A stretch of 41,101 nucleotides of DNA from Marine Group II euryarchaeote MED-G35. Its GTDB lineage: Archaea > Thermoplasmatota > Poseidoniia > Poseidoniales > Thalassarchaeaceae. The stretch is from positions 1-41,101 of the forward strand of contig NTJS01000012.1 in assembly GCA_002457155.1 (NCBI GenBank), read 5' to 3'. Under the pieces are notes generated by a model, which ran no database searches, was not told where the DNA came from, and was given only the letters and a program-made list of their open reading frames with translations. Every line of letters starts with the position of its first letter. Positions within the stretch are counted from its first letter, which is position 1. Below, in pieces: positions 1-41,101 of the stretch. Made by a program: the position numbers and the translations under genes.

Positions 1-925
1 ACAGTGGAACGGGGGATAGGATTTCTCGGACTCGATCGATGTTGAGGGTTCCCTTGCTCGCACCCGTGACGAGTGCCCCTGACACGGGGCCTTCCAACCT
101 CCCAAGGCCTCCTCTGGACATCAACCAGTCCTCTCCCCTGGCATCGAACTGGCGTGACAACCCAGCGAAAATGTCCTGGGCTATCCTGTCGATCATGGGT
201 GCCCTCTCGACCAACCCTGCTGACCTCATTCTCTCCACGACCGTACTGACTCGGCCTCGACTCTCGGAGAGCCTCTCGGAGAGAGCAAGGAGGGTGATTG
301 GTTGGTGACTAGAGCAAAACTCGACTAGGAGGTCGCGGGGGAGGTTGTCATCCGACTGTTGGCTGTCACCAGCGATTCCGATGTCACTTGCAAGTGCAGA
401 AGTTCGATCTCCCCCCTCCGAGGGTCCGGGCTCGGCAATCCTAATGGAGAAGGGGACGTCATCATCCTCCGCTTCGATGGCCATCCTGGACTCGGAGGTC
501 TCGACCATGTGGGCTAGCTCCGAGAGCCTCAGTCCGAGGATGGCTGTGGCCTGGGATTCTACCATGGTGACTGCAGAGGTAATTGATCCCCCTCTGAGAA
601 TGTGCCTGTGCCACTTGCCGTCGACCTGGGCGGTCACCAGCCCGCACTCCCTCAGCTTGGTCACCTGGTGGTGGATGCCCGTGTTGGAGAGCCCGGTCTG
701 GTCGCCGAGCTGCTTGGAGTCCCAGCCCCTGAGCGGCTCTGGCAGGAACGCCTCCCTCATGATCCGGTGGAGGGCCCCGGTCTCGTCGCCCCCCGACCTC
801 CTGACCAGGCCCATCGAGTCCAGCAGCCAGTCCAACAGGACCCCCGCTTCCCTGCTGCCGGTGGGCATGGGTAGCTCGGTTAGCCTGAGGGAGAACACAG
901 CGTCAGCGCGGATTACGAGGCTCAA
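1..925 (-). CDS. Dual winged-helix transcriptional regulator (partial, runs off left edge)
   Basis: This reading frame is not in the ORF track because it has no early ATG and no stop inside the window. I translated it by hand and found it open from a TAG at 937-935 to base 2. The first possible start is TTG at 925, with a GTG at 898 and an ATG at 868 as alternatives. The product contains two winged-helix segments. The first has a recognition region reading TGLSNTGIHHQVTKLRE followed by a short wing. The second reads LSERLSESRGRVSTVVERMR. A glutamate- and aspartate-rich linker lies between them. It probably binds DNA, but its target and ligand are not visible. It lies about 27 bp downstream of another two-domain regulator on the same strand and may be cotranscribed with it. 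The reading frame is well supported; the start codon is uncertain and the C-terminus lies outside the window. Confidence 0.75.
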   Translation of the reverse strand, partial: MSLVIRADAVFSLRLTELPMPTGSREAGVLLDWLLDSMGLVRRSGGDETGALHRIMREAFLPEPLRGWDSKQLGDQTGLSNTGIHHQVTKLRECGLVTAQVDGKWHRHILRGGSITSAVTMVESQATAILGLRLSELAHMVETSESRMAIEAEDDDVPFSIRIAEPGPSEGGDRTSALASDIGIAGDSQQSDDNLPRDLLVEFCSSHQPITLLALSERLSESRGRVSTVVERMRSAGLVERAPMIDRIAQDIFAGLSRQFDARGEDWLMSRGGLGRLEGPVSGALVTGASKGTLNIDRVREILSPVPL

Positions 926-952
926 GAGCCTTGGCTAGGCCGGGAGGTGGAA

Positions 953-1603
953 TCAGGCGTATTCCTGGCGGATCTCGAGCCACGGGTAGCTGACCTTAGA
1001 CATCCCGAGCCCATCGAGGTGCGGGGCCAGCGAGAGGGTGCCCTGGCTGACTATCCCCCTCTTCCGGAGGATGCCGATCGCGCTGTTCACCGTGGTCCTC
1101 GACTTGCCCATGTCCCTCGCGAGCTGGGCCTGCGATGGTGGGTTGGGTGAGTTGGAGAGCATGGTCACGATCTTCCTCTGGACTCCCGAGAGTCCCACGG
1201 GGAGCATGGCTGCCGCGGTCGCCTGGTCGGTGACGCCGGTCCCCTCCAGGATCTCGACCTGAGCGGGCGCGCCCGCGTAGTAGCAGGTCCTGCCGTTCAC
1301 GGGTACGATCGTCACCGAGCGCTCGTTCACGAGGACCCTGAGGTGGTGGCGCAGCGTCCCGTTGGCCGCGTCAAGCTGCCTCTGGAGCTCCCTGAAGTGG
1401 ATCCCGGGGGACCTCTCCAGAGTCCTCAGTATGCTCCCTCTGAGTGGGTGCTCCCACGAGTGGTCGCGTGGTGCTGAGAGGATCCCTGGGGCGAACGGGG
1501 CGAACGGCAGGAGGGCCGCCATCCCCGTCGCGCCGGCCGCCATGGCCGTCAGCGAGTCGGCTATCCACGGGTATGACTCCCGGAGCTGACGCACTATGGG
1601 CAT
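953..1603 (-). CDS. Dual winged-helix (MarR/ArsR-like) transcriptional regulator
   Basis: The 216-residue protein begins with about 45 mildly hydrophobic residues (MAAGATGMAALLPFAPFAP), possibly a short membrane or dimer segment. Two winged-helix domains follow. The first, around residues 55-110, contains HFRELQRQLDAANGTLRHHL and resembles the archaeal membrane-linked regulators that begin with a phosphate-like HTH. The second, around 135-195, contains QAQLARDMGKSRTTVNSAI. The two-HTH architecture matches the neighbour at 1-925, so the pair may be paralogues or act together. I can see no ligand-binding domain. It is most likely a cytoplasmic DNA-binding regulator, possibly tethered to the membrane. 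The target is unknown. Confidence 0.8.
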   Translation of the reverse strand: MPIVRQLRESYPWIADSLTAMAAGATGMAALLPFAPFAPGILSAPRDHSWEHPLRGSILRTLERSPGIHFRELQRQLDAANGTLRHHLRVLVNERSVTIVPVNGRTCYYAGAPAQVEILEGTGVTDQATAAAMLPVGLSGVQRKIVTMLSNSPNPPSQAQLARDMGKSRTTVNSAIGILRKRGIVSQGTLSLAPHLDGLGMSKVSYPWLEIRQEYA

Positions 1604-1666
1604 GAGTCGAATCTCGGAAATGCAGGCTTTAACCTTGCAGGGTCCGTTGAGTCGTGGATGCTCGTC

Positions 1667-2125
1667 TCACAAGCTGTGCCTGGTCACGCGGCCCTGGTGG
1701 ATCTTCATGTACGCGACCAGAGGGCCTAGGAGCCTTCCTGCGTCCCTGCCGTGCTCGGTGAGCTGGTAGGTGACCTTCACCGGCGAGGTCGTCTCCACGA
1801 CCCTGTCCACCAACCCCGTCTCCACGCACTTGGTGAGCTTGTCGGAGAGGGTCCTGGAGGAGATGCCGCGGAGCAGCTTCCTCAGCTCGTTGAACCTCCT
1901 GTCGCCTGCGATGTAGAGTGTGGCCAGGATCTCCACCGTCCACCTGGACGAGAAGATGGACAACGCGTCCACGGCCGCGTCGACCTCCCAGTCGATTTCG
2001 ATCTCTTCCTCGTAGTAGGACTCGAAGACGGAGCGGATCTCCTTCCCATCATCCTTGACGGCGGTGATTGCCTCGTTCACTTTCTTGTAGTCCTCGTCCG
2101 ATATTGCCATTGGCTGCCTCGACAT
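1667..2125 (-). CDS. HxlR-family winged-helix regulator
   Basis: The domain at roughly residues 50-140 follows the HxlR pattern: SSRWTVEILATLYIAGDRRF, then a GISSRTLSDKL recognition region, a GLVDR turn and YQLTEHGRDAG at the wing. HxlR proteins are small dimeric DNA-binding regulators of local operons, often responding to aldehydes, oxidants or thiol stress. The N-terminal cysteine used by redox-sensing members is not evident here, and the only Cys in the domain is in TKCVE. The ORF track starts at 2170, but a good TATA-like element (GTATAAAATG at 2155-2164) lies inside that extension. I therefore place the start at the ATG at 2125, giving 152 residues. The gene diverges from the tiny ORFs at 2259-2571, which it may regulate. 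An alternative start is ATG 2110. Confidence 0.82.
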   Translation of the reverse strand: MSRQPMAISDEDYKKVNEAITAVKDDGKEIRSVFESYYEEEIEIDWEVDAAVDALSIFSSRWTVEILATLYIAGDRRFNELRKLLRGISSRTLSDKLTKCVETGLVDRVVETTSPVKVTYQLTEHGRDAGRLLGPLVAYMKIHQGRVTRHSL

Positions 2126-2154
2126 GTTATCAGGTATGCACAACGGCATTAGGT

Positions 2155-2164
2155 GTATAAAATG
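2155..2164 (-). promoter_or_regulatory. TATA-box promoter of the HxlR-family gene
   Basis: Read on the minus strand the site is CATTTTATAC, a good match to an archaeal TATA box. Its centre lies about 34 bp upstream of the ATG at 2125, which would give a very short leader. It argues against the longer ORF starting at 2170. No experimental start site is available. Confidence 0.5.
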
Positions 2165-2219
2165 CACCATAGTGTGTTCAGCAATACTTCAGGGTTAATA
2201 TGTGTCAACCCGCCCCTTC

Positions 2220-2235
2220 GGTGTGAAAACCACAC
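2220..2235. promoter_or_regulatory. Inverted repeat, possible operator between divergent genes
   Basis: The sequence GTGTGAAAACCACAC has 5-bp inverted arms (GTGTG/CACAC) around a 5-bp spacer. It sits in the divergent intergenic region between the HxlR-type regulator and the tiny-ORF cluster. Small dimeric winged-helix regulators commonly bind such sites, so it could be an autoregulatory operator. That role is an inference from position only. Confidence 0.3.
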
Positions 2236-2258
2236 TAGGTTGAAAGAGGAAACTAATA

Positions 2259-2357
2259 ATGGACAGATGGCTAGAAGAATGGGTGAACGAAGTGATGACT
2301 GCTTGGAACGAGGATGGCACGGATAACCGTGACACTTCTACAGGGGAGGAACTCTGA
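2259..2357 (+). CDS. Tiny ORF, 32 residues, unknown
   Basis: The ORF is too short for the supplied track. It begins ATG GAC AGA TGG and ends TGA, encoding a tryptophan- and acid-rich peptide starting MDRWLEEWVNEVMTAW, which could form one amphipathic helix. A purine-rich stretch (TTGAAAGAGG) lies just upstream. The next ORF begins immediately after the stop (TGAATG), which suggests translational coupling. It resembles no family I know. It may be a real microprotein, or the start of a broken longer gene together with the next two ORFs. Its divergence from the HxlR regulator hints at shared control. Confidence 0.4.
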   Translation: MDRWLEEWVNEVMTAWNEDGTDNRDTSTGEEL

Positions 2358-2423
2358 ATGACTCTCGTAGACAAGATCGTGAAGGCGATGGCGGACTGCC
2401 GCTGGGAGCTACCCAGAAGGTGA
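2358..2423 (+). CDS. Tiny ORF, 21 residues, unknown (possible leader peptide)
   Basis: The ORF starts directly after the stop of the 32-residue ORF and encodes MTLVDKIVKAMADCRWELPRR. Its stop codon TGA lies inside the Shine-Dalgarno sequence of the next gene (AGAAGGTGACCCGATG). The same arrangement occurs at the guaB-msrA junction near 20.9 kb, which supports the idea that this ORF is translated and couples to the zinc-ribbon gene. No domain is recognisable, and it may act only as a coupling or leader peptide. Confidence 0.35.
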   Translation: MTLVDKIVKAMADCRWELPRR

Positions 2424-2427
2424 CCCG

Positions 2428-2571
2428 ATGGTCTTCTCAGGTCTGAATTCGATCTCGAGTTGTCCCTCATGCGGCGCACCGTGCCTGGTGTACCGTGAGT
2501 ATCTCGCACCTGACTTGAACAGCTCAGCGTGCCTGAAGTGCGGCACCGTCGCACTTACCGTGAACAACTAG
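2428..2571 (+). CDS. Small zinc-ribbon protein, 47 residues
   Basis: This gene is below the ORF-track length limit. It begins ATG GTC TTC TCA at 2428 and ends at the TAG at 2569-2571. The peptide has two Cys pairs, SCPSCGAPC near residue 12 and ACLKCG near residue 35, separated by about 20 residues. This is a typical zinc-ribbon arrangement, with one extra Cys. Archaea encode many such proteins, often binding nucleic acid or other proteins, and no precise function can be given. It is preceded by a strong Shine-Dalgarno sequence, AGGTGA, four bases before ATG. Its stop overlaps the stop of the convergent fatty-acid gene in the palindrome CTAG. Confidence 0.62.
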   Translation: MVFSGLNSISSCPSCGAPCLVYREYLAPDLNSSACLKCGTVALTVNN

Positions 2572-4628
2572 GATCCGACGTACTCCGGTCGGCGGCCCTC
2601 GACCAGGGCGGACAGCCCCTCGCGGGCGTCCTCGGTCGCGAAGATCTCCTCGAGGGCATCCAGCTCGAGCTGCAGACCTGCATCGAGGTCCGTCTCCAGG
2701 GCCTTGTCCAGGAGTTCGCTGGCGATCCTCACCGAGACCGGGGCTGCCCTCGACAGGGACTTCAGCTGCCTAGCGACGTTGCGGTCCTCGGGATCGAACC
2801 CCTCCGGGGCATTCCCCGAGAGTAGCGAGGCCATGTTGTTGTCGGAGTAGAACGCCTTGGACATGGCAGCCACTGGGTGGCTGGGATCGGCTGGGGCTCC
2901 GGGGTACTTGTCCTCGGGCTTCCCGACGGAGGAAATCTCCCGGACCGTGCTGGTGACCCCGGACGCGTCCACCAGGTGGGTGATCAGCCCGAGGGCCCTG
3001 GCAGCGCCAGCATCCATGAAGTTGCCAGCGAGGACGGCGAACCTCGCCGCCTCAATGCCGCAGACCCTAGTCGCCCTCTGGGTCCCACCCAGCCCCGGGT
3101 AGATCCCGATGGAGGTCTCCGGGAACCTGAGCATCGTCTTCTCGGTGCCCACCCTGTAGTCGCAGGAGAGGGCTAGCTCCAGGCCGCCGCCGAGAGCGAG
3201 GCCGGTGGTGAGTGCTATGGTGGTGTGGGGGGAGCCCTCGATCAGGCCGAGCACCCTGTGCCCGTCCTTGGTGAAGTCCTCGATCTCGGAGAACGAGCCC
3301 TCCTCGATCTTGTCGACGAAGAACTTGACGTCGGCTCCGGCGACGAACGCCTTCCCGGCGCCCTCGAGCACTATCGTGCTCACGTCGGAGCGCGAGTTGA
3401 GGGCCTCGATGGCATCCCCCAGCTGGCCGACGACGGTGACGTTGAGCGCGTTCATCGCCTCGGGCCTGTTGATCAGGACGGTGGCGGTGCCATCCTCGTC
3501 GACGTCCACGTCGACGTAGCTGAACTCGAACGGCTCGGTCCTGCCTGAGAACCACTCGGGGATGTCGAGGCCCGCCAGCTCGGCGTACTCCCGGGCCATC
3601 CTGGATGCCTCGGTGACGCCGATCCTGTTGGCGAGCTCGAAGGGGCCGTTGGTCCACCTGAGGCCGACCTTGGCCCCGCGGTCCACGTCCTCCATGCTGC
3701 AGATCCCCTCCTCGGCAATCTGGGAGCAGACTGCGAAGGCCTGGCCCATCAGCCTCTCCTTGATCTGCCTGGCTGCCTCCTCGTCGCAGTCACCGTCGTC
3801 CTCGCCGATCCCCCACATCTCGCCATCTTCCACGAGTGCTCGCATGTTGTCCGCGCCGGCGAACCTTGGGACGCCCAGCTGCTCCGACAGGTAGTCGCTG
3901 CTGTGCAGTGCTATGGTCGGCCCTGTGAGGTTCATGAGGCCGAATGGCCCCAGCCCGATGCGGAACTCCCTGCATGCCACGGCGTCTATCTGAGCAGCGG
4001 TCGCGACCCCCTCCTCCAGGAGCCTGCACGCCTCGTTGATCCAGGGCACGAAGAAGCGGTTGACCACGAATCCGGGCCTGTCCTTGCAGACGATTATGAC
4101 CTTGCCCATCGTCTTGCAGTACTGCTCGACTGCGTCCATGGTCTCCTGGGACGTGGTCTCGGCGGGGATTATCTCCACGAGCCTGTTCTTGGCCGGGTGG
4201 TAGAACCAGTGCATCCCCACGAACCGGTCCTTCCTGCCGACCTGCTGGGCCAGCTCGTTGACTGACAGTGAGGATGTGTTGGTGGCGAGTATCGTGTGCT
4301 CGCCGCAGGTGCTGTCGAGGCTGGAGAATATCTCCCGCTTGAGCTCGAAGTCCTCGAACACCGCCTCGATCACCAGGTCGGTGTCGGGGGAGACGTTCTC
4401 GTTGCCAACGACGCCCGTGATGCTGCTCTTGATCCGCTCGGCCTGCTCGGGGCGGAAGATCCTCCTCTCGAGCGCCTCCTGCAGGAACTTGTCTATCGTG
4501 GCATGGCCCCTGTCCACCCACTGCTGCTCCCTGTCCACCATCTGGACTGAGAATCCCTCAGTAGCGCTCTTCTGGGCTATGCCGGAGCCCATGTTGCCCG
4601 CTCCGATTATCGCGACCGATTGCACCAT
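2568..4628 (-). CDS. Bifunctional 3-hydroxyacyl-CoA dehydrogenase / enoyl-CoA hydratase
   Basis: The 686-residue protein carries out two successive beta-oxidation steps: hydration of enoyl-CoA and NAD-dependent oxidation of the 3-hydroxyacyl-CoA. The dehydrogenase comes first (about residues 1-300). It shows the Rossmann motif GAGNMGSGIA, NTSSLSV, and GMHWFYHPAKNRLVEII around the catalytic His. The crotonase-fold hydratase follows (about 370-570). It has the oxyanion-hole segments FVAGADVKFF and LGGGLELALSCDY, and ETSIGIYPGLGGTQR carrying the second acidic residue. The order, dehydrogenase before hydratase, is the archaeal type and the reverse of bacterial FadB. The last 110 residues are less conserved. 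No thiolase or acyl-CoA dehydrogenase gene is adjacent. Either fatty-acid breakdown or, in reverse, acyl-CoA synthesis is possible. Confidence 0.93.
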   Translation of the reverse strand: MVQSVAIIGAGNMGSGIAQKSATEGFSVQMVDREQQWVDRGHATIDKFLQEALERRIFRPEQAERIKSSITGVVGNENVSPDTDLVIEAVFEDFELKREIFSSLDSTCGEHTILATNTSSLSVNELAQQVGRKDRFVGMHWFYHPAKNRLVEIIPAETTSQETMDAVEQYCKTMGKVIIVCKDRPGFVVNRFFVPWINEACRLLEEGVATAAQIDAVACREFRIGLGPFGLMNLTGPTIALHSSDYLSEQLGVPRFAGADNMRALVEDGEMWGIGEDDGDCDEEAARQIKERLMGQAFAVCSQIAEEGICSMEDVDRGAKVGLRWTNGPFELANRIGVTEASRMAREYAELAGLDIPEWFSGRTEPFEFSYVDVDVDEDGTATVLINRPEAMNALNVTVVGQLGDAIEALNSRSDVSTIVLEGAGKAFVAGADVKFFVDKIEEGSFSEIEDFTKDGHRVLGLIEGSPHTTIALTTGLALGGGLELALSCDYRVGTEKTMLRFPETSIGIYPGLGGTQRATRVCGIEAARFAVLAGNFMDAGAARALGLITHLVDASGVTSTVREISSVGKPEDKYPGAPADPSHPVAAMSKAFYSDNNMASLLSGNAPEGFDPEDRNVARQLKSLSRAAPVSVRIASELLDKALETDLDAGLQLELDALEEIFATEDAREGLSALVEGRRPEYVGS

Positions 4629-4680
4629 GGTCCGTCGGGTGAAATGTCAGACATAACTCCAACGGAGGGGCGCTCAAACA

Positions 4681-5886
4681 TTAGCAGAGCAGATCCCAGA
4701 TCCTGCGGGCGTGCGCCTCGGGGGTCAGATCGAGCTCGGAGATCCTCTCCCTCCCTCTGGCTGCCCACCCCTCGCGGGTGCTGGGGTCGGATGCCTGCTC
4801 CAGCGCGGAGTGCCACGATGCGGCGTCCCCCCTGTCCAGCAGCCTGCCGTTCTCGCCATCTACGATTGTGTCCCTGAAGCCGCCCTCGTCCACGAAGAGC
4901 GGTGGGGTGCCGACTGCGAATGCCTCGATCGGGGTCAGCCCGAACGACTCCTTGTGGGCCATGCTCACGACCGCCCTCGCTCCCCTCATCAGGCTGACGA
5001 GTACGGGGGAAGGGAGCCTGGGTGCGACCCAGAGGCCGACCCCGCTGGAGTTGGCGTGCTTGCTCAGCATGCCCAGCGAGCCCTCGTCGCCTCCTCCGAC
5101 GTGGGCGAGTGAGAGGCCGGTCCCGGCGAGCATGGAGATCGTCTCCCAGGTTCCCTTCGCATACGAGGCGCGACCGACGGAGACGACGTAGTCGCCCTCC
5201 TCGGGATAGGGGTTCTCGGGGTCGTCCGAGGGGTCCTCCGGGAACTCGTCGGTGTCCACGCAGGGCCACAGCACGCCGGCCTCGACCCCGTACACCTCAT
5301 TGGCCCTCTGGGCGGAGAACCTCGAGTTCCCGCTGACTATCGCATCCTGCCTCGAGATGAGCGATTCCATCAGGGACTGGTCCCTGCTCCTGGCCCTGGA
5401 GAGTGCGGCCTTGGTCAGTGCCAGGTTCCTCCTCGGCGAACCGTCCACCCTCCTGTGCAGCGTCTCCTCGTACAGGCCCCTGTGGGGCTCGAGCAGGTGC
5501 AGGTGGACCCTGAGGCCGGGAGGGACGTGGTCCAGGATTGGGAGGCTGCCGTCCCCGCTGACCAGATGCAGGGCCATCGAGGATTCCATCGCCTCGGAAA
5601 GGCCTGTGCAGGACGCCCATGCCTTCGAGGCGGTCCCCCTCCCTGAGTCCAGGACGACCGAGATGGGGTCAGTTGAGAGGTGCCACTTAGACTCGGGTCT
5701 GATTAGCTCGATGCCGCTCTCAGAGCATGCCTCCTCCAGCTCGTTCGAGGGCTGGATCGTGGCCATCGTGACCTCGAACAGGCGGTTGATCGCTGGGAGG
5801 ACCCGGATCAGGTCCCTCTCGGCGCCACCCATCGACCCGAAGGAGCCCTTCGCGACTAGGAGCCTCGGTCTGCTCTTCTCGGTCAT
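4681..5886 (-). CDS. Glycosyltransferase, GT4 family
   Basis: The track ORF extends to 6213, but its first 109 residues are arginine- and glycine-rich shadow sequence of the upstream gene. The real start is ATG 5886 (MTEKSRPRLLVAKG), which overlaps the upstream stop as ATGA. The 401-residue protein has a GT-B fold pattern. It shows an N-terminal strand followed by GSMGGAERDL, and a C-terminal nucleotide-sugar site ESFGLTPIEAFAVG with the E-x7-E arrangement of retaining GT4 enzymes. It probably adds a sugar from a nucleotide donor to a surface glycan or glycolipid, on the cytoplasmic face. Translational coupling to the next glycosyltransferase shows they work together. Donor and acceptor cannot be inferred. 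Confidence 0.88.
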   Translation of the reverse strand: MTEKSRPRLLVAKGSFGSMGGAERDLIRVLPAINRLFEVTMATIQPSNELEEACSESGIELIRPESKWHLSTDPISVVLDSGRGTASKAWASCTGLSEAMESSMALHLVSGDGSLPILDHVPPGLRVHLHLLEPHRGLYEETLHRRVDGSPRRNLALTKAALSRARSRDQSLMESLISRQDAIVSGNSRFSAQRANEVYGVEAGVLWPCVDTDEFPEDPSDDPENPYPEEGDYVVSVGRASYAKGTWETISMLAGTGLSLAHVGGGDEGSLGMLSKHANSSGVGLWVAPRLPSPVLVSLMRGARAVVSMAHKESFGLTPIEAFAVGTPPLFVDEGGFRDTIVDGENGRLLDRGDAASWHSALEQASDPSTREGWAARGRERISELDLTPEAHARRIWDLLC

Positions 5887-7022
5887 TCCCCGACCACCCT
5901 CCTGTAGACATCGAGGACCCGGTCGGTGACCCTGTCCCACTGGTATTCCCTGGAGGCCTCCCTCCCGGAGGAGCCCCATCGGGAGGCCGTCTCTGGGTCT
6001 GCGTTGATCGCCTGGGTCATGGCCGATGCCAGGGAACCGTGGTCCTCGCACGGGACGGACAGGCCGCTGCCGCACCCCTCCACCATGGCCCCCAGGCCGT
6101 TGACGTCCGCCATGATGACGGGAGTCCCTGAGTGCATGGCCTCGAGAAGCACGGTTGGTAGGCCCTCGAACCTGCTTGGGATCACGATGCAGGTCGAGTT
6201 CTCGTAGAGCCATCTCTTCTCGGAGTCCGAGACCAGCCCCAGAACGGAGATGTGCTGCTTGGCGCTCGACTCCGAGTGCCTCTGGTGGAGCCAGTCGGTG
6301 AGCTCGCCCTTGCCTGCTATGGCTAGGTCGAATCCTGGGTCTCCGTCGTAGGAGTCCATTGCGTCCATCAGGACGTCCAGACCCTTCTGGAAGCTCATCC
6401 TCCCCACGAAGGAGACCAGGGGCCTCGCTGCATCCCTGTCCGAGAGGCCTGCCGGCTCCCCTGCAGGGTCCTCCACCGGCGAGAACCCGTTGGGGATCAC
6501 ATCGAGATCACCCCTCACTCCCTTCTTACGGAGCAGGTCCTCGAAGAAGGGCGTCAGAACGACCCTGGAATCGGACGAGTGGAGTGTCCTCCTGCCCTGT
6601 GCCGCCCACCTGAGTCGCTTGACCATCCTACCTACCGCAGTGGTCTTGACGTAGTCGTTGTGATATGTCGTGACCACGGGCTTGCCTGCCCCCTTGGCCT
6701 TGGAGAGGGTGCGCCTGATCAGGACCGGGAGCGTGTCGTGGAGGTGGACGACGTCGACGTCTCTCAGGTCCAGGTCGCTCACCGAGACCACTGGGTCGAC
6801 CCCCCCGAGGACCCTGCTCGGAGGGATTCTGATCACCTCAACGCCCCCGCGCGTGAACCTCTTCTCCTCGTGCGCGGGCACGTCGGCGCACCAGACGGTC
6901 ACCCTGTGGCCCCTCCGGACCAGCTCCCTCCCGATCTGCTCGACGTGCTGATTGCCGCCACCGACGTGGGGCCAGTACCACACGTGGACGAGGAGGACGT
7001 GGAGCGGGCGGGACGTGTCCAT
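5883..7022 (-). CDS. Glycosyltransferase, GT4 family
   Basis: The 379-residue protein starts at ATG 7022 (MDTSRPLHVLLVH). The track's longer start at 7055 is less likely because it enters the divergent promoter space. The N-terminal domain shows HVWYWPHVGGGNQHVEQIG, the glycine-rich acceptor-side loop of GT4 enzymes. The C-terminal half has VSFVGRMSFQKGLDVLMDA and SRFEGLPTVLLEAMHSG, with the E-x7-E motif. It is a retaining glycosyltransferase of the GT-B fold, likely cytoplasmic or membrane-associated. Its stop overlaps the start of the next glycosyltransferase by 4 bp, so the two form an operon. The divergent neighbour at 7046 is a third glycosyltransferase. Confidence 0.9.
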   Translation of the reverse strand: MDTSRPLHVLLVHVWYWPHVGGGNQHVEQIGRELVRRGHRVTVWCADVPAHEEKRFTRGGVEVIRIPPSRVLGGVDPVVSVSDLDLRDVDVVHLHDTLPVLIRRTLSKAKGAGKPVVTTYHNDYVKTTAVGRMVKRLRWAAQGRRTLHSSDSRVVLTPFFEDLLRKKGVRGDLDVIPNGFSPVEDPAGEPAGLSDRDAARPLVSFVGRMSFQKGLDVLMDAMDSYDGDPGFDLAIAGKGELTDWLHQRHSESSAKQHISVLGLVSDSEKRWLYENSTCIVIPSRFEGLPTVLLEAMHSGTPVIMADVNGLGAMVEGCGSGLSVPCEDHGSLASAMTQAINADPETASRWGSSGREASREYQWDRVTDRVLDVYRRVVGE

Positions 7023-7045
7023 CAGTCGCCGACTGGGCCACCCGT

Positions 7046-8161
7046 TTGAAAACACCCGTTGTCGTGGACTTGTCCAGCATCCTGATTTTAGCCCGGATGC
7101 GGGCTCTCGGGGGCGTGTTCAGGCGCGTTGTGCTCGCGAGGGCCTCGAAAGACCCATCCGGATACGGGTCAAACCACCCCGTGGTGGAGGATCTGCTTGA
7201 CCGGGCTCAGGCCAGTGGGTGGACCAGGGCTGCGACCGTGGATGGGGATGGGGTGTCCCGCTCGAACCAGAAGGCGATAGCGAGCGCGGTCGCGGAGTAT
7301 GGGGCCGACCTGGTCCACATCACCAACCAGCACGACGCTCACATGGTACCTTCGAAGGGGGCATCGGTCCCGTTCGTGGTATCCGTCCACGACCTGTACG
7401 ACCACCGCCCGAGGGCGATTGACGCGGGAGACGTCCCAGTGCCCCTCGGTGACAGGTTCCCACCCTCTGCCAAGGCCCGGCTCCTGGGCTCGTGCAGAGA
7501 GGGCATGGAACGCGCAGACATGCTCCTCTGTTCCTCCGAGAGGACGATGGAGGAGGCTAGGGGGATGTTCCCCGATACTCGATGCGTGCTAGTCCGGGAC
7601 TCGATAGACGACGAGTTCTGGGACCCCAACAGGAACCCGAGGCCCCGGAGCATGCTGGGCGACTCTGGCGACGAGGGGAAGTGCCTGATTGTCTCAGTGG
7701 GGGAGAAGGACCCCCGATGGCGGGCGCAGTTCGTGAGCGAGGTGATTTCCTTGGTGCCCGATGAGGTGCGGGAGGACCTGCTTCTGTTCCGGATCGGATC
7801 GGGCAGGATAGACTGGGAGCAGGTGGCTGCCGCGTTCCAGCATGCCGAGGCGGTTCTGTACCCCGGCGTTTCCGTCGGATTCCGCAGCCCGCCCCTCGAG
7901 GCGATGGCCTCGGGGTGCCCAGTGCTCGCCTCCGACCTGCCCATGCACGACGAGGTCCTGCCCCCGAGGTGCCTGCTCCCCGCCACAGATTCTGACCATT
8001 GGGTCTCGGCCATCGTCGAGATGCACGCTGAGTGGGTTCGTGCGGGCGGGGTCCCGAGGCACGTGGATGACGAGCTCGTCTCGCTGGTGAGGGGGTCATT
8101 CGGAAGGGCGGCCCATGGCGTTGCTCTTTCGAAGGCCTATGGGATGGCCTGTGAAGGTTAA
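7046..8161 (+). CDS. Glycosyltransferase, GT4-like
   Basis: The 371-residue protein begins at TTG 7046. An ATG at 7097 is possible but would remove the first strand (VVVDLSSILIL). Downstream come DLVHITNQHDAHMVP and PFVVSVHDLYDHRPR, typical of the N-terminal domain of GT4 enzymes, then VSVGEKDPRWR. The nucleotide-sugar region is GFRSPPLEAMASGCPVLASD. This conserved shape, in which Gly-x-Arg-Ser-Pro-Pro replaces the usual Glu-Gly-Phe-Gly, resembles mannosyltransferase-type enzymes. It diverges from the other two glycosyltransferases with only 23 bp between starts, and is followed 22 bp later by an acyltransferase. The cluster probably decorates a surface polysaccharide or lipid. The substrate is unknown. 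Confidence 0.85.
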   Translation: MKTPVVVDLSSILILARMRALGGVFRRVVLARASKDPSGYGSNHPVVEDLLDRAQASGWTRAATVDGDGVSRSNQKAIASAVAEYGADLVHITNQHDAHMVPSKGASVPFVVSVHDLYDHRPRAIDAGDVPVPLGDRFPPSAKARLLGSCREGMERADMLLCSSERTMEEARGMFPDTRCVLVRDSIDDEFWDPNRNPRPRSMLGDSGDEGKCLIVSVGEKDPRWRAQFVSEVISLVPDEVREDLLLFRIGSGRIDWEQVAAAFQHAEAVLYPGVSVGFRSPPLEAMASGCPVLASDLPMHDEVLPPRCLLPATDSDHWVSAIVEMHAEWVRAGGVPRHVDDELVSLVRGSFGRAAHGVALSKAYGMACEG

Positions 8162-8183
8162 GGTGGGATTTTTGGCGATTCTC

Positions 8184-9464
8184 ATGCAGGGTGATCAGCA
8201 AGTTCCGAAGACTCGTCGACACGATATCGACTGGCTGAGGGTGATACTATTCGGACTCCTGATCCCCTTCCACGTCGCAATTGGGGTCTACTGGTCCACA
8301 TACGGCGACGAGATCAATCCGAACTCGGAGCCCCCCTCCACAGAGCTGCTCGCATCCGAGGAGAACCAGAAGCGCTTCATCGAGGAGAATGACGTCTACA
8401 CGCCCGAGTCGGTTGACTTCACCAGCATGGTCCTCCACTGGATGCACCAGTGGAGGCTGGCTGCCTTGTTCATGATCTCGGGGATGGGGACTGCGTTCGC
8501 CTTCAAGCGGCGCACGTGGAGTGTTTTCCTAGAGGAGAGGGTCAAACGACTGCTGATCCCGATGTTCTTCGGGGCATGGACGATGGGGTTCGCCGGTTCT
8601 GTTATCCTGGGGAACGAGGACATGAGCCCTATCGGCCTGACCTTCGGATTCCTCTTCGGGATAGTCTGGAGGTCACTCGCCTTCTGGGTCCCGATAATCG
8701 GCAAGCTGATCGCGCTCGGGCATCTGTGGTTCCTCTGGAACCTATTCCAGTACTCGCTGATAATGACACCCATATTCCACGTGGTCAGGAAGAGCCCGGA
8801 TGGGGCTATGGCCAGGTTCCTGCGCTCATCGTTCAGCATCCCGATGGGGATTGGGGCGCTTATTCTGATGCCTCTGCTCCTTGCCATGACCGAGGTGGTG
8901 TTCAAGCCATGGTTCCCCGGATACATCGGGGTGGCCTACGAATGGTTCTGGTTCCTCGTCTTCTTCGCATTCGGGTACATCTGCATATTAGCCAAGGAGG
9001 AGTACTACGGATTCCTGGAGAGCAAGAGGGTCGCTATCACCGCCATTACGGCGCTTTGGACGGTTGCGTTCATCTGGTTGCGCCTCGAGCAGCATGACTC
9101 GGGAGTCCCCTACGTGGACGGGGGTTGGCTGGAGAACGAAATCCTCCACAACAGGATGACCTTGCTGGCATGCGTGATCCACAGCTTCCACGCCTGGTTC
9201 TGGTGCCTGACCATATTCTCCTGGGGGGCATTCCTCCTGAACAGGCCCAGCGAGAACCTGACCTACCTCAATCAGGCAGTCTACCCGTTCTACATCGTGC
9301 ACATGCCACTGACGTTCGCAGGACTGAGGATCGTCTCGGAGGTCGGCCTCAGGGACTACGCGGCGGTCTTCGTCGCGACTGCTTTCGTGGTCCTGTTCTG
9401 CTGGGTTTTCTTCGAAGGGGTTCGACGCACAAAGGCTACGAGATTCCTGTTCGGAATCAAGTAG
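8184..9464 (+). CDS. Membrane acyltransferase (acyltransferase 3 / MdoC-like)
   Basis: The track start at 8115 overlaps the previous gene. The ATG at 8184 (MQGDQQVPKTRRHDIDWLRV) gives the expected family start, a basic segment with D-WLRV just before the first membrane helix. The 426-residue protein has about ten hydrophobic segments. After the first helix (VILFGLLIPFHVAIGVY, containing a conserved His) comes a polar loop outside the membrane. Later it shows HLWFLWNL and a C-terminal YPFYIVHMPLT region, all typical of acyltransferase 3 proteins that move acyl groups onto sugars. It lies in the glycosyltransferase cluster, so O-acylation of a surface glycan is the likely role. Donor and acceptor are not known. 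Confidence 0.85.
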   Translation: MQGDQQVPKTRRHDIDWLRVILFGLLIPFHVAIGVYWSTYGDEINPNSEPPSTELLASEENQKRFIEENDVYTPESVDFTSMVLHWMHQWRLAALFMISGMGTAFAFKRRTWSVFLEERVKRLLIPMFFGAWTMGFAGSVILGNEDMSPIGLTFGFLFGIVWRSLAFWVPIIGKLIALGHLWFLWNLFQYSLIMTPIFHVVRKSPDGAMARFLRSSFSIPMGIGALILMPLLLAMTEVVFKPWFPGYIGVAYEWFWFLVFFAFGYICILAKEEYYGFLESKRVAITAITALWTVAFIWLRLEQHDSGVPYVDGGWLENEILHNRMTLLACVIHSFHAWFWCLTIFSWGAFLLNRPSENLTYLNQAVYPFYIVHMPLTFAGLRIVSEVGLRDYAAVFVATAFVVLFCWVFFEGVRRTKATRFLFGIK

Positions 9465-9485
9465 TAATTCCCCTGACCGTGTAAG

Positions 9486-9501
9486 GGATAAATGGATAAA
9501 C
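9486..9501 (+). promoter_or_regulatory. TATA-like promoter of the ABC operon
   Basis: Two overlapping AT-rich elements, GGATAAATGGATAAAC, lie 21-36 bp upstream of the ATG at 9522, at the right distance for a TATA box with a very short leader. The preceding acyltransferase ends at 9464, so the ABC operon probably has its own promoter. Confidence 0.45.
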
Positions 9502-9521
9502 TGTAGGAAAGGCCCATTGCC

Positions 9522-10223
9522 ATGCTGAACGTTTCCGACCTCAGGAAGGGATTCGGTTCGGGCCGTAGGAGGCTCGAGGTTCTGAAGGGCATCGACATGG
9601 AGGTCCAGAAGGGCGAGTTGGTCAGCCTAATGGGACCCAGTGGCTGTGGGAAGAGCACACTCCTGAACATCATAGGAGGACTGCTGGAGGCGGACTCCGG
9701 TAACATTTCTCTTGATTCATTCAACTACGGGACCAAGTCACCCAGCAGGGTGGTGGACGTCAGGAGGAAGGGAGTCGGGTGGATCTTCCAGGACTTCCAC
9801 CTGGTCGACCGGTTGAACGCTCTGGACAACGTCGCTTTCAGCCTGGAGCTTTCCGGGATACCCTCGGCAGAGGCCGAGGAGAGGGCAAAGTCAGCCTTGG
9901 AGAGAGTGGGTCTCGGGGACAGGATGGACTTCATCCCGGATCAGCTCTCAGGAGGCCAGCAGCAGAGGGTCGCAGTTGCTAGGGCCATCTCCGGATCAAG
10001 GCCCCTTATACTCGCGGACGAGCCCACGGGGAACTTGGATGTTAAGAGCGGCCAAGAGGTGATCAAGCTCTTCCAGGACCTCTGCGCGGAGGACGGGTTG
10101 TCGGTCCTGATGGTGACCCACGACCCCCTTCTGGCTTCGATGGCAGACAGGATGCTGCTGCTGAAGGACGGTTTGACCGCAGCCTCGGACATCCGATCCG
10201 CATGGGGAATAGAGGAGGGGTGA
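9522..10223 (+). CDS. ABC transporter ATPase (LolD/MacB type)
   Basis: The 233-residue protein is a full-length nucleotide-binding domain. It has Walker A GPSGCGKST, a Q-loop in FQDFHLVDRLNALDN, signature LSGGQQQRVAVARA, Walker B LILADEPTGNLD, and a switch His in VMVTHDP. The pattern and length place it with the LolD/MacB/FtsE group, which drives permeases of the FtsX fold rather than classic import permeases. It is the first gene of a three-gene operon. One base separates its stop from the permease start (TGAGATG). Such systems extract lipoproteins, export peptides or change the cell envelope mechanically. The substrate here is not known. Confidence 0.93.
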   Translation: MLNVSDLRKGFGSGRRRLEVLKGIDMEVQKGELVSLMGPSGCGKSTLLNIIGGLLEADSGNISLDSFNYGTKSPSRVVDVRRKGVGWIFQDFHLVDRLNALDNVAFSLELSGIPSAEAEERAKSALERVGLGDRMDFIPDQLSGGQQQRVAVARAISGSRPLILADEPTGNLDVKSGQEVIKLFQDLCAEDGLSVLMVTHDPLLASMADRMLLLKDGLTAASDIRSAWGIEEG

Positions 10224-10224
10224 G

Positions 10225-13200
10225 ATGAACATCGAATCACTGGTCACAAAGGTACTTCCCACGATGCTGTGGGCATGGATTTTCCTTGCGTTCTTCATAG
10301 TATTCATTATTGGCTCAAGGAGGGGCTTCGGCCGATTTTACTCTCTAATCAGACCCATCATCGAGCCTTCCAAGGGGCAGAAGAAGACCAAGAAGGAGTT
10401 CTCCATAGGGGACATGTACCAGGATTGGTACAGGTCATTTCGGACACGTTGGCTGTCAGCGCCAAACAACATCTCAATGGCGGTGAAGAGCGCGTGGAGG
10501 GGGCGCGAGAGGGGTCTCGCCATCTTCGCTGGAGTGTTCCTCTCGTCCTTGGTCATCACGACTGTCCTTGCCTATGCAGTAGGGTTGAATCAGGCATTCT
10601 TCGCCTTCAGCCTAGACGGCAATGAGTTCGATGCGAAGGTAGACTTCCAATACGATCCAGATGCCGACTGGAAGGGGAGGACGAACGACTCGGCATTGTG
10701 GGAGTCACTTTGCGTTGAGATAGTGGAGATGGAGGAATTCGATGACTGCGGGCTGGTCTTCGGCAGGCAGGGGGTCAGGGTCTCCGGATTCTTCGACTCC
10801 GGATTCATCACGCCTCAGCCACTCAACGTGCAAAGCGTCACCGGGGGCTCCTCGGGATGGGGTAACGTAAGCTGGGAATTCCCAGAGGCCACTGAGAATG
10901 GGCCTCCGATAAACGGTGACAGGATAATTCGATTCTACGGAGACGGCGTATGGGACGGCGAGCTGGGTGAGAGGCACGCTAAGTCGGTGATCTACGGGGC
11001 CTGGCCGAGCTCGGCTGCAGACGCCGAAGCAAACAGGTCGGTAGTTCTGCCATCCAAGATAGCGAGCACTGCAGGCGTTGAAGTCAACGAGACGATAGAC
11101 TCCCTGACATTCAGCTACGTGCTCGATACATACGAGGGAGGCGATATCGATATTGGATTCCAGGAGTGTCAGGCACAGGTCGAATTCGTCACCAGCGAGG
11201 ACTCCGCGCCCGTCCTCTACTGCAAGGACAGCTTCACGGTGACCAACCTCACCATCTCGGCGATCTACGAAGAGGGTGATTTCGGAAATCCCACGCTACT
11301 TTTCCACCCTGTCATCGTCTCGGACTCCGTCCTAAGCGAGCAGCAGAAGACTACCCTCATGCAAAACGACCACGGCTACCTCGGAGTGGCATTGGACAGA
11401 ACTCAGATTCCAACATCCTCGACGGCAGCGGCCACCAATTGGCTTGGGGACATCAGGGAGGATCTGGAGAGCGTGAGGACGGATGTCAAAACCCTCGACC
11501 CGGCGACGGGAGAGCCGACTGGGGATACTGAGTCGGTCCTCCTACCAAGGGAGTTCGTCATTGGTGAGGGTGCTGGAGCGGTCGCACTCTCGATCGAGTA
11601 CAACGACATAGTCTCGGGGACGATAACATTCCTGAACATCTTCCTAGGGATAATCCAGGTATTCGACTACATCCTGGTGATCCCGATAGTGGCCCTCTCC
11701 TTCGTCGTACTCCTCTACGGGCTAGTCCTCTCTCTGGAGCAAAGGAGGAGGGAGGTTGCCATCCACCGGGTCATCGGTGGCACAGAAGCGACCCTCTCCA
11801 GGATGATGGTGCTAGAGATCTACGCCATCGGCTCGATTGCATGGGCTCTCGGGTTCGCATTGGCCTCGGGTGCTGTGGAGATCGTCCTCAGGGCAGTTGG
11901 CTTCCTGAGGTTCACCGACGAGGGAGACATCAGCGTGGATCCGGTGCTTAGCTTCGGATCGACCTTCGCCGTAGCACTACTGACACTCGGGGCCGCATAC
12001 TTCTACGGGAAGAAGCGGACGAACGACTTCCTGAACATCGAGATAGACGAGGGAGTGAGGAAGGTGAGCAGGGTGAAGGTACCCAACTACCTACTCCACT
12101 GGTTGGTGTTCGGATTGGGACTACTCTCATACGTGGAAAGCTGGATCCAATCCAATGGTGGTTTCCTCATATGGGGGAGCGGGGGAATAGTAAGCAATTT
12201 CATACTCAACGCAATCCTACTGCTTCTCGGACCCTTCTTCCTATGGATTGGAGGGGCACTGGTCCTGTCCCGAATCGGGGCATCCGGACCCCTGATCCTC
12301 AATCGCCTAGTTGGATGGTCCCCCGCCATATCAGACATCAGGAGGGGGCTCAGTGGCTCCGGGTCCAGCCAATCGGTAAGCCGCCTGTCACTGATCATGA
12401 TGCTAACGCTGTCCATAGTAACGCTTGCAGCGGTCCAGGGCCACACAGGTACGATGGTGGACGAGAGGACCACCAGTGCACAGAACGGGGCAGACCTGCA
12501 GGTCCAATTCGACTCCGAGCTATCCGAGAGCGAGGCCATGAACCTGGTCATGCAGTCCATCCAGACCGTGAACGACGATGCGATCGCGGACATCGACTCC
12601 ATGGCTTCCGTCAACTATCTGTTCCCCGGAGTCCTGGACAGGGACAGCGGAGGGGTGTACTCCGCATGGGTCCTCTTCGACGGGCACGAAGACACGCTGA
12701 TCTGGGACGAGCAGGCCATCCCAGGAAGCAGCGTCGGCAAGATGTCAGAAGATTGGAGCCAGGGGGCATACACCGTGGGTGATGGAGCCAGGGATTCCCT
12801 GGACAGTCCGGCAACAGGAAGCTCGCTCAACATATCGATTGCCAGCCTGGTCTTCGACGAGTTCGGCATCCCATCAGTCGAGTCTTCCAGCACAACCGTG
12901 ACGGTAAACTACGCTGGAATGACCGATTGGATTCCGGGTTTCTCGGCGGCGGAGTCAAGCAACTCGATAATCATAGGAGAGAACACCTTCATCGGCCTGC
13001 TAGGGAACCCCACGAGCTACACCCACACCTCCGACAGGTGGTTCTTCGAACTCTGCGATGAGGGGGACGATGGCTGCAAGGATGCCTTGGAGGCAGTCAG
13101 CGCGGATCTAAGGAGCAAGGGTAGCGTAATTTCCGCCCAGGACTGGTCTTCGGCCCACGAGAACAACGAGAGGAACGGCGGCCTGGTGTTCGGGACTCCT

Positions 13201-13629
13201 GGGCTACTTAGCATGATGTTCGTCGTAGCAGCTCTAGCCTCAGTCTCATCCGCCTTCGTGTTCCTATCCCTGGTCCTGAGCCAGAGGAAGAGGGAGCTGG
13301 CCATCCTACAGGCCATCGGAGCGAGCCCGAACCAGGTGGTCAGGCTGGTCCTATTCGAGATCATGTCCATCCTCCTAGTCAGCATGGTCCTCGGCGTGGC
13401 CCTGGGACTCGCTGTCTCAGAGTCGTTCAATGGCTTCTTCTCGGTGTTCGGATTCATCTTCCAGCTGTTCCTAGGGCAGAGCGCACCAATCGACAGGGAC
13501 CTGATCTGGCCGTGGTTCGAGCTGGTGCTGGTGAATGGACTAGTCCTGGTAGCAGTCGTCGTCTCCCTCCTATTCACCACTAGGAGGGCGCTGGACTCGG
13601 ATCTGGCCACGGTTCTGAAGGGGGAGTGA
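10225..13629 (+). CDS. Double-length FtsX/MacB-like ABC transporter permease
   Basis: At 1134 residues this is about twice the length of a standard FtsX-like permease. It has an N-terminal helix (residues 10-30), a cytoplasmic basic stretch, and a second helix (GLAIFAGVFLSSLVITTVLAYAVG). A large extracytoplasmic domain follows (about 130-465) with several Cys. Then come three helices with the conserved FtsX turn (LYGLVLSLEQRRREVAIHRVIGG). A central membrane segment leads to a second unit. That unit has a helix at LSIVTLAAVQG, another extracytoplasmic domain, and a C-terminal three-helix core containing LSQRKRELAILQAIGASPNQV. The two REVAIHRVIGG/RELAILQAIGA segments are the ATPase-coupling helices, so one chain supplies both halves of the transporter. 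It is flanked by two different ATPase genes, so it may be driven by a heterodimer. The substrate is unknown. Confidence 0.88.
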   Translation: MNIESLVTKVLPTMLWAWIFLAFFIVFIIGSRRGFGRFYSLIRPIIEPSKGQKKTKKEFSIGDMYQDWYRSFRTRWLSAPNNISMAVKSAWRGRERGLAIFAGVFLSSLVITTVLAYAVGLNQAFFAFSLDGNEFDAKVDFQYDPDADWKGRTNDSALWESLCVEIVEMEEFDDCGLVFGRQGVRVSGFFDSGFITPQPLNVQSVTGGSSGWGNVSWEFPEATENGPPINGDRIIRFYGDGVWDGELGERHAKSVIYGAWPSSAADAEANRSVVLPSKIASTAGVEVNETIDSLTFSYVLDTYEGGDIDIGFQECQAQVEFVTSEDSAPVLYCKDSFTVTNLTISAIYEEGDFGNPTLLFHPVIVSDSVLSEQQKTTLMQNDHGYLGVALDRTQIPTSSTAAATNWLGDIREDLESVRTDVKTLDPATGEPTGDTESVLLPREFVIGEGAGAVALSIEYNDIVSGTITFLNIFLGIIQVFDYILVIPIVALSFVVLLYGLVLSLEQRRREVAIHRVIGGTEATLSRMMVLEIYAIGSIAWALGFALASGAVEIVLRAVGFLRFTDEGDISVDPVLSFGSTFAVALLTLGAAYFYGKKRTNDFLNIEIDEGVRKVSRVKVPNYLLHWLVFGLGLLSYVESWIQSNGGFLIWGSGGIVSNFILNAILLLLGPFFLWIGGALVLSRIGASGPLILNRLVGWSPAISDIRRGLSGSGSSQSVSRLSLIMMLTLSIVTLAAVQGHTGTMVDERTTSAQNGADLQVQFDSELSESEAMNLVMQSIQTVNDDAIADIDSMASVNYLFPGVLDRDSGGVYSAWVLFDGHEDTLIWDEQAIPGSSVGKMSEDWSQGAYTVGDGARDSLDSPATGSSLNISIASLVFDEFGIPSVESSSTTVTVNYAGMTDWIPGFSAAESSNSIIIGENTFIGLLGNPTSYTHTSDRWFFELCDEGDDGCKDALEAVSADLRSKGSVISAQDWSSAHENNERNGGLVFGTPGLLSMMFVVAALASVSSAFVFLSLVLSQRKRELAILQAIGASPNQVVRLVLFEIMSILLVSMVLGVALGLAVSESFNGFFSVFGFIFQLFLGQSAPIDRDLIWPWFELVLVNGLVLVAVVVSLLFTTRRALDSDLATVLKGE

Positions 13630-13630
13630 A

Positions 13631-14632
13631 ATGGAAGGAGATGGAAACAACGAGATTCTGAGGGCTAACTCCCTCTACCACATTTACGAATCGAGTGCTG
13701 AGGACGGAAACGTCGTGGCACTTCGGGGCCTAAGCGTCTCGATCATGGAGGGGGAAGCCGTGGCTGTGGTCGGACCCTCTGGATCCGGGAAGTCAACCCT
13801 GCTGAAATGCCTCGGCGGGCTGATGAAGCCATCTGCGGGATCCGTTGAGCTGGGCGGGACACGAATGACCAGGCTGACTGGCATGGAGCTGGTCGAGCTC
13901 AGGCAGAAGACGGTTTCATTCATCTTCCAGGACGCCAACCTGCTACCGCATCTGAATGCCCTGGACAACGTGGCCCAGCCTCTGCTACACCAGGGAGTCA
14001 TGGCTGGGGTCGCGCGCAAGAAGGCCATGGGGCTCCTGGAGAGGCTCGGGGTCGGTGACAGGGCATACGGCATGCCGGAGGAGCTGTCCGGAGGAGAGCA
14101 GCAGAGGGTCGCGATATCCAGGGCCCTGATCACTGATCCAAAACTGATCCTGGCCGACGAGCCGACGGGAGCGCTCGACCCGATTACCAGCAGGGAGGTC
14201 CTAGCGCTGTTCGATCAGCTCCACAAGGAGGATGACGTTGCCTTCTTGCTTGTGACCCATAGCAGGGAGGTCGCTTCGTTCTGCGAGCGCTCACTGGAGC
14301 TCAGGGAGGGGAGGTTCATCGCCCAGCATGGAGTGGGAGTGGACATAGGAGACCTCTCGGACTCGAGGGAATTCATAGTCGATGACACGGGCACCGTGAC
14401 GCTGCCTCCGGATGTGCTGCTGAAGATCGGGGGCCCGGGTAGGTTCGAGGTCCAGGAAATAGACCGTGACCTTCTCCATCTCGAGAGGGTGGACGAAGAG
14501 AGGGTGGAAGTCCAGGGATCCGGGAAGATGGCTCTGTCACCATCCTGCCCTGCATGCTTCCACAGCTACGGCGATAGTGACGAGCAGCTGTGCCCGGAGT
14601 GCGGTTCCAGCAGGCCCATGGTTCAGGCCTGA
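13631..14632 (+). CDS. ABC transporter ATPase with unusual C-terminal extension and zinc ribbon
   Basis: The first 225 residues form a MacB/LolD-type nucleotide-binding domain: GPSGSGKST, FQDANLLPHLNALDN, LSGGEQQRVAISRA, LILADEPTGALD and a His in LLVTHSR. About 105 extra residues follow. The part around 250-295 (DDTGTVTLPPDVLLKIGG, then FEVQEIDRDLLHLERV) resembles a swapped-hairpin AbrB-like fold, which is my inference. The tail carries CPAC and CPEC pairs 16 residues apart, a zinc ribbon. One base separates it from the permease gene. The stop overlaps the convergent taw1 gene by 10 bp. It probably pairs with the ATPase at 9522 on the asymmetric permease, with the tail as a regulatory or docking module. 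Confidence 0.9.
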   Translation: MEGDGNNEILRANSLYHIYESSAEDGNVVALRGLSVSIMEGEAVAVVGPSGSGKSTLLKCLGGLMKPSAGSVELGGTRMTRLTGMELVELRQKTVSFIFQDANLLPHLNALDNVAQPLLHQGVMAGVARKKAMGLLERLGVGDRAYGMPEELSGGEQQRVAISRALITDPKLILADEPTGALDPITSREVLALFDQLHKEDDVAFLLVTHSREVASFCERSLELREGRFIAQHGVGVDIGDLSDSREFIVDDTGTVTLPPDVLLKIGGPGRFEVQEIDRDLLHLERVDEERVEVQGSGKMALSPSCPACFHSYGDSDEQLCPECGSSRPMVQA

Positions 14633-15642
14633 GGGAGCGAGAAGTTCTGCGGCCTCGCTATCCCCAGGTCTGCGGGCAGCTCCATGGTCTTCTCGGGCAG
14701 CGTGATGGGGATCATCTCGCGACCGATGAGGGCCACCCTGCTCTCCCTCCTTTCCGACAGGACCTCGCGCCCCACCATTGGTGCAAGCTTCTCGGAGAAC
14801 TCCATGACCTCCGGGTGACTGGGCATGTTGTCGATGGAGAGGTTGTTCCTGCTGTTGCCGACGAAGACGAACCCCTTCGCCTCGATGAAGTCGGGGTCGG
14901 CTATGTTGTCCAGGCGGGCGTAGTCATCGTGATGGCCCAGTGACTCGTGCTTGATCAGGGTGTGACGGCAAACCGTGCGTGTGTCCAGGCTCGGGAGGAT
15001 CTCAAGGGTCTGCTCGAGCTTGTGGAAGGCGCCCTGGTCGAACTTGGGCTTGCAGATGCGGTCGAAGATCTCCTTGTTGGGGGCATCAACGCTGACGTAG
15101 AGCTGGGTCGGCAGCGGATCGAGGTTCTCTATCACCTTCGGTAGGCTCCCGTTGGTGACCAGGAATGTGCTGGTGCCGTGCTGGTGGCAGATGTCGAGGA
15201 ACTCCCCGAGCCTGGAGTAGAGTGTCGGCTCGCCATTGAGTGAGATAGCGACGTGCTTCGGGTTCTGGGCCTCGAGCCACTTCTCCCGGTCTGCCTTCGG
15301 GTTCCCCCCGTACCCGGTAAGCAGCCTCCTGTGGCCGCGAACCGACTCCAGGTACAGCTCGTACGGGTCGTCATCGATCTTGTTGAGGGTGTCCGAGTGA
15401 GGTTCCCTCCAGCAATATGTGCACCCTAGGTTGCAGGTGTCCACGTTCGGCGCCATCTGCATGCAACCGTGGCTCTCGATGCCGTAGAAGGTTCCCTTGT
15501 AGCAGGATCGGTCAGCGATAAGCGACTGCTTGGTCCAGTGGCAGACCTTGACCCCACCGTGCTCGCCAACCAGCTGGTACCTCTGCTTGGATAACCTGCT
15601 CGCGATGCGCGGTTCGATCTTCGTAACTGGGCTCTGGACCAT
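14623..15642 (-). CDS. taw1: tRNA 4-demethylwyosine synthase Taw1 (TYW1 family, radical SAM)
   Basis: The enzyme condenses N1-methylguanosine-37 of tRNA-Phe with a pyruvate-derived two-carbon unit to make the tricyclic wyosine core. I start it at ATG 15642 (MVQSPVTKIEPR), giving 339 residues. The track's extra 26 residues overlap the divergent gene. The radical SAM motif is CNLGCTYCW (Cys 70, 74, 77). Three further Cys at 34, 47 and 60, spaced 13 and 13, match the second [4Fe-4S] cluster typical of this family. FYGIESHGCMQMAP and SLNGEPTLYSRLGEF are also characteristic. Archaeal and eukaryotic tRNAs carry this modification and bacteria do not, so the gene supports an archaeal host. No other wyosine-pathway gene is adjacent. 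Confidence 0.95.
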   Translation of the reverse strand: MVQSPVTKIEPRIASRLSKQRYQLVGEHGGVKVCHWTKQSLIADRSCYKGTFYGIESHGCMQMAPNVDTCNLGCTYCWREPHSDTLNKIDDDPYELYLESVRGHRRLLTGYGGNPKADREKWLEAQNPKHVAISLNGEPTLYSRLGEFLDICHQHGTSTFLVTNGSLPKVIENLDPLPTQLYVSVDAPNKEIFDRICKPKFDQGAFHKLEQTLEILPSLDTRTVCRHTLIKHESLGHHDDYARLDNIADPDFIEAKGFVFVGNSRNNLSIDNMPSHPEVMEFSEKLAPMVGREVLSERRESRVALIGREMIPITLPEKTMELPADLGIARPQNFSLPQA

Positions 15643-15707
15643 CTTCTCCGACCTCTCTGAGTGGATTGCTCGCCTTGAATGATTCCTTAAACTCCCAGTC
15701 CCACTCC

Positions 15708-17207
15708 ATGCTGATGACACGCGTTGCAGCGGTGTGCATGTCCCTGGCGATTCTCCTCGCTCCGGTGACTGGTTGCTTCTCGAATTCCGAAGATCTTCAC
15801 ATCGTACCTCCCGGAGATCTGCAGATCAATCCATCACCATTGGTCGGAGCGGTGTTGCAGGAGGTCGAGTTCGTGGCTTCCAGCCCGATGAGCGTCCACG
15901 TCCCTTACTTGGTGAGGGAGGGGGGTTCGGAGTTCTTCACCAATGGGACGACGCTCGACTTCGTCTCCCCGGGCAGCCTCACTATCGAGATGATCGCACC
16001 CTCTAACATCGGGAGCGCTTTCTTCCTCCTCGGCAAGGAGGGGGCTTTCCATGGATCGGAGATGCCATTCGTCAGGGACTCGAACCAGTCGTGGAGCGAG
16101 CTCTTCGGGAGCGAGGGTTTCCTGCAGGGCCCGTACTCATGGGTCGAGCACCCTGTTGCCAGGGAGAACAGGTCCGGTTTCTCGGTGGAGGAGGGTTCGA
16201 TGCATGGGTCAGGCTTGATCGATGGCCTGAGCGCATTCGAATGGCTGGAGGCCTTCGCGGACCCGGATTCGGGATACAACGAGCGATGGGGCCCATTCAC
16301 CCTGAACGACCCGAATTACATGCGGGCGGCAGAGTACATCGAGGGTTACCTAGGCGGCATGGGATGGGATGCGGAGGTCCATCGATACTGGATATCTGAC
16401 TTCTCGTACGCGGTGAACGTCTGCGGATACAAGACCGGTTCGGCCTTCCCAGACGAGTGGCTGGTGCTGGGGGCCCACTTGGATGTGGCAGAGCCCGGGA
16501 GCCCGCCGGGGGGCGGGACCAGGATAGGGGCCCATGACAACGGGGCTGGGGTCGCCCTGGTGCTCGAGGCTGCGAGGGGGCTGATTCAGTTCGACCACAG
16601 GAGGACCCTGGCGATCTGCCTCTGGTCCAACGAGGAGAATGGCTACGACGGCGTCGACAGGTGGATAGAAAACATCCCACAGGGGGTGACGATTACCAAC
16701 TACCTCAATGCCGATGCGGTCGGTACCAACTGGCCTGGCTACTACACCCTGGTCGTCGACTGCATCCCGAACGACGAGGACGAGCTGGGTGACCAGTGGG
16801 AGATGATACGGATGCTCGAGTGGGTGGGGACGCAGAACAACGACATCTCCTCTGCACTCCAGCTGGGGAGGGAGATCTTCCACGACGAGGGCTACGCCTC
16901 GATGAAGGACGTTGACTCCTCGGACCAGAAGAGGCAGTCGATCTCAGTCCATGACAGCGACAGGGGGAGGTCGGACTACGAGAGGTTCGCGGACCAGCTC
17001 GGGGTGGTCAGCGTGGACTGGGGCAGCCTGACTGGAGGTTCGGACTGCTACCATGCCAACTGCGACACCCTGGACAACATGATCGGCATGATGGTGACCG
17101 ACAACGGCACCGGGCGTCAGAACCTGGTGGAGTCCTTCGACCTCATCTCTTGGTGGATGTTCTCGGCGGCTATGGTGCTGGACGAGACCCCGATATACGA
17201 CGCCTAG
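15708..17207 (+). CDS. Secreted M28-family metallopeptidase (lipoprotein)
   Basis: The 499-residue protein starts at ATG 15708, or possibly at the ATG at 15714. It has a signal peptide ending in a lipobox (LAPVTGC, Cys 23), so it is probably anchored outside the cell. After about 190 variable residues comes a di-zinc aminopeptidase domain. Its expected metal ligands are all visible: GAHLD, GAHDNGAG, WSNEEN, LNADAVG and CYHANCDTLD. Members hydrolyse peptides, usually removing N-terminal residues. Together with the presumed marine lifestyle this suggests use of dissolved protein. Divergent from taw1 and convergent with a UPF0145 gene, with which it shares the stop palindrome CTAG. Confidence 0.9.
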   Translation: MLMTRVAAVCMSLAILLAPVTGCFSNSEDLHIVPPGDLQINPSPLVGAVLQEVEFVASSPMSVHVPYLVREGGSEFFTNGTTLDFVSPGSLTIEMIAPSNIGSAFFLLGKEGAFHGSEMPFVRDSNQSWSELFGSEGFLQGPYSWVEHPVARENRSGFSVEEGSMHGSGLIDGLSAFEWLEAFADPDSGYNERWGPFTLNDPNYMRAAEYIEGYLGGMGWDAEVHRYWISDFSYAVNVCGYKTGSAFPDEWLVLGAHLDVAEPGSPPGGGTRIGAHDNGAGVALVLEAARGLIQFDHRRTLAICLWSNEENGYDGVDRWIENIPQGVTITNYLNADAVGTNWPGYYTLVVDCIPNDEDELGDQWEMIRMLEWVGTQNNDISSALQLGREIFHDEGYASMKDVDSSDQKRQSISVHDSDRGRSDYERFADQLGVVSVDWGSLTGGSDCYHANCDTLDNMIGMMVTDNGTGRQNLVESFDLISWWMFSAAMVLDETPIYDA

Positions 17208-17839
17208 CCGAACTTGATGCCCGTGCCGTATGCGAATACCTCTACGGCCTTGGTGCCCTTGGGCTTGGATGCGGGGGTCATCTCCGCCGTGTCGATGCGG
17301 ACGTTGAGGACTTCGTCCCACCCGGCTGCTTGTGCCTGCTCCCTGAGCCTCTGCTTTGCCTCTGCCCTCCCGACTGATATGACTCGGTGGATTACGTCTA
17401 TCCTGCCTCCGAACAACTGGTTAATCCATGCGATAATCAACTGCCAGTGGCTGGGGGAGAAGACGATGCTCGAGTATACGAGCCCCGTTTCCTTGGCCCC
17501 TCCTACTATGTGGCCCCCCTTGAGCGTGGATAGGGGGTCCTTCCCGAAATGCTCTATCGAGGCACCCTCCCTGAGAACTAAGTCGCTCATCCTCTTGTTC
17601 AGGTTCCTTTCACTGAAGATCACGCCGTAGACGAACATGATGGGGGCGAACACCGCCCATAGGATCCCGAAAACGACGAATCCCAAGGCGATGAGTAGGA
17701 AAGGCCCTAAGCAGATCAGGATGAATGGGGGGTCCTCACTCGCTGATACAGATTCCTGGGCCATGGCGACGCCCGAGGACAACACTGACAGCAGCAATGA
17801 TGCGGTCAGAATCCTCACTCTAGCGTCTATGGATCGCAT
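17204..17839 (-). CDS. Membrane-anchored UPF0145 (YbjQ-like) protein
   Basis: The 211-residue protein has a signal-peptide-like start (LLLSVLSSGVAMAQE), then a long hydrophobic stretch of about 40 residues (FILICLGPFLLIALGFVVFGILWAVF and onward). The rest resembles a UPF0145 domain, including STLKGGHIVGGAKETGL, a conserved middle helix with AEAKQRLREQAQAAGWDEVLNVRIDT, and a C-terminal EVFAYGTGI. These proteins form pentameric rings in solved structures and have no established function, although the family is often annotated as heavy-metal-binding. The upstream GGTGATCCG is a strong Shine-Dalgarno site just before ATG. A soluble UPF0145 protein is encoded 12 bp upstream. The membrane anchor is not part of the basic family and hints at a membrane partner. 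Confidence 0.75.
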   Translation of the reverse strand: MRSIDARVRILTASLLLSVLSSGVAMAQESVSASEDPPFILICLGPFLLIALGFVVFGILWAVFAPIMFVYGVIFSERNLNKRMSDLVLREGASIEHFGKDPLSTLKGGHIVGGAKETGLVYSSIVFSPSHWQLIIAWINQLFGGRIDVIHRVISVGRAEAKQRLREQAQAAGWDEVLNVRIDTAEMTPASKPKGTKAVEVFAYGTGIKFG

Positions 17840-17851
17840 CGGATCACCTGA

Positions 17852-18163
17852 TTACTCGACCGTGACTGCGGTGCCGTAAGCGAATAGTTCTGATGCTCCT
17901 GCGGTGACTGCGCTCGTGGCGAACCGGACGTTCACGATTGCGTTGGCCCCTCTTGCGGAGGCATCGGCTACCATGCGTGCAATAGCCTCTGTCCTGGACT
18001 CCTCCAATAGCTCCGTGTAAGCCTTCAGTTCACCGCCTCCGATATTCTTGAATAAGGCGCCAATGTCCTTGCCAATGTGCTTGGCCCTCACTGTGGAGCC
18101 ACCCACTACCCCTAGGTTCTGGGTGATGACCTTGCCCGCTATTGTCTCGGTGTTGACGACCAT
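17852..18163 (-). CDS. UPF0145 (YbjQ-like) protein
   Basis: The 103-residue protein matches the family from end to end: MVVNTETIAGK, NLGVVGGSTVRAKHIGKDI, GGELKAYTELLEESRTEAIA, ARGANAIVNVRFATS and ELFAYGTAV. The family's usual length is about 100-110 residues, so I choose the ATG at 18163. An in-frame ATG at 18187 and the track start at 18235 are less likely, the last because it overlaps the previous gene. Members assemble into rings. Their role is not settled, though a metal or stress connection has been suggested. It lies between a 4-helix membrane protein and a membrane-anchored paralogue in one minus-strand run. Confidence 0.9.
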   Translation of the reverse strand: MVVNTETIAGKVITQNLGVVGGSTVRAKHIGKDIGALFKNIGGGELKAYTELLEESRTEAIARMVADASARGANAIVNVRFATSAVTAGASELFAYGTAVTVE

Positions 18164-18218
18164 TATTCCGTCTCTTATGTGCTGCATGCCCAATGCTGGG
18201 TAGAGGAGGACTTGAACC

Positions 18219-18833
18219 TCACTCCTCGCTGACATGGAACCCAGAGGGCATCTCCAATGAGGTAGGGGGCCGGGTCTTGTACGAGATCAGGACGAGACCT
18301 GCAGCCAAGGTGAGCTCGCAGAACACGATGCTGCCGTACGAGGCTATCGACGTGAAGAGGCTGACCCAGCCCATCTCCTCCGACGGGATTGCGTCGTAGA
18401 AGTCGTCCATCCAAGACATGTAGGAGTGGACTAGGTAGATCTGCGATACCGCGTGGACGGTGACCCATGCCCAGGCAAATCTGAGCGCGGTGATCCTGTC
18501 CTCGGCATTCCACATCAGGATGGTCGTGGGTATGGACAGCAGGAACAGGAATGCGGAGAATGCGGCGCCGACGTCCCATAGTCTCATCTCGGACATATCG
18601 GATATCGCGTAGAAGACCTCCTCGCACTCCTCCCTATCGGTATCCTCTTTGCATATCTCCTCGGGATCGAAGTCCTCCATCATGGAATCCATCACAATCC
18701 CGGAGAACGCAAGGGACACGGCGCCGAGCAGCGAGGAGAGTCCGAGGACACCGATGAAGATGGCCCCCCCCTTCAGCCACCATGGCGATGGCACCTCCGG
18801 TCCGGCCTGGGTCACTCTGAGGCTGTCGATCAC
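18219..18833 (-). CDS. Four-helix membrane protein, unknown
   Basis: I do not recognise this 204-residue protein. It starts at a GTG codon (18833) and shows four hydrophobic segments, near residues 24-47, 88-107, 118-138 and 160-185. Between the first two lies a strongly acidic loop with two Cys (EEICKEDTDREECEEVF) that could form a disulfide if outside the cell. The last 20 residues are polar. It is the second gene of a minus-strand series with a retropepsin-like protein upstream and two UPF0145 proteins downstream, and it may be the membrane partner of those. No enzymatic motif is evident. Confidence 0.72.
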   Translation of the reverse strand: MIDSLRVTQAGPEVPSPWWLKGGAIFIGVLGLSSLLGAVSLAFSGIVMDSMMEDFDPEEICKEDTDREECEEVFYAISDMSEMRLWDVGAAFSAFLFLLSIPTTILMWNAEDRITALRFAWAWVTVHAVSQIYLVHSYMSWMDDFYDAIPSEEMGWVSLFTSIASYGSIVFCELTLAAGLVLISYKTRPPTSLEMPSGFHVSEE

Positions 18834-18866
18834 AAGTCTGGGATGGGGTCGTCACCAAAAAGGGAT

Positions 18867-19412
18867 TCAGTCCATGGATCCCATCTCGATCCTGTCCTCG
18901 GAGCGGATCATAGTGTGGATGCACTGCCTCGATGGGTTGACTACGAACCCCAGCCTGAGGAAGTTCCGACCCAGGATCATCCTGTGCTTGAGCTGCGATC
19001 GGTCTGCTAGGCACACCTCGACGTCGAAGTCCCTGGATGCTATCTCGATGGTGGTGGTGATCACTGGTCGCATGGTCTCGTGACCACCCGTGTCCCTGAT
19101 CCTCCTCCATCTGTGAAGGGGCCTCTCTGTCCACCTGCTGCCCTCCTCCAGGCGGAACCTGATTCTGGTCTCTGGACTGGATTCGATGATCTCTATGTCA
19201 GCGGCATGGAGGGTGTTTGACCAGGCGCCTGTGTCTATCTTGGCGAGGATGGGGGGCCTACTGAGCTCGGGTAATCCTACCCACTCCCTCCATCCAACTA
19301 TTGCCGGCCTAATCACGTCACCACCACGTTCGGGGCCATCCGGGGTTTCTTGAAACCAACGGAAGGCGGATTCGAAGATCGCGTGCAGAATTGGTCGCCC
19401 AAGGACTTGCAT
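18867..19412 (-). CDS. Retropepsin-like protein (PF05618, RimK-associated protease-like)
   Basis: The domain spans roughly residues 33-175 and begins [16 protein letters not shown]. It has the aspartic-protease-like motif [13 protein letters not shown] (Asp 60, Thr 61, Gly 62), a conserved RPVI segment, and [19 protein letters not shown] near the end. These are the hallmarks of the family often annotated as ATP-dependent zinc protease, which frequently accompanies RimK-type ATP-grasp ligases. No RimK gene is present here. The start is uncertain: ATG 19412 gives 181 residues, TTG 19430 is an alternative, and a GTG just before the domain is also possible. It diverges from guaB and leads the minus-strand cluster ending at 17204. 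Substrate unknown. Confidence 0.8.
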
Positions 19413-19449
19413 GGAATCGTTGAAGTACAAGTCTCCACGCGTATCCCTA

Positions 19450-20907
19450 ATGGCGCAGATAGAGACCGCACTGAGTTACGACGACGTTCTCCTACTGCCA
19501 GCAGAGTCAGCAGTCCTCCCAGCCGAGGTCGCTCTCTCGACCAGGCTAACCACCGACATTGAGCTCAATGCTCCCATTGTGTCTGCTGCGATGGACACGG
19601 TCACCGAGGCCGAGATGGCGATCGCAATGGCCCAAGGCGGGGGAATTGGGGTTATCCACAGGAACATGCCCATCGAGGAGCAGGCTGTGGAGGTTGACAA
19701 GGTAAAGAGATTCGAGTCGGGCCTTGTTCTCGAGCCGGTCACGGTCGATCCAACGATGACGGTCGGAGAACTGAGGATGGAGAAGGACCGGTACGGTTTC
19801 TCCGGATTCCCGGTGATCAATGGTGATGGCAGCATTGTTGGGATGGTGACGAACAGGGACATCAGGTTCGTCGAGGATGAAGAGACGGCTATTTCCGAGG
19901 TAATGACCACGGATCTGGTCACTGTCCCAGAGCACGTGGATATGGAAGAAGCGAAGAAGCTGCTCCACCAACACAGGATCGAGAAGCTGGTCGTTGTCAA
20001 TCCAGAAGGGGGCTTCTCGGGACTGATTACCGTTAGAGACATCAATCGTTCCCGAGACAATCCGCTATCTTGCAAAGACGACCGTGGCAGGCTTCGCGTG
20101 GTCGCAGCAACTGGGACGGGGGAGTTTGGGATCCTAAGGGCGCTAGCAATGTTCGAGGCGGGGGCCGATGCAGTCGCTGTGGACACCGCTCATGGACACT
20201 CTCATGGAGTCCTAGAGACCGTGCGAGCCATCAGGGACCAGGCTGGTCCCGATGCGCAGATCATCGCAGGTAACGTGGGAACCTCTGAAGCGGCGGCAGC
20301 ACTAATCGAAAGCGGTGCGAATGCCATCAAGGTAGGAATTGGGCCCGGATCGATATGCACCACCAGGATAGTCACCGGAGTTGGGGTTCCCCAGTTCTCA
20401 GCCGTGATGAGCGCAGTCGAGGCTTGCTCCAAGAGGGGAGTCCCTGTAATCGCCGATGGGGGGATAAAGTACAGCGGTGACATCGCCAAGGCGATCGCAT
20501 CCGGAGCGGATTGTGTGATGGTTGGATCGCTTCTTGCGGGTACCGATGAGTCCCCAGGAGAGACCATCCTCTACCAAGGTAGGGCATACAAGCAGTATCG
20601 AGGGATGGGGTCTCTGGGTGCAATGAGCAAGGGGTCTTCCGACCGTTACTTCCAGTCATCCCAGGGAGACACTAGGAAGTACGTCCCAGAGGGGATAGAG
20701 GGAAGGGTCCCCTCCAGAGGACCGGTTGACCAAGTCCTGTACCAGTTGATGGGTGGGCTCAGGAGTTCTATGGGTTACACCGGAAATCCGACGATTCAGG
20801 CCATGAAGTCAGACTGCAAATTCGTTCGAATTACGAATGCTGGACTCTCTGAGAGCCATGTCCACGATGTGGAGATAACGCGAGAGGCCCCCAACTACAG
20901 GAGGTGA
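19450..20907 (+). CDS. guaB: Inosine-5'-monophosphate dehydrogenase
   Basis: The enzyme oxidises IMP to XMP with NAD, the first committed step to GMP. I start it at ATG 19450 ([17 protein letters not shown]), giving 485 residues, the usual size. The track's earlier start adds 13 atypical residues. The barrel shows [13 protein letters not shown]. Tandem CBS domains follow at about 92-210. The catalytic loop [15 protein letters not shown] has its Cys at residue 303, and the flap has [11 protein letters not shown] with SDRYFQ carrying the catalytic Arg-Tyr. It is followed 4 bp later by msrA, whose Shine-Dalgarno sequence contains the guaB stop codon, so the two are translationally coupled. Confidence 0.97.
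20899..20907 (+). promoter_or_regulatory. Extended Shine-Dalgarno of msrA containing the guaB stop codon
   Basis: AGGAGGTGA lies 4 bases before the msrA ATG, and its last three bases are the guaB stop. It pairs with the conserved CCUCC-containing 3' end of 16S rRNA over at least nine positions. The downstream bases CCCG ATG match those before the zinc-ribbon gene at 2428. The arrangement suggests terminating ribosomes reinitiate on msrA. Confidence 0.65.
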
Positions 20908-20911
20908 CCCG

Positions 20912-21436
20912 ATGGAGGAGTTGCATCTCGGAGGAGGGTGCTTCTGGTGCATAGAAGGAGGTTTGCTAGGACTCAGGGGAGTTCACGAGGTAGTTCCCGG
21001 ATACAGCGGCGGACATGTAGAGAACCCGACGTACGAGCAGGTGTGCGGGAAGAAGACCGGTCATGCAGAGGTCGTGAGGGCGACCTTCGATCCAGAAGTA
21101 ATCCCAAGGATGACCCTGCTCAGGGTTTTCCACACCCTTTTCGACCCCACGCAGTTGAACAGACAGGGTAACGACGTTGGCCCCCAGTACCGAAGCATAG
21201 TCCTGTACACGAACGAAGCCCAGAGGGAGGATGCGGAAGCGGCCATCGAGGAGGTTTCCCAGTACTACGACAAACCAGTGGTCACAGAAGTTGTGAAGCT
21301 GGAGAAGTTCTGGGAGGCGGAGGATTACCACCACGACTACTTCGCTAGGAACGGGGCGTCGAATCCATACTGCGTCGCCGTGGTTGAACCGAAAATCGCT
21401 AAGGTCAGGTCCCTACACGCCGAACTGTATGAGTGA
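20912..21436 (+). CDS. msrA: Peptide methionine sulfoxide reductase A
   Basis: The 174-residue protein repairs methionine-S-sulfoxide in oxidised proteins using thioredoxin-type electrons. It shows the active site GGGCFWCIEGG near residue 10 with the nucleophilic first Cys, then VVPGYSGGHVENPTYEQVC, a DPTQLNRQGNDVGPQYRS segment, and KFWEAEDYHHDYF. All are diagnostic, and the length is typical. It starts 4 bp after guaB and its end overlaps the AlkB-like gene by 8 bp. Grouping with a metal oxygenase suggests it protects against oxidants made by that enzyme, though this is only an inference from neighbourhood. Confidence 0.96.
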   Translation: MEELHLGGGCFWCIEGGLLGLRGVHEVVPGYSGGHVENPTYEQVCGKKTGHAEVVRATFDPEVIPRMTLLRVFHTLFDPTQLNRQGNDVGPQYRSIVLYTNEAQREDAEAAIEEVSQYYDKPVVTEVVKLEKFWEAEDYHHDYFARNGASNPYCVAVVEPKIAKVRSLHAELYE

Positions 21437-22475
21437 GACTGAACTGGCACCTGAGCCTTGGGCTTTCCACCTCCTTGGTCTGATTACTCCGTTTCTCGCA
21501 ATATCGGGGAATATTCTCGGTGTGATAGAGGACCAGGTCTTCGTGGCCATGGGGGTGGTATTCGTTTGGGGCGTTAGTCCGATACTCGACATTGTGATGG
21601 GCGAGTCGAAGGTGGCAAGACCCCCGAGGGAATCGGGCACGCCATTCGAGGTCCTTCTCTGGGTTCACGGTCTCCTTCAGCTTGTCGTGGTTGGGTCATT
21701 CTTCTGGTTCGCGGCGATTGAGGGGCTCACGATGTGGGTCGTAGTAGGTGGCCTCTCGTCCGGGCTGAGCGGTGCTGCCTCGGCCACAGTGACTGCCCAC
21801 GAGCTAGGCCACAAGAAGAGGGGGAGTCCCGGTTGGAGGCTGGCCAGAGTCATCCTGTTCACGGTCAACTACACGCACTTCACCTACGAGCACAATCACG
21901 TCCACCACAAGTGGGTCAGCACTGACAGGGACTCGGCCAGCGCAACGGCGGATCAGGGGCTGTGGTCCTTCTGGCTCAGCACCATTCCGGGGCAATTCGC
22001 CTCTTCCGCCAGAGTCCACAACAAGAGGGGGAGGAGGGGCCTGAGGAACCCGTCATACCGCGGCCTGCTTCTGCAGATTTCCGCATTGCTGGCAATTGCA
22101 TTCCTACCTGGGGAGATGGGTTGGTTCGACGGCATTCCCGTAGCAGCAGGCTGGCTCGTACTCTCTGCCATCAGTATCCTGACTCTGGAGTACGTGAACT
22201 ACATCCGCCACTGGGGCCTGAGGAGATCGGAGGACGAGAAGTTCTCAGCCGGACACTCCTGGAACACGGAGGCAAGATGGTCGAGGTGGAGCCTGCTGGA
22301 GCTAACCCGTCATTCCGACCACCATCTACGTTCCAGCGTCCCATTCTGGAAGCTCAGGCCATATGATGGCACGCCTGAGCTCAGATGGGGTTACTACGCA
22401 TCATGGTGGCCCTGCCTGATTCCGCCGATCTGGAAGAGGGTGATGCGAAGCAGGCTGCCAGATAACCGGCAGTAA
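21429..22475 (+). CDS. AlkB-like membrane di-iron monooxygenase (alkane hydroxylase family)
   Basis: I start it at ATG 21429 (MSETELAPEPW), inside the msrA end, giving 348 residues. Around six hydrophobic segments surround the full set of histidine motifs. These are HELGHKK (His 124, 128), EHNHVHH (155, 157, 159, 160), NYIRHWGLRR (His 261), GHSWNT (His 276) and RHSDHH (295, 298, 299). The NYxxHxGLxR and HSWN elements distinguish alkane hydroxylases from fatty-acid desaturases. Bacterial AlkB has NYxEHYGL, so the Trp at 262 is a departure. Family members use O2 and rubredoxin to hydroxylate alkanes or alkyl groups. No rubredoxin gene is visible nearby. The native substrate could be an alkane, a fatty acid or a lipid tail. 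Confidence 0.88.
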   Translation: MSETELAPEPWAFHLLGLITPFLAISGNILGVIEDQVFVAMGVVFVWGVSPILDIVMGESKVARPPRESGTPFEVLLWVHGLLQLVVVGSFFWFAAIEGLTMWVVVGGLSSGLSGAASATVTAHELGHKKRGSPGWRLARVILFTVNYTHFTYEHNHVHHKWVSTDRDSASATADQGLWSFWLSTIPGQFASSARVHNKRGRRGLRNPSYRGLLLQISALLAIAFLPGEMGWFDGIPVAAGWLVLSAISILTLEYVNYIRHWGLRRSEDEKFSAGHSWNTEARWSRWSLLELTRHSDHHLRSSVPFWKLRPYDGTPELRWGYYASWWPCLIPPIWKRVMRSRLPDNRQ

Positions 22476-22512
22476 TGCATACGATATCAGCGCAATTCTC
22501 AATAGTGCCTCA

Positions 22513-22965
22513 ATGAGCAACTCGCACGTGGTGCCAGAATCGTCCGAGGTCGGGTCGCCTAGTACAACCTCTGCGCTCATCCACACTGGTCTGCTTTCGG
22601 TAGGCCTGAGCAACCTCTTCTGGAAGGGTAGCGAGATCAGTGCGAACCCGGATGATAAGGTACTGATCCTAGCAATGGGTCTCTTCTGCCTGGCCATACC
22701 ATTCCAGGGGCTTTACATCCTACTGTCGAGGATGATCAGGGAGTACGACTCCTCGGCGGAGCTGGTGATGCCCGAGTCGATTCTGCGATTGGCGTCAATC
22801 TGCGAGATGGTCAGCTACGGTTGCGGAATCACCGGGTTCTGCCTCATGCTGATGAGGACTTCAACCATCCTCGGTGGCACCCTGCTCTTCTCGGCGGTCC
22901 TGGTCATACTACTGGCGAGGGCTGCGATGGTGAAGGCGTACGAGGCTAACCAGGCTGCGTACTAG
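22513..22965 (+). CDS. Small membrane protein, unknown
   Basis: I do not recognise this 150-residue protein. It shows hydrophobic segments near residues 22-38, 50-72, 90-110 and 116-140, consistent with three or four membrane helices. The N-terminal 20 residues are polar and serine-rich. It is 37 bp downstream of the AlkB-like gene on the same strand and could be cotranscribed with it, perhaps as a membrane partner. No conserved His, Cys pair or nucleotide-binding motif is seen. It is an open reading frame of good codon character, not a shadow. Confidence 0.65.
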   Translation: MSNSHVVPESSEVGSPSTTSALIHTGLLSVGLSNLFWKGSEISANPDDKVLILAMGLFCLAIPFQGLYILLSRMIREYDSSAELVMPESILRLASICEMVSYGCGITGFCLMLMRTSTILGGTLLFSAVLVILLARAAMVKAYEANQAAY

Positions 22966-22984
22966 AAGGATACTAATGACCCCA

Positions 22985-23614
22985 TTAGGGGTGAAGGCGA
23001 CTCTCCGACCACGAGTCGCCCTTCCTAGTAAGAACGACCCGATCATGCAATCTGCTTGGCCTACCAGACCAGTACTCGACGCGATCCACGGTGATTCTGA
23101 ATCCACCCCAGAATGGTGGCAGGGGAACTTCTGTACCCTCGAACTCGCATTCCGTCTCCTCGAACTTCCTAAGCAGCTCCTCTCGGGATTCCAATGAGCG
23201 GCTCTGGTCCGATGCCCAAGCAGCAATCCTGCTCTTCCTGGGTCTGGATGAGTGGTACTCCTCGACTTGCGGCCTCTTCATCTCGTAAGCCGTACCCTCC
23301 ATCCTGACCTGCCTCTCCATCTCCGGCCACCAGATGGTAGCGGAAACCGCGGGCGTTGATTGGATCTCGATGGCCTTGTCACTCCCCAGGTTAGTGAAGA
23401 AGCCGATCTCTTCCCCCTCTAGGAACTTCAGTAGGACCACCCTACTGCGAGGAGCACCTGAGGCATCGATCGTTGCTAGGGTCATCGAATTGGGCTCAAC
23501 GGCTCCCTTTTCCCTTGCTTCCTGGATCCACCTCGAGAGGAGGTCTAGTGGGTCGTTTGGGTCTTCGACGTTGATCTCCCCCCCATCACGATACTCTTTG
23601 CGGTCGCCCTTCAT
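22985..23614 (-). CDS. pdxH: Pyridoxamine 5'-phosphate oxidase
   Basis: The FMN enzyme oxidises pyridoxine or pyridoxamine 5'-phosphate to pyridoxal 5'-phosphate using O2. Start at ATG 23614 (MKGDRKEYRDGG) gives 209 residues, the family norm. The split-barrel fold is indicated by NSMTLATIDASGAPRSRVVLLK, GFFTNLGSDKAIEI, ERQVRMEGTAYEM, SRIAAWASDQS, WGGFRITVDRVEYW and the C-terminal DRVVL with a terminal RLHP. All are characteristic. It is not in an obvious operon and diverges from a small membrane protein. The O2 requirement fits an aerobic host. Confidence 0.95.
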   Translation of the reverse strand: MKGDRKEYRDGGEINVEDPNDPLDLLSRWIQEAREKGAVEPNSMTLATIDASGAPRSRVVLLKFLEGEEIGFFTNLGSDKAIEIQSTPAVSATIWWPEMERQVRMEGTAYEMKRPQVEEYHSSRPRKSRIAAWASDQSRSLESREELLRKFEETECEFEGTEVPLPPFWGGFRITVDRVEYWSGRPSRLHDRVVLTRKGDSWSESRLHP

Positions 23615-23662
23615 CTGGCATCTCGCATGGATTCGCATATGTATTGGTGTCGAAAGGGCGGT

Positions 23663-24064
23663 GTGAAACTGAATGAACTAAAGGGTAAATTCCCAGCGGA
23701 ACCCATGGGATGGGCTTTCGATGCGGGCAAGATCCTGCTAACCGCCCTGATAATCTTCTCAATAGCCCAGATTTCTGAGAGGAACACCCTGATGGCTGCC
23801 GTGCTGGCATCTATTCCCATTGTCAGCGTACTATCGATGATGATGATGTCCCACGAGGGACAGACGGCTTTGGAGATCTCCGCATTCGCGAGGGACATCG
23901 TCTGGCTACTAATCCCATCACTGCTGATTTTCATCGTAATGCCCTGGTTAATCGAGTCCAGGGGCTGGGACTTCTACCCGGCTCTAGCCGCTGGTCTGGC
24001 GTGTACCGTTACTGGTTACTTCCTGATGGTGCAGGCTATGGAGAAGTTCGGCCTGTCCGCGTAG
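23663..24064 (+). CDS. DUF3147-like membrane protein
   Basis: The protein has four predicted hydrophobic segments: ILLTALIIFSIAQI, LMAAVLASIPIVSVLSMMMM, IVWLLIPSLLIFIVMPWLI and YPALAAGLACTVTGYFLMV. Short polar turns link them. The layout (an N-terminal helix, a SxxxxxA-rich second, a central charged turn EGQTALEIS, and two more) is like the DUF3147 family of small integral membrane proteins of unknown function. The family match is from memory and moderate. I choose GTG 23663 because the earlier ATGs at 23627 and 23639 fall on an AT-rich CATATGTATT element that looks like promoter DNA. It lies 8 bp upstream of the translation-factor-like gene and is probably cotranscribed with it. Confidence 0.6.
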   Translation: MKLNELKGKFPAEPMGWAFDAGKILLTALIIFSIAQISERNTLMAAVLASIPIVSVLSMMMMSHEGQTALEISAFARDIVWLLIPSLLIFIVMPWLIESRGWDFYPALAAGLACTVTGYFLMVQAMEKFGLSA

Positions 24065-24072
24065 GTGATTCG

Positions 24073-25077
24073 ATGCCTGTACTAAACGTCGCACTGGTCG
24101 GTTCGGAAGACTTGGCGAGGAGATTGGGGAAGAAGGGCGATACTCGGGACATAGAGTCGTATGTCCACAAAGAGAGCAGGGATGGCGAGGTCAGGGTCCT
24201 TTCCCTGCTGAGGCCCCTGAAGTTCCCAGAGAGCATCAGGCCCCTGCTAAGCGTCCTCGATGTCGCTAAGGCGGGACTGCTCGAGATCCGGGAGTTGAGC
24301 GCATCGGTAGGCGAGGCGATGGTTGCACTGGGCTGTTCAGGGATTTCCAGAGGTAGCGCCATCATCTCACCTGACGAAGGGGTTTGGATCGACTCCGATC
24401 AAGTCAGGGTGATGCTGGATCAAGCCGGCCTGGGAGACTGGGAAGTCGTGGAAGGGGAAATCGACGAGCATGGGATCAGAGATAGGCTCTTTGAGATCCA
24501 AGATCAGATGGCTGCTTCGATGGAAAAAACGAACTCATCTCCGTTGATCCTACCTGTTGACCAGCATTTCAACGTCAAGGGAGTAGGTTTGGTGGCAATA
24601 GGATACGTCCAGTCGGGGAAGGTCTCGAAGCATGACGAGGTGGAGGTGATGCCAGCATCCGATGTTGGCGTCGTCAGGTCTCTTCAGGTGATGGATGACG
24701 ATGTTGATGCGGCAATCACTGGGGACAGAGTGGGGGTGGCCTTGCGAAACCTCAGGGAGCAGTCCCTCCACAGGGGCTGCATGATCTGCATTCCCGGAGA
24801 AGGCGGTTTGGTCAGTCACGAGAAGTCCAGTTTCGAGTTGGGCGTAGCGCCCTTCCAGAGGAAGGTGCTGTCCGTCGGAGAGGTGATCCACGCGGCTTCC
24901 GATCTGCAGTTCTCAGTGGGCAGGGTCTCATCATTGGATGGCGACTCGGTAACTGTCGACTGGGAGTCGCCCTTCTGGATCCGAACCGATGGGAGTTCGA
25001 GAGTGCTGATCGTCCAACTGGATGCGACCCCGATGAGGATAATGGGGACAGCGAGTGGCATCGAGACGATTGGTTAG
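24073..25077 (+). CDS. Translation-factor-like protein with EF-Tu domain 2 and degenerate GTPase domain
   Basis: Start at ATG 24073 (MPVLNVALVGSEDLAR) after GGTGATTCG gives 334 residues. The N-terminal half has the order of a translational GTPase. A first strand ends in GSEDLARRLGKKGDTRD where GHVDHGKT should be. SLLRPLKFPESIRPLLSVLD stands near the position of switch II and the DxxG strand. No P-loop, NKxD or SAK motif is visible. Residues about 155-245 (PVDQHFNVKGVGLVAIGYVQSGKVSKHDEVEVMP) match EF-Tu/SelB domain 2. The last 85 residues resemble domain 3. Such GTPase-dead relatives of SelB/EF-1alpha are known in archaea, but their role is unclear. It may bind tRNA or ribosomes. Confidence 0.8.
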   Translation: MPVLNVALVGSEDLARRLGKKGDTRDIESYVHKESRDGEVRVLSLLRPLKFPESIRPLLSVLDVAKAGLLEIRELSASVGEAMVALGCSGISRGSAIISPDEGVWIDSDQVRVMLDQAGLGDWEVVEGEIDEHGIRDRLFEIQDQMAASMEKTNSSPLILPVDQHFNVKGVGLVAIGYVQSGKVSKHDEVEVMPASDVGVVRSLQVMDDDVDAAITGDRVGVALRNLREQSLHRGCMICIPGEGGLVSHEKSSFELGVAPFQRKVLSVGEVIHAASDLQFSVGRVSSLDGDSVTVDWESPFWIRTDGSSRVLIVQLDATPMRIMGTASGIETIG

Positions 25078-26057
25078 ACTGCCGAGGCCTCGTTGGGGGT
25101 GGCCAATTCCGCTAGGTAACCCGAGACCATCTTTCCGAGTTTCCTCTGGTCGCCCTCCCTATGCAACTCCACTCTCATCGAGGATGCCCCTGGGAGTCCC
25201 TTGGTGAAGGATACGGCGTGCCTCTTCAGATTCTTGTTGGGGCTATCCGAGTAAATCTCCTCGGCGAGTTCCAGGTACCTGTCCCAGCACCAGTGCCTGG
25301 CCATCGCGTCACCGCCCTCGCCCCAGGGGGGCGTGGATGTGGTCCAGCCGAGGTCCCTCTTGATCTCGTGGAATATGGATGGCCTGCCTATGGCTCCTCT
25401 GCCGATCATTAGCCCGGTTGCGCCTGTCGCCTCCAGGCATTTCAGTGCCGACGATGAGTCCGTGACGTCCCCGTTTGCGATAACCTCGATGCCTACTGAC
25501 TCTGATATCTCTCGGATCTGTGACCAGTCCGCCTCGCCGGAATATCTCTGTCTAAGGGTCCTGCCATGGACGCAGACCCTCTCCACCCCCTCCTGCTCGA
25601 GCCTCTCGCAGATCTCCAAGGCGGTATTGGGTCCGCTTCCAGTCCCCAGCCTCATCTTCACCGTGATTGGGACATCGGCGGCCTCGATGCAAGCACGGAC
25701 CATGCTGACGACCCTGTCCGGGTCCCTGAGTAGTGCGGCACCCGCGTCGTTCTTGCAGACCTTGGGGGCTGGGCATCCGAAGTTGATGTCAATGACATCC
25801 GCCCTGTCCTGCAGCATCTCTACGGTCTGCACCATCTCCTCCGTGATGCCACCGAAGATCTGGGGAATGAATGGGGACTCTCTAGGATCGCTCTCTACCT
25901 TCAGCCAGGAGTACGTGTTCTTGCGAGTCAGTCCCGATGCTGCGGTGAACTCGGTCACGGTCATGTCAGCGCCACACTCCCTGGCCAGGATCCTGTATGC
26001 GAGGTCCGTGACCCCTGCCATCGGAGCGAGGAAGAGGGGCGGAGCTGATGCTTCCAT
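25074..26057 (-). CDS. tRNA-dihydrouridine synthase
   Basis: The FMN enzyme reduces uridines in tRNA D-loops with NADPH. Start at ATG 26057 (MEASAPPLFLAPMAG) gives 327 residues. The track start at 26120 overlaps the S2 gene by 23 bp and is less likely. Motifs in order are LAPMAGVTDLAYRILARECG, IPQIFGG, DINFGCPAPKVCKNDAGAALL with the catalytic Cys, ITVKMRLG, VHGRTLRQRYSG, IEVIANGDV and GLMIGRGAIGRP. These indicate a Dus-family TIM barrel, closest in feel to DusB. It follows S2 on the same strand, so a translation-related operon is plausible. Its stop overlaps that of the convergent translation-factor-like gene by 4 bp. Confidence 0.95.
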   Translation of the reverse strand: MEASAPPLFLAPMAGVTDLAYRILARECGADMTVTEFTAASGLTRKNTYSWLKVESDPRESPFIPQIFGGITEEMVQTVEMLQDRADVIDINFGCPAPKVCKNDAGAALLRDPDRVVSMVRACIEAADVPITVKMRLGTGSGPNTALEICERLEQEGVERVCVHGRTLRQRYSGEADWSQIREISESVGIEVIANGDVTDSSSALKCLEATGATGLMIGRGAIGRPSIFHEIKRDLGWTTSTPPWGEGGDAMARHWCWDRYLELAEEIYSDSPNKNLKRHAVSFTKGLPGASSMRVELHREGDQRKLGKMVSGYLAELATPNEASAV

Positions 26058-26097
26058 CGTATGGGGGGTCCTGTGCTTGGCTTTGAGCCCGTCGAGC

Positions 26098-26715
26098 TCA
26101 GAAGGTCGATTCCCAGTCATCCACGTTCTCCGCGAGCTCGAACTCGAGGTCCGACTTTAGGGTCCCGCGCAGCTTCAGCGTCTCGCGGGCCAGTAGCCAG
26201 TAGACGAGTGCGAGCGATCGGCGTCCCTTGTTGTTGGCAGGTAGCGCCAGGTCCACGTTGCGGAGCCTGTTGTTGGCATCGCAGATGGCAACGACGGGCA
26301 ATCCCGACTTGACGGCCTCTGAAAGGGCCTGCGAATCCGCTGCCGGGTCCGTCACCATGATCACCTCTGGCTCCATGTAGGTCCTGAGTCTCGGATTGGT
26401 GAGTGTACCGGGGATGAATCTCCCGACGATGTGCTTGGCGCCTATTGCCTGGGCGAACTTCCTCGCTGGCCTCTGGCCGTACTGCCTTGCGCTGACGACC
26501 AGGACCCTGCTTGGGTCGTAGTTGGCGAGGAAGTTTGTGACTACCCTGATCCTGGAGTCGGTCTGGTTCACGTCGATAATGTGGAGTCCGTTGCTGTCAT
26601 TCTGCATGGTGTCTAGGAACTGCTTCATGTCCGCCGATTTCTGGTTGGTGCCTATGTGCACAGCGTGAAGTTGGTACATATCCAGCGACACAAGGGGCGA
26701 CGTACTTTCCGACAT
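26098..26715 (-). CDS. rps2: 30S ribosomal protein S2, archaeal type
   Basis: The 205-residue sequence is the archaeal/eukaryotic form of the small-subunit head/neck protein S2. It includes YQLHAVHIGTNQKSADM, LHIIDVNQTDSRIRV, VLVVSARQYGQRPARKFA, GRFIPGTLTNPRLR, VIMVTDPAADSQALSEA and PVVAICDANN. The length is right for archaea, shorter than bacterial S2. A TATA-like stretch (CGCTTATCAAC on the minus strand) lies about 40 bp upstream of ATG. The common archaeal neighbours of S2 (enolase, RNA polymerase subunits N and K) are not seen here. It is followed by the Dus gene. Confidence 0.97.
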   Translation of the reverse strand: MSESTSPLVSLDMYQLHAVHIGTNQKSADMKQFLDTMQNDSNGLHIIDVNQTDSRIRVVTNFLANYDPSRVLVVSARQYGQRPARKFAQAIGAKHIVGRFIPGTLTNPRLRTYMEPEVIMVTDPAADSQALSEAVKSGLPVVAICDANNRLRNVDLALPANNKGRRSLALVYWLLARETLKLRGTLKSDLEFELAENVDDWESTF

Positions 26716-26789
26716 TCGGTTTCCTCAGCAGCGCGGCCACCTGCCCTTGGTTGATAAGCGCTACGCAGGGGAGAAGAGCGGCCAGAGGC

Positions 26790-27422
26790 TCAGTCCTCTA
26801 GTTCTGAGAGGAAGGTGCACTCCATCTCCCCATTGGCAGAGACCTCGTGGGAGCTCGGGAAGTGCACGCACGGCTTGGTCATGGTCGCATACAGGTCGAA
26901 TGTGTCGTGGAAGGACAGTTGCTCGACCGGCGTGGTCACGCCCCAGCCCCTCGCCTCTACCTCCAGGACCCACGTGCCCTCGATGAAGTCGAGCTGCCAG
27001 TCCCACCTCTCCCCTGGGTAGTCCTGAGTGGCGCGGACCTCCCAGAACGGGACCCCTCCAGACTGCTGTGATCCCGGCTCCCAGAGCCTCGCCTCGACGT
27101 ATCGAACCTGGTTGGTGTCGTTCCCGATCAGGTCCTCGAGCGTGCTCGAGTAGGGGAACTGGGCCCTGAAGTTGATGACCAGGCTGGAAACAGTCTCGTC
27201 GAAGACTATGTTTGTCTCGTTCTCGTAGAGTACAGAGTTGAGCTCAGTCCCGGTCTCGAAGGTCTCCGACCAGCCAACTGTTACGTCCTCGTCTATGTAC
27301 ACCGGTGGTTCCCTCCAGCTCTCCATGATCTCGCGCTGGATGGACAGTGCCAGGCACCCGCTGCTCATCGTGGATGCCATCAGCAGGGATGCGATGAGCA
27401 GGGCCTTCCGGGACGCTCCCAT
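26790..27422 (-). CDS. Predicted secreted lipoprotein, unknown
   Basis: From ATG 27422 the 210-residue protein has a signal peptide (KALLIASLLMASTMSSGC) with a lipobox Cys at position 23. Anchoring to the outer face of the membrane is therefore likely. The remainder is polar with many beta-type segments, for example FETGTELNSVLYENETNIVF and VSSLVINFRAQFPYSS, and looks like a beta-sandwich. It lacks recognisable catalytic residues. Two Cys in the C-terminal 20 residues may form a disulfide. The track's start at 27491 would put 23 polar residues before the signal peptide and is less likely. The function is unknown. It lies between the S2 and GroEL genes on the same strand. Confidence 0.72.
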   Translation of the reverse strand: MGASRKALLIASLLMASTMSSGCLALSIQREIMESWREPPVYIDEDVTVGWSETFETGTELNSVLYENETNIVFDETVSSLVINFRAQFPYSSTLEDLIGNDTNQVRYVEARLWEPGSQQSGGVPFWEVRATQDYPGERWDWQLDFIEGTWVLEVEARGWGVTTPVEQLSFHDTFDLYATMTKPCVHFPSSHEVSANGEMECTFLSELED

Positions 27423-27424
27423 GT

Positions 27425-27440
27425 GAGGTCCAGAGACCTC
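27425..27440. promoter_or_regulatory. Perfect inverted repeat just upstream of the lipoprotein start
   Basis: GAGGTC-CAGA-GACCTC forms a perfect 6-bp inverted repeat with a 4-base loop, 3 bp upstream of the ATG at 27422. It could be an operator or, in RNA, a hairpin covering the translation start. No evidence beyond symmetry and position. Confidence 0.3.
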
Positions 27441-27585
27441 AACGTCTTCAACTCCTTCGCTCAAAGGTGCCTCTCGGTACTCATAGGGCACGTCAGCGCC
27501 TAAGCTCGGTCACCCTTTGTCGTCATTGAGGCGAGCCAGCGTGGGGGAGTCCGGGGATGAATGTTCCAGTCGGGTTTGATCCGGC

Positions 27586-29524
<1,939 letters not shown>

Positions 29525-29555
29525 CTCCAGTTTGTGTCAATCGGAATTTTTGGTC

Positions 29556-29564
29556 TATTTTAAA
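29556..29564 (-). promoter_or_regulatory. TATA box of the groES-groEL operon
   Basis: On the minus strand the element reads TTTAAAATA, a near-perfect archaeal TATA box, with purine-poor flanks (CGTTTAG before it). It is about 36 bp upstream of the groES ATG, predicting transcription start near 29534 and a leader of about 10 nt carrying GGAG. This is the clearest promoter in the window. Confidence 0.65.
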
Positions 29565-29606
29565 CTAAACGAATGGAGCATTGAGAACAAATTCGACATT
29601 TTTGGG

Positions 29607-30464
29607 CTACTCTTCCTCATCATTTCTGGAATTCCACTCCGAGAAACTCTCCACGGCAATTGGCGAGAGTAGGATTACGAGTATCGTGAATGTCAGAGAG
29701 TACCATGACTTTGCGGTTACTGAGCCGGAGGTCCCGGAGGTCGCGAGCTTGATGGCTCCAATCCAGGGAACCTCGGACGAGGCGACTCCCACGATCCAGT
29801 CATCCTCAACTGGTTCCACCGGGTTTCCGCTCGCATCAACTAGGCCTCCGCCCTGGCCCTGGGAGTTTGCACCCGGCTGGTCAATCATGCAGCCTCCGAA
29901 GTTATTGTCCCCCGAGGTCAGGAACCCGGAGTGCTCGGGTTCCCACCCCTCGACCCTCAGGTCGTAGGTCCCCCCATGGTAGGAGCATTCGTAATCCAGC
30001 GTCCATGACACGGTCTCGACGTTTCGAAGGGAGGTCCCCGGCACGTCCCAGCCAGTGCCGTTCGAGACCACCTCGAGAAGGGCCCTGTGGATCACAGGAG
30101 TATCCTGACCGCCGTTCTTCCTGTAGATGATCACGTCCCCCGGCATCCCGTGAGACTCGTATCCGTAGTGCTCGTTGCCAGCTTGTGTTGCCTCGACGAA
30201 GGAGACGATGTCGACCCTGTCCTTGTTCATCACCAGAATAAGGTCCCCGGGGTCAATGGCTCCGATCGAGCCATCTTCCTCGTGCATCATGGACTGCGAT
30301 TCGACGACTACCATGGGAGGGAATGATCCTGTGGATACCCACATCGATCCCAGAAGGAGAACGACCAGGGCGACTGCCAGTGAAGCCTCGCGGACCCACG
30401 GATCAACTGATGAAATAGCCAAATTGCCCTCGGAGTCTGAACTGGCGGCTCCCTCGTCCGACAC
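29607..30464 (-). CDS. Signal peptidase I, ER/archaeal type, with insertion
   Basis: The membrane serine protease removes signal peptides from exported proteins. A GTG start at 30464, directly after the upstream stop, gives 285 residues. The track's ATG at 30500 would overlap the upstream gene by 35 bp. A helix at about residues 27-46 (EASLAVALVVLLLGSMW) is followed by the catalytic Ser in VVESQSMMHE. Then come DPGDLILVMNK, the His in VIHRALL (the archaeal/ER Ser-His type in place of Ser-Lys), and the Asp in SGDNNFGG. About 75 residues separate the His and Asp motifs, longer than in minimal homologues. A second hydrophobic helix is near the C-terminus. Likely cotranscribed with the membrane protein upstream. 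Confidence 0.88.
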   Translation of the reverse strand: MSDEGAASSDSEGNLAISSVDPWVREASLAVALVVLLLGSMWVSTGSFPPMVVVESQSMMHEEDGSIGAIDPGDLILVMNKDRVDIVSFVEATQAGNEHYGYESHGMPGDVIIYRKNGGQDTPVIHRALLEVVSNGTGWDVPGTSLRNVETVSWTLDYECSYHGGTYDLRVEGWEPEHSGFLTSGDNNFGGCMIDQPGANSQGQGGGLVDASGNPVEPVEDDWIVGVASSEVPWIGAIKLATSGTSGSVTAKSWYSLTFTILVILLSPIAVESFSEWNSRNDEEE

Positions 30465-30465
30465 C

Positions 30466-30939
30466 TCATTCCTCCTCGGAGCTGCCCATCGGTGCGTCAT
30501 CTGAGGGCACCGAGAGCTTGGAGTACCTCTTTGGGACCTTGATTCCCAACCTCTCGTACAGGCCCTTCAGCCTTGACTGGAATGACTTGCCGAGGAGGTC
30601 GGCGGCACGCTCGGCGTCCTTGCTCCTCCTCATTACCTCGGCACGTGAGTCTAGTTCCAGTATCTCCGATAGGGTCTGCTTCTTGTCGTAGAAGTAGAAG
30701 AACTCCGGTGCGACGAAGAATAGTGCTATGCTGCCTCCTATCAGGCCGATCCAAGTCAGTGTGATCATCCTGTCACTGGCCTCCTGGGCGTAGTCGAGGA
30801 AGAAGAGCTGGATGAAGGAGAACAGGGCAATGCCGAGGGAGAGTATCGTCATCCACGTGTAGGCCTGGAAGTGGAACTCGTGCTTCGACCTCCACCACTT
30901 CTTGATCGGGTTGGGGGACTTCGTGCTGCGTCGCGCCAT
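30466..30939 (-). CDS. Two-helix membrane protein with cytoplasmic tail, unknown
   Basis: The 157-residue protein starts with a basic segment (MARRSTKSPNPIKKWWRSKH), then two membrane helices near residues 28-49 and 60-82. A charged tail of about 75 residues follows, probably cytoplasmic and partly helical (DSRAEVMRRSKDAERAADLL), ending SDDAPMGSSEEE. No known domain is evident. Its stop codon lies just before the signal peptidase start, so the two are probably cotranslated. The tail could contact ribosomes or the Sec machinery, but that is speculation. Confidence 0.7.
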   Translation of the reverse strand: MARRSTKSPNPIKKWWRSKHEFHFQAYTWMTILSLGIALFSFIQLFFLDYAQEASDRMITLTWIGLIGGSIALFFVAPEFFYFYDKKQTLSEILELDSRAEVMRRSKDAERAADLLGKSFQSRLKGLYERLGIKVPKRYSKLSVPSDDAPMGSSEEE

Positions 30940-31041
30940 GCTATCAGACCCCGCGCCGCACTCACATTGTTAGTCCCTTTCGTCGTTTAGCATCCGATTT
31001 CAGGGGGCAATCAATATGCGATAGAGCCTGCTGGGAGTGCT

Positions 31042-31584
31042 GTGCTGGTTGGTCTGACAGGCAGGAACGCCTCGGGGAAGTCCACACTGGTTAGTTGGTT
31101 CTCAGAGAGGGGGCTCAGGAGCGTTTCATGCTCCGATTCCATTCGAACATGGTTGAGTGACCAAGGGATAGAGACGACCAGGGAGGCCCTGATAGAAGGA
31201 GGGAGGGAGCTTCGGAGGAATGGGGGTGCTGGAGTCCTGGCAGAGATGCTGCTTGAGATTCTGGATGGAGAGGATGCTGTAGTCGACTCGATCAGGACCC
31301 CTGCCGAGGTTGAGGCACTTAGGGGAAGAGGGGATTTCTTCCTGATCGATGTGAGGGCTGACGAGGAGGCTCGATGGCAGAGGATGACCCAGCGGGGCAG
31401 GTCAGGAGACCCTGTCGAAAAGGAGGCTTTCCTCTCCCAAGAGGCTGCTGAGGCAACCTCCAAGGACGAGGCGGGGCAAGCGCTCGATGCCACCGCAGCA
31501 ATGGCAGACATCACCGTGCTAAACGATGGGACGCTGGAGGATCTGGAAGAGAAGCTCGGGGGCATCTGGTCCGCAATAAACTAA
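31042..31584 (+). CDS. Small P-loop kinase (dephospho-CoA kinase-like / UPF0200)
   Basis: The 180-residue protein begins at GTG 31042 and has a Walker A motif at once (GLTGRNASGKST). The order of elements resembles archaeal nucleoside/nucleotide-kinase-like P-loop proteins. CSDSIRTWL follows the first helix, VVDSIRTPAEVEALR comes near the Walker B position, then FLIDVRADEEARWQRMTQRGRSGDP with a lid-type Arg cluster, and ITVLNDGTLEDL near the end. This matches the UPF0200 group, related to AMP/CMP kinases and dephospho-CoA kinase. The exact substrate cannot be read. It converges on the deaminase gene with a 5-bp gap. Confidence 0.78.
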   Translation: MLVGLTGRNASGKSTLVSWFSERGLRSVSCSDSIRTWLSDQGIETTREALIEGGRELRRNGGAGVLAEMLLEILDGEDAVVDSIRTPAEVEALRGRGDFFLIDVRADEEARWQRMTQRGRSGDPVEKEAFLSQEAAEATSKDEAGQALDATAAMADITVLNDGTLEDLEEKLGGIWSAIN

Positions 31585-31589
31585 CAGCC

Positions 31590-32057
31590 TCAATTAGTCG
31601 ATCTGACCTTGATTCCCGCTTCTTCCATCATGGAAACGGACATCGCGAAGTCCTTCTCCCACCGCTCGGGTATCTCGATGTCGCCGGGGTATACGACCTC
31701 GACTATCCCGGCTTGGATAAGGGAGCGAGAGCATCCTGTGCAAGGTGGCCACGTCACATACGCGATGCATCCCTTCAGGGAAACCCCGATCCTGGCTGCG
31801 TGCATTATCGCATTCTCCTCCGCATGGCAGATCAGCGGGTACTTCTGCTCCCTCTCGGCAAGCCTCGAGTCGTCTGCGATCCCCCGGGGGAACCCGTTGA
31901 AACCGGTTGACCTGATCTCGCGGTCCTCCCCGATCACCACGCACCCGACCTTGGTGGAGGGGTCCTTGCTCCATCCCGAGATGTGCCTCGCTAGTTCGAT
32001 GAAACGCGCATCCCACTTATCGCTCACATGCGCTGTGCTGGGCGGTTGGGTAATCAT
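31590..32057 (-). CDS. dCMP deaminase-like zinc deaminase (ComEB family)
   Basis: Start at ATG 32057 (MITQPPSTAHVSDKWDARF) gives 155 residues, and the ATG overlaps the folC stop as ATGA. The motifs are STKVGCVVIG, TGFNGFPRGI, the zinc motif CHAEENAI and PPCTGCSRSLIQAGI. These are the ligands and catalytic Glu of the cytidine/deoxycytidylate deaminase superfamily. The N-terminal pattern (DPSTKVGC, FNGFPRGI) is typical of dCMP deaminase, which makes dUMP for thymidylate synthesis. It is coupled to a folate gene, which fits a one-carbon and thymidylate context. Confidence 0.9.
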   Translation of the reverse strand: MITQPPSTAHVSDKWDARFIELARHISGWSKDPSTKVGCVVIGEDREIRSTGFNGFPRGIADDSRLAEREQKYPLICHAEENAIMHAARIGVSLKGCIAYVTWPPCTGCSRSLIQAGIVEVVYPGDIEIPERWEKDFAMSVSMMEEAGIKVRSTN

Positions 32058-33289
32058 CCTTCGGTTTCGTCCCGAGGGGGGTGTGCCACGAGTGAGTCCC
32101 AGAGATCGAGTCCCTCCCTCGATGCGTGCTCCTCGACGATGCTCCCGACTAGGTATACGCTTCCGGACACGAAAACCGAGCATCCCCTCTCACGGGCGAT
32201 CTCGGAGGCTACTTCCATCGCATCGGAGGGTTCTGGGACCAACAACGGATCCTCCCCCGAGGCCTCGGAAACGGCATCGGCCAGGTCGACTATCGGCACG
32301 GTTGGCCTCCTCCCGCCATTGACCTCCGTCACTATCGTCCGGATGCGCCCATCGGCATTGGAGAACAGCGAGGTCGATTCCGCGAGGTCCTCCTTCTGCG
32401 TCATCCCCAGCAAGAGCACGTGGTCGACACCGGACATTCGACTGAGGTCGTGGGAGATGCTCTCCGGGTTGTGGGCTGCGCTGAGGTGGAAATTGGTCCC
32501 TGACCACGACATGGGGGAGAAGGTCCTGCCGTGCCATGTGACATGGACATCCATCTCGTCCCAGCCTATCCTCCCACCGATCTCGAGGGCCATCTGGTTC
32601 GCAACTTCCTGCGCGTCCTGGCTCTCGGGGGAGAACCAGATTGCGTCTGCACCCGCAATTCCCTCGATAGCCCCCCTCACCCCCTCGTCCTCGTGGTGGA
32701 GGCAGATCATGGGAACGCCGGGCCTGTGTATGCCAGCCTTCTCGGTGGCTATCTTCGAGAGGGAGTCTCCTAGGATCTCCGCGTGGTCCATCGAGATTGT
32801 CGTGATGGCACAGATGTCCGCGTCTACCAGCCTGGTGGAGTCCAGCCTGCCTCCTAGGCCTGTCTCGATGACCGCCCTGTCGACCCCCGACCTGGAGAAC
32901 GCCAGCATGGATGCTAGGAAGGTGGTCTCGAAGTAGGTCGGTTGGATCGCTGGTTCGATGGAGCAGGCCTCCCTCACCTCCTCCAGGAGCCTATCGAACT
33001 CCTCCTCCGGTATCGGTCGGCCGTCTACCCTCGCCCTCTCCTCGACCCTGACCAGGTGAGGTGATGTGAACAGGCCGATCAGATCCCCGTTCCTGGAGCC
33101 AAGCGCAGAGAGGTGTGCACAGAGGGATCCCTTCCCGTTGGTCCCAGCCACGTGCACGCTTGGGAAGTCCGCATGGGGATTGCCGAGCCGGTCTAGCATC
33201 TCCGAGCAAGTGTCCAGTCCCAGCCTTACTCCAGCTCCGATTCTCCCGGTCAACCACTCCCTGATGTCATCGTCGTCACCCGGGTTCAT
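32054..33289 (-). CDS. folC: Folylpolyglutamate synthase / dihydrofolate synthase
   Basis: The 411-residue Mur-ligase-fold enzyme adds glutamate to folates, and possibly to dihydropteroate. It shows the P-loop VHVAGTNGKGS, TSPHLVRVEERARVDG, FETTFLASMLAF with a Mg-binding Glu, ETGLGGRLDSTR, and MDHAEILGDSLSKIATEKAGI. The C-terminal domain from about residue 280 includes SAAHNPES. The ATG at 33289 gives the usual start near the expected N-terminal region. It forms a two-gene operon with the dCMP deaminase-like gene (4-bp overlap). Whether the cofactor is folate or a related pterin in this host is not shown by the sequence. Confidence 0.93.
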   Translation of the reverse strand: MNPGDDDDIREWLTGRIGAGVRLGLDTCSEMLDRLGNPHADFPSVHVAGTNGKGSLCAHLSALGSRNGDLIGLFTSPHLVRVEERARVDGRPIPEEEFDRLLEEVREACSIEPAIQPTYFETTFLASMLAFSRSGVDRAVIETGLGGRLDSTRLVDADICAITTISMDHAEILGDSLSKIATEKAGIHRPGVPMICLHHEDEGVRGAIEGIAGADAIWFSPESQDAQEVANQMALEIGGRIGWDEMDVHVTWHGRTFSPMSWSGTNFHLSAAHNPESISHDLSRMSGVDHVLLLGMTQKEDLAESTSLFSNADGRIRTIVTEVNGGRRPTVPIVDLADAVSEASGEDPLLVPEPSDAMEVASEIARERGCSVFVSGSVYLVGSIVEEHASREGLDLWDSLVAHPPRDETEG

Positions 33290-33330
33290 GGCTGGGTCAA
33301 GGTGAAATGTGCCTTGAAGGTCGTGGAGGC

Positions 33331-34398
33331 ATGGCGGATTCGGAGTTCGGTGATGTGATGGCCGCCATTCGTGAGCAATGGGCCTCTATGGCCGGCATGG
33401 CTGGGATGTTCACGTTCTCCATACTTCTTGGGGTATTCATCCAGCCATTCTACAACTTCGAGATTTTCAGGGCATTCGGTGAAGAGGGGACCACCGAGGC
33501 TGGGAACATCCTGCTCGAATTGGTGATGATCTTCCTGTTCACGATTGCCGTAATCTGGCTTGCCAGGAAGGGGCTCGAGGTGTTGATCAAGGGAATCGTG
33601 TTCTTCGCGCTTGGATACAGCCTCTTGATGGCACTCCAACCGATTCTATCGATTGTCTTCTGGTTGCTGGGATTGCAGAACGGGGATGTTGCGCTGGCAA
33701 TCCTACTTGGCGTAACAGTGGGAATGATGTACACGCTGCATCGATACCCAGAGTGGTATGTGGTGAACACAGTCGGATTGCTAGTCGGTTCTGGGGTGAT
33801 TGTGATGCTTGGAATCGCCTTCGTACCTGTGCTGATCATCCTGTTCATGATACTCGCAGCGATTTACGATCATTGGGCGGTAAATGGGAGCAAGCACATG
33901 TTGGAACTGGCTGACACTATGATCGATCTGAAGCTCCCGGTGCTTCTCGTCGCACCGAAGAGCACCGACTACACGTTCCTGGAGCAGAAGGGGGACGTGA
34001 TGGAGAAGTCGCATGGCGAACTTGCAGTTCCCGTTGAGGGTCCTATGCCTCCGAGGAAGGCCAAGAGCAGGGATGCGCTCTTCATGGGCCTGGGCGATGT
34101 CATCTTCCCGGGTATGCTGGTCATCTCCTCGATCACCTTCCTCCCGGAAACCGGCCCGGTCGTCTTCGACTTCTGGGGAGGTGATTCCATTCCGATCTCC
34201 CTTGGCCCCATGATCGTTGGAATGGGTACTCTCGTTGGAGGATTGGTCGGATATGCCGCACTAATGACCCAGGTCGCAAGGGGGAAGGCACAAGCTGGAC
34301 TGCCCCTCCTGAATGGCGGCAGCATACTCGGGTACCTGATCTCGGGAACCATAGCCCTAGGATTCGACCAACTCTGGCAGGACATCACGTTCCTCTGA
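33331..34398 (+). CDS. Presenilin-like intramembrane aspartyl protease (A22 family)
   Basis: ATG 33331 (MADSEFGDV) follows GGAGGC and gives 355 residues. The protein has about nine hydrophobic segments. The catalytic pair is YD (Tyr 179, Asp 180, in AAIYDHWAV) and GLGD (Asp 256, in FMGLGDVIFPG). The presenilin PAL signature is represented by GLPLLNGGS (Pro 325, Leu 326, Leu 327), so Ala is replaced by Leu. The overall layout matches archaeal presenilin homologues that cut membrane proteins within the bilayer. A polar loop of about 65 residues separates the two aspartates. It has no obvious functional neighbours. Substrates are unknown. Confidence 0.88.
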   Translation: MADSEFGDVMAAIREQWASMAGMAGMFTFSILLGVFIQPFYNFEIFRAFGEEGTTEAGNILLELVMIFLFTIAVIWLARKGLEVLIKGIVFFALGYSLLMALQPILSIVFWLLGLQNGDVALAILLGVTVGMMYTLHRYPEWYVVNTVGLLVGSGVIVMLGIAFVPVLIILFMILAAIYDHWAVNGSKHMLELADTMIDLKLPVLLVAPKSTDYTFLEQKGDVMEKSHGELAVPVEGPMPPRKAKSRDALFMGLGDVIFPGMLVISSITFLPETGPVVFDFWGGDSIPISLGPMIVGMGTLVGGLVGYAALMTQVARGKAQAGLPLLNGGSILGYLISGTIALGFDQLWQDITFL

Positions 34399-34449
34399 TT
34401 CTCCCCCAATGATTTGAAGGGCGGAGGCCGGGCCAAAAGGCCGATTACG

Positions 34450-35736
34450 ATGCTCGACATGACGATGTTCAGGGAGAACTCGGACGTCATCAGGGCGGAT
34501 CACGACAGGAGGGGGATACCCCACGGGCCCATTGACGAGGTCATCAGGCTCGACGAGGAATGGAGGAAGACCCAGTACGATGTGGACCAGCTCCGCAGGA
34601 AGAGGAACGAGGCAGCGAGGGGCATTGCCGAGGCCAAGAAGTCGGGTGATGAAGCGGCGGCCAAGGCAATCATGGACGAGGTGGCGGACATCGGCGCACA
34701 GATCGATTCCCTCACTGCTCACTCCGAGGAGTGCCTGGAGCAGAGGGACGCACTAAGGATGAGCATCCCGAACATCCTGCACGACGAGGTCCCCGTCGGA
34801 GAGGACGACCAGAAGAACACCCTTCACAGCCTGCACGGTGAGAAGCGCGAGCTCGGATTCGAGCCTCGGACCCACAACGACATCATCGAGATGAACGGTT
34901 GGGTCGACCAAGCTAGGGGGGCGAAGGTGACTGGGAGTCGATTCTCCTTCATGCAGGGGGATCTGGCTCGTCTGGACATGGCCCTGCAGCAGTACGGGTC
35001 CGACTTCCTGATGGAGCGCGGCTACATGCTAGTCCAGCCTCCCCTGATGATGAACAGGGAGGCCTACGAGGGAGTGACCGACCTGAGCGACTTCGAGACG
35101 GTGATGTACGGGATCGAGCCTGACAAGTACTACCTGATCGCGACTAGCGAGCACCCGCTTACGGCAATGAGGATGGACGAGGTCATCGAGCCATCGGAAC
35201 TGCCGATCAAGATGGTCGGAGTCTCCCCCTGCTTCAGGAGGGAGGTGGGTGCGCACGGCCTCTCCGACAGGGGGATATGGAGGGTGCACCAGTTCACCAA
35301 GGTCGAGCAGATCGTGATCTGCGACCCAGAGGAATCGTGGGACCACCACGAGGACCTGCTGCAGAATGCGGTTGACCTCTGGGACAGCATGGGTCTGCAC
35401 TACAGGGTAGTCAACATCTGCACTGGCGACATGGGGACCGTGGCAGCTAGGAAGTACGACTTGGAGGCTTGGCTCCCGGGGGCGGACGCGTACAAGGAGG
35501 TGGTCTCCTGCTCCAACTGCACGGACTACCAGGCGAATCGCCTCAGGATGCGATACAGGACCTCGGAGGGGAACTCCGCGGTCCACACCCTGAATTCCAC
35601 TGCCATCGCGACGAGCAGGACCCTGGTCGCCATCATGGAGCAGAACCAGATGGAGGACGGGACGGTGACGATACCTGAGGTCCTGAGGCCCTATATGGGA
35701 GGAAGCGTCACTCTTTCGCCGATTGGAGAGAATTGA
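34450..35736 (+). CDS. serS: Seryl-tRNA synthetase (common, bacterial/eukaryal type)
   Basis: ATG 34450 (MLDMTMFRENSD) gives 428 residues, the usual length. The track's upstream TTG adds 12 unsupported residues. An N-terminal coiled-coil arm that contacts tRNA-Ser spans about residues 25-105 (WRKTQYDVDQLRRKRNEAA). Class II motifs follow: motif 2 FRREVGAHGLSDRGIWRVHQF, and motif 3 ATSRTLVAIMEQNQMEDGTV ending with PEVLRPYMGG. This is the common form rather than the rare form found in some methanogens. The 3' end overlaps the convergent membrane-protein gene by 29 bp. Confidence 0.97.
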   Translation: MLDMTMFRENSDVIRADHDRRGIPHGPIDEVIRLDEEWRKTQYDVDQLRRKRNEAARGIAEAKKSGDEAAAKAIMDEVADIGAQIDSLTAHSEECLEQRDALRMSIPNILHDEVPVGEDDQKNTLHSLHGEKRELGFEPRTHNDIIEMNGWVDQARGAKVTGSRFSFMQGDLARLDMALQQYGSDFLMERGYMLVQPPLMMNREAYEGVTDLSDFETVMYGIEPDKYYLIATSEHPLTAMRMDEVIEPSELPIKMVGVSPCFRREVGAHGLSDRGIWRVHQFTKVEQIVICDPEESWDHHEDLLQNAVDLWDSMGLHYRVVNICTGDMGTVAARKYDLEAWLPGADAYKEVVSCSNCTDYQANRLRMRYRTSEGNSAVHTLNSTAIATSRTLVAIMEQNQMEDGTVTIPEVLRPYMGGSVTLSPIGEN

Positions 35737-36514
35737 ATCTCTCCCACAAATCGTTATCCGGATTCAGGCCTATTACGGCAGTGATTGCAACGAGCTGCCA
35801 GAAGTGCCATTCGAGGAAACTACCCGGCCAGTCAATTACCTCAAGAAGACCCGACCACACCACGAAGGAGAGGATATCCATCGAAATCAATGCAACCGAG
35901 AAATAAAGCAAGAAGGTGTAGGATTTCTTGCCAAATCGAATACTATTTCCCTCTGGATTGGGATCCTCTTCGTAGCCCCCGCCCCAAGAATATACGAAGC
36001 CCCCGAAGAACACCAGTGTGCTAATGTCCCACAACGACCATGAGATTGTAATCAGTATCGCATCTAACGCATTCAACCCAAATTCCGATGTCCAGAATTC
36101 ATAACTGTCTATTAGCGAACCTGGCATGGTTGTGACGGATTCGATGGAATGAATCATTGCTGAGAAGCCGTTTGACCCGTCCCACCACCAATCGCCAAAC
36201 AAGAAAGAGGCGAAGAATAACGCGGTTGCTCCAATCTTCTGCTTGTGGTAATTAGGTAATTCTGAGAGGGGGTTTTCTGACGTGCCCCCTGAACTTGGCA
36301 CTATGGTGTCTTTCGCATTACTCTGGACCCATTGGTCGCCCTCCCTCTGATAGCCCCCTATCGCTATTGGCTCGGGAGAGTCTGTATCGTCCTGCCCCGG
36401 CGGCGGTGACGGCGGTGGCGGAGGGCTACCATTGTGTGGATTGTGGGAGTCGGTATCGTCCTGTTTGTCCTTATCGGGAGTCACCTCCCACCAGTTCTCG
36501 GGCTCTTCGGGCAT
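35708..36514 (-). CDS. Membrane protein with proline-rich acidic N-terminus, unknown
   Basis: The 268-residue protein has an unusual polar first 90 residues with PPPPPSPPP and repeated DDTDS, then several hydrophobic segments. These fall near residues 96-108, 150-170, 195-215 and 235-250, suggesting 4 membrane helices. Aromatic residues are abundant (DWWWDGSNGF). I see no known domain or catalytic motif. The codons are more AT-rich than those of serS, consistent with the accessory character of the right end of the window. The gene overlaps the serS stop by 29 bp and diverges from the esterase gene. A surface or envelope role is plausible but unproved. Confidence 0.68.
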   Translation of the reverse strand: MPEEPENWWEVTPDKDKQDDTDSHNPHNGSPPPPPSPPPGQDDTDSPEPIAIGGYQREGDQWVQSNAKDTIVPSSGGTSENPLSELPNYHKQKIGATALFFASFLFGDWWWDGSNGFSAMIHSIESVTTMPGSLIDSYEFWTSEFGLNALDAILITISWSLWDISTLVFFGGFVYSWGGGYEEDPNPEGNSIRFGKKSYTFLLYFSVALISMDILSFVVWSGLLEVIDWPGSFLEWHFWQLVAITAVIGLNPDNDLWERFNSLQSAKE

Positions 36515-36621
36515 TTCTAAGCAAACACAGTACGATAGATTCGGACTTTAACTTGCCCCCGGCATCCGGAAGTGGCTCTGGGGCGGGATACATTCATCCG
36601 AGCGAAGTTGGTATAGGGGTT

Positions 36622-38772
36622 GTGCGGCAGCAGATATCCCTGGTCATCCTACTGCTTTCTTCGATAGCAGTAGGCCCTCATTTTGTGGATACGCGGCCTG
36701 CTCTCCTAGGTTCAGAGGACGGAGGGATGGGCACCGACTCGTCGAATGAATCAGGGGAATTCGGCCCGATTGAGTATAACGACAGTTTCCAGTACGCCGG
36801 GATAGAGGTGGGCAATCGATCAGCCACCCTGATGATGCCGGGAGGTCACGATTACTCGCGCCCACTCCCACTGGTCGTCTCCCTGCACGGATACAGCAGT
36901 AGTGGGTACTGGGGTGCTTGGTACGTTGACCTGTTCGACAGCGTGCTTGACAACGAGCACCTGCTTCTGTACCCTGATGGGACGATGAACCCGATAGGGA
37001 ACAGATTCTGGAACGCCACTGCGGCATGCTGCAACTACTGGGAGCAGGATGTTGATGATGTCAGCTGGTTGATGGGTCTGGTTGACCTTGCAATCGACAA
37101 CTACGGGGCCGATCCAGATGGAATCGTGTTCGTCGGACACTCCAACGGCGGTTTCATGTCTCACAGGCTAGTATGCGAGCAGGGGGACAGAATCAGGGGG
37201 ATAGTGTCACTCGCAGGTTCTACGTATGACGATTTCGATGAAGTTTGTGACGACACTGGGAGGCCCAACATCCTACAGGTCCATGGCACCTTCGATTGGG
37301 TCATCTACTACGACGGAGGGTATGACTACGACTGGGACGATGGTGCATTGCACTACTACCCAGGTGCGGAGAGCACTGTGGGATCATGGGCAAACAGGTC
37401 GGGGTGCGATAGCGATTACACGCTAACCGGGCACCTTGACTTGGTCGTCCCTGCTGGTACGAACGACACAGACACGCTCGAGCACCTCAATTGCTCAGAT
37501 GGCAATAGGGTCGCACTATGGAGGATTAACGGGGGGAGTCATTCCCCAGTCTTCCGGGACGGGCAGTTCCCCAACACGACCGTTCCCTGGGCCCTGAGCG
37601 GATTCGTCAGAGACTCGGACGGAGATGGAGTCAGGGATGACCTGGACCAGTTCGTATACAACCCCAATGAGTGGAATGATACCGATAGTGACGGTATCGG
37701 TGACAACGCGGACGCCTTCCCCGAGGACCCTGCGGAGTGGGAGGACACCGACGGTGACGGGGTCGGGGACAACGCGGACGCCTTCCCCGAGGACCCTGCG
37801 GAGTGGGAGGACACCGACGGTGACGGGGTCGGGGACAACGCGGACGACCTCCCTGAGGATCCCACCGAGACCACCGACACGGACGGGGATGGGGTCGGGG
37901 ACAACGCGGACGACCTCCCTGAGGATCCCAGCGAGACCACCGACACGGATGGGGACGGGGTCGGCGACAACTCCGATGCCTTACCCGAGGACCCGAGCGA
38001 GTGGGAGGACTGGGACGGAGACGGAGTTGGCGACAACTCCGATGCCTTCCCAAGGATGCCAGGAGAGTGGAACGACACGGATGGGGACGGGGTCGGCGAC
38101 AACTCCGACGCATTCCCCGAGGACCCGAGCGAGTGGGTGGACAGTGACGGGGACGGAGTTGGCGACAACTCCGACGCCTTCCCCGATGACCCGAGCGAGT
38201 GGGTGGACAGTGACGGGGACGGAGTTGGCGACAACTCCGACGCCTTCCCCGACGATGGACAGGAGAGCTCAGATTACGATCAGGACGGGTACGGGGATAA
38301 CGCAGATGCGTTCCCGGAGGACCCGAGCGAGTGGTCTGACTCCGACGGGGACGGGTTCGGCGACAACTCGGACGCCTTCCCCGAGGACCCGAGCGAGTGG
38401 GAGGACAGTGACGGGGACGGGATAGGGGACAATTTCGATGCCTTCCCCAAGGACCCGAGCGAGTGGTCTGACTCCGACGGTGATGGGGTCGGCGACAACT
38501 CGGACGCCTTCCCATTGGATTCCGAGGAGTGGGGGGACAGTGACGGAGATGGCGTCGGCGACAACTCGGACGCCTTCCCATTGGATTCCGAGGAGTGGGA
38601 CGACACGGATGGAGACGGGGTCGGGGATGAAGCCGATTACTACCCAGAGGACCCTAGCAAATCAGAGAGGAGCTTGTTGGTTCCCTCTTTGACGATATTA
38701 GTCGGGATCGTAGTCGTAGCCTCGATCGTAAAGTGGTCCCTCACCAAGAGAGATTCAGAGGGTAGCGTGTGA
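36622..38772 (+). CDS. Secreted esterase (PHB depolymerase/LpqC-like) with 16 DxDxDG calcium-type repeats
   Basis: The track ORF begins at 36295, but that part is a shadow of the divergent gene. A GTG at 36622 yields a signal peptide (VRQQISLVILLLSSIAVG) and 716 residues. Residues 40-320 form an alpha/beta hydrolase: PLVVSLHGYSSSG, the nucleophile in GHSNGG (Ser 174), an Asp in HGTFDWVI (Asp 225) and a His in GGSHSP (His 307). This resembles polyhydroxybutyrate depolymerase and feruloyl-esterase families. Residues 331-680 hold sixteen 22-residue units of the type DGDGVGDNSDAFPEDPSEWE, like thrombospondin type 3 calcium repeats. A C-terminal helix (SLTILVGIVVVASIVKW) anchors it in the membrane, displaying the esterase on a calcium-stiffened stalk. 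The stop lies in repeat copy A. Confidence 0.87.
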   Translation: MRQQISLVILLLSSIAVGPHFVDTRPALLGSEDGGMGTDSSNESGEFGPIEYNDSFQYAGIEVGNRSATLMMPGGHDYSRPLPLVVSLHGYSSSGYWGAWYVDLFDSVLDNEHLLLYPDGTMNPIGNRFWNATAACCNYWEQDVDDVSWLMGLVDLAIDNYGADPDGIVFVGHSNGGFMSHRLVCEQGDRIRGIVSLAGSTYDDFDEVCDDTGRPNILQVHGTFDWVIYYDGGYDYDWDDGALHYYPGAESTVGSWANRSGCDSDYTLTGHLDLVVPAGTNDTDTLEHLNCSDGNRVALWRINGGSHSPVFRDGQFPNTTVPWALSGFVRDSDGDGVRDDLDQFVYNPNEWNDTDSDGIGDNADAFPEDPAEWEDTDGDGVGDNADAFPEDPAEWEDTDGDGVGDNADDLPEDPTETTDTDGDGVGDNADDLPEDPSETTDTDGDGVGDNSDALPEDPSEWEDWDGDGVGDNSDAFPRMPGEWNDTDGDGVGDNSDAFPEDPSEWVDSDGDGVGDNSDAFPDDPSEWVDSDGDGVGDNSDAFPDDGQESSDYDQDGYGDNADAFPEDPSEWSDSDGDGFGDNSDAFPEDPSEWEDSDGDGIGDNFDAFPKDPSEWSDSDGDGVGDNSDAFPLDSEEWGDSDGDGVGDNSDAFPLDSEEWDDTDGDGVGDEADYYPEDPSKSERSLLVPSLTILVGIVVVASIVKWSLTKRDSEGSV
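37612..38661 (+). repeat. In-frame 66-bp tandem repeat array (16 units) in the esterase gene
   Basis: The repeat unit is 66 bp, coding 22 residues. Two neighbouring units (from 37702 and 37768) are identical over 66 bp, others differ at several sites, and one unit (DGQESSDYDQDG) is divergent. All units stay in frame. Near identity between adjacent copies suggests recent duplication or gene conversion, so the copy number may vary between strains. Confidence 0.9.
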
Positions 38773-38821
38773 GCGGTATAGCAGTCAGACGGTATCTGTG
38801 ATTCGTATTGAGGTCAGAGGG
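38764..38821 (+). repeat. 58-bp dispersed repeat, copy A (overlaps esterase stop)
   Basis: The copy begins AGCGTGTGAGCGGTAT and ends GGTCAGAGGG. By hand comparison it matches copy B at 52 of 58 bases and the reverse complement of copy C at 54 of 58. The esterase stop TGA is formed by its bases 6-8. The nine bases TCAGAGGGT just before it repeat the motif at its own right end, as if an earlier copy had been joined head to tail. Confidence 0.8.
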
Positions 38822-38842
38822 TGGTTCTGCGATCCCTGTGAT

Positions 38843-39148
38843 TCACTGGCTGAAAATAAACGCCCACATGATTGCAATCAGTAAAACCGAAACTATAGTG
38901 AAGAAGATATTTGCTTTTTTCTGGCTTTTCTGAATTTCTTCCTCAGCTACGCTCACCGCTAGATCGATTTCTTCTTCAGCCTCTTCTACTGACAAGCCCC
39001 TATCCTTTGCCGACTTATTAGCGGCGAGTGCAGCCTCATTTCTTTTTCTTTCCTTCATCGACTCAATCAAGGCTTCGTCAAACTCCTTTTTCTTTTTTCG
39101 AGAAGCCTCCTTCGCAATCCCCTTCAGGATATCGCCACCTACTCCCAT
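38843..39148 (-). CDS. Small tail-anchored coiled-coil protein, unknown
   Basis: The 101-residue protein begins MGVGGDILKGIAKEASRKKK. A long charged helical region follows (residues 15-78, rich in Lys, Glu and Ala, with EEAEEEIDLAVSVAEEEI), then a single C-terminal membrane helix (IFFTIVSVLLIAIMWAFIF). The charged part should lie in the cytoplasm, so this is a tail-anchored protein. I know no family match. It is AT-richer than genes at the left of the window. It lies between repeat copies A and B. The element GGATATCTTTTT on the minus strand about 30 bp upstream may be its TATA box. Confidence 0.7.
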   Translation of the reverse strand: MGVGGDILKGIAKEASRKKKKEFDEALIESMKERKRNEAALAANKSAKDRGLSVEEAEEEIDLAVSVAEEEIQKSQKKANIFFTIVSVLLIAIMWAFIFSQ

Positions 39149-39246
39149 AGCCTAGAATTGAATGGGTTTCATCAAAAAGATATCCCCGGAAATACGAAGC
39201 TGAAAAAGGATGGATTACAAGAGAGAACTGAATCTCGTGAGTCCGA

Positions 39247-39304
39247 AGCGTGTGAGCGGTATCGCAGTCAGTCGGTATCTGTGACTCGTATCGTGGTCAG
39301 ACGG
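39247..39304 (+). repeat. 58-bp dispersed repeat, copy B
   Basis: It starts AGCGTGTGAGCGGTATCG and ends GGTCAGACGG, in the same orientation as copy A, 483 bp further on. It differs from copy A at 6 positions and from copy C (reversed) at 4. Its right end contains the stop codon of the minus-strand DUF4177-like gene (39297-39299). Confidence 0.8.
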
Positions 39305-39449
39305 ATCTCCTCAGGACAAATTGCGAATGTGGCCAACTGCCGACACCACCGGCAACGACTTCCCATCCTTCTTTCCCCAGTTTGTTCAATTCTTCTTCCA
39401 GCTTTTTGTTTTTGGTATGCCCTACCACCTTGTATTCCCACATGGCCAT
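39297..39449 (-). CDS. DUF4177-like small protein, 50 residues
   Basis: This gene is too short for the ORF track. On the minus strand, ATG GCC ATG TGG GAA begins at 39449 and the TGA is at 39299-39297. The peptide has MAMWEYKVVGH, a charged helix with LEEELNKLGKEGWEVV, and a C-terminal FVLRRSV. The order strand (YKVV), helix, GWEVV strand, final strand ending in R-R is the pattern of DUF4177 proteins. These are small and of unknown function, common in phage, plasmid and bacterial genomes. A second ATG at 39443 is possible. The gene sits between repeat copies B and C, which face each other. The overlapping plus ORF at 39158 and minus ORF at 39268 in the track are shadows. Confidence 0.72.
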   Translation of the reverse strand: MAMWEYKVVGHTKNKKLEEELNKLGKEGWEVVAGGVGSWPHSQFVLRRSV

Positions 39450-39492
39450 GTAACTGAATAGGGGTACTAGTTTTCAATCTGAGGGAAAGGGG

Positions 39493-39550
39493 CCCTCTGA
39501 CCACAATACGAATCACAGATACCGACTGACTGCGATACCGCTAACACGCT
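39493..39550 (-). repeat. 58-bp dispersed repeat, copy C (inverted)
   Basis: The reverse complement starts AGCGTGTTAGCGGTATCG and ends GGTCAGAGGG. It matches A and B at 54 of 58 positions each. With copy B it makes an inverted pair bracketing 188 bp, including most of the DUF4177-like gene. The outer border reads GACTAGCGTGT on the minus strand, also found at the remnant D. Confidence 0.8.
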
Positions 39551-39608
39551 AGTCCATGTTTCGTGGAAAGTGAGTAGTACTATTACTGAATATTATTCTG
39601 CGAATCTA

Positions 39609-40502
39609 ATGAGGGGCTCTATCCTATTGATTTCCGCCCTTCTAATCAGCTCATCGATACCAATGATTCCTTCTTCCGAAGCTCAGATCGTTCCGGAAAT
39701 AGAAATTAGTTGTGAAGATCCAGAGGAGATAGAGGTATTCCCCGGAGCCGAGAGGGAGAGGGAAACGACAGTGTATTGCACTCTGGAAAATCCCAACCCA
39801 TATAGCGAGACCGTGCAATTAACCTACCAATCAGGGGTGCTGATTGCCTCTGGGCCGGGGTCAGTGACCGTTTCCGGGGGCAGCTCCGAGAGTTTCGAGG
39901 TCGAGATTAGGTCTGAAACCAGATCTCCCCCCCTCACACAAATTATCTCTATTTATGCCGAGGTGACCGAGGCAGGTGGCTTCCCGGTTAGCGGGACAAG
40001 TCAGGGAAAGACCGTCGAAGTGACGATCGTTGTTCTGGAATACATGTTTTGCAACTACGACTTCGGTCAAAATGGATTGCTCATCAGTTCTGGAAAGCGA
40101 ATATCCTTCTCATCGGACATTGACTGCTCGACAAACATCTATGGGAATGACGAGGGGATCCAGTTCCAAGCCATAGTTCTCCCAGAAGGGGCGGGTTCCC
40201 TGCCAAGTGGTTTTGATGACGTCAGCGAGACTTGCCAGCCTATCAGGCTCTACAACGTATCCTGTGATTTTGAATTTGAAACCTCGCTACTGCTATTCAA
40301 CTCGTGGGAAGGGTGCATCGAAATCATCGAAGTCGGCGAGATGACTCCCGATGCATGCTCAGGAAACGAATCGATCAGTCTAGAGGTCGTCGCCATAACT
40401 GACGTTATTTCCCAAGCACAGAAATACCCATTGATTTTCATAATTATCATTTTTTCCTCAGTCATTGGCGTAGCAATAAGGCACCATAGGAACAGAGACT
40501 AG
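39609..40502 (+). CDS. Secreted/membrane-anchored protein, unknown
   Basis: From ATG 39609 the 297-residue protein has a signal peptide (MRGSILLISALLISSSIPMI, then SSEAQ). The track's GTG at 39570 adds 13 polar residues. The exported part has features of a beta-sandwich: residues around 30-125 show VFPGAERERETTVYCTLENP and VSGGSSESFEVEIRSETRSPP, similar to archaeal surface domains with an alternating strand pattern. Six or more Cys are spread through the exported part. A membrane helix (YPLIFIIIIFSSVIGVAI) followed by RHHRNRD ends the chain. I find no enzyme motif. The stop TAG is within the repeat remnant D. It likely stays at the cell surface. Confidence 0.7.
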   Translation: MRGSILLISALLISSSIPMIPSSEAQIVPEIEISCEDPEEIEVFPGAERERETTVYCTLENPNPYSETVQLTYQSGVLIASGPGSVTVSGGSSESFEVEIRSETRSPPLTQIISIYAEVTEAGGFPVSGTSQGKTVEVTIVVLEYMFCNYDFGQNGLLISSGKRISFSSDIDCSTNIYGNDEGIQFQAIVLPEGAGSLPSGFDDVSETCQPIRLYNVSCDFEFETSLLLFNSWEGCIEIIEVGEMTPDACSGNESISLEVVAITDVISQAQKYPLIFIIIIFSSVIGVAIRHHRNRD

Positions 40503-40531
40503 CGTGTCAGAGGGTTCTCAGAGGGTTCGGA
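40500..40531 (+). repeat. Partial repeat remnant D
   Basis: TAGCGTGT is followed directly by CAGAGGGTTC and a second TCAGAGGGTTC. It equals the two ends of the 58-bp repeat joined with the middle lost, and begins with the same GACTAGCGTGT border as copy C. It overlaps the stop of the upstream gene, in the same position as copy A relative to the esterase gene. Confidence 0.5.
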
Positions 40532-40571
40532 CTCACAAATCCAGACTAGGGTACTCTAGTTTACGCATACA

Positions 40572-40844
40572 TCAGGGTGCTTGGTAATTCCCAGCATGGA
40601 CTAATCCAATATTAACCAGATATTGGATAAAAAGACTGACAGTCCCAGCAATAGACCACACAAAAGATAATTCGAGGGCAGTCCCATCTAGGGCATTAAT
40701 GACAGCGAGAATGTAGAGAAATATCGATAGAAAGAGGAAGAAGTAGCTCTTCTTTATGACATAATATCGGCTCTCATCTTCTTCGGTCCACCATAAGTCA
40801 TTACTGACAACGCCTTCCGAAGACTCATCCATATACATCCACAT
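40572..40844 (-). CDS. Two-helix membrane protein, unknown
   Basis: The 90-residue protein begins MWMYMDESSEG, a polar and acidic first 28 residues, then two hydrophobic segments near residues 34-52 (FFLFLSIFLYILAVINA) and 60-80 (FVWSIAGTVSLFIQYLVNI), ending GNYQAP. I know no family for it. Codons are AT-rich. A second Met at position 5 is an alternative start. It follows the remnant D after about 40 bp and may be part of the same accessory segment. Confidence 0.62.
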   Translation of the reverse strand: MWMYMDESSEGVVSNDLWWTEEDESRYYVIKKSYFFLFLSIFLYILAVINALDGTALELSFVWSIAGTVSLFIQYLVNIGLVHAGNYQAP

Positions 40845-40895
40845 GGGAGTGGGTTAATGACATATGCATCAACTTCTCTAGGGAATATGATACGT

Positions 40896-41101
40896 TCAGT
40901 CTTGTTTATTGAACAGTTTATTGGAAAGTTTGTCGAACAATACGAATGCACCCGCCAGTAATCCTGCGAACATTACTCCAATGATTCGGTCAGCGAAGAA
41001 ATCTATGGCGCCTTCAAGCCCTCTTTCCAAGTAAACGTAAAGAAAAATTGGGGCGAGAATTAACAATAAGATTGCTACTATGATAATCGTACGGCGGAAC
41101 A
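40896..41101 (-). CDS. Small membrane protein, start just at or beyond the right edge
   Basis: On the minus strand the frame is open from the edge of the window to TGA at 40898-40896, with at least 67 residues. The peptide has two hydrophobic segments, IIIVAILLLILAPIFLYVY and IIGVMFAGLLAGAFVLF, linked by an amphipathic part with EGAIDFFADR. It ends KLFNKQD. The first readable bases are TG TTC CGC, so the ATG could begin one base past the end. It is not in the ORF track. Unknown function, same AT-rich style as its neighbour. Confidence 0.55.
   Translation of the reverse strand, partial: FRRTIIIVAILLLILAPIFLYVYLERGLEGAIDFFADRIIGVMFAGLLAGAFVLFDKLSNKLFNKQD

Follow-up and report, generated by a model that had tools for sequence, protein, structure and literature searches.

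The archaeal gene at 21429..22475 (+ strand) of the DNA studied here is confirmed as a genuine, intact reading frame that evolves under strong purifying selection. Its product is a protein of 348 amino acids (P0001) whose membership in the AlkB/XylM superfamily of membrane diiron oxygenases, and not among the desaturases, is supported by phmmer searches, structure prediction with AlphaFold and Foldseek, and phylogeny. On balance, we consider it probable that P0001 is an O2-using diiron oxygenase from a separate marine lineage of this superfamily, comprising Poseidoniia and a few gammaproteobacteria, in which Arg or Gln takes the place of the active-site carboxylate, electrons come from a donor other than rubredoxin, and a lipid-like chain is oxygenated. 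The gene lies in a stretch of 41,101 nucleotides (the window), corresponding to contig 4 in a 68% complete genome of 1.2 Mb.

Host, family, and predicted fold of the oxygenase

Few archaea of the sunlit ocean are as numerous as Poseidoniales, which, to our knowledge, have no cultured member. The preliminary description, made from the sequence alone, had spoken of an apparent archaeon; the nearest matches to the window are records of Candidatus Thalassarchaeaceae and Poseidoniales, from metagenomes as well as AG-/AH- isolates, and place the host in Poseidoniales. Because the same gene order occurs in metagenome and AG-/AH- isolate records alike, the oxygenase did not arise as a chimera in a single assembly. 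Oxygenase matches were found in 38 of 60 relatives (two of the 38 are short remnants) and in 15 of the 22 high-quality genomes, and the gene is patchy within the genus. In 118 sampled Thermoplasmatota genomes, matches were confined to Poseidoniales, apart from one fragment in a different family within the same class. Many of the archaea that carry the gene live in the surface ocean; rhodopsin, a photic-zone marker, is present in 37 of the 60 genomes and by inspection shows no obvious link with the oxygenase.

The sole Pfam family detected in P0001 is FA_desaturase (93 bits), a broad entry that catches AlkB as well as desaturases, and a search of NCBIfam returned no match. A phmmer search of the PDB identified only two Fontimonas AlkB structures, FtAlkBG (PDB ID: 8f6t, E value of 6.6e-36) and FtAlkB (PDB ID: 8sbb, E value of 5.6e-32), with approximately 29% sequence identity to P0001. 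A single-sequence AlphaFold model reached a pLDDT of only 47, and a model built from an alignment of 24 relatives was used instead (pLDDT 85, pTM 0.86). The predicted fold has six long helices at the places of the six transmembrane helices of AlkB. A Foldseek search of 350,542 PDB chains with this model gave significant matches only to 8f6t (E value of 1.4e-13, TM score of 0.81) and 8sbb (E value of 1.1e-12), and none to a desaturase or Scs7-type hydroxylase, which rules out a fatty acid desaturase of the SCD1 type as the closest solved fold. Membrane desaturases and Scs7-type hydroxylases share a His-rich diiron site with P0001, but P0001 has an extra HYG-type motif. Comparison of the window gene with four relatives gave dN values of 0.06 to 0.17 against dS values of 1.3 and above, the latter partly saturated; since this selection is purifying, P0001 is likely to be active as an enzyme.

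The active site

All of the histidine motifs of alkane hydroxylases that had been read from the sequence are indeed present in P0001: box 1, HELGHK (residues 124–129, 21798..21815, +), box 2, EHNHVHH (residues 154–160, 21888..21908, +), the HYG-type motif, NYIRHWGLRR (residues 257–266, 22197..22226, +), box 3, RHSDHH (residues 294–299, 22308..22325, +), and GHSWNT. The iron ligands of FtAlkBG are His137, His141, His167, His171, His172, His272, His311, His314 and His315, together with Glu271 (PMC10113152; numbering is the 8f6t sequence index minus 3, by our own mapping on the phmmer alignment). The nine histidines align, in the same order, with His124 and His128 (box 1), His155, His159 and His160 (box 2), His261 (HYG-type motif), and His295, His298 and His299 (box 3) of P0001, and none of them varies among 97 distinct relatives, the sole exceptions being a single X and a single truncated row. 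The alignment, the model and this conservation support an arrangement like that of AlkB, in which the nine histidines would hold two irons where a hydrophobic pocket ends.

The tenth ligand is replaced. Glu271 of FtAlkBG lies 3.2 Å from the substrate methyl group and has been suggested as the proton donor for the leaving oxygen (PMC10113152), and the same residue (E281 in the numbering of PMC10110569) has been named as a feature that sets AlkB apart from SCD1 and Scs7. In P0001 its position, directly before the HYG-type histidine, is held by Arg260, a change that the preliminary description did not mention; the substitution of Trp for the Tyr of this motif, which it did report, is confirmed as Trp262. 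Among the 97 distinct clade members, the glutamate position is occupied by Arg in 83, Gln in 13, a gap in 1 and Glu in none, whereas Glu is found in 11/11 reference AlkBs and 2/2 Persicobacter sequences, and Gln in 3/3 XylM sequences. The Trp262 equivalent is present in 82 of the 97; the bacterial relative L164 has Arg-Tyr at the two motif positions, and MGIIa members have Gln-Tyr or Gln-His. Replacement of the carboxylate by Arg, or by Gln in MGIIa, may alter the chemistry near the iron; XylM works with Gln at this position, and loss of the carboxylate alone is no proof of a different chemistry. The residue of P0001 aligned to the chain-length position (FtAlkBG Ile54), which we take to be that of Trp55 of Pseudomonas AlkB, is a small Val46. 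The three leucines that position the substrate in AlkB (PMC10110569) are conserved in P0001 and its relatives.

Phylogeny

Maximum support in the IQ-TREE phylogeny (ultrafast bootstrap/SH-aLRT) was obtained for XylM (100/100), followed by AlkB (100/99) and AlkB plus Persicobacter (98/93). All Poseidoniia sequences, together with the bacterial sequences L164 and L165, form a separate clade (98/95) outside the AlkB clade in this tree, which was built after removal of long rows, with a small sampling of AlkB references and no inferred root. The earlier assignment of an AlkB-type enzyme rather than a desaturase thus agrees with phmmer, Foldseek and the tree, and membership in the AlkB/XylM superfamily stands; the lineage falls beside AlkB and not within it. 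Canonical AlkB membership was rejected on this branching (with its limited reference sampling), on the Arg in place of Glu, and on the failure to find a rubredoxin in its own 68% complete genome or in 60 relatives.

Within the separate clade, an RHWG subclade (100/99) contains MGIIb, MGIII and four gammaproteobacterial sequences mixed together, and the bacterial contigs that carry oxygenase relatives have bacterial neighbor genes. This mixture of domains, with bacterial neighbors on the bacterial contigs, means that the oxygenase gene has been transferred between domains, in one direction or the other. No relatives of the oxygenase were found in viral contigs. Two gammaproteobacterial proteins of approximately 805 amino acids (L172 and L173) combine an AlkB-like, Gln-type N-terminal half with a C-terminal extension of approximately 450 amino acids.

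A xylene-monooxygenase-like enzyme, acting on methyl groups of aromatic rings, was also considered and strikes us as very improbable. XylM belongs to the same superfamily and likewise lacks the glutamate, and MGIIa members share its Gln. A Gln-type relative in G031 (L182:1859-8921), the only one found in a pathway-like context, lies beside PaaA_PaaC-like, 3HCDH, ECH and aldehyde dehydrogenase genes. However, XylM sits on a very long branch apart from the clade of P0001, P0001 itself has Arg and not Gln, and xylM is adjoined by a ferredoxin-type donor (a XylA-type reductase), whereas the window cluster contains no XylA-type ferredoxin reductase next to the oxygenase. Membership of the XylM group was therefore rejected.

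Genomic context

The oxygenase gene is part of a cluster that begins with guaB (19411..20907, +), encoding an IMP dehydrogenase (Pfam IMPDH, 520 bits), and continues with msrA (20912..21436, +), encoding a peptide methionine sulfoxide reductase (Pfam PMSR, 187 bits) and overlapping the start of the oxygenase gene by 8 bases. The overlap and the upstream guaB had been described as conserved, and both are seen again in several dozen independent contigs, including some named as AG-/AH- isolates (L034–L036 and L044); the guaB and msrA clusters were identified in 56/81 and 59/81 loci, respectively. A probable partner gene (22513..22965, +) encodes a hydrophobic protein of 150 amino acids with no Pfam family above the cut-off, and lies 41 to 113 bases downstream of the oxygenase gene in the 16 closest relatives. 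Both msrA and the gene for the 150-amino-acid protein are missing in 7/7 tested genus members without the oxygenase, where single absences are limited by the incompleteness of the metagenome-assembled genomes. The three genes tend to be lost together within the genus and look like a small functional unit, in which MsrA might, speculatively, repair methionines oxidized by oxidants leaking from the oxygenase. Other arrangements occur: G032 has msrA and a distant small protein without the oxygenase, and in G035 an open reading frame of 479 amino acids that reads like an FAD-linked oxidase (L202:2028-3464, −) stands where the oxygenase would be, with msrA on one side and a distant small membrane protein on the other. 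In G018, guaB, msrA and the small protein gene are kept and the oxygenase gene has been cut by an in-place deletion to approximately its last 22 codons.

The larger neighborhood in MGIIa (L178 and L180) is that of the window, with regulators, 3HCDH-ECH, a glycosyltransferase, a TYW1-like gene, an ABC block and Dus, and the oxygenase was therefore likely present in the ancestor of Poseidoniales. The beta-oxidation genes 3HCDH-ECH are found at 2568-4628 of the window. A pathway reading from guaB was dropped, as purine synthesis gives no link to C–H oxidation, and the MGIII neighbors (a DAO-type oxidoreductase, a class IV aminotransferase, a sulfotransferase, a C1-like peptidase and a glutamate dehydrogenase-like protein) point to no pathway. 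IMPDH-family genes directly beside two bacterial relatives of the Gln/Arg-Tyr type (L185:3553-5019, − and L186:6603-8069, −) are 37 to 39% identical to the window GuaB and echo the guaB upstream of the oxygenase in MGIIb. The window also contains bacterial-type groEL- and groES-like genes (27586-29524, −), and a gene for a large esterase-like protein followed by many DxDGDGVGDNADAFP repeats (36295-38772, +).

These observations bear on two further explanations. The enzyme could modify lipids of the cell, hydroxylating or desaturating isoprenoid or acyl chains, and have no part in feeding on hydrocarbons. Its conserved position in both Poseidoniales families and its setting among general genes fit a housekeeping role, and superfamily relatives act on lipids (PMC10110569). 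Yet the gene must be dispensable, being patchy in the genus and deleted in place in G018, and no lipid-synthesis genes adjoin it; we regard this explanation as rather unlikely. Together with the deletion in G018, the missing active-site carboxylate and the missing usual donor could also suggest a non-catalytic relic in which the fold alone is kept. We give this the least credence of all, because the nine histidines are invariant, purifying selection is strong, and the gene has passed between domains.

Electron donor

Given that the preliminary description had reasoned that a genome lacking any rubredoxin-type donor would speak against its AlkB assignment, rubredoxins were sought with a profile search that was positive on control genomes, two archaea among them. 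None was detected in the window's own genome (68% complete), nor in the 60 Poseidoniales relatives, 22 of which are at least 90% complete and 38 of which have an oxygenase match, nor in 10 further archaeal carriers, MGIII included, all of these absences resting on incomplete genomes; the result goes against the assignment. A rubredoxin was found in 3/4 gammaproteobacterial carriers. Six arginines form the rubredoxin-docking surface of FtAlkBG (R143, R148, R169, R215, R284 and R287; PMC10113152), and several of these are lost in P0001, which by the phmmer alignment has, in order, K, G, H, R, a gap and K.

Plant-type [2Fe-2S] ferredoxins are spread across Poseidoniales and are the most likely substitute source of electrons. 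There is a precedent in the ferredoxin-reductase-AlkB fusions, which are known and active (PMC8918992) and show that an AlkB-type domain can take a [2Fe-2S] donor other than rubredoxin. A Polaromonas protein (L118) has the domain order ferredoxin, ferredoxin reductase, AlkB and retains the glutamate in its motif, NYMEHYG, whereas P0001 has Arg and no fused donor. The window's own genome, which is incomplete, yielded no plant-type [2Fe-2S] ferredoxin, and the small [2Fe-2S] ferredoxins were dropped as a named partner, as their presence does not track the oxygenase gene; for this reason a ferredoxin donor can only be inferred.

The published annotation implies a working alkane hydroxylase, which would have to act on cyanobacterial C15–C17 alkanes via another donor. 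P0001 retains the AlkB fold, the nine histidines and the substrate-positioning leucines, has the small Val46 at the chain-length position and beta-oxidation genes in its region, and is carried by many archaea of the surface ocean. Against this, Arg replaces Glu in every RHWG member, the clade is separate, AlkB depends on the rubredoxin that was not found in the archaeal genomes searched, and the guaB and msrA neighbors make no alkane operon, unlike those of the reference AlkBs, which adjoin rubredoxin and aldehyde dehydrogenase genes. We therefore view an alkane hydroxylase of this kind as unlikely.

Discussion

The presence of this gene in Poseidoniales is already known and is not new. An 'alkane 1-monooxygenase' is given for Poseidoniales in the Figure 3 legend of Rinke et al. 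(PMC6461757), alkB and xylM have been reported in Poseidoniales genomes (PMC8166890) and alkB1_2 in a single one (PMC8879337), and the Poseidoniales alkane monooxygenase finding is summarized in PMC9535955. Matched by orthology label, these published genes very probably belong to the same family as P0001. In the available portions of PMC6461757, PMC8166890 and PMC8879337, the Glu-to-Arg change, the missing rubredoxin, the clade and the transfers are not treated, and a wider search of the literature, which excluded most subscription journals, turned up neither the active-site substitution nor the lack of rubredoxin. What appears to be new is the replacement of the glutamate by Arg, the position in a clade apart, the transfer between domains, and an order free of rubredoxin in the genomes searched.

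Under the explanation that we favor, a diiron oxygenase of a separate marine lineage, the reaction would most likely be oxygenation of a C–H bond in a long chain that dissolves in the membrane (a fatty acid, isoprenoid or alkane, for example), and the product could enter beta-oxidation or become an altered membrane lipid. A more far-reaching possibility, which we hold only tentatively, is that these proteins constitute a third functional type within the AlkB superfamily, widespread in surface-ocean archaea, in which the Arg beside the two irons holds the substrate by a polar or negatively charged end, such as a carboxylate, a ferredoxin supplies the electrons, and the reaction is other than alkane omega-hydroxylation.

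The Glu-to-Arg change, and the failure to find the usual donor in the genomes searched, make a routine label of oil degradation unsafe. Surveys count this oxygenase gene as alkane degradation, and if it does not encode a rubredoxin-dependent alkane hydroxylase, hydrocarbon use by archaea is being overstated. The natural series of Glu-to-Arg and Glu-to-Gln replacements offers a ready test of the role of the AlkB active-site carboxylate, a question left open by the two AlkB structures.
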